Source: Ferrimicrobium sp. (GTDB lineage: Bacteria > Actinomycetota > Acidimicrobiia > Acidimicrobiales > Acidimicrobiaceae). Taken from it: a stretch of DNA of 64,000 bases. A program made the position numbers and the translations under genes. Shown piece after piece: positions 1 to 64,000 of this stretch. Location: NCBI RefSeq assembly GCF_027364955.1, contig NZ_DAHXOI010000005.1:1-64000 (forward strand), written 5' to 3'. Position 1 is the first letter of the stretch; each line of letters starts with the position of its first letter. Under the pieces are notes generated by a model. It made no database searches, was not told the DNA's origin, and saw nothing but the letters and a program-made list of their open reading frames with translations.

Positions 1-510
1 TTTGATTTTGGCGACGCGAACTTCTATGGCTCCACCTACACCTACGGACTCACTGGCCTTAGTGGGGCGCATCCACTGAATGCCCCGATCGTTGCGATCA
101 TCCCAACGCCGAACGGCAAGGGGTATTGGCTGATCTCCAAAGATGGTGGGGTCTTTGATTTTGGCGACGCGAACTTCTATGGCTCCACCTACACCTACGG
201 ACTCACTGGCCTTAGTGGGGCGCATCCACTGAATGCCCCGATCGTTGCGATCATCCCAACGCCGAACGGCAAGGGGTATTGGCTGATCTCCAAAGATGGT
301 GGGGTCTTTGATTTTGGCGACGCGAACTTCTATGGCTCCACCTACACCTACGGACTCACTGGCCTTAGTGGGGCGCATCCACTCGCTGCCCCGATCGTGG
401 GGATGGCCGCGGTCCCGAACGGCGGGGGTTATTGGCTCGTGGCGGCCGATGGTGGGGTCTTTGATTTTGGCGACGCGAACTTCCATGGAAGCCTCGGTGC
501 ACAGAAAATC
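1..510 (+). repeat. 153-bp in-frame tandem repeat
   Basis: Units begin at 1, 154, 307 and 460, each with TTTGATTTTGGCGACGCGAA, giving a period of exactly 153 bp (51 codons). Units 1 and 2 are identical base for base. Unit 3 is identical for its first 78 bases (307-384) and then diverges. The fourth start keeps only about 30 bases of similarity. Identity at synonymous positions points to recent duplication or gene conversion. The array continues beyond the left edge. Confidence 0.95.
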
Positions 511-1530
511 TCCGCTCCAATCGTCGCTATCGCCGTCGCCGGGCAATCCAAGCCCACCATATCCACGACAGCTCTACCTGGTGCAATCGTCGGTCAGCCC
601 TATACCGATTCAATCGACGTAACCGGCGGGGATGGCCCCGTAACAGTCACAGCCACTGGCCTGCCATCGGGCCTCACGCTCACTCCGAATGGCACGCTCG
701 AAGGGACACCGGACACCGCCGGGTTGGCATTCATTACAGTTACCGCCACCGATACTCAAGGTACCACCTCCAAATCGATTGAACTCTCCGTCACCAATCC
801 CCTCCAGGGGCAGTTGGCGAGCGCCACCCCACAGGCATCCTCCAACTGGGCTGGCTACTACGTCGAACCCGGTAGTTTCGACGCCATCACTGGCACCTTT
901 ACGGTGCCCTCGCTCTCGGCGAATCAGCCAGCGTACTGCGACAGCGGCCAGACAACCCCTGGCTGTTCGCTCTCGGAGTGGGTGGGAATCGATGGAGCAA
1001 CCAACACTTCGCTCATTCAAGCTGGTGTTGAGCTGACACCGCAAGGTGCTGGTTCTACCTATCAGATCTACCCATGGTGGGAGATTTTGCCCAACGTCCA
1101 GACCAATGTCAATTCCCTCTCTGTCAACTCCGGCAACCAGGTCACCGTGAATATCTTTAAGACCATGAACGCGAACAACTGGGAGATTCAGATCATCAAT
1201 GACACCACCGGTGCGAGCTTCACCACGACGCAACCCTACAGCGGTCCTGGCGCATCGGCCGAATGGATCGCCGAGGCACCCTCGACCACGAGTGACACCA
1301 TCCTTGAGGTTCCTACGCTGAACACTCCTGTCAGCTTCACCAACCTTGGCATAGGCGCCACTGGCTCAATCTCGGATGAGGTGCAGACCTATCTCTGTCA
1401 GGTACTTCCCGTCCAGCCAGGGACGCTCACCAATGACAGCTTCCAGATCACGCAACTCTCCGGTGCCGCCGAGAGCGGTCCTTGTTCCAACGGAGCATTC
1501 TTGAATGCTACCGCTGTGCTTCACGAGTAG
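1..1530 (+). CDS. Secreted G1 (glutamic) peptidase with surface repeats, 5' end missing
   Basis: The frame is open from base 1, so the start lies outside the window. The visible part has three blocks. First come 51-residue repeats of the type GYWLISKDGGVFDFGDANF, a repeat common in actinobacterial surface proteins. Next is an Ig-like putative-Ig (He_PIG) module from about nt 547 to 790, with the typical GLPSGLTLTPNGTLEGTP motif. Last is a peptidase family G1 (eqolisin) domain from about nt 835 to the end. The G1 hallmarks are SNWAGYYV, WVGIDG, LIQAGVE (candidate catalytic Gln at nt 1018-1020), YPWWEILP and AEWIAE (candidate catalytic Glu at nt 1261-1263). G1 enzymes cleave proteins at acidic pH outside the cell, which fits an acidophile. 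Signal peptide and full length cannot be seen. The domain call is strong; its activity is inferred. Confidence 0.85.
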   Translation, partial: FDFGDANFYGSTYTYGLTGLSGAHPLNAPIVAIIPTPNGKGYWLISKDGGVFDFGDANFYGSTYTYGLTGLSGAHPLNAPIVAIIPTPNGKGYWLISKDGGVFDFGDANFYGSTYTYGLTGLSGAHPLAAPIVGMAAVPNGGGYWLVAADGGVFDFGDANFHGSLGAQKISAPIVAIAVAGQSKPTISTTALPGAIVGQPYTDSIDVTGGDGPVTVTATGLPSGLTLTPNGTLEGTPDTAGLAFITVTATDTQGTTSKSIELSVTNPLQGQLASATPQASSNWAGYYVEPGSFDAITGTFTVPSLSANQPAYCDSGQTTPGCSLSEWVGIDGATNTSLIQAGVELTPQGAGSTYQIYPWWEILPNVQTNVNSLSVNSGNQVTVNIFKTMNANNWEIQIINDTTGASFTTTQPYSGPGASAEWIAEAPSTTSDTILEVPTLNTPVSFTNLGIGATGSISDEVQTYLCQVLPVQPGTLTNDSFQITQLSGAAESGPCSNGAFLNATAVLHE

Positions 1531-1542
1531 TACGCTTGGCTT

Positions 1543-2424
1543 ATGAAGTCGTTCTCCCACGTGATGGTCGCCGGTCTTGGAGTATTAGGTGCACAGATCG
1601 CCTACCAGGTTGCCTATTCGGGTGCGAACGTTACTGGCTATGACATCAACGCCAAAGCCCTGGATGATGGTCGACACCGTCTTGAGCAGCTGCGCGATCG
1701 CTACGCTCGTAACCCCGGCTCGCATAACCCCGACGACGCCCAACTTGCACTCGACCGGATCAAGCTCACGAGCGATCTCACCGAGGCCGCATCCAGTGCC
1801 GAACTGGTGATAGAGGCTGTTCCTGAGAATCTGGAACTCAAACGCAATTTCTACCAGCAACTTGCCCCGCTCCTCTCGCCTACGACCGTCATTGCGACCA
1901 ACACCTCGACGCTGTTGCCAAGTGACCTTGCCGAATCGACGGGGCGGCCTGATAAGTTCCTCGCGTTGCATTTTGCCAACGAGGTCTGGCTTCACAATAC
2001 GGCCGAGGTCATGGGGACATCGGCGACCGATCCGACCATCTATCAACGAGTTGTCCAGTTTGCCACCGAGATCGGGATGGTTCCCATCGAGATCAAAAAG
2101 GAGCAGGCTGGCTATCTCCTCAACTCATTGCTCGTCCCCTGGCTACAAGCTGCCAGCAGTCTCTTGATGCGGGGCATCGCCGAACCCGAGATGATCGACA
2201 TGACCTGGCGAACCGCGACCGGTGCGCCAAGCGGACCCTTCCAGATCTTTGATGTGATCGGCATCCGAACCGCCTACGCCGTCTCGATCGCCGGTGATCA
2301 GACTCAACAAGAGTTTGCTGCCTATCTGAAGGAACACCTCCTCGATCAGGGAAAATTTGGGAAGGAGTCGGGGGAAGGTTTCTACCGTTATCCTCCAAAG
2401 ACCCAAGATTCACCGAGTTCCTAG
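1543..2424 (+). CDS. 3-hydroxyacyl-CoA dehydrogenase (3-hydroxybutyryl-CoA dehydrogenase type)
   Basis: This 293-residue NAD-dependent enzyme oxidises 3-hydroxyacyl-CoA to 3-oxoacyl-CoA. It shows an N-terminal Rossmann fold with VAGLGVLGAQIA (GxGxxG, residues 9-20) and an acidic residue ending the second strand (GYDIN). VIEAVPENLELK and NTSTLLPSDLA (substrate and catalytic region) follow, then LHFANEV, which occupies the place of the usual HFFNP motif and keeps its His. The C-terminal helical domain has the usual GAPSGPFQIFDVIG segment. Length matches the roughly 280-300 residue stand-alone family. There is no clear ribosome site. A TACGCT box lies 6 nt before the ATG, so a leaderless mRNA is possible. 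The methyltransferase start follows 10 nt after the stop. Substrate chain length cannot be read from sequence. Confidence 0.88.
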   Translation: MKSFSHVMVAGLGVLGAQIAYQVAYSGANVTGYDINAKALDDGRHRLEQLRDRYARNPGSHNPDDAQLALDRIKLTSDLTEAASSAELVIEAVPENLELKRNFYQQLAPLLSPTTVIATNTSTLLPSDLAESTGRPDKFLALHFANEVWLHNTAEVMGTSATDPTIYQRVVQFATEIGMVPIEIKKEQAGYLLNSLLVPWLQAASSLLMRGIAEPEMIDMTWRTATGAPSGPFQIFDVIGIRTAYAVSIAGDQTQQEFAAYLKEHLLDQGKFGKESGEGFYRYPPKTQDSPSS

Positions 2425-2434
2425 CGCGAGAGCC

Positions 2435-3268
2435 GTGCCTGAACCGCGCCATGCCCGTCGAGTCGATCATCACTACTTGACCGACCATGCGTATGTGGAT
2501 TCGAGTCGACTTGGGGCCAGGATCGCCATCTATGACTATCAGAGCCCAAAAATCGACCTCGAGGACGAGGTACGTATCGCTTGCGGCCCAGTTCAAGGTC
2601 TCCGCGTCCTTGACGTAGGCAGTGGTAACGGACGTCATGGGCGGACCCTTACCCATGCCGGTGCTCATGTACTTGCCACCGACCTCTCGAAGGGAATGCT
2701 CGACAGTGTGGAGGGTGTCTGGGCCAGAGCTCAGTCCGATGCAGAGGCGCTACCCGTCGCAACTGGCTCCGTTGACCGAGTGCTCGCCGCCCATATGCTC
2801 TACCATCTTCGCCACCCCCAACGCGCCATCGAAGAGTTTGCACGAGTTCTCAACGCAGATGGACGACTAATCGTCACCTCGAATACCGAATCGCACCTCA
2901 TCGAAGCACGGCTGCTCTGGGACGAGCTCCTCGACAACTACGGGCTTGACACGGCCAATTCGGATCTGTCACTGATGAACCTTGAGCTGCCAACTGATCG
3001 CCTGTTGGCAGACGTCCAGCAGCATTTTGTAGACGTCGATTATCACCTTTTGAGCAGCTCCATCATCCTAACGGAGCCAGCAGCGCTCGCCAATTACGCC
3101 GCCTCGACAACGGCAGCGATCACGACCAATGAACTCGGGTACGACCTCTTGCCAGCCTTCGGTGAACGGATTCGCGAACACATCGAATGCGACGGTGAGT
3201 ACCGGCTGACCACCCAGGTCATTCTCATCACCGCGACTGCAAAGCGAACGTCCATCGTCTCGGAATAA
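2435..3268 (+). CDS. Class I SAM-dependent methyltransferase
   Basis: The 277-residue protein has motif I VLDVGSGNGRHG, motif II ATDLSKGML, a motif near RVLAAHMLYHL, and HPQRAIEEFARVLNADGRL, the standard order of Methyltransf_11-like enzymes. I chose the GTG at 2435. It lies 10 nt after the preceding stop and follows a purine-rich GCGAGAG stretch. An ATG at 2357 in the same frame would lie inside the dehydrogenase and would add an untypical basic tail. The substrate is unknown. Co-transcription with the dehydrogenase is likely from the short gap. Confidence 0.8.
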   Translation: MPEPRHARRVDHHYLTDHAYVDSSRLGARIAIYDYQSPKIDLEDEVRIACGPVQGLRVLDVGSGNGRHGRTLTHAGAHVLATDLSKGMLDSVEGVWARAQSDAEALPVATGSVDRVLAAHMLYHLRHPQRAIEEFARVLNADGRLIVTSNTESHLIEARLLWDELLDNYGLDTANSDLSLMNLELPTDRLLADVQQHFVDVDYHLLSSSIILTEPAALANYAASTTAAITTNELGYDLLPAFGERIREHIECDGEYRLTTQVILITATAKRTSIVSE

Positions 3269-3382
3269 CACCATTGGTGGAGCAATCAGATTCGATCTGC
3301 CACGACCTTGACGAGCAACTGCCGCACCTACCCGCTGTCCCTCACGACCCACCATGACCACCCGTCGATCGTGGCCAAACGG

Positions 3383-4084
3383 CTAGACACCAAGCAGATG
3401 ACGCGCCTCATCACTGGAGCGGAGATCAACGGCCGTTGCCTCAAGACGGATCCTCCCCTTCTCAAGGACATAGCCTCGGTCGATGATGGAGAGGGCAAAA
3501 CCCATATTCTGTTCACTGATCAGCATCGACATGCCAAGGTTCTTGAGTTCATGAAGCTGTCGCCCGACCTCTTCCACAATGGTAGGGGCAAGGCCTTCAG
3601 AGGGCTCATCGAGGAGTAGAAGCTTCGGGTTGCCGAGCAGGGCCCTCCCCAACTTCACCATCTGCGCCTCGCCACCCGAGAGCACGCCAGCCCGACGATC
3701 CATCAGCATTGCAAGCTTTGGAAAGGCTGCGACGACGCGGTCGATATCCCATGCGGTCTCGCTCTTGCGCGCGGCCTTAGCGGCCAACACCAAGTTCTGT
3801 CGGACCGTGAGATCTCCAAAGACCCGTCTCCCACTCGGGACCAGTCCAACCCCCATACTCGCGATCCGATACGCTGGCTTACCCTGGATCTGGGTGCCTT
3901 CAAAACTCACCGTTCCCGAGCGAGGAGGTGTCAGACCTGTCACACTACGAAGTGTCGTCGTCTTACCTGCCCCATTACGACCTAAGAGTCCGACCACTTC
4001 ACCCGCCTCGATCGAGAGGGAGACACCTTGTAAGACATGGCTGCGGTCATAGTAGGTGTTGATGGAGTTCAGCTCTAAGATCAC
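3383..4084 (-). CDS. livF: Branched-chain amino acid-type ABC transporter ATP-binding protein LivF
   Basis: The 233-residue ATPase has Walker A GLLGRNGAGKTTT, signature LSGGEAQMVKLGRAL, Walker B LLLLDEPSEGLAP and an H-loop-like region (SEQNMGFAL, with Gln-Asn in place of the usual His, as is normal for LivF). It starts with GTG in a GTGA overlap with the livG stop, so the two are translationally coupled. It is the last gene of the livJHMGF operon and pairs with LivG as the nucleotide-binding heterodimer on the inner face of the membrane. Confidence 0.93.
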   Translation of the reverse strand: MILELNSINTYYDRSHVLQGVSLSIEAGEVVGLLGRNGAGKTTTLRSVTGLTPPRSGTVSFEGTQIQGKPAYRIASMGVGLVPSGRRVFGDLTVRQNLVLAAKAARKSETAWDIDRVVAAFPKLAMLMDRRAGVLSGGEAQMVKLGRALLGNPKLLLLDEPSEGLAPTIVEEVGRQLHELKNLGMSMLISEQNMGFALSIIDRGYVLEKGRIRLEATAVDLRSSDEARHLLGV

Positions 4085-4848
4085 GAAAGCCCCTTACTAA
4101 ACTCAGATGTACCCAGATACACCTCAACTACGGTTGGGTTCTTGCGGATCTCATCCGGCGGCCCCTCGGCAATCGTCTGGCCCTGGTGCATGACCGTCAC
4201 GACATCGGCGAGCGAGAAGACAACGCTGACATCATGTTCCACAATGAGCACCGTAATCCCGTTCGTCTCCACAAGTTCTCTGACCAAGTTCACCGCTCGC
4301 GAAGTCTCCGAGGGAGACATCCCTGCCGTTGGCTCGTCAAGTAACAACACCTTGGGTTTCATTGCCAACGCCAAGGCGACCTCCAAGGCGCGCTGGTCAC
4401 CATGGGAGAGATCACGCGAGGTTGCCTGCGCGAGCCCTGACAGTCCCACCTGATCAAGGAGAGAGGCCACTTCATCATCGACGTCTTGAGCAAACTTGCC
4501 AAAGAGCTTCTCGGAGTGTCGCCGCCGCGACGTGACCGCGACCTCAAGGCACTCACGCACGCTCAATCGCCAAAAGACATTGGTGGCTTGAAAGGCACAA
4601 CCGAGTCCACGCATCATCAGCTTGTGGGTTGACAGACCCGTGATGTCACGTCCATCGAGTGTGACTTTTCCCGATGTTGGACGCAACTCACCGATGATCA
4701 GGGAAAATAGCGTCGACTTCCCGGCCCCATTTGGCCCAATAACAGCGCGGATCTCACCAGGCATGACTGCGAACGAAACGCCATCAACCGCTCGAAAACC
4801 GTCAAACTCTTTGACGAGGGATTCCACGGCAAGGATCGGTTCCGCCAT
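4081..4848 (-). CDS. livG: Branched-chain amino acid-type ABC transporter ATP-binding protein LivG
   Basis: The 255-residue ATPase has Walker A AVIGPNGAGKSTL, signature LSHGDQRALEVALAL (LSHGDQ is the typical LivG signature) and Walker B LLLDEPTAGMSP, followed by the H-loop IVEHDVSVVF. The start chosen is the ATG of MAEPILAVES, 1 nt after the livM stop and preceded by an AAGGGGGGTGA ribosome site. An upstream ATG (4926) would run deep into livM. It partners with LivF. Confidence 0.93.
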   Translation of the reverse strand: MAEPILAVESLVKEFDGFRAVDGVSFAVMPGEIRAVIGPNGAGKSTLFSLIIGELRPTSGKVTLDGRDITGLSTHKLMMRGLGCAFQATNVFWRLSVRECLEVAVTSRRRHSEKLFGKFAQDVDDEVASLLDQVGLSGLAQATSRDLSHGDQRALEVALALAMKPKVLLLDEPTAGMSPSETSRAVNLVRELVETNGITVLIVEHDVSVVFSLADVVTVMHQGQTIAEGPPDEIRKNPTVVEVYLGTSEFSKGLS

Positions 4849-4849
4849 C

Positions 4850-5962
4850 TCAGTCACCCCCCTTCTCATCAACGGCTCTGTCACCAACGGTGTTGTCATC
4901 GAAGATCTTCTCATCGAAGACGTCATGCGCAGCTAACCCCTCGGCATCTTCGTGGACAGGAGCCCTGCGCCCAAGCCTGGTCAACACGAACCGTTTGATC
5001 GGGCCCCCTAGTCCAATGAGCCCGTCTGGGGCAAGCAGGACGACACCGACGAGCACGATTCCGAGCACCAACTCCCACTGCGAGGTATATTGGCTGATCT
5101 CAAGCTTGCCGACCTCGAAGATGACAGCCCCGATGACCGGGCCCATAAAACTCCCGATGCCTCCAACTAAGGCTGCCAGCAGCGGGTTGCCCGCCTCAAG
5201 CCAGTTGAACAGGTGTGGATATGCCGATGAGTTTTGGACGACTAACAGTGCTCCAGCGATCCCCGCGCCAGCGCCAGAGATCACAAAACCGATCAGCTGG
5301 TGCTTATAGACATTGACCCCCACCGCAGCCGCTCTCCGCCGGTTCTCGCGAATCGACTTCAGCGTCACGCCAAAGGGAGAGACCATGATGAAGTACATGA
5401 TCGCTATCGCGATGACCGCGATGACCGCGATGAAGAGGTAGCCAGAGGTCACCCCAGAGATATTCTGTGGCACCATATTCCCAAAGATCCCCGTCGCTCC
5501 CTGGGTATAGCTGTAGGCCTGTTCGACGATGGTGTGCACGAGCTGCGTGAAGGCCAAGGTCACCAGTGCGAAGAACCACCGTCGTGTACGCAGCGCAATG
5601 AGACCAACCGGAACAGCCGCTATCGCCCCCAGAATGGGGGCAAGAATGAAGAGCATCCAGAACGGTAACTTGTAGTGATACCAGCCGAGAGCAAGGGTAT
5701 AGGCACCGACTCCATAGAACAGAGACTGCCCAAAGGTCACCAGCCCGCTGTAGCCGACGACGATATTGGTAGACACGGCAAACACCGCCATGATGAGCAC
5801 CGACTCCAAGATCGAGATCTGCCCTGAGCTGAGCACAAAGGTAGCGATGATTAACAGGCCAATCCCAATGAGGGCCCAGACCAAGGGCCCCCGATCGGCC
5901 TTGACCGGTCCAGCAAGGTCACCTGCTGGAACCGCTGGCTTGCGTGATCGAACAATCGCCAT
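4850..5962 (-). CDS. livM: Branched-chain amino acid-type ABC transporter permease LivM
   Basis: The 370-residue protein has about ten hydrophobic segments and the permease signature region (GYSGLVTFGQSLFYGVGAY; later GIAGALLVVQNSSAYP and LVGGIGSFMGPVIGA), as in LivM. The start is set at MAIVRSRKP, 4 nt after the livH stop, with AGGAG about 8 nt upstream. The C-terminus extends past the last membrane segment by about 40 polar, acidic residues rich in Asp/Glu (EDAEGLAAHDVFDEK), which is longer than usual and probably cytoplasmic. Confidence 0.93.
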   Translation of the reverse strand: MAIVRSRKPAVPAGDLAGPVKADRGPLVWALIGIGLLIIATFVLSSGQISILESVLIMAVFAVSTNIVVGYSGLVTFGQSLFYGVGAYTLALGWYHYKLPFWMLFILAPILGAIAAVPVGLIALRTRRWFFALVTLAFTQLVHTIVEQAYSYTQGATGIFGNMVPQNISGVTSGYLFIAVIAVIAIAIMYFIMVSPFGVTLKSIRENRRRAAAVGVNVYKHQLIGFVISGAGAGIAGALLVVQNSSAYPHLFNWLEAGNPLLAALVGGIGSFMGPVIGAVIFEVGKLEISQYTSQWELVLGIVLVGVVLLAPDGLIGLGGPIKRFVLTRLGRRAPVHEDAEGLAAHDVFDEKIFDDNTVGDRAVDEKGGD

Positions 5963-5966
5963 CGTG

Positions 5967-6845
5967 TTAGTCTCCTGTTCCGGCACGGCCAAAGATGCCA
6001 CTCGGCCGCACGACCAGCACCACAATCATCACGACATAGACGCTGATAGGAGCGAGGGAGGGCAGATAACGGGCACCAAACGCGTCCACGAGTCCGATCA
6101 AGACAGCAGCCACCGCAGCACCCGAGATCGAACCCAGGCCGCCGATGACCGAAATAATGAAGGCGTCGATGAGAATGGACTGATCGAGGCCTGCCGAGAT
6201 CGAGATCTGCGGAGCGGCGATTGCACCAGCGATCCCGGCGAGAAGGGCTCCAAAGGTGAAGACAAAGAGGTAGATCCGCGAGACGTTTACCCCAGTCGAG
6301 GCCAACAACTCGTTGTCCTCCACAGCGGCTCGGATCTTCCACCCGAGCGTCGTGAAGCGCAACAGCGCAAACATCACAAAACCCACCGCGAGCGCGACCA
6401 CGATAATGACCACCGAGTACTTCGGAAACGACTGCCCAAAGACGGAGAGACTGCCCGCAACCGACGGTGCAGCCGACACGGTACGGTCCGAAGATCCCCA
6501 GATCAGGAGACCGAGGTCTGCAAAGACATAGAACAACCCAAAGGTCGCCAGCATCTGCGAGAGATGTTCACGACGATAAAGGCGTCGCATGACCGTGACC
6601 TCGACGAGAACACCTAACGCGGCAATCACCAGGGGCGCGATAATCAACGCACCCCAAAAGTGCAACTCGGAGCTTGACGCCCCGACCACGGTAGAGACGA
6701 CAAACGCCGAATACATGTAGAAGCTGCCATGAGCAACATTGATGAGACGAAGCGAACCAAAGATCAGCGTCAGTCCCGCACCAACGAGGAACAGGGTCCC
6801 AGCCTCAGCAAGTCCGGTCAAGATGGTAACCAACACACTTCCCAA
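5967..6845 (-). CDS. livH: Branched-chain amino acid-type ABC transporter permease LivH
   Basis: The 292-residue membrane protein starts with the LivH pattern (GLAEAGTLFLVGAGLTLIFG, then RLINVAHGSFYM) and ends with SVIGGLGSISGAAVAAVLIG and a short polar tail. It forms the transmembrane channel with LivM. It is separated from the binding-protein gene by an 80-bp spacer that holds a strong stem-loop, and is followed within 4 nt by livM. Confidence 0.93.
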   Translation of the reverse strand: MGSVLVTILTGLAEAGTLFLVGAGLTLIFGSLRLINVAHGSFYMYSAFVVSTVVGASSSELHFWGALIIAPLVIAALGVLVEVTVMRRLYRREHLSQMLATFGLFYVFADLGLLIWGSSDRTVSAAPSVAGSLSVFGQSFPKYSVVIIVVALAVGFVMFALLRFTTLGWKIRAAVEDNELLASTGVNVSRIYLFVFTFGALLAGIAGAIAAPQISISAGLDQSILIDAFIISVIGGLGSISGAAVAAVLIGLVDAFGARYLPSLAPISVYVVMIVVLVVRPSGIFGRAGTGD

Positions 6846-6871
6846 GTAGCGTGTCCCCTTTCATGTTCACG

Positions 6872-6911
6872 CAGGTGGTGGAACGTGCTAAACCGCGCGC
6901 TCCACCACCTG
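6872..6911 (-). promoter_or_regulatory. Intercistronic stem-loop between livJ and livH
   Basis: CAGGTGGTGGA (6872-6882) and its exact complement TCCACCACCTG (6901-6911) form an 11-bp stem with an 18-nt loop, in the spacer between the binding-protein stop and the livH start. No U-tract follows on the minus strand. It therefore looks like a partial terminator or mRNA-stabilising hairpin that would favour more binding protein than permease, a known arrangement in ABC operons. The role is inferred. Confidence 0.6.
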
Positions 6912-6925
6912 GGATTTCCAGTCCG

Positions 6926-8203
6926 TTAACCTCGAAGCTTGAGCGCCTCTGAACAGGACATCAGGGTCTTGGTTGGGCTCGACACGAACAGGTCGGTCAG
7001 CAACGGGAAACCGTACTTTGCCGAGACGGTACTGGCCACCTTCCCAAAGTAATCCGGTACGACCGCCTGGTTATCACAGGCCTGGAACTGGAAGCTACCT
7101 TTGAGGGTATGGACCGTATCACCTTTCAACGCCGCCGAGACCGCATTGCCGGTAAAGGACTTTGCCTTCTCTACCCCCTGCGCCCAGCTCTGCACCGCCG
7201 AGTACCCCAACACGCCCCACTCTGAGGGCCACGAGCCATACAGGGTATGAAACTGATTGGTAAAGGTCTTCATCGCTGCCGTCTTAATAGCGAAGAACGG
7301 AGCTCGGTCGTTGAGGTAAAGATTCTTCGTCGGCGTTGCCTTGCCCAAGGCCAGCAGCGTATCGGTACCCGTTGGGCCAAACACCGCTGTCTTCGAGAAG
7401 AGATTGTAGCTCTCCGCCTGTTTGATGAACGTGACCTCATCTCCACCGAAGATCCCCAGGAAGATCATCTGCGGATGTGTGGCTAACGCAGCGGAGATCG
7501 CGGAGGTAAAGCTCGGTTGACCGATCTGGGTATAACTCGTTCCAAGGTTATCGAGCTTGATACCAAGACTCTTCATCGAGGCCTGGAACGAATCAATGTC
7601 GTCACGGCCAAAAGAATAATCAGGAGTGATGAAGTAGTACCGGCGGTAGGGCAATTTCGATAAGTACTGCGCAGCACCCAACGGCTCCATGTAGGTATTC
7701 GGCTGCAATTGGAATGCATACTTTGAATAATCGGTGGTCACGGTCGCGATATCGTTACCATTCCAGATCATCAATGGTAATTGATATTTTGTTGCCAACG
7801 ATTCCATGGCGCCGACGGTTGAACTGGTAGACGCGCCAAAGAGTGCGGACACATGGTCATCCTGAATAAGGCTCTGGGTATTTGAGATGGCCGTTGGTAC
7901 CGATGCGTTATCGTTACGAAAATCGACCAACACCTTCTTGCCGAGGAGACCGCCGCTCTTATTGATCGCGTTCACCGCCATCGTAATGCCATCATCACCA
8001 TCGACACCGGACTCTCCAAAGAATCCACTGGTCGCGGTATCGACACCAATGGTGACCGTCCCAGTGAACTTGCTCTTCGAACTCGATGAGCTTGTCGAGC
8101 TACTGGAGCTGCTCGAACCGCAAGCGGCGAGCAGCGCTGCTGCCATGGCTACACCAGCGATTGCAACGACGCGTTGGCGTGACTTCTTGAACTTCTTCGT
8201 CAT
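6926..8203 (-). CDS. ABC transporter substrate-binding lipoprotein, LivJ/LivK (Peripla_BP_6) family
   Basis: The 425-residue protein is the first gene of the liv operon. Residues 1-30 form a lipoprotein signal: basic MTKKFKKSRQR, hydrophobic AVAGVAMAAALLAA-like core, and lipobox LAAC followed by GS. A Ser-rich linker of about 15 residues precedes the binding fold (GTVTIGVDTATSGFFGESG, the usual type I ligand start). The later RRYYFITPDYSFGRDD and LGIFGGDEVTFIKQA segments fit the amide/branched-chain amino acid binding family. The start is the ATG preceded by a TAGGGGGA site; an upstream in-frame ATG (8284) lacks one. The true ligand could be an amino acid, amide or urea-like compound. Confidence 0.88.
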   Translation of the reverse strand: MTKKFKKSRQRVVAIAGVAMAAALLAACGSSSSSSSTSSSSSKSKFTGTVTIGVDTATSGFFGESGVDGDDGITMAVNAINKSGGLLGKKVLVDFRNDNASVPTAISNTQSLIQDDHVSALFGASTSSTVGAMESLATKYQLPLMIWNGNDIATVTTDYSKYAFQLQPNTYMEPLGAAQYLSKLPYRRYYFITPDYSFGRDDIDSFQASMKSLGIKLDNLGTSYTQIGQPSFTSAISAALATHPQMIFLGIFGGDEVTFIKQAESYNLFSKTAVFGPTGTDTLLALGKATPTKNLYLNDRAPFFAIKTAAMKTFTNQFHTLYGSWPSEWGVLGYSAVQSWAQGVEKAKSFTGNAVSAALKGDTVHTLKGSFQFQACDNQAVVPDYFGKVASTVSAKYGFPLLTDLFVSSPTKTLMSCSEALKLRG

Positions 8204-8867
8204 ACTGACTATTCCCCCTACAGCTATCCACAAAGGCCCTGAATCGTTAGATTCTGTATCCTTTGCAATCATCCCCATGATCAATAGAACCGTTTTATTC
8301 GCCTCATTGCGAATATCGCGAACACCAGTGAGCGATCAACATCAAGTACGGTTCCCCACTTGGTTATCATTAAAGATACCTGCCCGTAACACAATTGTCA
8401 ACTTCTGCCAACAAAACTGTAACAAAGAAAGCGATTGATAAATTACCCAGCAGTAGCTTTCTGCCGTGGTTGGACTCCAATTTGGTACAAATAGTACAAA
8501 CTTGCCAAAGTTGCCATGGAGCCAAATCGCAGCATTTGGGTCCACGATCGGCTTCCCCATAACCGTTATGGTTCGAGGAAAAGCGATGGCACTATTGCCA
8601 CGCTGAGTGCCAGCAGGCACCGGGAACAAGACCTTTAGCTGGCCAGATGCAGCATTCATTCAACTCACAAGCCACGCAACGGTCAGTGACATGGGCATAT
8701 GGGTAGCGGACCTTGTTAGCACGCGTGCAGCAGATCTGAGCTCGCAGACACTCCGATTTAGCCGTGCGGAATGGAGAGTGACTGCGCTCGATGCAAGAAT
8801 GCAGGGGATGGGCGAGCGCTCAGGAAATACATGGACCCCATTCGGGTGGAAAGGAGACTACCACCGA
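8204..8867. other. 664-bp intergenic region upstream of the liv operon
   Basis: I see no convincing gene here. Just upstream of the liv start lies a short inverted repeat, GAATC-GTTA-GATTC (8241-8254), a candidate operator. The stretch 8280-8480 is clearly AT-richer than its surroundings and likely holds the liv promoter. Open frames here have no recognisable protein features. Confidence 0.5.
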
Positions 8868-9482
8868 TCAGGGCGTCCCAGCCTCAGCCCGGATCAAGCT
8901 CTCGATGAGCGGCCCCAATAGACTCCCAGCCTCATCAACCAGGGGGTACTCTTCGGCTTTCACCATGGCGCGACTCAATATAATTCCCCTGACTGTAGCC
9001 AAAATCAGATGAGCAACGACCCGAGCCCGATCCTCTGGGACCCCAGTGCGCTCAACCAGAAACACTGAGATAAAGTCGATCCAGTCATTCATGGCGTGAG
9101 AGAGAAACTCGCCGTAGAGGTCGCGCTCTCGCATGCTCGCCCCGACGAGCTCAAAGAAAAGCTGAGTGGCGCCTTCATTGTCAGGGTTTGAGATGTCCAC
9201 CATCGCAGCTCGCACATAACGCGATGCGAGTTCGGGCCCGGCGTCTTCTTCCCGCAACGTCGCTTGCAACCCACCGCGTTGTTCGTCTGCGAAACGTGCA
9301 AGCAACTGCTCGAGTAGCTTGTCCTTGGTGCCAAAGTGATGTTCGAGTGTGTTCGGTGCCACGCCGAGCTCATCAGCGAGCTTCCTATACGTCAATGACG
9401 CAAGGCCGTTAGCCTTCAGATACTCGGTCGCCTGTTCTGTCAACTGCTCGCGCCGAGGGTTACCTTTGTCACTAGATTCCAT
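8868..9482 (-). CDS. TetR/AcrR-family transcriptional regulator
   Basis: The 204-residue protein has an N-terminal TetR helix-turn-helix: LTYRKLADELGVAPNTLEHH then FGTKDKLLEQLL, residues about 30-65. An alpha-helical ligand-binding domain follows. It lies upstream of the liv operon on the same strand and might control it, but this is only positional. A TAGGCT box 6 nt before the ATG suggests a leaderless transcript. Confidence 0.85.
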   Translation of the reverse strand: MESSDKGNPRREQLTEQATEYLKANGLASLTYRKLADELGVAPNTLEHHFGTKDKLLEQLLARFADEQRGGLQATLREEDAGPELASRYVRAAMVDISNPDNEGATQLFFELVGASMRERDLYGEFLSHAMNDWIDFISVFLVERTGVPEDRARVVAHLILATVRGIILSRAMVKAEEYPLVDEAGSLLGPLIESLIRAEAGTP

Positions 9483-9621
9483 CGCCTCAGCCTAGAAGGT
9501 CTCACGATAAAACAGCTGGATCCAACGCCTCAATCCCTCAGAGATCAAGGTCACTCGGCACCCTCAAGATAGGCGCAGCACGAGAGAGCACTGCTCAGCG
9601 AATCAACTCGCTGTTCACTCA

Positions 9622-9648
9622 GTGCCCCAACACAGGGCACATTTTTTT
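9622..9648 (+). terminator. Plus-strand terminator-like hairpin abutting tRNA-Phe
   Basis: GTGCCC (9622-9627), a 7-nt loop, GGGCAC (9635-9640), then A and seven T (9642-9648). On the plus strand this is a classic intrinsic terminator, but no plus-strand gene leads into it. On the minus strand it immediately follows the tRNA-Phe CCA end without a U-tract. It may stop antisense transcription into the tRNAs, or the stem may serve as the tRNA 3' trailer. Confidence 0.55.
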
Positions 9649-9723
9649 GGTGGTCGGAACCGGCGTCGATCCGGTGACCTCACGCTTTTCAGGCGTGCGC
9701 TCTACCTGCTGAGCTATCCGACC
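9648..9723 (-). tRNA. tRNA-Phe (GAA)
   Basis: It folds as a full cloverleaf of 76 nt including an encoded CCA. The acceptor is GGTCGGA/TCCGACC with discriminator A, the D-stem GCTC/GAGC, and the anticodon stem CACGC/GCGTG around CTGAAAA (anticodon GAA). The T-stem ACCGG/CCGGT closes a 7-nt loop ATCGACG. The first T-loop base is A rather than the usual T. It is transcribed leftward, directly downstream of tRNA-Asp. Confidence 0.95.
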
Positions 9724-9737
9724 ATAACGAGCGATCG

Positions 9738-9815
9738 TGGCGGACCCGACGGGATTTGAACCCGCGACCTCCGGCTTGACAGGCCGGCGTGCACTCCGAG
9801 CTGCACCACGGGTCC
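9738..9815 (-). tRNA. tRNA-Asp (GTC)
   Basis: A 78-nt cloverleaf with encoded CCA. The acceptor is GGACCCG/CGGGTCC with discriminator G, the D-stem GTGC/GCAC with a 10-nt loop, and the anticodon stem CCGGC/GCCGG around CTGTCAA (anticodon GTC). The T-arm GCGGG/CCCGT has loop TTCAAAT. It lies 14 nt upstream of tRNA-Phe and the two probably share a transcript. Confidence 0.96.
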
Positions 9816-9885
9816 CTACGCAATCGCTTGCAAGAAGATCAGTATATAAGACCCGCTCTCTCTCCCACTGCAGAAGCGAGAAAAC

Positions 9886-10743
9886 TCAAGAACGGTTCAC
9901 TGACGCTAGCAGTCGGTCGCCAACCTCAGCTGGAACGACCAAGTCCCCAAAGCCCTTCAGGGGTTCGAGTCCTGGCTTAAAGGTACCGTGGTAGTCGGAG
10001 CCGCCGGTGACCAATAGATCGAGATCATGGGCGATCTGTGTCAGCTCTCTACGTTGTTCCGGGGTGTACGCCGCATAGAGACACTCGAGACCGACAAGTC
10101 CTATCCGACGGAAACCAGCCAGGGTTCTGGCCAGCGAAGAGAGGGGCAAACCGAGGCTGAGAGGATGTGCCACGACCGCCACCAACCCAAGGTCCGCACA
10201 GAGTGGTCCGATCTCATCGAAGCCAAACAAGGTCTTGGGGCGGTACAGTGGCCTTCCCTTGGCCAAGTACCGGTCGAAGGCGTCCTGGATACTCTCGGCG
10301 TAACCATGGTCGACAAGGACCCTTGCAAAATGCGGCCGGCCCACACTCTTGGCTGCAAAGTCCGTGGTTCCTGCCGCCGTAAGCACCTCCTCCTCGGTGA
10401 TCGCAAGCCCATGCTGATTCGCCTGATCTAGGAGCTCAAGATTACGATTCCGCCGCGCTACTGCAAGTTCGTCGATCCTCGCCGCGAGCTCGGTGCGAGC
10501 GAGTGAATGCCCGTAGACAAGAAGATGAAAGGTACCACCGTCCCATCGCAACGAGAGCTCAACGCCATCGGGGGGTGCCAGCTCTGAATCGATCACCTTG
10601 GCAAAGGCCGCACTCCCCGCCAGGGTATCGTGATCGGTCAGGACCGCCAGATGAACATGTCCAAGGCTCGCCGCCAGCTGATCAGGAGGCACCGAACCGT
10701 CCGAGGCATCCGAGTGGAGATGAAGGTCACAGCGAGCTTCCAT
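9886..10743 (-). CDS. PHP-domain phosphoesterase (RNase AM / nucleoside bisphosphate phosphatase-like)
   Basis: The 285-residue metal-dependent phosphoesterase has the PHP motifs DLHLHSDASDGSV (motif 1), LTDHDTLAG (motif 2), a central DHG/RPHFA segment (KSVGRPHFARVLVDHG), VVAHPLSLG and the terminal GGSDYHG. This order matches the YciV/TrpH group, which includes RNase AM and 3',5'-nucleotide phosphatases. The start is the ATG of MEARCDLHLH, where the domain begins. A TAGACT box lies 7 nt upstream, so the mRNA is probably leaderless. An extension to 10803 is open but not typical. Substrate preference cannot be decided. Confidence 0.85.
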   Translation of the reverse strand: MEARCDLHLHSDASDGSVPPDQLAASLGHVHLAVLTDHDTLAGSAAFAKVIDSELAPPDGVELSLRWDGGTFHLLVYGHSLARTELAARIDELAVARRNRNLELLDQANQHGLAITEEEVLTAAGTTDFAAKSVGRPHFARVLVDHGYAESIQDAFDRYLAKGRPLYRPKTLFGFDEIGPLCADLGLVAVVAHPLSLGLPLSSLARTLAGFRRIGLVGLECLYAAYTPEQRRELTQIAHDLDLLVTGGSDYHGTFKPGLEPLKGFGDLVVPAEVGDRLLASVNRS

Positions 10744-11290
10744 GGAGGTGAGTCTAGCCTCGGCCCTCGTGGCCGCACGGAACCAAGCGGCCATTGTGCA
10801 CACTGATGGTCCTCCATGAACCGTGCAGTATCGCTACGCGAGCCAACAACGTCTGGAATATTCGCCTGAGATTATCGCCTGAGATAGGGATCGCCTCACG
10901 CAACAACCGATCGGTGCACCTGAGGCGCATCAGAAGATACGCCAGGGGAACCTCGTCCCAACAAGCCACGCAACGTTGGGACATCCTTGAAGAGCGACGT
11001 GGCCCATTCTTCCCCAACTCGCCACTTGTCCCACAATAGTCACGTGACCGTTGTCGGCACCAAGCACACCGAGGGTGTGACGCGCTAGCGCAGCCAAGGA
11101 GATCCAGGCTAACGAGACGGGCCAGTATGCCTGTCACCAGCGAACAGGCGATGCCGCAAAGGGCTCTCCATCGACACCACGGAGGCTCTGGCCAAGACTA
11201 CCTGGGCGAGACCATCGTGTCGGGGCGAATTTTCGCTTCACAAAGGTAACAGAAAACAGCGCAACCCATCCCGGGGTGGGCGAGAGATGC
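10744..11290. other. Intergenic region before purF
   Basis: I see no gene I can support in this stretch of about 550 bp. A near-palindrome CCCATCCCGGGGTGGG (11265-11280) sits about 10 nt upstream of the proposed purF -10 box, where a repressor could act. Confidence 0.4.
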
Positions 11291-11305
11291 TAGGCTTAAC
11301 ATACC
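11291..11305 (+). promoter_or_regulatory. -10 box for a leaderless purF mRNA
   Basis: TAGGCT at 11291-11296 is followed after 9 nt by the GTG start. There is no Shine-Dalgarno sequence in between, so transcription would start at or within a few bases of the start codon. The same hexamer stands 8 nt before purL. No good -35 hexamer is visible. Confidence 0.55.
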
Positions 11306-12757
11306 GTGATCGAAGATCCCCAGAACGACAATTCGGAGCACGATCAACTTGAACGTGATCATCCGGAGGAGGCTTGTGGGGTCTTTGGTATCTCACTGCC
11401 AGGTGAAGCCGTCTCTTACTTAACCTTTGACGGCATCTACGCGCTCCAGCACCGTGGTCAGGAGTCCGCCGGCATGGCGGTCGCTGACAACGGCGAGATC
11501 ACCGTGGTCAAGAACCTCGGCCTCGTCAGTGCGGTCTTTGATGACTCGACACTCGCCTCCTTGCCGGGAGGCATGGCGATCGGACACACCCGTTATGCCA
11601 CCGCCGGGGACCGTAGCTGGCATAACGCACAACCCATTTTCCGTGCCAGCGGTGAGTATGGCGTCGCTGTTGCGCATAACGGCAACCTCACGAACTCCTA
11701 TGAGCTCGCAGATCGTCTCTTCGACACCATCGCTCGGCAACCCTCCGACACCGAAATCATCGCACAACTCATCTCGGTCTCCGTTGCGCGATCACGGCCG
11801 GCTTCGGTCCACGACTATGCGGATGCGGTACGCGGAGCCCTCGTCGAACTGCGTGGCGCCTACTCCCTTGCCATGCTCGATGGCGATCGGATCATCGGTG
11901 CACGCGACCCCGATGGTTTTCGACCCCTTTGCCTCGGCACCATTGCACCGAATGGATGGGTCATCGCCTCGGAGTCCCCGGCCCTTGACGTCATTGGCGC
12001 TGAGTTCGTTCGTGAGATCGAGCCAGGCGAGGTCGTGATCATCGACGCAGATGGCGCCCACAGTTTCCCCTCGCCAGAGGCTTCGCCCTCTCACCTTTGC
12101 ATCTTTGAGTTCGTCTACTTTGCTCGTCCCGACACCAAGCTCCTCGGCAAGGAGGTGCACGGCACTCGACGGGCGATGGGCGAGTATCTCGCTCACACCC
12201 TTCCAGTCGCCGCGGACATGGTGATGGGTGTCCCTGACTCAGGAGTGCCTGCCGCCGAGGGCTACGCACTCGCCTCTGGCATTCCCTACGGTCAAGGGCT
12301 GGTGAAGAACCGCTACATAGGACGGACCTTTATCAACCCAGGTATCAAGAGTCGCCAGGACGCGATTCGCCGCAAGCTCAACGTCTTAGAAGAGAACGTA
12401 CGGGGCAAGCGTGTCGTCGTGGTCGATGACTCCATCGTTCGGGGTTCAACGACCAAGTCGATCGTCCGTCTCTTAAAGCAAGCGGGTGCGGCCGAGGTGC
12501 ATCTTCGCATCTCCTCGCCACCGTATCGCTGGCCCTGCTTCTACGGGATTGATACACCAAACCGACCCGATCTGATCGCGGCGAACCACAGCGTGGAGGA
12601 GATCACCGAGATCCTCGGTGCAGACAGTCTCGCCTATCTCCAACTAGGCGATCTCCGCAAGGCGATTGGCACTCCAGAGGGCTTCTGCGATGCCTGTCTG
12701 ACGGGTAGCTATCCTGTCGAGCTCAGCACCCATCTCGCCGGTCAACAGGTGCTCTAG
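11306..12757 (+). CDS. purF: Amidophosphoribosyltransferase
   Basis: The 483-residue enzyme makes phosphoribosylamine from PRPP and glutamine, the first step of purine synthesis. A 23-residue propeptide precedes the catalytic Cys24 (EEACGVFGI). Glutaminase motifs IGHTRYATAG and VAHNGNLTN follow, and the PRPP motif is VVVVDDSIVRGSTT. Cys residues in HLCIFEF, WPCFYGID and FCDACLTG correspond to the ligands of the [4Fe-4S] cluster in the Bacillus-type enzyme, so this is the iron-sulfur, self-processing form. It begins the purF-purM-pyrE run (11-nt gap to purM). The GTG start is supported by the -10 box alone. Confidence 0.97.
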   Translation: MIEDPQNDNSEHDQLERDHPEEACGVFGISLPGEAVSYLTFDGIYALQHRGQESAGMAVADNGEITVVKNLGLVSAVFDDSTLASLPGGMAIGHTRYATAGDRSWHNAQPIFRASGEYGVAVAHNGNLTNSYELADRLFDTIARQPSDTEIIAQLISVSVARSRPASVHDYADAVRGALVELRGAYSLAMLDGDRIIGARDPDGFRPLCLGTIAPNGWVIASESPALDVIGAEFVREIEPGEVVIIDADGAHSFPSPEASPSHLCIFEFVYFARPDTKLLGKEVHGTRRAMGEYLAHTLPVAADMVMGVPDSGVPAAEGYALASGIPYGQGLVKNRYIGRTFINPGIKSRQDAIRRKLNVLEENVRGKRVVVVDDSIVRGSTTKSIVRLLKQAGAAEVHLRISSPPYRWPCFYGIDTPNRPDLIAANHSVEEITEILGADSLAYLQLGDLRKAIGTPEGFCDACLTGSYPVELSTHLAGQQVL

Positions 12758-12768
12758 AAAGGACATCC

Positions 12769-13773
12769 GTGGACTACCAGCAAGCTGGCGTGGACTTAGT
12801 CAACGCCGAGGAGGCGGTCAAGGCGATCACAGCCCTGGTCAGGAGTACCTATAACTCGCATGTCCTCTCCGACCTCGGCGGCTTCGGCGGACTCTATCGT
12901 CTCGGCGGTGAGGGTACCCCGACGCTGGTCGCCACCACCGACGGAGTAGGCACCAAGACCGAGGTCGCTCGGGCTGGCAACCGTTGGGAGGGGATCGGCC
13001 AGGATCTCGTGGCGATGTGTCTTGACGACCTCGTCTGTACCGGAGCCCGCCCTCTCTTCTTTCTCGACTATCTCGCCGTCGGCAAGAACGAGCCAACGTT
13101 GATCGCCACCTTGGTGGCCTCGATGGCAACGGCGCTTAAGTCAGCCCAGACCGCGCTCATCGGCGGTGAGATCGCCGAACACCCCGGTTCGATGGCTCCC
13201 GACCAGGTCGACCTTGCCGGCTTCGCGGTAGGTCTCATGGACCCAGCGACAGCGATCGGTGCTGATCACGTGCGACCGGGTGACCGGATCATCGGCCTCC
13301 CCTCGCCGAATCTTCGTTCCAACGGTTTCTCATTGGTGCGTGCCATCTACGCCGATCTACTCACCCACGTCGCCGACGGGGTGGCTGCCAAAAGCGAGCT
13401 GGCGCTTTACGAGGAACTCATCGCCCCCTCGGTGCTCTATGCACCACCCATGCTCGACTTCATCAATGACTCGCTCCTCCATGCCGCCAGCCACACCACC
13501 GGCGGCGGGCTGGTGAACAACCTCGCCCGGGTGATTCCCGAGGGATTGAGTGCCACCGTTGACGCAACAGCGTGGCAATGGCCAGCTATCTTTGCCCAAC
13601 TGATGCATGATGGCTCGGTTCCGCTCGCCGAGATGCGACGCACCTTCAACCTCGGCATCGGAATGGCGCTGGTCACCGCACCCGAGAAGGCAAAGGTCAT
13701 TCTCGACTCCTATCCCGGCTCAGTCGAGATCGGTCGAATCGAAGAAGGGAACGAACGCGCACGATGGAGCTAA
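12769..13773 (+). CDS. purM: Phosphoribosylformylglycinamidine cyclo-ligase (AIR synthase)
   Basis: The 334-residue enzyme closes FGAM to aminoimidazole ribotide with ATP. Family motifs seen are TTDGVGTKTEVA, DDLVCTGARPLFFLDYLAVG, ALIGGEIAEHPG, LRSNGFSLVR and HTTGGGLVNNLARV. The start is GTG with AAAGGA 5 nt upstream. Its last 10 nt overlap pyrE, so the three genes purF, purM and pyrE form an operon. Confidence 0.96.
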   Translation: MDYQQAGVDLVNAEEAVKAITALVRSTYNSHVLSDLGGFGGLYRLGGEGTPTLVATTDGVGTKTEVARAGNRWEGIGQDLVAMCLDDLVCTGARPLFFLDYLAVGKNEPTLIATLVASMATALKSAQTALIGGEIAEHPGSMAPDQVDLAGFAVGLMDPATAIGADHVRPGDRIIGLPSPNLRSNGFSLVRAIYADLLTHVADGVAAKSELALYEELIAPSVLYAPPMLDFINDSLLHAASHTTGGGLVNNLARVIPEGLSATVDATAWQWPAIFAQLMHDGSVPLAEMRRTFNLGIGMALVTAPEKAKVILDSYPGSVEIGRIEEGNERARWS

Positions 13774-14345
13774 CCCCCGCAGACGCTGCAGCAGCACGAG
13801 CAGAGTTGATCGCAAGCATCAAGGAGTACGCTATTACCTATGGTGACTTCACCCTAAAGTCTGGCGCCCGCTCGACCTGGTTTATCGACACCAAGCGGGC
13901 GATCTGTCGCCCTCCAACCCTCTTTCGTACCGCACAGCTCACTCTGGCTGCTCTCGCTGACGACGTGACAACCGTCGGTGGGCTGACGATGGGTGCAGAC
14001 CCGATCGCCTTCGCCACTGCCGCGATCGCGCAAGCCAACGGGCGAAACCTGGGCGCCTTCTCTGTCCGCAAGGAGCCCAAGGAGTATGGACAGGGTGGTC
14101 GCATCGTCGGAAATCTCACCGAGCACGACCGGGTCTGCGTGGTGGAAGACACCCCCTCTCGTGGAACGTCGCTGAAAGCCGCGATCGAGGCGGTTGAGGC
14201 GACCGGGGCGAAAGTTGTACAGGCACTTGCGATCGTCGATCGTGGCGGGAGTGCTTCCCAGGTCGTTGCACCCATTCCTTTTGTGGCACTCATCACCGCC
14301 CCCGATCTCGGTCTGCCCTACGAGGGAGGGCTCGAGCACCCGTAG
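13764..14345 (+). CDS. pyrE: Orotate phosphoribosyltransferase
   Basis: The 193-residue enzyme joins orotate to PRPP to make OMP in pyrimidine synthesis. It has the characteristic N-terminal GDFTLKSGARSTWFIDTK, the loop FSVRKEPKEYGQGG, and the PRPP-binding strand-loop VCVVEDTPSRGTSLKAAIE. In the last, Pro-Ser replaces the more usual small residues. It is embedded with purine genes, and its start lies within purM (10-nt overlap), so it is translationally coupled. OMP decarboxylase is not nearby. Confidence 0.92.
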   Translation: MELTPADAAAARAELIASIKEYAITYGDFTLKSGARSTWFIDTKRAICRPPTLFRTAQLTLAALADDVTTVGGLTMGADPIAFATAAIAQANGRNLGAFSVRKEPKEYGQGGRIVGNLTEHDRVCVVEDTPSRGTSLKAAIEAVEATGAKVVQALAIVDRGGSASQVVAPIPFVALITAPDLGLPYEGGLEHP

Positions 14346-14390
14346 CTGGTGCGATCTCACCCACCGTATCTCCTGCAAGGTCTTCGCTGT

Positions 14391-14963
14391 TCACGACGAC
14401 CAAAGCGCCTCCAACACTCTTCGCGCTTCACGCGGATCGGTGATTCGGAGAATGGGAAGGGCTGGGTAATCGGCAAGGGCTCGACGGATCCGTCCCGGAT
14501 AGCTTGCCCGGGTGCGCCAAGCCCAGCGTATGATATGTTCTGGGTTGGTCAAGATCGTCCACAGTGGAGGCTCGACATTGCCATTCCAGAGCGGTTCGCG
14601 CCTCATATTTCGCCGGATAGTACGCCAGATCACCCTCTTCATCACCACAACGAGGGGGTAATCGAGCCAGATCAACAGTTCGGCCCGTGAGAGGAGTCGC
14701 TGGCGAACCCGATCGTACTGCCATTCGAGCACCCAACGGTCTTGAGAGATGAACTGCTCCACCTCAGCTTCGAAGGTCGTCCGCACGCTCCAGTTGGGTC
14801 CATGAAAGAGGCTGTCAAGTTCTACATAGGGAAGGGCCAGTTGGATATGGAGCTGACGACACAAGGATGACTTGCCTGAACCAGACACCCCCGCTACCAG
14901 AATCCGATTTGGTTGTGCATTCAATGCACCTACTTCGCTCACCAACGGCATACTGCGATCCAC
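14391..14963 (-). CDS. P-loop nucleotide kinase-like protein (topology modulation/FlaR-like)
   Basis: The 190-residue protein has Walker A RILVAGVSGSGKSSL (residues about 20-34), the LPYVELDSLFHGPNW segment and a LIWLDYPLVVVMKRVIWRT strand. These are typical of small adenylate-kinase-like ATPases annotated as FlaR or DNA topology modulation protein. A TATAAT (minus strand, 14990-14985) lies 21 nt before the GTG, with GGGGGA between. An alternative ATG lies four codons in. The substrate is unknown. It converges with pyrE. Confidence 0.75.
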   Translation of the reverse strand: MDRSMPLVSEVGALNAQPNRILVAGVSGSGKSSLCRQLHIQLALPYVELDSLFHGPNWSVRTTFEAEVEQFISQDRWVLEWQYDRVRQRLLSRAELLIWLDYPLVVVMKRVIWRTIRRNMRREPLWNGNVEPPLWTILTNPEHIIRWAWRTRASYPGRIRRALADYPALPILRITDPREARRVLEALWSS

Positions 14964-15252
14964 ATCTTAAATCCCCCGAGCAGATTATAGTGATACGGCT
15001 CAGCAATGCACCATAAAGATTCAACTAGTGAGGTGAGGCAAACAGGTCTGCATATTCGTAACCACCTCTGTAACCTCCTCTTTGGCATCCGCCGATCGAC
15101 ACACCCTCATATGATTCGAGAGACGCAGCCACCTGCAACTCATCAACATCCTTGATTGTGCATCCCCTAACAGCCACACTTGATGACGAAAAGATCTCCT
15201 TCGACAGCGTGAGAGGTACCCGTAAAACCGAGACGGGCCACTACGAACCGAT

Positions 15253-15738
15253 TCATCTCTTCGGACCGATAGCCTTCCTACGACATCCTCCAGCGTGGCC
15301 CAACGGCAAATCGCACTCAGCGCGTGCCCTCGGCATCCACCGATGACACCGTCCCTCAGGATGAACCGCCGAGGCTTCGGTTGGCTCTGGGGTATCTGAA
15401 GAATTTCGCAGACGCTGAGGAGTATCAACCGATCGACGAAGCTGCTCGAGCTCGTCATCGAGTATCTGTTCGATAAATGCCCAGGCAGTATCCCAATAGT
15501 GACGGGCAAGGACGTTGCGCAGATCAACAATATTTCGCCAAGGGATCTCTGGGCGCCGCTCCTTAAACTCGTCGCTCAGAGCATTGGCGACCTCTCCGAT
15601 GACACCGAGCTCACGCATGACTGCAGAGCGAAACATGTCGTCACTCGAGTTATGTTTGGAGCGCCAACGCCCGATCTTTGCAATCGCACCGAGGATATCG
15701 TTAGCACGTTCAGCATCGCAGCGGTTGGACCGTGTCAC
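15253..15738 (-). CDS. HepT-like HEPN toxin with Cys/His tail
   Basis: The 161-residue protein matches the HepT (DUF86) family over residues about 10-100, including IPWRNIVDLRNVLARHYW. The family RNase motif is RX4HXY. Here it reads R74-N-V-L-A-R79-H80-Y81, so the His is one residue late. A C-terminal extension not present in typical HepT carries C131, C142, H148 and C152 (ECDLPLGHAGGC), a likely zinc site. The GTG start overlaps the upstream antitoxin stop (GTGA), as expected for a toxin-antitoxin operon. HepT toxins cleave RNA and are neutralised by AMPylation of the Tyr by MntA; activity here is uncertain. Confidence 0.78.
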   Translation of the reverse strand: MTRSNRCDAERANDILGAIAKIGRWRSKHNSSDDMFRSAVMRELGVIGEVANALSDEFKERRPEIPWRNIVDLRNVLARHYWDTAWAFIEQILDDELEQLRRSVDTPQRLRNSSDTPEPTEASAVHPEGRCHRWMPRARAECDLPLGHAGGCRRKAIGPKR

Positions 15739-16202
15739 AGTGGTCGAGCTTCAGCCAACACTCGCTCTCGGATGCTTGGCCTCAACATCTCAGGTATACC
15801 GATGTCGACCTTGATGCCAAGAATTTCGCTAATCTCGTGCCCAAGAGTGAAGAGCTCAAACAGGCGAATGCTATCCGTAGGGATCTCGACAAGTATATCG
15901 AGGTCTGAATCCGCGTTATCCTCACCTCGTGCGACCGACCCGAAGACAAGTACACGCTCAGCGCCATGCGCTCTCGCCAAACATCGCACGCGTTCCCGGT
16001 TGTTCGCCAAGAGTTCGCTCGGACGTATGTCGGCACGGCAAGCCATCAACAGGCGCTCCGCAGTCTCCTCGGAGGGAACTGTGCGACCTTTCTCATAGCG
16101 ATTGACCGCTGGCTGGGACGTACCGGCCCTACGAGCAAGCTGCGCTTGTGATAAACCAGCTCCCACCCGCGCCGTCCGAATCCGTGTACCCAGATCATCC
16201 AT
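15735..16202 (-). CDS. MntA-like antitoxin: XRE HTH fused to minimal nucleotidyltransferase
   Basis: The 155-residue protein has an N-terminal XRE helix-turn-helix (RTARVGAGLSQAQLARRAG, residues 9-40). It is followed by a minimal nucleotidyltransferase with the exact GSX10DXD pattern (G88-S89 to D100 and D102: VFGSVARG then DSDLDILVE). In HEPN/MNT systems this enzyme AMPylates the toxin. The fused HTH suggests that the antitoxin also represses its own operon. TATTAT stands 6 nt before the ATG, giving a leaderless start, and TTGACA lies a little further upstream but at poor spacing. Confidence 0.82.
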   Translation of the reverse strand: MDDLGTRIRTARVGAGLSQAQLARRAGTSQPAVNRYEKGRTVPSEETAERLLMACRADIRPSELLANNRERVRCLARAHGAERVLVFGSVARGEDNADSDLDILVEIPTDSIRLFELFTLGHEISEILGIKVDIGIPEMLRPSIRERVLAEARPL

Positions 16203-16493
16203 ACCTCAATAATACCTTCGTGTGTCAACTGGTGTAGTAGAAGCTGAAGGATATTATTCGAGGCCAACAGCACATCCTCGATCTGTTTGACGAGTTCGTC
16301 CGCGAAGAGGCAGGATCTCGACACGTTACCCGGCGCTTGCGCTAGGCGCACAGGCTGGTATCGATTGTGATACGCGAGCGATTATTCGGGACTGAGCAGT
16401 AAGAGACAACGTGGGTTCCACGAGATTGTTTGACCAGCCTTGTAGGAGAAGGAAGCAACGAATAGTGTAGGCATATCTGCTAGCATCGCAGGG

Positions 16494-17093
16494 GTGACCG
16501 ACAAATGGAGCTGCTTCGCTGGGGATTTGCTCAAGCACTCAAGGGCACAAGCAGGCCTGTCTCAGCGCCAACTCGCTGCGCTCGCCGGGGTTAGCAATGT
16601 GGAAGTAGCCCGCATTGAATCCCATCGTGTCCAGCCCAGTATTCCCACACTTGGCAGACTTTTGGACGTGTGTGGTTCGGGCGTGGAGCTCTCCGGGCGA
16701 TACGTCGACAACAGGGTGGATACGATTACGGCATCGCGAGCGATTCGAGAGTGCCTGACACAATCTGATGAAGACGGCGTGTATCGCAATTGGCTTGTGC
16801 TTCTCGATGACTTAGAGGCGGTTAGCGTAGTTCGGCTCACTGAACTCGTCCATAGTCCTGCGGTTCCTACTGGAGACTCTCGCTACGACGCCTTGATCGC
16901 CGCGCTAGTCGAATACGTCTGTGGACTTAAGGCTGTGGAGCCACCCAGTTGGGTAACTGATCCATGGAGGATGACAACTGATTGGTACGTCTCTGGGATC
17001 GCAGCCCTTCGTGAACTGGAGCGCGATGAAAGCCCAGCCTCGTTCTCCAATCGGGGTATCTACATATGTCAGGCCGACTTGACTCATGTCTGA
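16494..17093 (+). CDS. XRE-family HTH protein of an antitoxin type
   Basis: The 199-residue protein starts with an XRE helix-turn-helix (HSRAQAGLSQRQLAALAGVS, then VARIESHRVQPSIPTLGRLL). It has a C-terminal region of about 130 residues of the kind found next to nucleotidyltransferase-like (DUF6036/AbiEii-like) genes, with PPSWVTDPWRM and ESPASFSNRGIYI. The GTG start is preceded by TAGCAT 7 nt upstream, with no clear ribosome site. It overlaps the broken partner gene by 8 nt. The gene itself appears intact. It is divergent from the HEPN/MNT pair. Confidence 0.75.
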   Translation: MTDKWSCFAGDLLKHSRAQAGLSQRQLAALAGVSNVEVARIESHRVQPSIPTLGRLLDVCGSGVELSGRYVDNRVDTITASRAIRECLTQSDEDGVYRNWLVLLDDLEAVSVVRLTELVHSPAVPTGDSRYDALIAALVEYVCGLKAVEPPSWVTDPWRMTTDWYVSGIAALRELERDESPASFSNRGIYICQADLTHV

Positions 17094-17648
17094 TATACGC
17101 TTGACACACGCTCAGTTGACAGAGGCCCTGGCTAACTTCGCGCGGATGCTAGCCGCAGAAGGCACCCAAGCCCAGCTATATATCGTTGGTGGCGCTAACC
17201 CTGCAATACCAATTCAGGGATGCCACTCGGGATATCGACGCTCAGTATTATCCTCAGGATGCAGCTCATAACGCAGCGCTTCAAGTGGCCAAACAACATG
17301 GCTTGCCTGATGATTGGCTCAATGACAGAGCAGCCATGTTCATCTCACCGGTCGTCGATGACGAGCACGCGACAGTGTTCCTAACCGTTGGAACGGTCAC
17401 GGTTTGGATCGATCGCCTCCCCCGAGGTCCTTCTAGCCATGAAGATGAGAGCCAGCAGGCCGAGCAGGGACGCTTCCGATATCGAGTTCCTCAGCAGAAA
17501 ACTGCACGTGTCATCAGTTGGGCAAGCCATCGACATCTTCAAGGCTTACTATCCAGAGGATCCCTTGCCCGCTCGAGCAAGGCCATTGCTCGAAAGCATT
17601 TTTGCACAACTCCAAGATCCGACAAAGTCTGCCAAGCCCAAGCTCTGA
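17086..17648 (+). pseudogene. Frameshifted nucleotidyltransferase-like gene (DUF6036/AbiEii-like)
   Basis: Three consecutive frames together make one protein. First is MSDIRLTHAQLTEALANFAR to LYIVGGA (from 17086). Then comes LTLQYQFRDATRDIDAQYY (shift near 17195), then ASPEVLLAMKMRASRPSR to SIFAQLQDP (shift near 17410-17420), with the stop at 17648. The pieces keep family order (VGGAA...R.T.DID... then LLAMKMRA.R..D..DIEFL), so a once-intact gene has at least two frameshifts. It was the partner of the HTH gene just upstream. Two shifts argue against programmed frameshifting. Confidence 0.75.
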
Positions 17649-17659
17649 GGCATTCCTAG

Positions 17660-18082
17660 AATGCCAACCTCCAAAGAGGTGTCTGGAATAGAGGCAAGCG
17701 TTCAGCGGGGTGTACCGGATCCATCAGCGACTTGACGTTTGAACGCCACCCACAAATCCTGCCACGTGACGCCTGGCTGATATTCACTCAGTTGGTTTCG
17801 ACAATGAATACCTGTCAGGAAAGTACATCGACTTTGGTATATGGCTCCACGAGCCCAAGGTAGATGACGCAACCACCTTGTTATCGGCAATAGACCAATC
17901 CGGTCAAGTATCTTCAGATTCCCGTCACCACTGGAGACAAGTGCTACAGACGAATACACGAATCCCCGACAAAGCACCTGGTAGGAGGCACTACCAATCG
18001 GTAGTTACGACGCGAAACCCAGGTTCATGCAAGATAGGGCCTTGCGGCCAACCCAAGTACAGGGTTTCGACGCTGCCTGCGA
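17660..18082. other. Intergenic region, possible gene remnant
   Basis: No gene can be supported. On the plus strand one frame from about 17769 to 18270 reads protein-like at first (GFDNEYLSGKYIDFGIWLHE, about 17790-17850). It then becomes low-quality and runs antisense into the next gene. It may be a decayed fragment belonging to the adjacent toxin-antitoxin region. Confidence 0.3.
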
Positions 18083-19561
18083 CTAGGCAAGCAACCCACG
18101 CAGTACCACTGCGATCGGCCCTGGCCCAGGCCGAGCTGATCGCAACAGTACCGGTGCACTCAGTTGCGCAAAGAAATACTCCTGCATATAGGTCACCAGC
18201 TGGTAACCCACGTCAGGGGTCACATCGTAGAGAATGCAGACCCTCCGTGCCCGCATGGCCCGCGCGATGAGCTTCTCATCAACGAGTCCCGGCTGGTGTA
18301 GTTCGAGCACACCCACATCGCGAGCAGCATCGCCAAGAAAGACACAGGCCTCAAGGGCCACTTGGACACCCCTGCCCCACGTGATCACCACAAGGTCACT
18401 TGGCGGACGCAACCAGCGCCCCGTCGGCTCCTCGAGGCGCCCAAAGCCATCTCTCTCGAACCGGTCGGTGACGACAAGGTAGTCGTTGGTCGTTGGCGCC
18501 TCCTCCCCCAACAATCGATTGACGAAGTAGAGGAACTCCTCCTGGCTCTCGACAAGAACGCCAGGACTGCCAGGACGAAGATCTCGATCCGTTGTTAAGA
18601 TGAGGGTACCAGGGGCCGCACTTCGGGTTGGTGTCATGGGACCAATAACGACGGGAAATCCTCCCCAGCGCACCAGCGCCTCGGCCAAGAACGTCGGATC
18701 ACTGAGCCGGATACAACTGTCGATCCGCTCTCCGTCAAGACGCCCAACGGACTCCTTCGATAGCACCAGGGAGCCAGCACCGAGTCGTGTCGCAAGTTGG
18801 GTTGCCAAAACCGCAAGCGTCTCCGGTTGTGACTCGGTCATCGCCGTAGCCAATCTCCGCTTAGCCGCACTGCGTGCCAACTGGGGACGTGGATCAGCAG
18901 ACAATCGACTCGCCGCCTCGATCGCCTCGCGTTCAAAACGGTCGAGTGTCTGGGGTGCGATGTAGCCGAGTTCTCCGATCTCGAAGGTGTCAGCATATCC
19001 ATCGACAACAACGACCACCGGGATACTGACATCTTGAAAGCCGTGCCATAGAGCGCGGCCAAGACTCCAGCCCTCGAGCAGATCACCACCGTTGAGGTGT
19101 TCGATGCGCCACCCAAGTGAACTCGCTGCATCGATCGCTCGGTCCTCACCCTCTTCTGCGATCAGCACCAAACGCAGACCGAGCCGTACCGCCTCCCCGA
19201 GCAGCTCTACTTGGGCCATGGGGGATCCGTTGCTTCGAAGCTCCCCGAGTATCGCATCTGCATGGCCATTGGCAAGCAGACCCATCGCGACAGCATCGAC
19301 CAGCGACGCAGATTGCGGATGGTAGAGATGTTCGAGCGGCGATGTTCCACCCACGATGAGTGCATCGAGATCTGAGGCAACACCAAGACCCAAAGGTCCT
19401 CGCAAACCCTGGGCGAGGCCAAGCAGTGCAAGCGGAGATCGTCGGTAGACCCCAAGGGTCTGGAGATATCTGAGCCAGCAGTATCGCCTAGCAAGCTCCT
19501 CAAGCTCTGGAGCGGCAAGCTCAACCTGGAAACGTGTCTGTGGACGAGATCGAAAGGCCAT
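18083..19561 (-). CDS. Degenerate 2-oxoacid dehydrogenase E1-like (transketolase-fold) protein
   Basis: The 492-residue protein resembles an E1 alpha-beta fusion in outline. The N-terminal part has RRYCWLRYLQTLGVYRR and DAVAMGLLANGHADAILGEL. The C-terminus (about 390-490) is a transketolase C-domain (LVVITWGRGVQVALEACVFL, ...VGVLELHQPGLVDEKLI..., VCILYDV). The thiamine-diphosphate motif GDG...NN is absent: the aligned region reads GELRSNGSPM...LIAEEGED. The length is about 200 residues short of active fusions. It may be structural or regulatory. The start ATG lies 8 nt after TAGGGT (leaderless type). Assignment beyond the fold is uncertain. Confidence 0.6.
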   Translation of the reverse strand: MAFRSRPQTRFQVELAAPELEELARRYCWLRYLQTLGVYRRSPLALLGLAQGLRGPLGLGVASDLDALIVGGTSPLEHLYHPQSASLVDAVAMGLLANGHADAILGELRSNGSPMAQVELLGEAVRLGLRLVLIAEEGEDRAIDAASSLGWRIEHLNGGDLLEGWSLGRALWHGFQDVSIPVVVVVDGYADTFEIGELGYIAPQTLDRFEREAIEAASRLSADPRPQLARSAAKRRLATAMTESQPETLAVLATQLATRLGAGSLVLSKESVGRLDGERIDSCIRLSDPTFLAEALVRWGGFPVVIGPMTPTRSAAPGTLILTTDRDLRPGSPGVLVESQEEFLYFVNRLLGEEAPTTNDYLVVTDRFERDGFGRLEEPTGRWLRPPSDLVVITWGRGVQVALEACVFLGDAARDVGVLELHQPGLVDEKLIARAMRARRVCILYDVTPDVGYQLVTYMQEYFFAQLSAPVLLRSARPGPGPIAVVLRGLLA

Positions 19562-19606
19562 GGACAGTCACCCTAGAGCACGTTCTCATGTAACGACTCT
19601 CGCCAC

Positions 19607-19630
19607 GGTGAATCTCCGCGGAGATTCACC
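19607..19630. promoter_or_regulatory. 24-bp perfect palindrome (operator candidate)
   Basis: GGTGAATCTCCG is followed directly by its exact reverse complement, with no spacer. It lies 45 bp upstream of the E1-like gene's start, just beyond where its -35 would be. No T-run follows in either direction, so it is not an intrinsic terminator. A dimeric or tetrameric repressor or activator site is the likeliest reading. Confidence 0.6.
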
Positions 19631-19669
19631 CGAATTTGTCCTCCCGGCTCGTGTCGATCCCCGTTCAGG

Positions 19670-19709
19670 AAAAAAAGATCGCGGCGAGTTCACGATGAAC
19701 TCGCCGCGA
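19670..19709 (-). terminator. Rho-independent terminator of the S53 protease gene
   Basis: A 14-bp stem (19679-19692 with 19696-19709; arm GCGGCGAGTTCA) and a 3-nt loop are followed on the minus strand by a run of seven T (complement of the A run 19670-19676). It lies 27 nt after the protease stop. This is a strong canonical terminator. Confidence 0.92.
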
Positions 19710-19736
19710 ATCCGCTTGATCAGCCGAGAAGTCTGG

Positions 19737-21110
19737 CTATGAAGAGAGACTTCCAAGGGCCGTGATGAGACCATACACGTTCGGAGTTCCGAGCCCAGCC
19801 GCAGGGCTCCATCCTGTCGTGGCGGAGTATCCAGTAATTCCACCGAAGGAGTTATTCCCAGAGGTAACGTTGTAGAACGCCTCAGCATAGAGCGACGGCG
19901 ACCGATAGATCTGATAGAGCTTCGGTGCTATGAATCCCTGACTTCCAAGCGCACTCTGGACATCAGCATCAACCGCAGCCCACTGTGGAGTCGCCGCGCT
20001 GGTGCCACCAATCGGCACCCAACCCGCACCATTGATAGGATCAAAGCTCTCATAGATCAACACTGACGAGATCACCGCGGCGTTGTAGGAGACATCTGGC
20101 ACGCCTCGCATCCCCGTGGGGTCCGGAATATTGGCAGCCACCTGATCGCTTGGCTCAGGGAAGATGGACGAGTAGCCACCCCCACCAGCTCCATAACCAT
20201 CGTTCCAGACCTGTTCCGTGACATGCGAAGTGATAGAGGTCGGCTCAGAACCGATCTGAGTTCCTCCTACTGCTATTACATTAGGACTCGACGTTGGGAA
20301 ATTGACGGTCGGGTAAGGGTAGGTCGCTCCTTGCTTGTTGGTATTGGCAACGCCACTATCACCCGCAGCGAAGAATACCGACACCCCCTTGGCCGAAGCC
20401 TCCGCGTAGAGTTGATTCAATCGCTCAATAACCGCTGAGTTATGGAATGACTGTTCCGTGGTCGACCAGCTATTCGACCAAATATTGGCGTGCAGATTGG
20501 CCAACGCCCATGCTTGGGCCTTCTCGAGGTTCTCGAGACCCTGCACCCCTTCGGTCTCGTTGACTGGAACGGTTACCAGGTCAATAGTGGCTCCTGGGGC
20601 CATCGCATGCGAATACTCCACATCCAAGGTGGTCTCGTAGGCCCAGCTCACCTCGGTTTGAAGTTGCTTCGAATGGTAGTTAGCAGGTGATGGCAAGTTA
20701 TCGTAGTTGAGCACGACATTACCTTCAGGGTGATAGATATTGAAGGCCGCAGGGGCAGGGAGGCCATAGACCTTATCGAAGTGCGCAAGATCTGCTCGGA
20801 TCGTCGGACTCCCATAGGAGTCGAAGATCACAATCGTCTGACCCTTACCGTTATCCCCATTCTTAAAGGCTGGACCATAGTCGTATTCGGCCGCCATCTG
20901 GGCTGGACCATAGCAGGCGATCTGATAATTGGTCTCGCAAAACGCCGCCGTTGGCGGTGATGCGGAGACTGACTTGATGACCGGCCCCACCTCGATCATG
21001 GGCACCACCGAAGGAGCCGACGATGCGACCGCCGTTGCACCTGGCACAGCTAATGCAGCCAAAGAGGCAAGAGCGACCGACGATGACACGAGTCCAAGCT
21101 TACGCAGCAT
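19737..21110 (-). CDS. S53 family (sedolisin) secreted serine-carboxyl protease
   Basis: The 457-residue protein has an N-terminal signal peptide (MLRKLGLVSSSVALASLAAL, cleavage after an AxA-like site near residue 30). Catalytic residues of the S53 family are visible: Glu159 and Asp163 in WAYETTLDVEYSHAMAP, the oxyanion Asp251 in FFAAGDSG, and Ser371 in GGTSAATPQW. The C-terminal ITGYSATTGWSPAAGLGTPN matches the calcium-binding end of the domain. The large N-terminal prodomain of many sedolisins is missing or very short (mature-like domain from about residue 60). It acts outside the cell and is expected to be acid-active. GGGGGG stands 4 nt before the ATG, so this mRNA has a leader. Confidence 0.92.
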   Translation of the reverse strand: MLRKLGLVSSSVALASLAALAVPGATAVASSAPSVVPMIEVGPVIKSVSASPPTAAFCETNYQIACYGPAQMAAEYDYGPAFKNGDNGKGQTIVIFDSYGSPTIRADLAHFDKVYGLPAPAAFNIYHPEGNVVLNYDNLPSPANYHSKQLQTEVSWAYETTLDVEYSHAMAPGATIDLVTVPVNETEGVQGLENLEKAQAWALANLHANIWSNSWSTTEQSFHNSAVIERLNQLYAEASAKGVSVFFAAGDSGVANTNKQGATYPYPTVNFPTSSPNVIAVGGTQIGSEPTSITSHVTEQVWNDGYGAGGGGYSSIFPEPSDQVAANIPDPTGMRGVPDVSYNAAVISSVLIYESFDPINGAGWVPIGGTSAATPQWAAVDADVQSALGSQGFIAPKLYQIYRSPSLYAEAFYNVTSGNNSFGGITGYSATTGWSPAAGLGTPNVYGLITALGSLSS

Positions 21111-22012
21111 AGACCCCCCTTTTTCTCAATCATGAAGATGATAGCACAGGGGGTAGGAGCGTGCGGAGAAAACAAAACTTTTCTTTCGGAATACATCTCG
21201 GGATATCCAATCGTCCTCCTGAAGAAGGATAACGGGTATTACACGATCCACTTCCCCAAGACGCATGAAGCATTACAGCCCGCAAAATTGAGGTCGGAGT
21301 GAGAATCACCGTCAGCACGCCAGTGCGACGACAATAACCAGCGAGGTCCATAGGCGCGGTACCTATGGCTTTGCCTCTTTTCTGCATCAGCGAAAACGAA
21401 GCAAGGATCCTCGTTCCTGCGGAGCGCTCGCTTGTTCGCGCCGAAGCATCATCGACCGAAACGGCTGCGACGTGACGAATCTTGGTATCTTCTTACCCTT
21501 AAAGCTCTGATTCACAAGCTCGCAACTGGGCACTTTCTCCATTTCGCGGACGCCTGTCGTAATCTATAAGGATCTTCGATGGCGTAGATGCTGACTCTGT
21601 ATTTTGACACTACTACCCGATAGCCAACAAAGGGAGGCTGCCGTCTCGTCCAGACGACCGGAAACGATTCTCCAGGTGGGATGACGATGCGGCGAATTGC
21701 CACTCCAGGTAGGGAGTCATCCGCCCGACGGAACTCCCAGATGGTCCCTACATTTGGTCAGCAGTCCCGTTAACTCCGAGCATGGGTAGCATCGGCAGAT
21801 CTCGTCGTCCATACCGGAGGGTTCGTCGAACGGCCGAAATCGTCGACTACGACAGATGAGCCCCCCACGCCTTATTGAAGACCCAACAGCCACAAGACCC
21901 GATATGAGACTGCCAGAGCTTCGGTCTTCTGTGGACCCATTACCACAACAAGGTGTCTCATCAGACGCACGGCACCAATCGGCGACATCTGAGGCGACGC
22001 TCTTAGGGGCGA
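21111..22012. other. 900-bp region without a supported gene
   Basis: It holds the upstream region of the protease (TATCAT on the minus strand about 30 nt before its start is a possible -10) and then about 850 bp with no recognisable gene, RNA or repeat. Short open frames on both strands have no family features. Confidence 0.4.
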
Positions 22013-22024
22013 TAGACTCCCAAC

Positions 22025-22798
22025 ATGCCTCTCATCTCCGAACTACTGCTCATCGATGCCTTCGCAACTCGGCCATTTACTGGCAACCCGGCCGCCGTCG
22101 CCATCTGTGACCATTTCCCTGAGGACTCCTATCTACAAGCGATCGCCGCCGAGATGAACTTGTCCGAGACCGCCTTCGTCGTCCCTCGCTCGGATGGCAG
22201 TTACGACCTTCGGTGGTTTACTCCAACGACCGAGGTTGCACTCTGTGGGCACGCCACCCTGGCCTCAGCTCACGCACTCGGTGGCGAGGCAGTCTTTCAC
22301 ACCGCAAGTGGGACACTCGCCTGTTCTCGAGCGAATAACGGCGAGATCACTATGGATTTTCCACTCGATCCGCCAACGGCGATTGAGCTGCCCCATGAGT
22401 ACGCGCATCTTTCCCCTGTCTGGAGCGGCATAGGTGTCTCTGATCTCCTGATCGTCCTCGATGACCCCGAAAGCGTCAGATCGTACACTCCAGATCCCGC
22501 CATCCTCGGTCGTGCTGGTACCCGCTGTGTCATCATTACTGCTCCCTCTGACCGACCGGCAACCGACTGCGTCAGCCGAGTCTTCGCGCCTAACGTCGGA
22601 GTGCTCGAAGATTCGGTGACTGGATCCGCACACTGTACGTTGGCTGCCTATTGGGGTCAACGACTTGGCAAGGATCAACTCTACGGTGAACAGGCATCCC
22701 CGCGCGGGGGTTTTGTATCGATGAGTGTCAAGGATGATCGTGTAGCGTTAGGGGGCCACTGCGTAACGGTTGGACGTCTTGAGCTGATGATTGAGTGA
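22025..22798 (+). CDS. PhzF-family isomerase/epimerase-like protein
   Basis: The 257-residue protein belongs to the PhzF (phenazine biosynthesis-like, diaminopimelate epimerase fold) family. It has DAFATRPFTGNPAAVAIC, MNLSETAFV (catalytic Glu48 in the family), LRWFTPTTEVALCGHATLA and the C-terminal EDSVTGSAHCTLAAYW. No phenazine genes are nearby, so the substrate is unknown. TAGACT lies 6 nt before the ATG and there is no ribosome site, suggesting a leaderless mRNA. Confidence 0.9.
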   Translation: MPLISELLLIDAFATRPFTGNPAAVAICDHFPEDSYLQAIAAEMNLSETAFVVPRSDGSYDLRWFTPTTEVALCGHATLASAHALGGEAVFHTASGTLACSRANNGEITMDFPLDPPTAIELPHEYAHLSPVWSGIGVSDLLIVLDDPESVRSYTPDPAILGRAGTRCVIITAPSDRPATDCVSRVFAPNVGVLEDSVTGSAHCTLAAYWGQRLGKDQLYGEQASPRGGFVSMSVKDDRVALGGHCVTVGRLELMIE

Positions 22799-22946
22799 GA
22801 TGAGCGGTCGGCTGGCCACCCCTCTCGCCCCCCATCCAGAACCCCACACGGTGCATTCATTGCTAGACAGCACCAGAGGGTCCTCACGACTAAAGGTTAC
22901 AGAGACTGCTTAGTAAGCCCACAAAATACCAGCTAGAATACCATGT

Positions 22947-23680
22947 ATGGCGGTCATCAACTCGACTAGCGACTTATTGAAAGCTCTCAGGGAGAATCCT
23001 GAGTGGAAGGAAGCTGTCCGAGCGGAACTCCTGGGAGATCGTCTCCAGACCTTACCGGAGCTAGTCAGCGAGAACTCCCGTCAAATTGCCACCATCGGCG
23101 AAAAGACTGAAAGAGTATTTGAACTGCTCGCAGCACGCGAGGAGCGGATGTCCAGTTCACAGCCCTCACTGATCCAATGGATCGGATAGAGAACAGTCTC
23201 GACCGAATCGAGAACAGTCTTGATCAAATCGAGAACTATCTCGATCACATGGAGGACCGAGATCTCGAAAGAGAGATCATGGCACAGCCCCGGGCCTTCG
23301 TCCGCCGCAAGGACATGATTGGCGTTCGTGCCGTCTCCAGCGATGAACGCTACGAACTCTCGGCACGTCTTGTAGAAGCCGAGGAGAGCGAACTCAATCT
23401 CCTCGATGTGATCCTGGAGGGTACTACGCACGAAGGGGAGCATGTCTATGTCGCCGTCGAGGCCTCCGTTACTGGCGACGACCACGACATCCAGAGAGCG
23501 CATACACGTGCCCTCCTTCTCGCTAAAGCGACCAATTCACGCGTACTGCCTCTCGTTGTCTGCGTTGAGGAGCCCAAACAGCAGTTGATCGAGTTGGCCC
23601 AACAACACCAAGTCGCCTTGGCGCGAAAGCAACGTGGTGTATTCCTCCAAGCTCCATTGACAAGTTTCAATCCAACGTAG
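22947..23680 (+). pseudogene. Frameshifted coiled-coil / PD-(D/E)XK nuclease-like gene
   Basis: Two overlapping frames make one family protein. Frame one (22947-23189) reads LLKALRENPEWKEAVRAELL to FELLAAREER. Frame two continues VQFTALTDPMDRIENSLDRI, with heptad repeats (21-bp units at 23177-23260), then the C-terminal YVAVEASVTGDDHDIQRAHT and RVLPLVVC. This layout (short N-domain, coiled coil, degenerate PD-(D/E)XK-like nuclease fold) is found in many thermophile and archaeal proteins of unknown function. The shift lies near 23146-23150 and one missing base would explain it. An independent start at 23177 is possible. TAGAAT sits 7 nt before the first ATG. Confidence 0.65.
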
Positions 23681-23833
23681 CGCCATCGTTGCACCCAAAC
23701 TTGGATGCGGATTCCGTGCATCTACCACCGAAGGAGACGCTACCGGCTATGCGATAGGGAGATCCCCTTCAAGACTGCTCACAGGGGACTCTAGGAGCCT
23801 GCGCTCATCTTGGCATGTTTGCTCATGTGTCAT

Positions 23834-26260
23834 TCATGGAACCAACGAATCGGCGTGGCTCCCAAAGCGGTCACGGCCCGAGACGAACAGCACTCCCAAC
23901 CACCCAAGCGCTAGCACCATGATTCCGATCACCCCGATCACGAACTCGACCCTCACGCCAAGGCCAACGTAGCCGAGTGTCGTCACGGAGGTTCCTGCGG
24001 GAATGTGAACGGCGGTCCATAGTCCACCGTCGACGGGATAGCATCGCTCGGACCTCCCGTTGACGCGACAGTGCATACCGGCTAGATAGGTGTCGCGCAT
24101 GACGACCAAACCACCCGTACGTGCCCGAGCCCGCACCGTGACCGACTCCGTGGTCGCCTCCCTACTCACACCGACGACACCACGAGCGAGCCGAGGCACT
24201 CCGTGCGTACCCGTGAGATAGACCATGCTTGGGAGCACTCCACCGTCATTGTGAATCCCCTGAAGAACACGATCAAGACCGACCGTATTATTTGGCACAC
24301 TCCCACCATGTGCCTCAGGGTCAAGGATTGGGTCCACGCCTACGAGTTTGTAGAGAAAATTCGAATCAGATCGACTACCACCAACAAAACTGCCACGACC
24401 CATGAAACACAAGCCGTCATCACCGACCCCGGCCGGTGATTCGGTGGAACACCTCGGTATCGGCCCCAAACCAGCAGGAGCAAATGCCTGGGTGCTTGCG
24501 ATCTCGTTCACACCAAGGGTTCCGAGGATCGTCACCAGGTGTGCAGTGACCGTGGCTCCAAAGAGCGTTGGCTGCCCGACGTTCACCCCGTTCAAGCCCG
24601 TGGTCGTGAGGCTCGCTGGAATGAGAGCCGCCACAATTTTGCTATAGGGCCTAGGGAGGATCGGGCCAAACACCTGGACGGAGTTCACATCGGTTGGCAA
24701 CTGCCACTCTCCAGGGTCAAAAGTGAGAGTATCAGACTGTGGGATTGCACTCCCCTGGAGACGATTCAACGAGATGCCTGCCTGTGATGGAAAAAAGTTC
24801 GTCGGCAACAACAGGACAGTGACCACCACAAAGACCAGTGCCGCCAACGCACCACTACCGATGGCTTTGGCACTCCAAATCCCGAGCGCGAACACCACGA
24901 GTGCCGCGCTCGCCAAGTAGAGGGCGTGGCGTGCGATCCCCAAACCATCGGCCTGATGGGCGTTACGCAGGGCGGCCTCGAAATGAGCATACAAAGCCAG
25001 GTCAAAGGCGGTAGCCACCAACAAAGACACGATAATCTCGTACAGCTTGAAGGACTTTGCGACCGAGATGACAAATCCCAACAACAGACACCACGGCAGC
25101 CACCAGACAAATCCCAAGACGCGCAACATGTTGATCGAATCAAAGGGAAAGAACCCGAACACATCGAGCACGCCAAGAAGGTTTGCATAACCAAGGATGC
25201 CAAACGCCACGAGGAACAGGCTTGGTCCGACGTACCACAGTGACGCGCTGCGATGACGTAGAACCCCAAACACTGCCAGGACGATGACCAGCCCAAGTAC
25301 TGGAGTACCAAGCACCCACACCGCTTGGCCCAAATCCGTTGGCTGTGCGACCAGACCTGGTCCTGAGATATGAGGCAAGCTCAGAGTGGCTAACCAGAAG
25401 GGAGGGACTGACCCAAGATACTTGAGCGGCCCATTCTCCCCCATCCCAGCACTCACCGCGCTCAGAGTAGGGAGAAGGCCGATACTTCCGATGAGCACCC
25501 CGAAGACCCCTGCTCCAAGGGTTAGCCAAACTCTCAGCCTGTCGGTGAGCGTCCCAAAATGGATGATCATGGCTATACCGAAGATGAGGATCACGACTGC
25601 TAGCAGCGGCAGGGCCTCCTGAAAACCGGAGGTGGCGAGGAAGAAGACGCCCGTCGCGAAACCAAGGGCGTACACATACTTACGCGGCTTCGCTGGATCC
25701 AGGAGGTAACGAAGGCTCAAAAGTACCCATGGCAGCACCATCAAGGGATTGAGCATCTCCAAGTTGATATTGGGAGGCACGACTCCAGCAAGACTGACCC
25801 CCACACCGGCCCCAATCCCCGCGATCAGCGACTGACCAAAAGAGGTGGCGAGAAGATAGGTGCCAAAGCCCAGCACCAGCAGTCGAAGAATATTCCAGAT
25901 GGAGTAGTTCGAGGACAACAAGAGATGCACGATGAGTTCGGGCAAGAAGACAGGCACACCCTGGGACGCAAGCAGTGGAATGCCAAAGGCCTGATAGGGG
26001 TCGATGAACGGCAGTTGTAGATGGAGCCATGCCTGGATTCCCAGTCGCTCTAGGGGAAGGCTGATGTAGCCACCGGCACTTGGGTCAATCACAAACAACG
26101 GTCCAGTCGGCCAATCGGTGTCCGTTTTTAGCGATGCATGACCGAACACGACCGGCCCATAGATCACACCGAGAAGCACCACAAAGAACGCCAGCGCGAT
26201 GAGGTGGCGAGACCACGCACTCCGGCGAGTCGATCTCTCCTGCGTATGAGCCACAACCAC
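23834..26260 (-). CDS. Large YfhO-like multi-spanning membrane protein
   Basis: The 808-residue protein has a cytoplasmic basic N-terminus, 12 or more hydrophobic segments up to about residue 500, a globular extracytoplasmic region (about 500-770) and a last membrane helix (VEFVIGVIGIMVLALGWLG). The pattern DPYQAFGIPLLA, SGFQEALPLL and the final DTYLAGMHCRVNGR/IPAGTSV block fits YfhO/GT-C-type membrane glycosyltransferase-like proteins, which modify surface polymers or lipids. GTG start. It is divergent from a protein of the same layout at 26.8-29.2 kb. Confidence 0.72.
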   Translation of the reverse strand: MVVAHTQERSTRRSAWSRHLIALAFFVVLLGVIYGPVVFGHASLKTDTDWPTGPLFVIDPSAGGYISLPLERLGIQAWLHLQLPFIDPYQAFGIPLLASQGVPVFLPELIVHLLLSSNYSIWNILRLLVLGFGTYLLATSFGQSLIAGIGAGVGVSLAGVVPPNINLEMLNPLMVLPWVLLSLRYLLDPAKPRKYVYALGFATGVFFLATSGFQEALPLLAVVILIFGIAMIIHFGTLTDRLRVWLTLGAGVFGVLIGSIGLLPTLSAVSAGMGENGPLKYLGSVPPFWLATLSLPHISGPGLVAQPTDLGQAVWVLGTPVLGLVIVLAVFGVLRHRSASLWYVGPSLFLVAFGILGYANLLGVLDVFGFFPFDSINMLRVLGFVWWLPWCLLLGFVISVAKSFKLYEIIVSLLVATAFDLALYAHFEAALRNAHQADGLGIARHALYLASAALVVFALGIWSAKAIGSGALAALVFVVVTVLLLPTNFFPSQAGISLNRLQGSAIPQSDTLTFDPGEWQLPTDVNSVQVFGPILPRPYSKIVAALIPASLTTTGLNGVNVGQPTLFGATVTAHLVTILGTLGVNEIASTQAFAPAGLGPIPRCSTESPAGVGDDGLCFMGRGSFVGGSRSDSNFLYKLVGVDPILDPEAHGGSVPNNTVGLDRVLQGIHNDGGVLPSMVYLTGTHGVPRLARGVVGVSREATTESVTVRARARTGGLVVMRDTYLAGMHCRVNGRSERCYPVDGGLWTAVHIPAGTSVTTLGYVGLGVRVEFVIGVIGIMVLALGWLGVLFVSGRDRFGSHADSLVP

Positions 26261-26756
26261 CTAACTAACATCAGCCGAGAACGAGTGGTTCTCCAGCTAC
26301 AGGCACAACTTCCGGTACAATCCTATCTGTCAAGCCGCCTGGAGACGTTTGCCACGGTTGTGCGCCGCAGATAACCTCGAGGAGGGGGCAACCACCTCCT
26401 TTACGCTGGCGAAGGCGTCGCCAGCCAATGATCCATGGGATCTCTCGTTGGCGAACGCAGTGCTAGGAGTAAGCGCTTCATCCCCAACGAGAACGGCATA
26501 CTCGCAGGCAATCCACGGATGAACCGCAGGCTCGCTACGGAAGGAGGGATCTGGCCTTGGGCAGTAATACTCCACCTGCACCCTAGCCTGTGATCATGCT
26601 CGCGAGATCACAGGGCGACTCGGAGGACCCCGGGCTAGACGGATCTGGGTTTCGAACCGACGAGTGTTGCGTCGTCCTCTCTCCGTGCGATGTAGTGATT
26701 AATGACATTTTGCAGATGGTCACCCATACGACTCCAAGCAGAGTCATGAGCTGGCA
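26261..26756. other. Divergent intergenic region between two YfhO-like genes
   Basis: This is about 500 bp with no supported gene. An inverted repeat CCTGTGATC (26587-26595) / GATCACAGG (26606-26614), with a 10-nt spacer, sits upstream of the rightward gene and may be an operator. The region should contain both divergent promoters. Confidence 0.45.
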
Positions 26757-29228
26757 TTGACAGCGATCCCGATCTCGGATCTGCCGCGCATGCGGATACG
26801 ACTTCGAACGCTGTGGAGTCTCTACGCCGGTGATCTGGCGGGCGTTGTCTTCCTTGTGGTAGTGATCTGTCTCTACCTCTCCCCAGCCATCAAGGATGGG
26901 GTGGGTTTTGGTCCAGCGGATCTCGGTCGACACATCTCTCTCCTGACTCGGCTCGCCCACGCCACCAGAGCGCCACGTGGTATCATCAACGGCGACATCG
27001 TCACCCAGGGCGCCGCCTGGAATACGTTAGATTGGGAACTCGTCCATCACGGGCAGTTTCCGCTCTGGAACGACCTGTCAGGTACCGGGCTCCCGCAATT
27101 CTTGAATTTCGAATCAGCTCCGCTCGCCCTACCGACACTGATCGGTTATCTGGTACCACTGCGATTCGCCTATCTGGCTACGGTTGCCATGAAGCTCCTG
27201 ATCGCGGGCACTGGCACCTACCTAGCCTCACGGTTGTTAGGCCTTGGGCCACTGTCGGCGACCTTCGCTGGCACCACCGCGATGCTATCAGGTGCCTTTG
27301 CTGGCTGGCTCGGTTGGGCCATCAGTGGTCCACTCGCTTGGGCGGGGTGGCTTCTCGCTGCTGGGATTCTCCTCTATCGGGCAGAGCCCGGTGATCGAGC
27401 AAAATGGTATGCGCTCCTTGCGCTCTCCGTCGCCTTTTCTATCTACGGCGGCTTCCCTGAGGTTTACGTACTCATGGCAGGGGCCTTCGGGCTGCTCTTT
27501 GGCTTGGCTGGCATTGCACGACGACTGAGTGGCAACCGAATCGATTGGGCAGGGGTTCGGCGGCTCGGGATTGGCTTAGGCATCGGACTCGCACTCGCCA
27601 TGCCCCTCTGGCTACCTGGTATCCAGACGTTACGGGGCTCGGTGCGCAACAGCGAAGGGGCAAGTGTCGGGCTATCGTTCCATGCACTCACGCTGCTCGT
27701 CGCACAGGGCTACGACGGCTTGCCATTCGCCACCAAAGCGTTCCCCAATGGCACCTTCTTTGGATCGTCGAACTACTACGAAACGGCTGCCTACGTCGGA
27801 GTCATCGCTCTCGTCTTGGCCAGCACGGCCATCATTGTCTGGTGGCGCCGTCCCATCGTCGTCGGGCTCACCGCCTCGGCAGTCGGAGCGTTGCTTGTCA
27901 CCTATCAGATCGGCTCGGGCGCGCCTATCCAGCACCTCATCACCGACCTCGGGCTTGGAAGCATTGCGCCTCAGCGCATCCTCTCCATGGTCGGGTTCGC
28001 GATCGCTCTACTCGCTGGCCTTGGACTCGAAGTGCTCCTTCGGCACTGGTGTGAACCGAGAACAAAGATCGCCTTTGCCGTCTCAGTCGGGATCATGGTC
28101 GTCGTCCTGGCCGTGCTATGGGACAGGTCATCGATCGGTGCCGTCGCCCTCCCTGGGGGCCATCTGACCGCTTCCCAGGCGACCGCAGTACGACAGCGCT
28201 CCCTCTACTGGCCGACTGCAGAGGTATTGGGGCTCCTCGTGATGGCGTTGCTACTGCAACTCCATCAACACACCCATCAACGCCCTGGAACACGGAACTC
28301 CCGTAGAGTGCGTTCGGCGATGGGCGCATTGGTCGCGGTGCAGGCTGGCTTTCTGGTAGTAGCTGGGGTGGGAATCAACTCCTATGAACCATCGACCTAT
28401 CCGGTTACGCCAGCGGTCAAGGCACTCAAGCGCATCGTCGGCACCTCACTCGTGGGTCTCGACAGCGTCAGACAACCCTGCGCCCCTGGTGAAACGGCGA
28501 CGTCATGCACCCTCTTCCAATGGGACGGTATCGGACTGTACCCGGAGATGAACCTTGCCTACGGCATCGCTGAGTTCGCCATGTATGATCCCGTGATACC
28601 CCATGCTTTCTTGAATGCCTACCCGGCACCCCACGTCGACAGTTACCAGACAGGAGCTAACCTGTTCAGCCCTATCGTCAACTCGGCGAGCCTGGCTCGC
28701 GCCTATGGGATAGGTTATCTCATCGTCCAATCTCCACTTCCGATTCCGAAGGGCACTCGGCTGGTCGGGACGTTTACGGCGAGTGGCTTGGCACTCAACG
28801 TCGTTCGAGTTCTCGGCTCACAACGGTTTAGCTTCGCCAAACCAACGGCTACCACCAAAGGTCAAGCAGTAACGACCCAATCACGAGCCCACCAACGGAG
28901 CGACATCGTGAACACAACGAGTCATCCGAACGATGCACGATACGTCGTCGATGTCCGGGCACCCCGTAGGCAAAAACTCATGATTCGGATCACCGATGTA
29001 CCAGGTTGGCACGCGACGGCAAATGGTCACCCAATCACCATCCACCGCGCGACGGGTGATCTCATGTCTGCCACTGTTCCCGCCGGCACGCGCGTCATCG
29101 AGATCACCTATGGCCCAGCGTTGCTGGGAGTCGGGGAGCTGTTCGCATTCGCTGGCCTTCTTGGTCTTGCGTTGTACGGGCTCCTTGAGGCACTACGGCG
29201 TCGATCACCAGTAAAGCAGGGACGCTGA
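26757..29228 (+). CDS. Large YfhO-like multi-spanning membrane protein
   Basis: The 823-residue protein shares its layout with the divergent neighbour. It has many membrane helices to about residue 540, including GTGTYLASRLLGLGPLSA and GFPEVYVLMAGAFG. An outside region follows, with RRQKLMIRITDVPGWHATAN and TVPAGTRVIEITYGP, then a last helix (VGELFAFAGLLGLALYGLLE). YfhO-family proteins are putative GT-C glycosyltransferases or flippase-like proteins for teichoic acid or glycolipid modification. The start may be the TTG at 26757 or the ATG at 26790 (MRIRLRTLWSLY); neither has a good ribosome site. It converges with purQ. Confidence 0.72.
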   Translation: MTAIPISDLPRMRIRLRTLWSLYAGDLAGVVFLVVVICLYLSPAIKDGVGFGPADLGRHISLLTRLAHATRAPRGIINGDIVTQGAAWNTLDWELVHHGQFPLWNDLSGTGLPQFLNFESAPLALPTLIGYLVPLRFAYLATVAMKLLIAGTGTYLASRLLGLGPLSATFAGTTAMLSGAFAGWLGWAISGPLAWAGWLLAAGILLYRAEPGDRAKWYALLALSVAFSIYGGFPEVYVLMAGAFGLLFGLAGIARRLSGNRIDWAGVRRLGIGLGIGLALAMPLWLPGIQTLRGSVRNSEGASVGLSFHALTLLVAQGYDGLPFATKAFPNGTFFGSSNYYETAAYVGVIALVLASTAIIVWWRRPIVVGLTASAVGALLVTYQIGSGAPIQHLITDLGLGSIAPQRILSMVGFAIALLAGLGLEVLLRHWCEPRTKIAFAVSVGIMVVVLAVLWDRSSIGAVALPGGHLTASQATAVRQRSLYWPTAEVLGLLVMALLLQLHQHTHQRPGTRNSRRVRSAMGALVAVQAGFLVVAGVGINSYEPSTYPVTPAVKALKRIVGTSLVGLDSVRQPCAPGETATSCTLFQWDGIGLYPEMNLAYGIAEFAMYDPVIPHAFLNAYPAPHVDSYQTGANLFSPIVNSASLARAYGIGYLIVQSPLPIPKGTRLVGTFTASGLALNVVRVLGSQRFSFAKPTATTKGQAVTTQSRAHQRSDIVNTTSHPNDARYVVDVRAPRRQKLMIRITDVPGWHATANGHPITIHRATGDLMSATVPAGTRVIEITYGPALLGVGELFAFAGLLGLALYGLLEALRRRSPVKQGR

Positions 29229-29303
29229 ACAGTGACCGCAGTAGGTCCAGTCACCTGTCGAATCTCCTTGCCACGTAGGTTGCCGTGCACGGCGTCTGGG
29301 AAA

Positions 29304-29963
29304 TCAGGCAAACTGCGGCTGTAGTACCGAGGCCAACATCTTTCTTGCGGGAGCGGTCAAACCGAATCCCAGGCCAGCACGCTCGGGGTGCGGCATGAGG
29401 CCAACCACATTGCCTTCCGGGTTCGCAACACCGGCAATATCGTTGGCCGACCCATTCGGATTCTGAAGGTATCTCAGCACAACCTGGTCGCCTGCTTCAA
29501 GACGCTCAAGCGTCGCCGCATCGGCGGTATAGTTGCCCTCAAAGTGGTTGATCGGCAGGGAGAACTCCTCACCACGGACCATACCCGATGTCAGCACAGA
29601 GGTGGTCTGTTCTACCCTGACGAGGACCTCACCGCAGACGAATTGCAGCCCAGCGTTGCGCTGCAGCGCCCCTGGCAGCAGCCCTGCCTCGGTAAGCACC
29701 TGGAAACCGTTACAGATGCCCAAGACTCGGCCACCATCGTTCGCAAAACGCGTCACCGCCTCCATGATCGGGGAGAAACGTGCGATCGCGCCGGTGCGTA
29801 AATAATCCCCATAGGAGAAACCCCCGGGGATGATCACCGCCTCGTAATCATCGAGGCTGTGTTCACGATGACTCACCAACTGGCTCTCACATCCAAGTTC
29901 AGCGTAGGCACTCATGACATCGAACTCACAGTTGGAGCCAGGGAAGACGACGATCCCAATCAT
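29304..29963 (-). CDS. purQ: Phosphoribosylformylglycinamidine synthase subunit PurQ
   Basis: The 219-residue class I glutaminase supplies ammonia to PurL. The triad is visible as the Cys in RVLGICNGFQVL and the His-Glu in LMPHPERAG. The N-terminus IGIVVFPGSNCEFD is typical. It overlaps purS by 4 nt (ATGA). It is the last gene of the minus-strand purA-D-B-C-S-Q cluster. Confidence 0.96.
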   Translation of the reverse strand: MIGIVVFPGSNCEFDVMSAYAELGCESQLVSHREHSLDDYEAVIIPGGFSYGDYLRTGAIARFSPIMEAVTRFANDGGRVLGICNGFQVLTEAGLLPGALQRNAGLQFVCGEVLVRVEQTTSVLTSGMVRGEEFSLPINHFEGNYTADAATLERLEAGDQVVLRYLQNPNGSANDIAGVANPEGNVVGLMPHPERAGLGFGLTAPARKMLASVLQPQFA

Positions 29964-30217
29964 CCCAGCTCCTCCACGCTCTCGACCTCATAGCTCTGAA
30001 TCACCGGGTTCGCAAGCAGCCGCTCAGCTAGCTCCTCAGCACTTTTGCGAGCCTCATCGAGTGAGGCGTACTCACCCTCTACTGCGAAGGATCTCCCCGC
30101 GTGAACGCTACTGACCTCGCCGTAGCCGAGTTGAAGGGCAGCATCGTAGATCGCCTTGCCCTCGGGGTCGCTGATCCCACTCTTGGGCATCACCCGCACG
30201 TTGATGCGATATCTCAT
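29960..30217 (-). CDS. purS: Phosphoribosylformylglycinamidine synthase subunit PurS
   Basis: The 85-residue small subunit brings PurQ and the small PurL together. It has the family core YRINVRVMPKSGISDPEGKA and SVHAGRSFAVEG. The start is the ATG after GGGAGAG; an upstream in-frame start at 30304 would extend into purC without a ribosome site. Its presence agrees with the 728-residue (small, Bacillus-type) PurL encoded at 37.3 kb in a different transcription unit. Confidence 0.94.
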   Translation of the reverse strand: MRYRINVRVMPKSGISDPEGKAIYDAALQLGYGEVSSVHAGRSFAVEGEYASLDEARKSAEELAERLLANPVIQSYEVESVEELG

Positions 30218-30261
30218 GATCTCTCCCTCTCTCTCGACACACGCGCTCTCTGCACCATGGA

Positions 30262-31124
30262 TCAACGCTCCACTCCACGATAGGCACGACTCTGGCCTGG
30301 CCACGCATCGAAGGAGCTGCCAGCGAGGGTCTCAAAGACCTCCCGATAGGCGCCACGCACCCTCTCGATCAGCTCCTCATCGAGCTTTGGGGCCAGACCG
30401 TCACCCCGAAAACCCTGTTTCGTGAGCCAATCACGCAGCAGCTGCTTGTCGAGCCACTCCGGGTTCGCGCCCGGTTCGCCTCTGACGATCCGCGAAGAGT
30501 CGGGGGTGGCGATCTCATCAGCGAGGACGAGCTCTCCATCGATGTAACCAAACTCAAACTTGGAGTCGATCAGGGTCAATCCATGCTCGCCGAACCACGA
30601 GGCCAACGCCGAATAGATGCTCGTTGTCAGTTCCTCGAGTTCACTGGCCAACGCCGCTCCATGGAGATTGCGCAACTCCTCAGGCGTGAGTGGTCGATCA
30701 TGCCCAGTCTCCTCCTTCGTCGTCGGCGTGAAGATCGGCTGTGAGAGCGGGTCACCAAACGAGAGACCCTTTGGCAAGGACACCCCTTGAACCGCTCCCG
30801 TCGACCGGTAAGCCTCCCAGGCGCTGCCGACAAGATAGCCCCGTGCCACGCACTCGACGGGGAGCATCTCGGCCCGCCGAACGAGGGTCGCTCGACCTAA
30901 AAACTCAGCCGGGACCTCTGTTGGGACACGCACAAAGTGGGTCACAAAGCGGTCCCCAATTGCACCAAAAGCGGTGGCGCTGATCGCACTCAAGAGACGC
31001 CCCTTATCGAGAATGGGTTCAGCGAAGACCCGATCGTAGGCGCTGATACGGTCCGTCGCCACCATCAACAGCTTCGTCGGATCATCGCGGATGGAGTAGA
31101 CCTCGCGAACTTTGCCCGAGGCGA

Positions 31125-31140
<16 letters not shown>
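30262..31140 (-). CDS. purC: SAICAR synthetase
   Basis: The 292-residue enzyme joins aspartate to CAIR with ATP. It shows LIASGKVREVYSI, LLMVATDRISAYD, VECVARGYLVGSAW and LIDSKFEFGYIDG. The start is the ATG of MDLDLIASGK, which lies inside the end of purB (16-nt overlap). It sits 44 nt upstream of purS. Confidence 0.95.
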
Positions 31141-32450
<1,310 letters not shown>

Positions 32451-32534
32451 GACATTCTCCTTCGTTGTGAGCGAGCCACCGAATCGTGCCGGACTCTGTG
32501 ATGACACTCTCTTGTGGCACTCTCCTATAACACC

Positions 32535-36351
<3,817 letters not shown>

Positions 36352-36732
36352 ATGGCGGATAAGGGAGCTACGAGTTCATTGCGGATGGAGAACAAGGCGA
36401 TCAATGATTACCTTGCGCACCTTGAGACCTCAAAGCCACGCAGAGGGCGCAAGCGCGACGTGGGCAAAGTACGCATGCAGCTGGAAGAGATTGAGAAGCG
36501 CCTCAGCGAAGTCAGCGGAATACGCCGGGTTGATCTTCTTCAAAAACGAGCCGATCTCAACCAAGAGCTGGAGCGGCTTGGCTCTGCTAACGACGGAACC
36601 CAACTCGAAAAGTTGTTTGTTGAGTATGCCTCCTCCTACTCTGCGAGGAAAGGGATCCGCTACGAAACCTGGGTAGAGGCTGGCGTTCCGGCAACTGTGC
36701 TCGCAAAGGCCGGTATTCGACCACACGCCTGA
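36352..36732 (+). CDS. Conserved actinobacterial small protein of unknown function
   Basis: The 126-residue soluble protein has a basic KPRRGRKRDVGKV segment, a predicted coiled-coil hairpin (residues about 40-80, QLEEIEKRL and RVDLLQKRADLNQELERL), and a C-terminal block YSARKGIRYETWVEAGVPA then VLAKAGIRP. From memory this layout (RGRKR, coiled coil, RKGI.Y..WRE.GV) recurs across actinobacteria in proteins without assigned function. AAGGAG lies about 10 nt before the ATG. A strong terminator follows the stop, so the gene stands alone. Confidence 0.8.
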   Translation: MADKGATSSLRMENKAINDYLAHLETSKPRRGRKRDVGKVRMQLEEIEKRLSEVSGIRRVDLLQKRADLNQELERLGSANDGTQLEKLFVEYASSYSARKGIRYETWVEAGVPATVLAKAGIRPHA

Positions 36733-36753
36733 TCGTTAGCATCGCTGATCGAA

Positions 36754-36818
36754 TAACGACAGCTCCCCGTTCTCCTGAGCGCCAGCTCACGAGTGATGGG
36801 GGAGCTGTCGTTATTTTT
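36754..36818 (+). terminator. Two-tier rho-independent terminator
   Basis: A 15-bp outer stem pairs TAACGACAGCTCCCC (36754-36768) with GGGGAGCTGTCGTTA (36799-36813), followed by five T. The 30-nt apical region holds a second small hairpin (TGAGC-GCCA-GCTCA). It lies 21 nt after the small gene. Confidence 0.9.
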
Positions 36819-36847
36819 GTTTGTTCGACGACAGTTCATGCAACCAG

Positions 36848-36922
36848 CATTTGCTCGAAATAATTTGCTCGGAGATACTTTGCTCAGGGATCATTTGTCC
36901 AGGGATAATCGCCTAGCGATAC
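36848..36922. repeat. 15-bp degenerate tandem repeat, five units
   Basis: Units start at 36848, 36863, 36878, 36893 and 36908. Units 2-4 read ATTTGCTCGGAGATA, CTTTGCTCAGGGATC and ATTTGTCCAGGGATA. In one plus frame the tract would read as pentapeptide-like RNNLL-GDTLL-RDHLS-RDN, but no convincing gene encloses it. Confidence 0.8.
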
Positions 36923-37226
36923 ATCGTTTCACTCCAGCAAGGTCACCTCTGCGTTGCTGCTCTGAGGCGTACCCTCGACCTTCTCTCTTTTTTGCCATCC
37001 ACGCTCGGCGGGGCTGACGGCTAGAACCTACGATAGCCTGATCGCATGGCTCGACCCATCGCAGATGAGTGATCGCGTGAGAATGCTGTTTGCGGACATG
37101 GGTCATCGAACAGACCGGAATCCTTTGCGATTGTCTCACCTCGGCCGTGACTGGGCTGGCGATGACGGCTCGATGGGGCTCGATGGGGCTCGCGTCATTA
37201 CTTCTGACGATATCAGCCCAGTGGAG

Positions 37227-37271
37227 ATGGTATCGGAGGCTATGGTATCGGAGGCTAAGGTATCGGAGGCT
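37227..37271. repeat. 15-bp tandem repeat upstream of purL, three units
   Basis: ATGGTATCGGAGGCT at 37227 and 37242, then AAGGTATCGGAGGCT at 37257 and the start of a fourth. A separate 10-bp duplication (CGATGGGGCT twice, 37171-37190) lies just upstream. The tract ends about 24 nt before the proposed purL -10 box. Confidence 0.9.
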
Positions 37272-37308
37272 AAGGCTTGAGAGCGCTGCCAGGGTAGGCT
37301 CCTAAAAC

Positions 37309-39495
37309 GTGGAGAGCGATATCTATCGGCCCCTTGGCCTCACCGACGACGAATTCAGTTTGATAGTTCACCAGCTCGGTAGAGAACCGAACCTCGTCGA
37401 GCTCGCGATGTTCTCCATCATGTGGTCAGAGCACTGTTCTTATAAGTCCTCACGCATCCACCTTCGCCGCCTCCCCTCCGAGGGCCCCAGGGTGATCATG
37501 GGGCCAGGAGAGAATGCAGGTGTCGTCGCAGCGACCGACACGATCTCCGTGGCCCTCCGCATGGAGAGTCACAACCATCCAAGCGCGATCGAACCGACCC
37601 AGGGAGCGGCTACCGGAGTGGGGGGTATTCTCCGCGACATCTTCACCGTTGGGGCCCGACCAACCGCCTTGCTCGACTCGCTCTGGATGGGCAATCAGGA
37701 CAACCCTAGGTCGCGCTGGATCTTCGACGGTGTCGTCGGTGGGATCTCCTCCTACGGCAATGCGGTGGGCGTGCCGACGGTTGGTGGGGAGATCCACTTC
37801 GCAGCACCCTACGGGGAGAACCCACTGGTGAATGTGGTCGCGGTCGGCATCGCCGAGACCAGCCAACTGGTGCGAGCACTCGCCACCGGTGTTGGGAACC
37901 AAGTCGTCCTGCTCGGTGCAGCGACTGGTCGAGATGGTATCGGAGGCGTCTCGGTGCTCGCATCGAGCGGCTTTGACGAGACGTCAGCCGATAAGCGCCC
38001 CTCGGTGCAGGTGGGTGATCCATTCGAGGAGAAGAAGCTGATCGAGGCGTGTCTACGCCTTCTCGACGCCAAGCTCGTGGAGGGCATTCAAGACCTCGGT
38101 GGAGCCGGGCTCACCTGCGCCACCTCAGAGACCGCCGCCAATGCTGGCAACGGCATGGAGGTCTGGGTTGACAGGGTGCCCGTCCGGGAGCCCGGGATGA
38201 CACCCATGGAGATCCTCTGCTCGGAGTCCCAAGAGCGTATGCTCGCCATCGTCACACCGGAGAACCTACCAGCCGTTCTCGCCATCTGTGAGGATGAGGA
38301 GGTGTTGGCGACCGTCATCGGCGAGGTGACCGCTCCCGACGAAGAGGGCGGCTACGCGGGCCGTGGTGTGCTACGAGCCTACTTTGACGGCGAACTCGTT
38401 GCCGAGATTCCAGCCGCCGCCCTCGCTGACGAGGCACCGCTCTATGATCGGCCACAGCAGGAGCCAGCTGACCTACATACTCGGACGAGCCAGAGCGTGG
38501 TTGTACCTGCCGAATGGCACACCGTCGCACTCGCAGTCCTAGCGGCACTTGACTTCGATCCGAGCTCTATCTATCGCCGCTATGACCATATGCTCTTTCG
38601 CAACACATTGGTCACTCCGGGAGCGGATGCAACCCTCTTGGCGATTCGCGCCCCAGGCATCGGCAATACCGACCTCGCCATGGCCCTCTCAGTTGATGGC
38701 AACCAACTCTGGTCGCGTGCCGACCCCAAATGGGGTACGTTGGCGGTCGTGGCTGCCTCGCTTGCCAACCTCGCCTGTGTCGGTGCCACCCCAGTTGCCC
38801 TCGTCGACTGTCTCAACTTTGGCAATCCCGAACACCCTGAGGTGATGTGGCAACTATCACAGGCCATCGATGGGATCGCCGAGATCGGACGTCTCTTGGG
38901 GGTTCCGGTGATCGGCGGGAACGTCAGTCTCTATAATGAGGCCCACGGCCACGATATCGATCCGACCCCTGTCGTCTCAACGATCGGTTTCCGGCCGCTT
39001 CCCACCCATCCAATTCCAGATCCTCGACGGGCCTATGGAACCATCGTCTTGGTCACCACTGGCGAGGTGCCAACCCTCACCGGATCGGTGTTTGCCTCCG
39101 TCCTCGATGACCGCCGGGGAGCCTTCCCCGCGATCGACCTCCCCCGGTTCAACCATCTGCTCAACGTGGTAGCCGAGCTGGTCGTCGATGAGGGGCTCGT
39201 CAACGCCGCCCACAACCTCGGTGCTGGCGGCCTCCTGGCTGGAGCAGTTCGACTCGCGCGTCTCGCCGGAAAGGGACTAACAATACACCCACCAGCGAAC
39301 ACCCCAGAGGCGCTCCTCGGGGAGCACCCCAGCCGTTTCCTCCTTTCCACCACGGACCCAGCTGCGCTGCTGGATCGTCTCGACCAGGAGGGTCTCGAAG
39401 CCGTCGTCATCGGCGAGCTTAGTGGTGATACGATCACCTGCGAGGATTGGCTACGAATCCCCATCGGTCAGCCAACCAAGATTGGAGTGCTATGA
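37309..39495 (+). CDS. purL: Phosphoribosylformylglycinamidine synthase subunit PurL (small type)
   Basis: The 728-residue ATP-dependent amidotransferase domain converts FGAR to FGAM with PurQ and PurS. It has IMWSEHCSYKSSR, GPGENAGVV, the MESHNHPSAIEP motif, TVGARPTALLDSL, LQDLGGAGLTCATSE-like QDLGGAGLTCATSET, and in the second half CLNFGNPEHPEVMWQ and GNVSLYNE. GTG start, with TAGGCT 8 nt upstream and no ribosome site, suggesting a leaderless mRNA as for purF. It is separated from purQ/purS and overlaps the next gene by 4 nt (ATGA). Confidence 0.96.
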   Translation: MESDIYRPLGLTDDEFSLIVHQLGREPNLVELAMFSIMWSEHCSYKSSRIHLRRLPSEGPRVIMGPGENAGVVAATDTISVALRMESHNHPSAIEPTQGAATGVGGILRDIFTVGARPTALLDSLWMGNQDNPRSRWIFDGVVGGISSYGNAVGVPTVGGEIHFAAPYGENPLVNVVAVGIAETSQLVRALATGVGNQVVLLGAATGRDGIGGVSVLASSGFDETSADKRPSVQVGDPFEEKKLIEACLRLLDAKLVEGIQDLGGAGLTCATSETAANAGNGMEVWVDRVPVREPGMTPMEILCSESQERMLAIVTPENLPAVLAICEDEEVLATVIGEVTAPDEEGGYAGRGVLRAYFDGELVAEIPAAALADEAPLYDRPQQEPADLHTRTSQSVVVPAEWHTVALAVLAALDFDPSSIYRRYDHMLFRNTLVTPGADATLLAIRAPGIGNTDLAMALSVDGNQLWSRADPKWGTLAVVAASLANLACVGATPVALVDCLNFGNPEHPEVMWQLSQAIDGIAEIGRLLGVPVIGGNVSLYNEAHGHDIDPTPVVSTIGFRPLPTHPIPDPRRAYGTIVLVTTGEVPTLTGSVFASVLDDRRGAFPAIDLPRFNHLLNVVAELVVDEGLVNAAHNLGAGGLLAGAVRLARLAGKGLTIHPPANTPEALLGEHPSRFLLSTTDPAALLDRLDQEGLEAVVIGELSGDTITCEDWLRIPIGQPTKIGVL

Positions 39496-42023
39496 CACCG
39501 GCCAAACGGAAGAACCGGGCAACCACCTCAGCGATGGTCACCGATACCGTCGATGCCCAGCCGATCAGCGAGGTCGACTATCTCCATCTCGTGCTCGATA
39601 ATCGCTCCATCGAGCGTGATGATCTCGCTCGTCAAATCGACGAGCGCAACGCACAACTCGCCGAGATGCTGGGTTCGACGAGTTGGCGGTTGACCAAAGG
39701 CCTACGACAGCTTTCAACCGGGCTTCGCAGCGAGGTCATTCCACGCCTCTCCGAAGAGCTTGGACGATCCGAACGTCTTGTAGCGCTCACCGAAAAGTAC
39801 GTACCCTCGGTCGGCGCAAGGCTGAACCTCTCCAACAGAAACCAACCAGCAGCCCCGACCGATCATGCTCTGAATATCGAAGGAGATGAGGACGAGGACG
39901 AAGATGAGGAGCTCGATATCGAGCCCTATCTGCGCTGGGTTCGTGAGTTCGATGAGACAGTCGATGAGGACGCCATCCGCTCCTATACCGCGCAACTTAG
40001 CTATCAACCCACCATCTCCATCGTCATGCCGACTTATAACTCCCCCATCGTCTACCTCCGCGAAGCCATCGAGTCCGTACGCCAACAGCTCTATCCCAAC
40101 TGGCAGCTCTGCATCGTCGACGACGGTTCACTGATCCCTGAGGTGCGCGACGTGATCACCGAGTACGTCGAGGCCGATGACCGCATCATCGCTCATTTTC
40201 GCCCTCACACCGGCAACATCGCTGCCGCGACCAATGACGGCATCCAGATGGCGACCGGGGACTACGTTGGCTTCCTCGATCACGATGACCTCCTCCGACC
40301 CCACACGCTGAGTTGGGTCATCGCCACCCTCAACCAGTACCCTGACTCGGTCGTTCTCTACTCCGATGAGGACAAGCTCACCGATACCGGTCAACGCTAT
40401 AGCCCCTACTTCAAGCCAGATTTTGACCCCATCTTGCTCCTGGCCCAGAACTACATGACCCACTTCTTCGTCGTTCGCCGAGAAGAGCTCAACCAGGTCG
40501 GAGGGCAGCGAACCGGCCTGGATGGCTCCCAGGACTGGGATCTCGCGCTTCGCATCACCGAGACCGTTCGCGAGGATCAGATCCGCCATATTCCTGTCAT
40601 TCTCTACCATTGGCGCATGATCGCCGGCTCGACCGCGATCCGCGTCCAACTCAAGCCAGAAGCGATGCGTGCAGGCACGCAAGCCGTCGAGGAGGCCCTC
40701 GATCGCCGCGGCATCCCGGCCCACCTTGAACCGGTGCTCGACGACGCCTACCATCTCGTTCACTTCGAACCAACTGGGACGCCACATGTGGCCATTGTGA
40801 TCCCAACCCGCAACCACGGGGACCTGCTTGAGCAGTGTCTCAAGAGCCTCGAGATCACCGACTACCCCGACTACGAGGTGGTGATCATCAACAACGAGAG
40901 CGATGAGCCTGCGACGCTCGAGCTCCTCGCAGCCATTGGCACGCTTCCTCGCCATCGCGTCCTTGACTACTCTCACCCCTTCAACTACGCCGCTATGCAC
41001 AACTGGGCGATCGGCCAGATCGAGGCCGACTACATCTGTATGCTCAACAACGACACTGAGGCGATCAACGCCTCCTGGCTGACCGACATGGTGGGCATGT
41101 GCATGCACGACAAGATCGCCGCCGTGGGGGCCAAACTTTGGTACCCCGACCATTCCGTCCAACACGCAGGGGTGATCCTCGGCATCAACGGCGAGGCTGG
41201 GCACCGCTACAAAATGGCCAAGGACTACGAGATTGGGCATGGCGGACGTATCGTACTCGCCCAACGTCTCTCGGCGGTCACAGGAGCCGCCATGCTCGTC
41301 TCCAAAGCCGCCTATGACGAAGTCGGCGGCTTTGATGAGGAGTTCACCGTCTCGCTCAATGACATCGACCTCTGTCTCAAGCTCGGGGAAGCTGGTTATC
41401 ACATCGGCTACACCCCAGCGGCCCAACTGATCCACCACGAATCAAAATCACGGGGACTGGACACCGAACCAACCAAGAAGGGGCGCTACGGCACCGAGGT
41501 CATCCGCTACTGGAAGAAGTGGGCCCCCAAGATTTTGGACGATCCCTATCACAACCCAAACGCTTCAATCGATGACATCGGCTGCGGAGCAGCCTGGCCG
41601 CCTCGCGTCAAGCTTCCTTGGTTAGAGAACCTGCTGGGGATCGAACTCCCCTGCCCACGTCCAGCTCGCTACTTCCCGTCAAACCCCATCGTCCTAGAAC
41701 CAGGGGGCGAGATCGAATGCGAACTCATTCTCCCCGATCAGCTGGGCAATGAAATCGACCAGGTGACCTTTTGGGCGATGGAGATCGAACCCTACGCTAT
41801 CGACGACCACGCCTTCTCGATCGACGAGACTACGGCGAAGGCCGTGCCATCCTGGCTGCATTTTGATCCCGTCACCATCAGACTCGAACGCCCTCTCGCC
41901 AGTCCGGCCAGGATCAGTCTGCGCCACGAGGGTGACACGCCAGTCCTTGTCGAGGCGGTGACCATCGACGGGGCCCTCACGCTACGTGTGAAGGTCGAAC
42001 AAAGGGCATCCTCGAACGGCTGA
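39492..42023 (+). CDS. Tandem-domain GT2 glycosyltransferase
   Basis: The 843-residue protein has an N-terminal coiled-coil with the LGSTSWRLTKGLRQL motif common in polymer glycosyltransferases and an acidic linker (about 14 Glu/Asp). GT-A domain 1 (about 170-400) has TISIVMPTYNSP, LCIVDDGS and FLDHDDLL. GT-A domain 2 (about 430-680) has VAIVIPTRNHG, INNESDEP, MLNNDTE, VGAKLWYPD and LIHHESKSRG. Both domains keep the acidic metal-binding motifs. A C-terminal beta-rich part follows. It likely builds a surface polysaccharide. It starts inside the purL stop codon. Confidence 0.9.
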   Translation: MTPAKRKNRATTSAMVTDTVDAQPISEVDYLHLVLDNRSIERDDLARQIDERNAQLAEMLGSTSWRLTKGLRQLSTGLRSEVIPRLSEELGRSERLVALTEKYVPSVGARLNLSNRNQPAAPTDHALNIEGDEDEDEDEELDIEPYLRWVREFDETVDEDAIRSYTAQLSYQPTISIVMPTYNSPIVYLREAIESVRQQLYPNWQLCIVDDGSLIPEVRDVITEYVEADDRIIAHFRPHTGNIAAATNDGIQMATGDYVGFLDHDDLLRPHTLSWVIATLNQYPDSVVLYSDEDKLTDTGQRYSPYFKPDFDPILLLAQNYMTHFFVVRREELNQVGGQRTGLDGSQDWDLALRITETVREDQIRHIPVILYHWRMIAGSTAIRVQLKPEAMRAGTQAVEEALDRRGIPAHLEPVLDDAYHLVHFEPTGTPHVAIVIPTRNHGDLLEQCLKSLEITDYPDYEVVIINNESDEPATLELLAAIGTLPRHRVLDYSHPFNYAAMHNWAIGQIEADYICMLNNDTEAINASWLTDMVGMCMHDKIAAVGAKLWYPDHSVQHAGVILGINGEAGHRYKMAKDYEIGHGGRIVLAQRLSAVTGAAMLVSKAAYDEVGGFDEEFTVSLNDIDLCLKLGEAGYHIGYTPAAQLIHHESKSRGLDTEPTKKGRYGTEVIRYWKKWAPKILDDPYHNPNASIDDIGCGAAWPPRVKLPWLENLLGIELPCPRPARYFPSNPIVLEPGGEIECELILPDQLGNEIDQVTFWAMEIEPYAIDDHAFSIDETTAKAVPSWLHFDPVTIRLERPLASPARISLRHEGDTPVLVEAVTIDGALTLRVKVEQRASSNG

Positions 42024-42455
42024 TCAGGGGAGCGACCATTGTGATCCCATGGTGATGATCGCCCCGCGAAGGCCGAGCAATAAAGCGTTGGAGGGCTCGC
42101 TGGTCCACAAAGAAAGATGATGGACAACGACGCACAACTGGCCCGCCGGGTGCACAGTGAATGGTTCCGGTCCAGCAACCCAACCTGGAGTGATCCACCT
42201 CAGCTCTACCCCTACTGGACCTTGATGCCACGCGATCCGGGGTCTACCGGGTTTTGTGTCCTGGCAAAGCCGCCGGAGGAAGCAGTGATGTGGGCAACGG
42301 AGAGTCATGCGTGCCGCCCTACCACTTGGCGCGATGAGATTAACAGTGACAGGGCACAACCCTTTGATCGAGCACGCGTTCCGATCCGCCACGTCTCTGG
42401 GATCACTATCTGATGGCGGGAGATGAACGTTCATCAAGATTCGCCTATTGATGGA
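42024..42455. other. Convergent intergenic region
   Basis: This is about 430 bp between two convergent glycosyltransferase genes. One plus-strand frame (42117-42413, 98 codons) exists, but I see no ribosome site or family feature and do not call it. No clear terminator hairpin. Confidence 0.35.
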
Positions 42456-44861
42456 TCAGGGTTGCTCCTGCAACTTGGTTCCCAACCGTTCCCAGAGAAA
42501 GGCGGTAAGCCGATCGAAGGTCAACTGACCAAGCACACTCAATCGTCCCTTGTGACCGAGTTCTCGTGCCTCGTCAGGGTGTTGGATCACCCACCGCATC
42601 GCGGCAGCCGCAGCGTCGAGATCAGGGTCTGCCCATACCGATGAGGCCGGATATGCCGAGATACCTGGGCCGATCGGTACGAGTTGGTAGTCGATGAGGA
42701 GGCTGTTGGTAGGGTTCATAAACTCAAGATTCCCCGAATATCCTGTTGCGATCACGGGTAGGCCACGGACCATCGCCTCGGCGAGCGTAAGACCAAAGCC
42801 CTCAGCCCGGTGCAACGACACATACGCGGTCGCCTCGCCCATCAGGCTACTCATCACCTCTTCGGGGAGGTACTCCTCGATCAAATAGATGTCGCTTCGG
42901 CCGCCACAGAGAGCGCGTAGGTGTTCGCGATCGGCGCGGCAGTGGTCTCCGTTGATGCTCTTGATCACCAGTAATGGCCCCTCCCCTTCGTCAAAGGCTC
43001 GGGTGAAGGCACGAACGAGTCCAAGGGGGTTCTTGCGCTCAAAAATACTCAGGTAGTCAAAGACAAAGAGGAGGTAGGGTCCCTCCGGCAGGGAGAGGCC
43101 CACCCGGTCAAGCGGTTGGTGAAGGCCGGGGTCACCAATTGGAACCGGAATCACACTCACAGGTTTGGAGGTCCTGGCAGTAATGGCTCTGCGAGAGAAC
43201 TCCGATAGTGCCCATATCTCATCGACAAGTGCCAGTGCCTCAGGGTAATCTGGAAAGTCTGCGACCTCCCATGCCCAAATCCCAACCAGATCACAATCGG
43301 CGAGTAGACTGCGACCTATTTCGCGTGCCACCACCGGTAGCTGCTCAGCGGTGACGGTAGCGATGGTGACTGCATAGCGATCATCGGATGCCTCCCAGAC
43401 GAACTCCGCTTGCAGCCGACCAACGGTCTTTTGGCTGTTGTAGAGTGCGTGCGGAATCCCTGCACGCTGGATCCCATCGACGAGCAAACGTGCAACTTCG
43501 CCGACCCCAACCCCAACGGAGAAGTACCCGACAAGGTTTACGCCAGGGGCTCGCTTGATAATCGGGGCGAGTAAAGAGGTTTTTGCCGGTAGCAACCCCT
43601 GTGCCTCACCCAAATCAGCGTCGTAAGGAGTCGTCCATGCCCACCGGAGAAAATCAACCTCATCACCCCCAACTGGGTTTGCGAAAGTCGCCTGCAGATC
43701 AGGACGCTCACTCCATAGGGCATAGAGGAATCGATTCACCAATGTCTCAGGAAAGGCAGGTTCCCGCCACCAAGCGACAAAGGCTGCATCGTCACCCATC
43801 CCCGGAGGAGGTGGTGCTTCCTCCCTGGCGGCCCTGGCTCTGACGAGTTCACGATGAAAGAGATAGCGAAGTCGTGGTGTCAACACCGTTCCGTCGGAGA
43901 GTCGATCAAAGAGATACGTGGGCGCTGGATCCTCCGCCCTCTGCCGAGATAGCGTCGCCCGGTATCGATCACACAGCTCGCGAAGCTCTGGGGACTCACT
44001 CAGGAGCACTCTGGGGTTCGCGCTTGTCTCCGTACTGAGCAGCCATGGGGTCGAGGGACAATAGCCCTTGAAGCGCAGAGTTCGTACCGGTGCACCGTTG
44101 GCGGAATAACCGTCACCGATTCGAGTCACCTTGCGCTCATGCAGGTTCCAATGGGCCATGGAATAACCGTCGTCTCGTAGCACGTGAGCGTCCAGGAGAT
44201 GGGCGATGACATCAAACCATCGACGACCACCAAGGGGTAGCTCCGCTATAGCATTGCCGAAATCAACCATGATCCGCGTTTGCCAGGACTCCAGCGCCGC
44301 GAGTCGTTGACGTCCGGTGCCAAGAAGACCCTCCTCAAAGAAGCCATCGGCGAGGATCTGCTCCTCGGCTGATAGAAGACCATCGCGCACGGGCAGAGAG
44401 TTAAAGCGAGGCGTCACCACCGCACCATACTGATCTGCCAAGGCAAAAAGATCATCGAGTTGATCACACACATAGGAGTCGGGAGACAGATAGAGCGCAG
44501 CCTGGGCATCGCCAGCGAGCAGGAAGGCTAGGGCCCATGGCCGGAGCACGACTCCGAGCTCTTCGATGGCCAAGACGGTGGCGAGCTCAAAGAGCAAGAC
44601 CTCGTCGATCGGTAACGCATCGATCCCAACGATATGGAGAAGCTGGTGCGATTCACCACCCGCGGGCTCCTCCTGATGGAGGAGGTCAACCCTGACGATG
44701 GTCACCTCCAGCTCTGGATTAGTCTCGGCGAGTGACTTCGCTAACGCCATGGCGCCAGGCAATGTGGCACCCGTCGCGACGGTCACCACCTGATGAGGTC
44801 TTGTGGGACGGAATGGAATACGATCGATGACGGCCACCTCGCACAACGAGCGATTGCTCAC
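42456..44861 (-). CDS. GT4-type glycosyltransferase with large N-terminal region
   Basis: The roughly 800-residue protein ends in a glycosyltransferase family 4 domain. Its features are NLVGYFSVGVGVGEVARLLV (acceptor side), LSEFSRRAI, FVFDYLSIFERKNPLGLVRA, YLPEEVMSSLMGEATAYVSL and the nucleotide-sugar site HRAEGFGLTLAEAMVRGLPV. The first 400 residues hold another Rossmann-like region (VVTVATGATLPGAMALAKSL, DAQAALYLSPDSYV), resembling the sugar-nucleotide part of GT8-like or GT2-associated proteins. The start is GTG 44861 or TTG 44864; TAGGCT lies 10 or 7 nt upstream. Probably part of the same surface-glycan system as its neighbours. Confidence 0.82.
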   Translation of the reverse strand: MSNRSLCEVAVIDRIPFRPTRPHQVVTVATGATLPGAMALAKSLAETNPELEVTIVRVDLLHQEEPAGGESHQLLHIVGIDALPIDEVLLFELATVLAIEELGVVLRPWALAFLLAGDAQAALYLSPDSYVCDQLDDLFALADQYGAVVTPRFNSLPVRDGLLSAEEQILADGFFEEGLLGTGRQRLAALESWQTRIMVDFGNAIAELPLGGRRWFDVIAHLLDAHVLRDDGYSMAHWNLHERKVTRIGDGYSANGAPVRTLRFKGYCPSTPWLLSTETSANPRVLLSESPELRELCDRYRATLSRQRAEDPAPTYLFDRLSDGTVLTPRLRYLFHRELVRARAAREEAPPPPGMGDDAAFVAWWREPAFPETLVNRFLYALWSERPDLQATFANPVGGDEVDFLRWAWTTPYDADLGEAQGLLPAKTSLLAPIIKRAPGVNLVGYFSVGVGVGEVARLLVDGIQRAGIPHALYNSQKTVGRLQAEFVWEASDDRYAVTIATVTAEQLPVVAREIGRSLLADCDLVGIWAWEVADFPDYPEALALVDEIWALSEFSRRAITARTSKPVSVIPVPIGDPGLHQPLDRVGLSLPEGPYLLFVFDYLSIFERKNPLGLVRAFTRAFDEGEGPLLVIKSINGDHCRADREHLRALCGGRSDIYLIEEYLPEEVMSSLMGEATAYVSLHRAEGFGLTLAEAMVRGLPVIATGYSGNLEFMNPTNSLLIDYQLVPIGPGISAYPASSVWADPDLDAAAAAMRWVIQHPDEARELGHKGRLSVLGQLTFDRLTAFLWERLGTKLQEQP

Positions 44862-45107
44862 CAAAGCACTCAGCCTATCTCAGCCGACAGAGCATGCATT
44901 CAGTCAGGACCCTCAACGCAATGCCCAAGTCCGATACCGCAATAGGCGTTTCATCAGCGCTTTACCGGTCGTAACCGCTTGCCTACCCCAGTGAGTGGCA
45001 CTGACGCCAACCGAGAGCGTCAACCAAGGAGGAGTGAACGATCCATGGAAGGCTGAGCTCAGTTCTGTTGGGGTCAGAGGTCAGTAGGTTGGAGTTGACC
45101 GGCAACC

Positions 45108-46385
45108 CTAGCTGGACTCGGTGGCGGCCAGGCTCGCAAATGCCTGGAACAACTCCACACCATCGTCACTAGTGGTCAACGTCGGCCAGGCCGGGCGAAC
45201 CTCGACGGAGGCAAGTCGCTGGATAAGTAACGCCAATGCAAGCGGATCTATCCATGGCCCATCGCCCTTAATTACCTCACTCGGTGGGCTCGCTACCAGG
45301 GCGGACGCCTTTCCTCGGAAGCTCTGATAGACAGCGATACCACATGAATACCCCATCAGGGTGGATGCGTTACTATCGGCAAATGGAGGGTGAGCGGGCA
45401 CCGAATAGGGAGACAGTTCCGGAGAGAGAGGTCGAATCGAAGGAGCAACGATCTCCTCGCTGCCTTCGACATATGACAGCAACAACTCCAAAACGTTGAC
45501 GCCTTTGCACCGTGCACTGAGCACAAGATACGGAGCCATCGTGCTGTCGAGAACCACCGTATCTGATGTGACAAGCCCCAAAAGATGTGCAAAGTCTCTG
45601 GGGTCACCGACACGCGCGACACCGACCAACGACCCGATACGATCCCGCGCGGCCGGTAGCGACGGTGGCACCATCACCGTCGCTGAAATCGATCCGGTTC
45701 GCAAGGTGCAGGAGTTGCTTGACCAGGAGATGGACTCGATCAGAGGAAACTCCAGCCTAGTCTCAAGATCGAGCGAGGATGGGGTACGGATCTCCAAGTC
45801 CGAAAGCGACCTGCGTCGATCCAGCTGGTGGGTCATCACGAACTTTGCGATCGCATCCTCGTCGGAGAGAGCAAGTTTTAGAAATCTTGCTCTCCAGAGA
45901 CTGTCTTCGATCGCCACGAACTCGATCACCGTCTTGATCTCTCGATCCCCAAGATGAAAGGAGATCATCTGACGTTGGCCTGGGGCTGGCAACTGCTGAG
46001 AGATCGGCTCAATCGCGACCCCGGTAACGGAGAGGTCGAGTACCTGCATCGGGATCCCGACGCTCGGCGGTAGAATGTAGTAGGTGCCCGCAAGTACGGC
46101 GCTCACCCGTGGCGCTGACCGGGCATTCATCGGCACAAAGTCTGATTCGATCACCACCTCTGAGCCAACGATCGCTGGCATCATGATACCTGTGGCCTTG
46201 AACCGCTCTCCGAAGAAGACCACCATCACGTCACAAGGACCATCTCGCCAGAGTCTTCCTCGAATACCAACCCGTTGACCATCGATCCTGGTCACCACTG
46301 TCACGGTGATCTCCTCGTCGAGGCTCAACTCTATCCGCTTACCCGGATAGCAGAGCCGACCGGGCAGATAGGACTCATCGCTCAC
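45108..46385 (-). CDS. PilZ-domain protein (c-di-GMP receptor candidate)
   Basis: The 425-residue protein has an N-terminal beta-barrel of the YcgR-N kind (residues 15-85) and a PilZ domain with both c-di-GMP motifs: R89SAPR93 (RxxxR) and D117LSVTG122 (D/NxSxxG). About 220 further residues (200-425) are of no family I recognise. The GTG start lies 18 nt after the malic enzyme stop, so the two genes are probably co-transcribed. It may link c-di-GMP to envelope or motility output; the target is unknown. Confidence 0.82.
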   Translation of the reverse strand: MSDESYLPGRLCYPGKRIELSLDEEITVTVVTRIDGQRVGIRGRLWRDGPCDVMVVFFGERFKATGIMMPAIVGSEVVIESDFVPMNARSAPRVSAVLAGTYYILPPSVGIPMQVLDLSVTGVAIEPISQQLPAPGQRQMISFHLGDREIKTVIEFVAIEDSLWRARFLKLALSDEDAIAKFVMTHQLDRRRSLSDLEIRTPSSLDLETRLEFPLIESISWSSNSCTLRTGSISATVMVPPSLPAARDRIGSLVGVARVGDPRDFAHLLGLVTSDTVVLDSTMAPYLVLSARCKGVNVLELLLSYVEGSEEIVAPSIRPLSPELSPYSVPAHPPFADSNASTLMGYSCGIAVYQSFRGKASALVASPPSEVIKGDGPWIDPLALALLIQRLASVEVRPAWPTLTTSDDGVELFQAFASLAATESS

Positions 46386-46403
46386 GAGATGCCTCGGTCG
46401 GTC

Positions 46404-47810
46404 TCAGATAGTGTGCCGAACGATCCCCTCGTGCTGCGCCTCTCGAGCGACCGCCTCAGCTACCGCAATGGCGACACCCTTGTTAAAGACCGAAGGGATG
46501 ATGTAGTTCGGCGAGAGTTCGCTGTCAGATACCGCCGAGGAGATGGCATCTGCAGCGGCTAGCTTCATCCCTTCAGTGATCGCCATCGCTCGGGCATCGA
46601 GCGCACCGCGAAAGATGCCCGGGAAACAGAGAACGTTGTTGATCTGATTCGGGAAGTCCGATCGTCCCGTCGCGATCACCGCGGCGATATCTTGGATCTC
46701 CTCGGGCATCACCTCAGGCGTCGGGTTCGCGAGCGCAAAGACGATGGGATGGGTGTTCATCGTCGCGATCTCGTTCGCAGTCACGATCCCTGGTCCAGAG
46801 ACGCCGAGAAAAACATCGGCACCCACCAACGCAGAGCCGAGATCGCCCATGCGGCGATCCTGGTTCGTGTTCTCCGCCAACCACAGCTTCGCTCCATCAA
46901 AGTCCTCACGGCCCGAGAAGATAATTCCTTTGCGATCAGCGACGAGGATCCGACCAACACCGGCATTCGCGAGGATCTTTGCACAGGCAACACCAGCAGC
47001 GCCAGCTCCAGCAACCACCACGGTCATGTCTCCAAGTTTGCGATCGACCACCTTGGCTGCGTTGCGCAGCGCCGCCAGGACGACCACCGCCGTGCCGTGT
47101 TGATCATCATGAAAGACTGGTATATCGAGCTTGGACTTCAACGCCTCCTCGATCTCAAAGCAGGCTGGAGCAGCAATATCCTCAAGGTTGATGCCCCCAA
47201 AGACTGGCTCTATCGCCTCGACGGCGGCGATGACCTCCTCGGGTTTGGAGACGTTCAAACAGATCGGGAACGCATCGATATTTGCGAACTCCTTGAACAA
47301 CTGGGCCTTGCCCTCCATCACAGGGATCGCGGCATAGGGTCCGATGTTGCCAAGTCCGAGCACGGCTGTCCCGTCACTAACGATGGCGACCGAGTTCGCC
47401 TTAATGGTATAGGTATGTACCGAGGCCGGGCGCTCCGCGATCTCCATCGAGACTCGAGCGACGCCGGGGGTATAGGCCATCGAGAGATCATCACGGTCCT
47501 TCAGTGGGGACTTACCTCGCACCTCAATCTTGCCACCGAGGTGGAGCCGTAGCGTTCTGTCGAGGACGCTACGGACATGGACCCCTGCCACCTCCTCAGC
47601 CTTGCCACGAATCAGCTGGGCATGGTCAGGGTCAGCGGCGAGTACCGTGATATCGCGAACGATACGGTCAGATTCGACATCTATCAGATCGATACCCAGG
47701 ATGTTGCCGCCCGCCTCACCGATTGCGGTGGTTAAGCGTCCGAGGGAACCAGGGGTGTTGTTGAGCTCGACTCGAATCGTGACCGAGTGCGAGACGTTAG
47801 GTTGTGCCAT
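46404..47810 (-). CDS. NAD(P)-dependent malic enzyme with N-terminal ACT domain
   Basis: The 468-residue enzyme decarboxylates malate to pyruvate. The ACT domain (residues 8-85: VTIRVELNNTPGSLGRLTTA) points to allosteric control by a small ligand. The malic domain shows SMAYTPGVARV, VSDGTAVLGLGNIGP, GKAQLFKEFANIDAFPI and FHDDQHGTAVVVLAAL. The NAD domain shows VVVAGAGAAGVACAKIL and FALANPTPEVMPEE. TAGCCT stands 6 nt before the ATG, so the mRNA is likely leaderless. It is first of a pair with the PilZ gene. Confidence 0.95.
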   Translation of the reverse strand: MAQPNVSHSVTIRVELNNTPGSLGRLTTAIGEAGGNILGIDLIDVESDRIVRDITVLAADPDHAQLIRGKAEEVAGVHVRSVLDRTLRLHLGGKIEVRGKSPLKDRDDLSMAYTPGVARVSMEIAERPASVHTYTIKANSVAIVSDGTAVLGLGNIGPYAAIPVMEGKAQLFKEFANIDAFPICLNVSKPEEVIAAVEAIEPVFGGINLEDIAAPACFEIEEALKSKLDIPVFHDDQHGTAVVVLAALRNAAKVVDRKLGDMTVVVAGAGAAGVACAKILANAGVGRILVADRKGIIFSGREDFDGAKLWLAENTNQDRRMGDLGSALVGADVFLGVSGPGIVTANEIATMNTHPIVFALANPTPEVMPEEIQDIAAVIATGRSDFPNQINNVLCFPGIFRGALDARAMAITEGMKLAAADAISSAVSDSELSPNYIIPSVFNKGVAIAVAEAVAREAQHEGIVRHTI

Positions 47811-47991
47811 AGTGCAAGGCTAGTGGCCCATACCAGAGGAGTTGACCATTCCATTCGATGGGAACTAATCGACAGATCGGCTCATCTACGGAAACACAAA
47901 ACGGTCATGAGGTGGGCGATCAGCGCTGGAATTGACTCTAGGGTTGCGCGGCTAGTCTGGATCACAACCCAAACAAACGAAAGGGTGCCGA

Positions 47992-49611
47992 GTGAGTTCT
48001 GATCAGCCCAAGGTCCAAACCGACGAGTCGGCATCCGGAGGTCTCTCTACTGCTGGTTGGGGTGAGGTGATCATCAAGCACATTCCTCGCGGAGCAACGG
48101 TCTTGATGCTCGGGTCCGGTATCGACGAACTGGTCAGGGCACTCGTTACCGAACTCGGCTGCACCGTGGACGCCATGCAACCAAGCACCGGTAGATCTAA
48201 TACAGGTCAACATGATGCAGCTCAATCCGATGTAGCTATGTCCAACGAAGCTAAACCCCACACCACAGAGACGCACGCGGCCCTACAGCTATGCCGTGAG
48301 GTCTTTGTAACCGACCTTGAGGAATCCGACATCAACGAAGTCCTCGCTGATCGTCACTACGACATCATCGTGTGTGCAGAGATCCTCGAGCGTCTCCAGG
48401 ACCCCGAACATCTGCTCTCACAACTCAAAGCCCACCTCGATGCCGAGGGTCAACTCCTCCTCGTCGTCCCCAACGTCGCCCACATCGGTGTGATCAGCGA
48501 ACTCCTTGGCGGCGATTTTCACTACCGTGGACACGGGATTCTTGATCCAGCTCATCTCCGATTCTTCACCCGGCAGAGTCTCCTACGCACCCTCGATGAG
48601 AGTGGTTTTGTCGCTGAGATACTCGACACCATCACCCTCTCGGTTGCTGACTCCGAGTTCGCCCAATCCCAGGCGCTCGCCGATACCCTCCTCACACGGG
48701 TGCCAATCACCATCGACCATGACGTCTATGAGCTCATCGCATCTGCAAAGCCACGCAAGAAAGGTCAGCGGCGTTCCCAAGAACAGCTTCATCCCACTCT
48801 GATCACAAGACCTGTGGGAGATATCACAAGGGTCTTCTGGCGCCTGATCGACGAGGAGTACGCCGAGGATCGATCAGTACAAGGAACCCCGGTTGATCAG
48901 CCGGGTCTCTTGAGCGTGCATCTCGAGATTCCACGCTCCCCCTCGGAACGCTTCCTCAGCCTTCAACTCCTTGATAGGGTCGGGGTTATTGAGCTCAGCG
49001 ACCTTACACTCACCCAGAACGACAGAGAGCTTTGGCGCTGGGACCCTGAGAGCATCGACGAACTCTTTGTCGAGGAGCATCGGCGAGGGCTTGTTGCACT
49101 CCACCAAACCGTCGAGCCGACGGAGAGCACCGCCTACTACTTCATCCTCGATCCTGACAACCGGGCGGAACTCAACCTTCGCCTGCCAGGGAGCCCACAT
49201 GAGACGCTTTTAGAACTCAGTTACCGTCCCCTTATCATCACCGAGTCTACGGAGGTGATCGGAGGGTATCTCGCCACTGTCGATCAACACGCAACGGCTC
49301 AAGTGGCCAAGGTACGCGGACTCCTGAACGCCGATCGCAGCACCCGTGAGTTCATTCTGAAAGGGCGGATCAAGTTCATCGAGGATGAGAAGCTCCACCT
49401 CAGAGAGGAGCTAGTGCTTCGAGAAAAGCAACTCGGCGAGGAGAAAGAGGCACTGCAACGGCGCATCGATGAGCTCCTTGGCTCGACTTCTTGGAGACTC
49501 ACCGCCCCGGTCCGTATGGGCAAAGAACAACTCCTTCCAAAGGTGAAGGGTCTCCTCTCGGGGCGCAATCCCTCGCCAACCGCAACCGAACCAGCGAAGC
49601 ACCAACCATGA
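47992..49611 (+). CDS. Methyltransferase with C-terminal coiled coil, surface-glycan type
   Basis: The 539-residue protein has a class I methyltransferase domain (ATVLMLGSGIDELVRALV, CREVFVTDLEES, YDIIVCAEILERLQDPE, LLLVVPNVAHIG, HLRFFTRQSLLRTL). A beta-rich region follows (about 270-450), then a coiled coil (about 460-510) ending in the same LLGSTSWRLTAPVRM motif found in the neighbouring glycosyltransferase. A 15-bp repeat tract encodes about 20 extra residues inside the methyltransferase domain, after the first strand. GTG start with GAAAGGG upstream; TAGTCT (47953-47958) is a possible -10 giving a leader of about 26-30 nt. It may cap or modify a polysaccharide. Confidence 0.82.
   Translation: MSSDQPKVQTDESASGGLSTAGWGEVIIKHIPRGATVLMLGSGIDELVRALVTELGCTVDAMQPSTGRSNTGQHDAAQSDVAMSNEAKPHTTETHAALQLCREVFVTDLEESDINEVLADRHYDIIVCAEILERLQDPEHLLSQLKAHLDAEGQLLLVVPNVAHIGVISELLGGDFHYRGHGILDPAHLRFFTRQSLLRTLDESGFVAEILDTITLSVADSEFAQSQALADTLLTRVPITIDHDVYELIASAKPRKKGQRRSQEQLHPTLITRPVGDITRVFWRLIDEEYAEDRSVQGTPVDQPGLLSVHLEIPRSPSERFLSLQLLDRVGVIELSDLTLTQNDRELWRWDPESIDELFVEEHRRGLVALHQTVEPTESTAYYFILDPDNRAELNLRLPGSPHETLLELSYRPLIITESTEVIGGYLATVDQHATAQVAKVRGLLNADRSTREFILKGRIKFIEDEKLHLREELVLREKQLGEEKEALQRRIDELLGSTSWRLTAPVRMGKEQLLPKVKGLLSGRNPSPTATEPAKHQP
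48193..48252 (+). repeat. 15-bp degenerate in-frame tandem repeat, four units
   Basis: Units start at 48193, 48208 (CAACATGATGCAGCT), 48223 (CAATCCGATGTAGCT) and 48238 (ATGTCCAACGAAGCT). They encode the pentapeptides RSNTG-type, QHDAA, QSDVA and MSNEA, and interrupt the methyltransferase fold between motif I and the following conserved strand. Confidence 0.8.
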
Positions 49612-51896
49612 CAAGGGTTCGAGTCACGAAGGCCTACACGGACTGGGCGGAGCGCTTCGACACCATCACCACCCAGGAACGCCCGACAACCAGGGACTAC
49701 GCACGAGCACTCCACAACGATCCAGACGACGAGATGGACCGGCTCGCCCATGATTATCAGTGGTGGATTCAACAGTGTGACACACTGAAGCAGGCAGAGT
49801 CTGATCTGATTCGAGAGTACGTCGCTTCCATGGAGTACACTCCAACTTTTAGCTATCTGATGGTGATCGAAGACGGCAACGACCCCCGACAGCTACGGCG
49901 ATCGATCGGCACGGTGCTCACCCAGCTCTATCCTCACTGGCAGCTCGTAATGATCGACAATCACGTGAGTGATCCTGACCTGCGTCGCACCCTAGACGAC
50001 TATCAGACGCGAGATCCAAGGATTACCCAACTCACGCTAGATCGCCACCATGTCTACTCAGACGCTCTTAATAGCGCGATGGATACCGTCACCGGCGACT
50101 ACCTCGCCACCCTTCGCCCGGGTGACCTCCTCCGGCCTCACACCTTGGCCTGGTTTGGTGCCGAAGTCGCCGCCCACCGAGACACAGCGATCATCTATAG
50201 CGACCATGACTCCATCGACGATCAGGAATGTCGCCACAACCATAACTTCAAACCCGACTGGAACCCAGACCTCGCCCTCGCCCAAAACTACATCGGTCCA
50301 GCTATTGCATTCAGAACAACACTCGTGCAAGAAGCCAACGGCTTCGCCCCTCATCTCGCCCTCTATCCCACATGGGAACTCCTCCTACGCCTCACCGAGG
50401 ATCATGAACCGGCCCGCATTCGACACTGCCCAACCATCCTCTATCATCAACGCGACCCCAATACCGGACCAACAGCTCATGCATCGGACCAACACCGTCA
50501 AGAGGCCTACGAGATCGTCCACGGAGTCTTGGAACGACGAGGAGAGCTCCATACGCTTGACTGGGCACCTAACCAAAGGGACCTCATCCCACGTTACACG
50601 GTTCACGGCAACCCAAAAATCTCCATCATCATCCCAACCCACAACGGGTTGGCCGATCTTAAGGCATGTATCGAGAGTCTGAGCACCTCGACCTATCCAA
50701 ACTATGAGGTCATCGTCGTCAACAACCGGAGTGACGATCCAGCGACGCTCTCTTACCTCAACCAAATCGCACAGCTCCCCGGCCATCAGGTAATCGACTA
50801 CCCCTATGCCTTTAACTACTCGGATCTTCACAACACCGTCGTGAAGCAACTCAGCACCGATTACCTCTGCCTTCTCAACAACGACACCGAGGTCCAACGA
50901 CCAGACTGGCTCGAAGTCATGCTCGGCTACGCCCAACGACCGGGAATCGGCGCAGTCGGAGCCAAACTCCTCTACCCAGATGGCACGGTTCAACACGCGG
51001 GCGTCATCACAGGACTGCGCGGGCTCGCTGGACACGCCTTCCGATACCTGCGCGAGGACCAAGATGGCTACCAGGGCAGGGCAAACGTCCCCTATGAACT
51101 CAGTGTGGTGACCGCAGCCTGTCTCATGATCAGCGCACAGCTGTGGCGTGAAATGAACGGAATGGCAGAGGAACTGCCAATCGCATTCAACGACGTAGAC
51201 CTCTGTCTTCGCCTTCGCAAAAAGGGCTATCGCAACATCTACCAGCCCCACGCCCAACTCATCCATCACGAATCCAAGTCGCGGGGCAAGGACATCAAGC
51301 TGTCACAGCAACACCGTGCGATCCGAGAACACGGCTACATGCAATGGCGCTGGAGTCCACAGCTCTCCTCAGACCCCATGTATAATCCAAACCTTACTTT
51401 GGACTCGGAAGACTTTGTCCTCGCGATACCACGAATACAGCGGCCATGGGCACGCGGAATCCAGTGGGTCGACATCCCAGATGGCCAAAACCTCGACCAT
51501 TCACACCGCATACCCTTGCACACGAACCAGACAATCACCGCCACATGCCTGATCCCAGCTACTCTCTCAGGAACAATCGAAGCACTGCAGATCTACATCG
51601 GCGACAGTGTTGGAGAACTCGATGGCGAACTCACGGTCTCCGGGAGACACAACGGCCACACCTTCACGGTCACCGAGTCGCTGAAGGGACATCGCAGGGA
51701 ATTCCCATTCACCTTCCATCTCGGCGATCAGGCATTCGAAGCTCCATCAGGCCAACCGCTAGAACTCGGCATCACCCCACACCGAAGCCAATGGCCTGTC
51801 CATCTCCTCGCCTTCCAAACCGTAACACCTTGGGCCCACCACATCCACGGACTACCGACTCTTGCGCTCAAGATAACAGTGGGCTACCACAACTAG
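49608..51896 (+). CDS. Tandem-domain GT2 glycosyltransferase with degenerate first domain
   Basis: The 762-residue protein is a paralogue of the 39.5-42.0 kb protein, sharing SDHDSIDD/YSDEDK-type, NPDLALAQNYIG, VGAKLLYPDGTVQHAGVI and LIHHESKSRGKD blocks. GT-A domain 2 (about 325-560) is intact (ISIIIPTHNG, VNNRSDDPA, LLNNDTEV). Domain 1 (about 75-290) has lost both acidic motifs: DDGS is replaced by IDNHVSD and DHDD by RPGD. It is probably non-catalytic. The ATG overlaps the methyltransferase stop (ATGA), so the two are coupled. Likely role: surface polysaccharide extension. Confidence 0.88.
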   Translation: MTRVRVTKAYTDWAERFDTITTQERPTTRDYARALHNDPDDEMDRLAHDYQWWIQQCDTLKQAESDLIREYVASMEYTPTFSYLMVIEDGNDPRQLRRSIGTVLTQLYPHWQLVMIDNHVSDPDLRRTLDDYQTRDPRITQLTLDRHHVYSDALNSAMDTVTGDYLATLRPGDLLRPHTLAWFGAEVAAHRDTAIIYSDHDSIDDQECRHNHNFKPDWNPDLALAQNYIGPAIAFRTTLVQEANGFAPHLALYPTWELLLRLTEDHEPARIRHCPTILYHQRDPNTGPTAHASDQHRQEAYEIVHGVLERRGELHTLDWAPNQRDLIPRYTVHGNPKISIIIPTHNGLADLKACIESLSTSTYPNYEVIVVNNRSDDPATLSYLNQIAQLPGHQVIDYPYAFNYSDLHNTVVKQLSTDYLCLLNNDTEVQRPDWLEVMLGYAQRPGIGAVGAKLLYPDGTVQHAGVITGLRGLAGHAFRYLREDQDGYQGRANVPYELSVVTAACLMISAQLWREMNGMAEELPIAFNDVDLCLRLRKKGYRNIYQPHAQLIHHESKSRGKDIKLSQQHRAIREHGYMQWRWSPQLSSDPMYNPNLTLDSEDFVLAIPRIQRPWARGIQWVDIPDGQNLDHSHRIPLHTNQTITATCLIPATLSGTIEALQIYIGDSVGELDGELTVSGRHNGHTFTVTESLKGHRREFPFTFHLGDQAFEAPSGQPLELGITPHRSQWPVHLLAFQTVTPWAHHIHGLPTLALKITVGYHN

Positions 51897-52120
51897 GCCA
51901 ACCTACCGCACCTCCTAACTCGAACCATCACTACACCGCACAGCTGACGTCGATCCGCTCCGCGAATGCAGCTAAACCACCGCCCGCACCAGCCAGTCTG
52001 ACAAGACACTCCTCAAACACACAACAACTTAACCACTCCCCGGAAACTTGGCGGATCTCCGCAACCCGACCCTCTCAATTCATCTATCAACGAGGCACTG
52101 CACCGCCTCGAAAACAAGAC

Positions 52121-52150
52121 TCAGGGCAGGTACCGAAGTACCTGCCCTGA
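52121..52150 (-). terminator. Terminator with UUCG tetraloop after the surface-protein gene
   Basis: A perfect 13-bp stem, arm TCAGGGCAGGTAC (52121-52133) with its complement at 52138-52150, closes on a C(UUCG)G tetraloop on the minus strand. It is followed by a T-rich but interrupted tract (GTCTTGTTTTC). It lies 22 nt after the stop of the leftward gene. It could also stop the rightward glycosyltransferase transcript, though no T tract exists on that side. Confidence 0.82.
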
Positions 52151-52172
52151 TGAACTGTTGTTGAAGGGTTGA

Positions 52173-54581
52173 CTAGAGACTGGAGAGCGTATAGCTACCC
52201 GTCATAGCAACCGGAAGGACATATTGGAACGAGTAACCATCGGTCATGAACTGCGTAGCGCTCATGAACTGATAGAGTGTTCCACCATCGCTGACCCAGA
52301 TCCCGGCTGTGCCGAGAGGCTGAACCAGTGTACCGTTAGCACTCGCCGTGGCATTCGTTGGTGTCGAGCCAGAGCCCATGACCACCATTGCGCCAGTCAT
52401 CTTCTGAATCGAAGCGAGCTCGGCTGGTGTAGCGATACCAGTAGCAACGCCACCAGCATACTCATAGATGGTCGAACCGAACTGAACCAATGCACCGTTG
52501 GCCATTGTCGCAGCAGCCGTCGGAGGAGCACCAGCGCCTGCGGTGAGCCCACCTGCGTTAGGAACTGGAATCACCTGACTGGCAACATAACCATCCTTCA
52601 TGAACTGTGACATGGAGGAGAACTGGTAAATCTCACCATTGGTACCAACGACCCAGTAGCCAGAGGTTCCAACAGGGTTGATCAACGTTCCAGCCGCTGG
52701 CATAGGAGCTGTCGGGAAGGTACCTGAAACCACACTGCTGTGATCCATCTTCATAATGTCACCGAACACCGTTGGGGTCGGAATACCAAAGGCATAGCCA
52801 CCCGCAACCACGTCGATCTGGCCCCCAGACTTAATGAGCGCACCGTTAGGATACGTCATGCTAGCCGTCGGCACTGTTGTCACAGGAGCTTGTGCAGCCT
52901 CGATCACTCCGGCATCTGTACTACTAGCTAGGCTAGCCGTATCATTGATATTCGTCGTACTCGGGTTAATGACACCATCAACCGTAAGACTGAACATGTC
53001 TCCAGAAGCCAAGCCATTTGGGAGTTCAATCTCCACCGAATCCGTGCCGCCACCGGATACGATCGATGGATCCGTGAACGAGTCAGACGGAGTCGTCGAA
53101 TCAGTAAGCGTGTAGTCAGGCCCATAGTTCGGGAAGACTGCTCCGCTACTAGCCAACGTAAATGTATCTGTCAATGCGCCACCAGCCAACGCACCATTCG
53201 CCTCTATGTTACTAATGGTCCAGTTCGAGAGGGCTCCAGGCTGACTGTCCGAAGGTGTTACCTGAATCTGGGGCACGGAACTCGCAGCGGCTACCGTCAC
53301 ATTCTGCGTAGCTGGAAGAGTGTCCTCATTGGTAGAGAGACCAACGGAAACCGAACCAGAAGCAGCAAATGTAGCGCTGTACGATACGAGCTGATACTTA
53401 TCTCCGGAAACCGTAGCGGTCGACAGGGTCCATGAATCAGAGGAAGGAGCGCCAAGACTATATTGCACACCCGTCGTCAGGTTCGTAAGGAGATTTGTTG
53501 ACCCTGGAGTGAATCCGCTCACTGTGATGGTATTCGAACCACCAGTATTCGACGTGAAGTCCAGGGTAACATTAGAGGCGACACCCTCGACCGCACCCGG
53601 GGCCGAAGCACTAAACGCATCAACCGAAGTGCCCAAATCCACGGCTCCAGTCACAGCAGTACCGCTTGTCGGTGCATCAATTCCGAAAGTCTGGACACCA
53701 GCACTTCCATTGACAGCATCAGTTACGGTGACGGTCAGCTCATCGCCGCTAGCAATGGAATCTCCACTAGGAAGCGTAAGTACAGCTGCAGCAGTATATG
53801 GAGTGGCGCTGGTGTCAGCCGAGATCTGGACATCACTCGCTGGAATCACAAATGTCTTCCCAGAAGTGTTGTCGACCACCGTATAAGCGCCACTGGTAGT
53901 GAAAGCCCCTTCACCCGCAGAGGTGGTGCTACTATCCGAAATGGTAAGCGTACCTCCGGAAGCAACAGCCGCGCCAGCAGCACCCTCGAACGTCCAGGTG
54001 ACACCCGTATCTGACGGTATAGCCGGATTGGCCGAATCGACAGGAGCGTATCCAGCCGACAAGGTTACCGAATTTGACGTAACCGCATTAGCATCCGTCG
54101 AGGTCGAAACCGTCACAGAAGCGGGGGACGTCGCTGGGTTGGAGACATCTCCAAGCACAACCGTGATTTGATCACCAGCATTCCATGCAAATCCGGGCGT
54201 TAGCGAAACACTTGTGGACGCGTCAGTGGGTGTGATCGATCCGGCAGCAGTCCCTGTCGTATTATCGACAACAGACGTTACGGTTGCCGAACTTAAGCCA
54301 GTACCACCGATGAAAATCTTGTCAGTATCTGTGCCTGCACTCGTTGCCTTGAAAGACACCGTGTACTGGACACCTGTTGCGCTCTCAGTTGAGTTCGTCA
54401 GAGACAAAGAAACCGCCGAGACCGAGGTGGCCGAACCGATAGAAAACGGAGCTGAAGTCAGCGTTGTAGACGCATACGCCGTACCACTCACCGCAAGAAC
54501 CGCGCCGAGCCCACCTGCTGTGAGCGCTGCAGCGCCAGCCATGTTCATCAACCGCCGATACATAGAAGAACGACTATTCAA
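52173..54581 (-). CDS. Large secreted Ser/Thr-rich surface protein
   Basis: The 802-residue protein has a signal peptide (MNSRSSMYRRLMNMAG, then AAALTAGGLGAVLAVSGTAYA) and about 560 residues of beta-rich, Ser/Thr/Val/Gly-rich sequence resembling repeated Ig-like or S-layer modules. Two copies of a C-terminal repeat follow: GTSGYWVVGTNGEIYQFSSM with QFMKDGYVASQVIPVP, and GTAGIWVSDGGTLYQFMSAT with QFMTDGYSFQYVLPVA. Two further segments alternate with them (NGALVQFGSTIYEYAGG). The TTG start is supported by AGGAGG 7 nt upstream; a later ATG (54563) is 25 nt from it. An abundant envelope or S-layer-like protein is plausible but unproved. Confidence 0.78.
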   Translation of the reverse strand: MNSRSSMYRRLMNMAGAAALTAGGLGAVLAVSGTAYASTTLTSAPFSIGSATSVSAVSLSLTNSTESATGVQYTVSFKATSAGTDTDKIFIGGTGLSSATVTSVVDNTTGTAAGSITPTDASTSVSLTPGFAWNAGDQITVVLGDVSNPATSPASVTVSTSTDANAVTSNSVTLSAGYAPVDSANPAIPSDTGVTWTFEGAAGAAVASGGTLTISDSSTTSAGEGAFTTSGAYTVVDNTSGKTFVIPASDVQISADTSATPYTAAAVLTLPSGDSIASGDELTVTVTDAVNGSAGVQTFGIDAPTSGTAVTGAVDLGTSVDAFSASAPGAVEGVASNVTLDFTSNTGGSNTITVSGFTPGSTNLLTNLTTGVQYSLGAPSSDSWTLSTATVSGDKYQLVSYSATFAASGSVSVGLSTNEDTLPATQNVTVAAASSVPQIQVTPSDSQPGALSNWTISNIEANGALAGGALTDTFTLASSGAVFPNYGPDYTLTDSTTPSDSFTDPSIVSGGGTDSVEIELPNGLASGDMFSLTVDGVINPSTTNINDTASLASSTDAGVIEAAQAPVTTVPTASMTYPNGALIKSGGQIDVVAGGYAFGIPTPTVFGDIMKMDHSSVVSGTFPTAPMPAAGTLINPVGTSGYWVVGTNGEIYQFSSMSQFMKDGYVASQVIPVPNAGGLTAGAGAPPTAAATMANGALVQFGSTIYEYAGGVATGIATPAELASIQKMTGAMVVMGSGSTPTNATASANGTLVQPLGTAGIWVSDGGTLYQFMSATQFMTDGYSFQYVLPVAMTGSYTLSSL

Positions 54582-55156
54582 CCTATAACCTCCTCGTGGT
54601 TACTTTCTGTTTCCAGACTTAGTGTGCAAGAGCAACATGATCCAACCCTACTGGACTTCACTATATCACGTGCCTTCTCCAACTTGGGCTAGATAATCAA
54701 AGAAATCTCAACATTCGTACGAGATAACCTTCCGCTAGACTCCAAACACCCTGCCACTCTAGCACGAGTGCCGCACGCGTCACCCAATCACGTTATATCC
54801 TCATCACCAAAAACTCACTGGGTAAACGGCAAGTGCGGTAAACAATTCTCATAGCACGGACTAGTTGAGAACCAAGATCGTGGTGATTGGGTGGTAGTGG
54901 GCAAACGAACGAATGTTGCTGCGTTGTCTCTCCAAGTCATCGTGTACTACTCCAAACATTCTCAACCCACCCTACTACCGATCTATCGCAACAACGTGGT
55001 CGTCACTTCCACCCTGATGATTCAAACCGATAGGAAGGATAGAAAGAAGGTCTGGCCCAAATTTGAGCTGGCACCACTACGCAATACCATGGGTATCAGT
55101 GATCCCCGTTTTTAGCGTTTCTCCTTCATCAGATGCATCGCTCCAATGGATCAACG
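54582..55156. other. Upstream region of the surface-protein gene
   Basis: About 570 bp, AT-richer than its surroundings, containing the surface-protein leader and promoter region. No gene supported; a 74-codon plus-strand frame (54891-55115) has no family features. No clear terminator for clpB is visible on the minus strand. Confidence 0.35.
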
Positions 55157-57637
55157 TCACGAAATCACCAACTCATCCCCCACCCCATCGACGGTGATCG
55201 TCGACCCCTCTGGGTACTTCCCCGACAGGATCGCAACCGCCACCGGGTCGCCCACCATCTTCTGGATCACCCGCTTCAAGGGTCGAGCTCCGAACGCTGG
55301 ATCATACCCCTGGGTCACCAGAATCCGCTTGGCATCATCGGTGACCATGAGTTCGAGTCGACGATCAGCTAACCTTCGACGCAGTGCATCGAGCTGGATG
55401 TCGACGATCTTCGTGAGGTCTGCCTCGGTGAGTGATACAAAGCGGATGATCTCATCGATCCGGTTCACAAACTCCGGTTTGAAGAAGAGCCTCGGATCCT
55501 CCGCCAGGTTCGATGTCATGATCAAAATGGTGTTGGTGAAGTTCACCACCCGGCCCTGGCCATCGGTCAAGCGACCATCGTCCAAGATGGCAAGGAAGAT
55601 GTTAAAGACATCCGAGTGCGCCTTCTCGATCTCGTCAAAGAGAATCACGCTGTAGGGGCGCCGCCTTACCGCCTCGGTGAGCTGTCCACCCTCGCCGTAG
55701 CCGACGTATCCCGGAGGCGCACCGACAAGGCGTGCCACCGCATGGCGCTCCTGGTACTCGGACATGTCGATTCGAATGACGGCGCGTTCATCGTCGAAGA
55801 GGTACTCTGCCAACGCCTTGGCCATCTCGGTCTTACCGACACCAGTTGGACCCAGGAAGAGAAAACTCCCGATCGGCCGGTGTGGATCGGAGAGTCCCGC
55901 ACGCGAGCGCCGAATGGCGTTGGCGACCGCTGAGACCGCCTGCTCTTGGCCGATGACCCGTTGATGCAGGGCATCCTCGATATGGAGCAGCTTCTCCATC
56001 TCACTCTCTAAGAGCTTGGAGACCGGAATGCCGGTCGCCTTAGCTACTACCTCTGCAATGTCCTCTGGGTCGACCTCCTCCTTTAACATCCTCACCCCAC
56101 CCTGGAACTCAGCGAGTTGCCGGGTAGCCTCGTCGATCTGTCGTGAGAGCTCGGGAACCTGACCATAGCGGATCTCTGCCGCACGATCGAGATTGCCGAT
56201 GCGCTCGTGATTGTCGGCTTCGGCCTTCAACTGTTCGAGTCGCTCCTTCATCTCGCGAATCTTGCCGATCGAGTCGCGCTCGAGTTGCCACTGGGCATTG
56301 AGCGCGGCGAGCTCCTCCCGATCGTCGGCCAGTTCGCGTTCGATCCGACCGAGCCTCTCCACCGAGGCGGCGTCGCTCTCCTTAGCGAGCGAGATCCGCT
56401 CGATCTCAAGTTGGCGAATACGCCGCTCGACGGTATCGACCTCGCTTGGACGAGAGTCGATCTCCATCCGGAGTTTGGCGGCGGCCTCATCGATGAGGTC
56501 GATGGCCTTGTCAGGGAGGAAGCGGTTGGTCACATAACGATCCGAGAGGACCGCAGCCGCTACGAGGGCCGAGTCCTGGATGCGCACCCCATGGTGGACC
56601 TCGTAGCGCTCCTTCAGACCTCGCAGAATCCCAATCGTATCCTCGACCGAGGGAGGCGGGATGATGAGCTGTTGGAACCGACGCTCGAGGGCCGGATCCT
56701 TCTCGATATACTTGCGATACTCATCGAGGGTTGTCGCCCCGATCATCCTCAACTCACCACGGGCAAGCATTGGCTTTAACATGTTGGAGGCGTCCATGGA
56801 ACCCTCGGCGGCCCCAGCACCCACCACGGTGTGCATCTCGTCGATGAAGGTGATGACCTCACCGTTGGAGTCCTTGATCGCCTTGAGGACCGCCTTTAGG
56901 CGCTCCTCGAACTCACCACGGTACTTCGCACCTGCCACCATGGAACCAAGATCCAAAGCGATCAACCGCTTGTTCTTCAACCCCTCGGGAACATCGCCCT
57001 CGACGATTCGCTTGGCCAACCCCTCGACGATGGCGGTCTTGCCAACACCTGGCTCACCGATGAGCACTGGGTTGTTCTTGCTCCGACGTGAAAGGATCTG
57101 GATGATCCGCCGGATCTCCTCGTCCCGCCCGATCACAGGGTCGATCTTGCCCGCACGCGCGTCAGCTGTCAGGTCGCGTCCGTACTTCTCTAACGCCTGG
57201 AGTGTCTCCTCCGGGTTCTCGCTCGTGACTCGGTTGTCCCCACGGATCTCACGCAACGCGGTCTTGATCTGTTCAGCGGTCACCCCGAACACGGTGGGTA
57301 ACTGGATCAAGAGATGCTCGACCGAGAGATAGGAGTCTCCCAACTCCTGGCGGGTCTTGTCGGCTGCCTCAAGGACCGCGATCAACGCGCCTGAGAACTG
57401 CGCCTGGCTGCCATAGGCCTTGGGTAGCTTTGCGATCGCCTCCAAGAGCTTGGTCCTCGCCGCCCCGATCTGGACACCCAGACGTTCCAGGATTGGCAGG
57501 GCGATCCCATCGGGTTGTCCAAGGAGCGCGACCGCAAGGTGCTCCTTGGTCACCTCCGGATTCGAACTCCGCCTCGCCAGCTCAACCGCTGCCTCGATCG
57601 CCTCGCGGGTCTTAACGGTCCATGTACTCTGATCCAT
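55157..57637 (-). CDS. clpB: ATP-dependent disaggregase ClpB
   Basis: The 826-residue Hsp100 protein works with DnaK/DnaJ/GrpE to dissolve aggregates. It has an N-domain (1-145), AAA-1 with [18 protein letters not shown] and [12 protein letters not shown], the middle coiled-coil propeller (about 400-520), and AAA-2 with [39 protein letters not shown] and FDEIEKAH. It is shorter than usual ClpB because the segment after ILIMTSN is cut down: only about six residues (LAEDPR) separate TSN from the [13 protein letters not shown] strand, where most family members have 20 or more. GAGGTGA stands before the ATG. Confidence 0.94.
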
Positions 57638-58233
57638 TGTTCACCTCATCCTCTGTACTCGTAACGACTTCATCTACTTGTTTGTCTCGTTCATACTCTT
57701 CTTGGCATCACTACTCTGAACACCACCACCAGCCCGTTGAACTAGTATTGGTTCCCACGACCCAGAGTCGCTGACCCCGAGCCCGCATCTGCGCTTCTCA
57801 TCACGCGATGTAGCCGGGTGCTCTCCGTCTCCTTTGAAGCCAGAATCCCCCTCTCAACGAAGCTGGATTCCCCACGGTAGAACACAAGGCTTCGCATCTC
57901 TCGTGCACTGTCACCCACCGATGACATATGGGTAATGCCGACGTTGGCTCTTTGCCAGGAACCGTTACCAGAGCGCTCGATCACTCTATTATTATGCAAC
58001 ATCACCGCGCAGGAGCCTCCATGGAACCGAGCTGCTCGGTTCGAGCAAGCTCATCCAAGCTGACCGATCCAAACCGAGGGTGTCGCGCAGGCGGTGTCTT
58101 GGCAATAATGTGTGACTGGTTGGATCGAGATAATGACATCGCTAGCCAAGCTACGCCCCCAGTAGCCAGTGCTCCTCGGATCTCGCTGAGTGCCTTCCCC
58201 AAATGCCACAAGGTCAGATTACGCGTATCCATC

Positions 58234-58413
58234 GTTCCACCTCTTACGGTGTGATCTCTCACCCAATGGTCCCTTACCGTATCGCCTCTCACCGTATCGT
58301 CTCCAAACAGGTTGCCTGTACTGTACTGCACTGTCTTGCATTGTGCTGTCTTGCGCTGCACCATCTTGCATTGTGCTGTCTCTCAACATGTTGCCTCTCA
58401 TCAGCCCTCCGAT
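58234..58413. repeat. 15-bp degenerate tandem array, about 12 units
   Basis: Phase is exactly 15 from 58234 to 58413. Representative units: GTATCGCCTCTCACC (58279), GTATCGTCTCCAAAC (58294), TACTGCACTGTCTTG (58324), CATTGTGCTGTCTTG (58339), CGCTGCACCATCTTG (58354) and CATTGTGCTGTCTCT (58369). Neighbouring units are more alike than distant ones, as expected for local slippage or unequal crossing-over followed by mutation. There are no spacers, so this is not a CRISPR. Confidence 0.85.
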
Positions 58414-58850
58414 GCCCACTTCTGTCGATAAGAAATCCGAACAACGTTTCCCGCACCCTCCTTCGACCTCGTATCTCTCGGCGCAGCGAGGTGAGTGTTT
58501 CTCAGGCTTGCTCTCATCTGTTATGCCCATGGTGGTGCCATAATGAACTCGTCACCTCGTTATCTCGCACCGACGATTGGCGTGCTCTCAGCCTCGAAGA
58601 ACCTCCGCCCCATGACCGATATGGCATCACTGCGTTCTTACCGCCACATCCCGCGATCCAGGTTTTCTGCCTTGGTGCCTCTGTCTCATGTTCACTCCCC
58701 CAAGACTCCGTATGCAACGGGCAGGTTGGCCCCAAGTGCTTAGCAATCTGTGTTCCTTGCCGGCAAGCACACCATGGCTCGACACCGTTGTTCCTGGCCG
58801 ACTCAGCACTAGCGCAGAGTCCTGGCATATCCCAATCTCCGGGTACCTTA

Positions 58851-58882
58851 TTATTGCTAAGCTTGATTATTGCTAAGCTTGT
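58851..58882. repeat. 16-bp direct duplication
   Basis: TTATTGCTAAGCTTGA at 58851-58866 is repeated at 58867-58882 with a single final difference. It lies in the non-coding interval before hspR. Confidence 0.85.
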
Positions 58883-59189
58883 TTTGCGTCATACCATCTC
58901 CGGCAATGCCCCTCGCATCCACATATGGGCCAGATCCCGGGATCGGAGTGTTCCCGCGTGTTAGCCTCCCCGCGAAAAACCTCCGGCGAAGCAATGAACA
59001 AACCCATTGAACACGTCTTCAATACCCTGCCTTCGTTGAGCCACCCTTCCGATCCTTAACCTCTCACTGGCTGGCATCCTTGTCGTCCGACACCACGACA
59101 TCTCACGCGCCTGACTCTTGTCCTCGTCTCGGCTTGCGCCCCCTACCGCCTGGGTTCACACCCGCGCGGTAGGCGACCAAATCTGATCC

Positions 59190-59615
59190 CTAGCGACGGA
59201 TCTGGGTGCTCTTCACATGAACCACCGCCTGGGAAAGCGGAACGAGATCACGCCGGTAATGACGATGGATCTCCTTCTCACGAAGACGTGCCAGTTCTCG
59301 CTCGCGTTCGAGTTCGGCTCTGAGCTCAGCGACCTCAGCCTCTAGCTCAATCACCCGACGCACACCCTCGATGTTGAGACCCGCATCGGTCAACTCTGCG
59401 ATGCGTCGCAGCCGTGCGAGATCGTGTTCGCTATAACGCCTTGAGCCGCCCCCGGTACGGTTTGGTTCAAGCAAACCCCGTCGTTCATAGACCCGTAAGG
59501 TCTGAGGGTGCATGCCAGCGAGCTCGGCAGCCACCGAGATCACATACACCCCCCTCCCGATGGCGGCACCCTCGAAGGCGCCGCGCCTGGCCTGGCCTTC
59601 GATATCACTTACCAT
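59190..59615 (-). CDS. hspR: HspR, MerR-family heat-shock repressor
   Basis: The 141-residue repressor has a MerR-type helix-turn-helix (ISVAAELAGMHPQTLRVYER, then RRGLLEPNRTGGGSRRYSEH) and a C-terminal coiled coil (EAEVAELRAELERERELARL). HspR binds HAIR sites with DnaK as co-repressor and shuts off chaperone genes. It is the last gene of the dnaK-grpE-dnaJ-hspR operon, the usual actinobacterial order, 7 nt after dnaJ. The ATG is preceded by AGAGG; initiation at a later codon near VYVISVAAEL is possible. Confidence 0.93.
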   Translation of the reverse strand: MVSDIEGQARRGAFEGAAIGRGVYVISVAAELAGMHPQTLRVYERRGLLEPNRTGGGSRRYSEHDLARLRRIAELTDAGLNIEGVRRVIELEAEVAELRAELERERELARLREKEIHRHYRRDLVPLSQAVVHVKSTQIRR

Positions 59616-59622
59616 CTAGCCT

Positions 59623-60726
59623 CTAGCCTCCTACCTTCTCTTCCCCTTTGTCTCCAAAGACCTTGTGATAGTCCTGGAGGTACTTCTTCTGTCGTGCATC
59701 GAGTGCCGCCGGAACGACGATCTCTACCGTCACCAGGAGATCACCGACGGCGTTCTTCTTCCTCGGGTTTGGCAACCCTCGGCCGCGAACCCTGAAGGTC
59801 TGACCTGAATGGGTACCCGCCGGGATCTTGAGCGTCACAGGGCCAGTCAACGAGGGTGCGCTCACCGTACCCCCAAGGGCAGCGTCAGCGAAGCTGATCG
59901 CAACCTTGGTGGTCAGATCGGCTCCCTTGCGACCAAAACGAGGATCTGGATCGACATGAACCTTCACCAGGAGGTCCCCTGAGGGACCCCCACTCTTACC
60001 AGGGGCACCCTTGCCGCGAACCCGAATCGTCTGTTCTGGCTCCACCCCAGCCGGGATGCGAACCTTCACAGTGCGAGCACGGTGTTCAGTTCCTGTTCCC
60101 TTGCAGGCGGTGCAGGCCTGTTCGATAATGAGTCCTCGACCATGACACGCTGGGCAGGGCTGAGAGAAGGAGAAGAATCCCTGGTTATCAGAGACCGATC
60201 CCGATCCGTTGCACCGGGCACAGACCTTTGGTACCGTTCCAGGGGCCGCTCCAGTTCCATTGCACACAGAACATGAGGTCTCCCCGATCACCAGCACCGA
60301 GGCGGTCGCTCCTGCAGCAGCGTCAGCAAAGCTGAGGCGAACCTCGGCGCTCTGGTCCTCTCCACGCTTGGGCCCACTCGTTCGTTTCCCTCGATTGAAG
60401 AGGTTCCCGATCAGATCACCAAGATCCTCCGAGTGCACATTGAAGTTTCCGTTCCCTCCAGCGTTAGAACCCATACCACCAAGGCCAGAGGCCATCGGGC
60501 CCATTCGGCGGACCTCGTCGTACTCCTTGCGCTTGGTCGCATCACCGAGCACGTCGTAGGCGGCCGAGACCTCCTTGAACTGCTCCTCATGGCCAGCATT
60601 CGAGTCAGGATGGTACTTACGAGCAAGCGCTCGGTATGCCTTGGTTATCTCCTTGTCAGTCGCTGTCGACGGAACTCCGAGGACCTTATAGTAGTCCTTC
60701 TCGAACCACTCGCGCTGTGGTGGCAT
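59623..60726 (-). CDS. dnaJ: Chaperone DnaJ (Hsp40)
   Basis: The 367-residue co-chaperone has a J-domain (residues 8-72, DYYKVLGVPSTATDKEITKA and HPD), a Gly/Met-rich linker, and four zinc-binding repeats: CSVCNGTG, CARCNGSG, CPACHGRG and CTACKGTG. The two-part C-terminal substrate domain (VRIPAGVEPEQTIRVRGKG; LKIPAGTHSGQTFRVRGRG) follows. It stimulates DnaK ATPase. Gap to grpE is 16 nt. Confidence 0.95.
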   Translation of the reverse strand: MPPQREWFEKDYYKVLGVPSTATDKEITKAYRALARKYHPDSNAGHEEQFKEVSAAYDVLGDATKRKEYDEVRRMGPMASGLGGMGSNAGGNGNFNVHSEDLGDLIGNLFNRGKRTSGPKRGEDQSAEVRLSFADAAAGATASVLVIGETSCSVCNGTGAAPGTVPKVCARCNGSGSVSDNQGFFSFSQPCPACHGRGLIIEQACTACKGTGTEHRARTVKVRIPAGVEPEQTIRVRGKGAPGKSGGPSGDLLVKVHVDPDPRFGRKGADLTTKVAISFADAALGGTVSAPSLTGPVTLKIPAGTHSGQTFRVRGRGLPNPRKKNAVGDLLVTVEIVVPAALDARQKKYLQDYHKVFGDKGEEKVGG

Positions 60727-60742
60727 TCGTTACCTCCATCTC

Positions 60743-61528
60743 TCACGAACCGGTGACCTTCACCATCGCGGGCCGCAAGGTCTGTCCATTCCAGCGATAG
60801 CCAACACGGAATACCTCACTCACCGTCGGTTCACCGTCTCCTTCATCGTGGGCAACCGCCTCCGCCTCTTCAGGGTTGAAGCGCTTGCCGAGAGGCTCGA
60901 TCACCTCTAAACCCTCTTTGGCGAGCACCTCCAAGAAGGAGGCGCTGATCTGGGAGAGCACCGAGGCGACCTCATCCGATCCTGACTCCGAGGTTGCATG
61001 AGCGAGCGCGAGCGTCAAGGTGTCAAGTGCTGGGAGCAGCTTGGTCACCAATGCTCGAGACCCTGCGGCCCCAAGCTCACTCTGTTGTCTCGCGACGCGC
61101 TTCTTATAGTTCTCAAAGTCAGCTTGAAGACGCTGCAGTGCCTCGAGGTAGGAGTCTCGTTCACGCTCTGCATCGGCGAGGGGATCGTTGATCTCTGGCT
61201 CAAAGTCGAGTGCATCGAGATCGAACTCACCCTCGGTCTCATCGCCACGAATGGAGGGGTCCTCATCAGCGTTGGCATCTAGCCCCTCATCAGAAGGGTT
61301 GACCTTGGCTCCTTGATCATCCGCCGGGGTGTATTCACCCGTCCTGCTCGTCGCATCCGAGCGCTCATCCCCAGAGGAGGACGCCTCTCCATCGAAAGGC
61401 GTCTCCTCCTTGGCTCTGTCGTGCCCTTGGCCACCATGGTGCTCGTTGGCACCCTGAGAACCGTGAGCACGGTGGGGCTCATGAGTACTCTCGTGTTCTT
61501 CGTCGAATCTCTCATCGGCCACGCGCAT
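60743..61528 (-). CDS. grpE: Nucleotide exchange factor GrpE
   Basis: This protein of about 261 residues releases ADP from DnaK. An unusually long acidic, His/Gly-rich N-terminal tail (about 115 residues, probably disordered) precedes the GrpE core: the long helix YLEALQRLQADFENYKKRVA and the C-terminal beta domain (EVIEPLGKRFNPEEAEAV, GYRWNGQTLRPAMVKVT). The start is uncertain. ATG 61528 overlaps the dnaK TGA. GTG 61531 is also open. GTG 61522 is best spaced (8 nt) from the AAGGAG. Confidence 0.93.
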   Translation of the reverse strand: MRVADERFDEEHESTHEPHRAHGSQGANEHHGGQGHDRAKEETPFDGEASSSGDERSDATSRTGEYTPADDQGAKVNPSDEGLDANADEDPSIRGDETEGEFDLDALDFEPEINDPLADAERERDSYLEALQRLQADFENYKKRVARQQSELGAAGSRALVTKLLPALDTLTLALAHATSESGSDEVASVLSQISASFLEVLAKEGLEVIEPLGKRFNPEEAEAVAHDEGDGEPTVSEVFRVGYRWNGQTLRPAMVKVTGS

Positions 61529-63384
61529 CACTCCTTGGGTTCGTCGACGATCTCAGCATCGACGACATCGTCGTCGCTACCACTTCCGCCATCGGCATCA
61601 CTCGGCCCAGCGGTGCCATCCCCGGCTCCGCTGGCAGAAGCCTGACGCGAGGCCTCCTCATAGAGTCGCTGAGTGAATCCCTGAGAAGCCGACATCAGCG
61701 CGTCCGTCGCTGACTTGATCGCCGCAATATCGGTGCCGTCAAGCGAGTGCTTGACCTCGTTGAGGGCTTCGGTCACCTTGTCCCGCTCCGGACCCTCAAG
61801 CTTGTCACCCTGTTCGGTGAGGAGCTTCTCGGTCTGATAGACGAGCGTGTCGGCGTTGTTGCGAACCTCTGCCTCCTCTTTACGCTGCTTATCCTCGGCG
61901 ACATGGGCCTCTGCATCGCGCATCATCTGGTCGATCTCCTCCTTGGAGAGTGCGGTCGTGCCGGTGATGGTGATGGATTGTTCCTTATTGGTCGCACGAT
62001 CCTTGGCCGAGACATGAACGATACCGTTCGCGTCGATGTCAAAGGTCACCTCGATCTGGGGGATACCCCGAGGCGCCGGCGGAATTCCAACGAGTTGGAA
62101 ACGGCCAAGCGTCTTGTTATAGGAAGCCATATCGCGCTCACCCTGGAGCACATGGATCTCCACCGAGGGCTGATTGTCATCAGCAGTCGTGAAGACCTCG
62201 GTCCGCTTCGTCGGGATGGTGGTGTTGCGTTCAATGAGCTTGGTCATGACGCCACCTTTGGTCTCAATACCGAGCGACAGTGGGGTCACGTCGAGGAGCA
62301 GCACATCCTTGACCTCGCCCTTCAACACACCAGCCTGGATCGCAGCACCAACGGCGACGACCTCATCTGGGTTCACACCACGGTGTGGCTCCTTGCCGGT
62401 CATCTGCTGGACGAGATCCTGGATCGCTGGCATACGGGTTGATCCTCCAACGAGCACCACGTGATCGACCTTACCGACGGTGAGGCCAGCATCCTTGATC
62501 GCCTGCTCGAAGGGGCCCTTGCAGGCCTGAACGAGGTCTGCGGTGAGCTCCTGGAAGCGCGAACGGGTCAGCTTCATCTCAAGGTGCTTTGGCCCCTCTG
62601 ACGTTGCGGAGATGAAGGGGATGTTAATCGTCGTCTCCAACGAGGCCGAGAGCTCAATCTTGGCCTTCTCGGCCGACTCCTTGAGCCGCTGCATCGCCAT
62701 CTTGTCGGCGCCGAGGTCAACACCTTCGTTGTCCTTGAAGGACTTGATCATCCAGTCGATGATCCGCTGATCCCAGTCGTCACCACCGAGTTGGGTGTTA
62801 CCAGCGGTGGACTTGACCTCGAAGACGCCGTCACCGATCTCAAGGACCGAGACGTCAAAGGTACCACCACCGAGGTCGAAGACGAGCACCGTCTGATCCT
62901 CGGTCTCCTTGTCGAGGCCGTAGGCGAGTGCGGCAGCCGTCGGCTCGTTGATGATGCGAAGCACCTCGAGTCCCGCGATCTGTCCGGCCTCTTTGGTGGC
63001 GGTGCGCTGTGCATCGTCGAAGTAAGCCGGGACGGTGATAACCGCCTGGTTGACCGTGTCGCCGAGATAGGCCTCCGCGTCTCTCTTGAGCTTGGAGAGG
63101 ATACGTGAACTGATCTCCTGTGGGGTGTACTTCTTACCATCGATATCGATGGTCCAGTCCGTGCCCATGTGGCGCTTGACCGACCGGATTGTCCGATCAG
63201 GGTTGGTGATCGCCTGCCGCTTAGCGACCTCACCGACGAGTACCTCGCCGGTCTTTGAGAATGCGACAATCGAAGGTGTGGTTCGCCCACCCTCCGAGTT
63301 CGGGATGACGGTAGGGTCACCTCCTTCGAGAACCGAGACGACGGAGTTCGTCGTTCCAAGATCGATGCCTACTGCTTTGGCCAC
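61528..63384 (-). CDS. dnaK: Chaperone DnaK (Hsp70)
   Basis: The 618-residue ATP-driven chaperone has [70 protein letters not shown], the linker region [19 protein letters not shown] and the substrate domain. The C-terminal tail is short and acidic ([15 protein letters not shown]), as in GrpE/DnaJ-dependent Hsp70s. The GTG start ([10 protein letters not shown]) has AAGGAGG 5 nt upstream. It is the first gene of the dnaK-grpE-dnaJ-hspR operon and sits behind a HAIR-like operator. Confidence 0.97.
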
Positions 63385-63414
63385 TCGAGCCTCCTTATTA
63401 GCTGTTACCAAATA

Positions 63415-63435
63415 CTTGAGTGTAAGTATATCAAG
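63415..63435 (-). promoter_or_regulatory. HAIR-like HspR operator overlapping the dnaK -10 box
   Basis: CTTGAGT (63415-63421), 7 nt, then TATCAAG (63429-63435). The known HspR consensus is CTTGAGT-N7-ACTCAAG, so the left arm is exact and the right arm matches five of seven. On the minus strand a TATACT hexamer (63430-63425) lies inside the site, so bound HspR would block RNA polymerase. The start codon is about 40 nt downstream. Confidence 0.82.
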
Positions 63436-64000
63436 TTTTACTACATCCTACCCATCAGCTTTATTCCAAAACCTTGAAGAAAGGTCTTTAGTCCCCTCGC
63501 GACCCGCACAGAACCGGGACTGGCCCTGCTCAGAACCCAGCCGCTTGGGATGATCGACCCTCAAAGACCCCCGGCGGAGCCTCTCTGAAAAGTACCGCGG
63601 AGCCTCTCTGAAAAGTACGGCGGAGCCTCTCTCGAACGCATGATGGTGCGCCCTGGCAAGGCCCAGATCCACCCCCACGCCCTTGGATAGCGCATTCGCA
63701 TGGTGGAAAGATAACATGAGGACAGCTGAAGAGCCAGTTCGCACCTGGCTCTAGATGGCCATCACCGAGGCCCGATCCACTGAACCCCCGACGAGAACAG
63801 GCGGGTCCCTCCTATCCTCCAACAATGGCCGGTGTCAACGGCGTTACCTATTGCCTGGGTTCCGGTATTGGCAGGGCCAAGAGACGCGCGATGCTGGGAC
63901 AGCCCTCGCAAAAGAGGCATGCGCAGCGCAAGAGCATCGTACTGATCTGCCATGTTTTGCCAAGAGTCGGCGGTAGCCTCACCTAGGCCGGCAAGTGATG
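63436..64000. other. Region upstream of dnaK, no supported gene
   Basis: Besides the 23-bp repeat I see nothing I can name. A 73-codon plus-strand frame (63755-63976) and a 98-codon minus-strand frame across the repeat have no family features. Confidence 0.35.
63575..63637. repeat. 23-bp tandem repeat, three units
   Basis: CGGAGCCTCTCTGAAAAGTA begins units at 63575 and 63598. A third unit at 63621 keeps the first 12 bases and then diverges. It lies upstream of the dnaK operon, outside any supported gene. Confidence 0.85.

Follow-up and report, generated by a model that had tools for sequence, protein, structure and literature searches.

The hspR–clpB Spacer

The window analyzed here, a 64,000-nucleotide stretch of a 189-kb contig, belongs to the 3.08-Mb genome of an acid-loving actinobacterium of the genus Ferrimicrobium. 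It carries a heat-shock cluster whose minus-strand order is dnaK, grpE, dnaJ, hspR, a 1552-bp gap, and clpB, with the gene names assigned from sequence and operon context. The upstream neighbor of the gap, hspR (59190–59615, minus strand), encodes a MerR-type heat-shock repressor, and the downstream neighbor is clpB (55157–57637, minus strand); both are delimited by their open reading frames and their orthologues. Beside clpB lies a gene (52173–54581) for an 802-residue Ser/Thr-rich, secreted-looking protein that is possibly a surface protein.

The non-coding spacer between hspR and clpB (57638–59189) is enlarged. In five genomes of the genus, the gap measures 663, 964, 1192, 1552, and 1699 nt, against 43–123 nt in four family members outside the genus. 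In a wider set of 61 loci, where the gap was counted from the point at which the aligned hspR core ends, it is shorter than 225 nt in 48 and longer than 700 nt in the remainder. Literature searches found no paper on the hspR–clpB spacer. Those segments of the spacer that can be aligned with the sister species (genome G001) are 72.6, 69.9, 63.7, and 70.5% identical, while identity at four-fold sites is 66.9% for clpB and 70.5% for hspR. By these values, the spacer drifts about as fast as silent sites. Against a further congener, G004, the spacers are unalignable although four-fold identity in clpB is 0.653. The same spacer also holds a fresh 16-bp tandem duplication at 58850–58881, in which ATTATTGCTAAGCTTG occurs twice with 100% identity.

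Structure of the Tandem Array

A degenerate tandem array occupies 58234–58413 of the spacer. Identity at a lag of 15 nt is 0.57 over this interval, against a mean of 0.277 (sd 0.035) in dinucleotide-shuffled sequence, and none of 1000 shuffles reaches 0.57 at any lag from 5 to 60. Identity is high at lags of 30 and 45 too, and slightly raised at multiples of 5. The top-scoring segment, 58239–58403, has a lag-15 identity of 0.593 and a score of 45, compared with at most 17.6 in 500 shuffles. A sequence-only reading of the window had placed a tandem array here, between clpB and hspR, and had proposed comparison with shuffled sequence as a check on its periodicity; the array passes that comparison by a wide margin.

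The same reading described twelve consecutive units in strict 15-nt phase that differ by point changes only. Tandem repeats of about 15 nt are real, but they form two sub-arrays, of six and five units, that share one ancestral unit and lie 4 nt out of register. On the sense strand, which is the minus strand, the combined consensus of both sub-arrays is GAGAGACAGCACAGT, simplified to GAGAGRCAGCACAGY. Sub-array 1 (58310–58399) is defined by its unit table and its lag-15 signal and has a sense consensus of about GCAAGACAGCACAAT; from 58399 down to 58310, its six degenerate units read GAGAGGCAACATGTT, GAGAGACAGCACAAT, GCAAGATGGTGCAGC, GCAAGACAGCACAAT, GCAAGACAGTGCAGT, and ACAGTACAGGCAACC. Sub-array 2 (58231–58305), identified by profile comparison, has a sense consensus of about GAGAGACGATACGGT, and its five degenerate units, from 58305 down to 58231, read TGGAGACGATACGGT, GAGAGGCGATACGGT, AAGGGACCATTGGGT, GAGAGATCACACCGT, and AAGAGGTGGAACGAT. 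Between them, the 4-nt phase break (58306–58309) is placed by the profile offset and the unit starts.

Register was assessed with 15-column profiles of both array halves and of the corresponding array in the sister species. The two halves match best at an offset of 11 of 15 columns rather than at 0, and each of the three profiles scores the others far best in a single register. Column permutations match as well in at most 1.1% of cases in three comparisons (with the sister species or between halves) and in 6.7% in one. The minus-strand pentapeptides DTVRG and STMQD that had been read from the array both occur, but in different frames because the sub-arrays are 4 nt out of register.

Identity between units of this genome is about 0.56 for neighbors and falls to 0.38 and 0.33 at separations of four and five units, with a partial rise at larger separations that involves few pairs only. 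Purine and pyrimidine positions are well preserved among the units (RY identity 0.76–0.82); transitions dominate in the non-repeat flanks as well. When the array was compared with its own genome, the matches were the array itself and chance-like pieces only, and a comparison with plasmids gave no match. The unit is not a dispersed element, since neither GAGAGGC nor CAGCACA is enriched in spacers elsewhere.

Coding Potential

A period of 15 nt equals five codons, and open frames do run across the array, up to 272 codons long here and, on the opposite strand, 235 in the sister species; on the minus strand, the homologous frame is partly open in each species. These features invite the view that the tract is a gene, intact or decayed, for a repeat protein of the pentapeptide type; the sequence-only reading had offered the decayed form as an instance of selection for a 5-codon unit. 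The pattern of substitution speaks otherwise. In the four segments aligned with the sister species, substitutions at the three positions modulo 3 number 21/19/21, 9/17/15, 21/18/19, and 5/14/7, the last of these uneven but short at 88 sites. Gaps in the spacer alignment include lengths of 1, 10, 11, and 13 nt, which are not multiples of three and thus break the frame, and within the array the 4-nt phase shift itself switches frame. A Pfam profile search of all frames through the array returned no family above cut-off, pentapeptide families included, and no purifying selection is apparent on an open frame.

This genome and the sister have their longest frames on opposite strands, and shuffling at this composition often yields long open runs. 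One 253-residue plus-strand frame through the array (58203–58964) was considered as a gene and judged spurious from stops in the sister species, the lack of a Pfam match, and shuffle lengths. The matching stretch of the sister genome holds three stops and so lacks this frame, and in length the open run approaches the upper tail of the shuffles. Its coding score was 52 when it formed part of the training set and fell to 11 after retraining without it. The earlier description of the DNA as apparently non-coding is therefore borne out by the even substitutions, the frame-breaking indels, and the absence of the 253-residue frame from the sister. A pentapeptide gene, already largely refuted by the codon-position comparison and further contradicted by the phase breaks of 4 nt here and 16 nt in the sister species, would be an exceedingly improbable explanation of the tract.

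Counterparts in Related Genomes

In the sister species, the corresponding place carries, on the same strand, an array of about 11 copies of this unit. Its phase breaks include steps of 16 and 52 nt, and three adjacent copies are identical, a sign of recent duplication. Mean unit identity is 0.484 within this genome, 0.494 within the sister species, and 0.475 between them. A clear array occurs in the sister species only among the congeners, but the spacers of G003 and G004 contain short tracts with 16-bp steps and unit-like sequence on the same strand. Set against the genome background, unit matches across the genus looked strong (expected numbers of 0.011, 0.020, and 0.064) but weakened once spacer composition was controlled, to p values of 0.025 for G003, 0.064 for G004, and, weakly, 0.17 for G002 (0.012 combined). 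Such unit-like sequences could represent an old array or a conserved motif, and the tracts in G003 and G004 offer a weak hint that they are the same unit.

A cis-regulatory array, in which the units would be DNA sites or repeated elements in a transcribed hspR–clpB leader that tunes clpB, might be expected from a tract lying between a repressor gene and clpB, from the related same-strand unit in two species, and from the weak matches in the spacers of other congeners. Per-column conservation, however, shows no agreement between this genome and the sister species (Spearman −0.42, p 0.12), and no column of the unit is conserved in both. The two consensus sequences share 9–10 of 15 letters against a four-fold identity of 0.67, which is no better than neutral, and successive 15-bp units would fall on different faces of the helix.

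The known operator of the regulon lies elsewhere. A search for CTTGAGT-N7-ACTCAAG with at most three mismatches found no HAIR site within 57638–59189; the only one of the region is upstream of dnaK, a HAIR-like HspR operator at 63415–63435 (minus strand) with two mismatches. Its 21 letters are all identical in G001, G003, and G004, making four species with this one. This identity across congeners shows how a constrained element looks at this depth of divergence, and the array displays nothing comparable. The RNA fold is not unusually stable relative to shuffles (z −0.30), an Rfam search gave no match at E values up to 1, and scans found no terminator and promoter-like sites at chance number. 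The protein-binding array that the sequence-only reading had also entertained thus gains no positive evidence, given that columns disagree between species, the spacer changes at the four-fold rate, and HAIR occurs only at dnaK. A regulatory role of the array is unsupported by these sequence comparisons, and a cis-regulatory array appears improbable, if less remote than a pentapeptide gene.

Tandem Duplications across the Genome

Tandem arrays are frequent in this genome. Tandem Repeats Finder (TRF), which misses short periods with few copies, was applied to 104 kb of intergenic sequence drawn from 864 kb sampled in stretches of the 3.08-Mb genome. It reported 44 arrays of many different sequences, compared with nine in five shuffled sets together. 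Periods of 13–18 bp account for 30 of the 44 arrays, and the period is exactly 15 in 11 of these 30, more than a flat spread would give (p 0.007). The density of 14–18-bp arrays is 2.68 per 10 kb here; four congeners range from 0.69 to 1.45, two relatives farther away have 1.16 and 1.57, and E. coli K-12 has 0.71. This genome exceeds the rest of its genus 2.6-fold (p 0.002) and E. coli 3.8-fold (p 0.011), but its excess over the order-level relative G041 is not significant (p 0.12).

Three other 15-bp arrays, of unrelated sequences, lie in the window at 35416–35447 (2.1 copies), 36849–36909 (4.1), and 37229–37275 (3.1); two occupy the upstream spacer of a purL-like gene, and the third occupies the preceding spacer. 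Upstream of dnaK, 63574–63632 holds a 23-bp tandem repeat (2.6 copies, 97%) with the sense start AGAGAGGCTCCGC. The region upstream of dnaK in G003 (locus L121, about 3100–3210) carries an 8-bp unit repeated about ten times with hardly a change, (GATGACGC)n, which indicates that such arrays arise readily. At the edge of the window, positions 1–488 contain a 153-bp tandem repeat (3.2 copies, 92%) within a long open frame, encoding a 51-residue repeat of the GGYWLVAADGGVFDFG type.

These counts bear on the last suggestion of the sequence-only reading, a mutational process with a fixed 15-nt step. Of the mechanisms it proposed, this one fits the evidence best, except that the step varies; it is spread over 13–18 bp with a mode at 15, and is 16 in the related tract of another congener. 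A genome-specific process that favors steps near 15 bp and has the array as its largest product would draw on the 30 intergenic arrays at 13–18 bp, the 11 at exactly 15, and their greater density here than in the rest of the genus and in E. coli. Against it stand the breadth of the peak and the comparison with G041. Moreover, the number 15 is a multiple of three, and coding repeats missed by the home-made gene calls that set the intergenic limits may inflate the mode; TRF is blind to short, low-copy periods, and the tests of period and density were made after the data were seen. Aggregate lag autocorrelation over the spacers reflects mainly leftover coding 3-periodicity, with no strong genome-wide 15-nt rhythm. 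Such a process is a possible but rather unlikely explanation. A slightly more doubtful pairing would have the spacers of this species molded by a duplication process that prefers steps near 15 bp and is more active here than in congeners, with the array as its longest product, or, less likely still, would make the GAGAG-rich units an old, conserved clpB leader element throughout the genus.

Origin and Significance of the Array

Very probably, the tract is a non-coding, degenerate minisatellite that arose by local tandem duplication and drift within a spacer free of constraint. We infer that a short hspR–clpB spacer lengthened and lost constraint in the ancestor of the genus or of two of its species. 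A stretch of about 15 bp within it would then have undergone several rounds of tandem duplication, with replication slippage or unequal recombination as the presumed mechanism, and the copies would have diverged, mainly by transitions and small indels. Among the later changes, one of 4 nt may have put the two halves of the array out of register, and local re-duplication would have gone on in the sister species. The fall of unit identity with separation and the identical neighboring copies of the sister species fit such stepwise local duplication followed by drift; points against this account are the flatter relation between identity and distance in the sister array, the preserved purine/pyrimidine pattern of the units, and the unit-like sequences in the spacers of G003, G004, and, weakly, G002. 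Most likely, the array has no sequence-specific function beyond that of a spacer.

The array is ordinary in kind, though not wholly trivial, given that a second species shares the unit at this place and that the genome's tandem duplications have a modest 15-bp mode. The locus offers a small natural example of an operon spacer that became more than tenfold longer within one genus and then drifted at the rate of silent sites, in the same region as an operator unchanged to the letter. Above all, it cautions that raw sequence may show a clear 15-nt rhythm without containing codons or binding sites. Should the 15-bp mode persist when whole genomes are counted, it would be informative about how slippage or repair works in this acidophile.

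Comparison with Known Repeat Systems

HAIR operators of HspR belong to the same gene cluster, dnaK-grpE-dnaJ-hspR-clpB, but HAIR is an inverted repeat, whereas the array is built of direct units that lack its sequence; in this region, the HAIR-like sequence is the one at 63415–63435. Genes of pentapeptide repeat proteins share the 15-nt coding period, but the array is without a coding signature, a profile match, or the A(D/N)LXX pattern.

The closest parallel is with bacterial minisatellites, the VNTR loci used in MLVA typing, whose units of 10–60 bp stand head to tail in spacers and change in copy number or sequence between relatives, with recent identical copies in one lineage. The array likewise consists of tandem units in this size range above chance expectation, lies in non-coding DNA, and differs between related lineages (six plus five units here and about 11 in the sister species, with one genome per species compared). 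Unlike typical VNTR loci, it consists of units that have diverged strongly and do not share one register, and it is therefore probably too degenerate to be hypervariable now.
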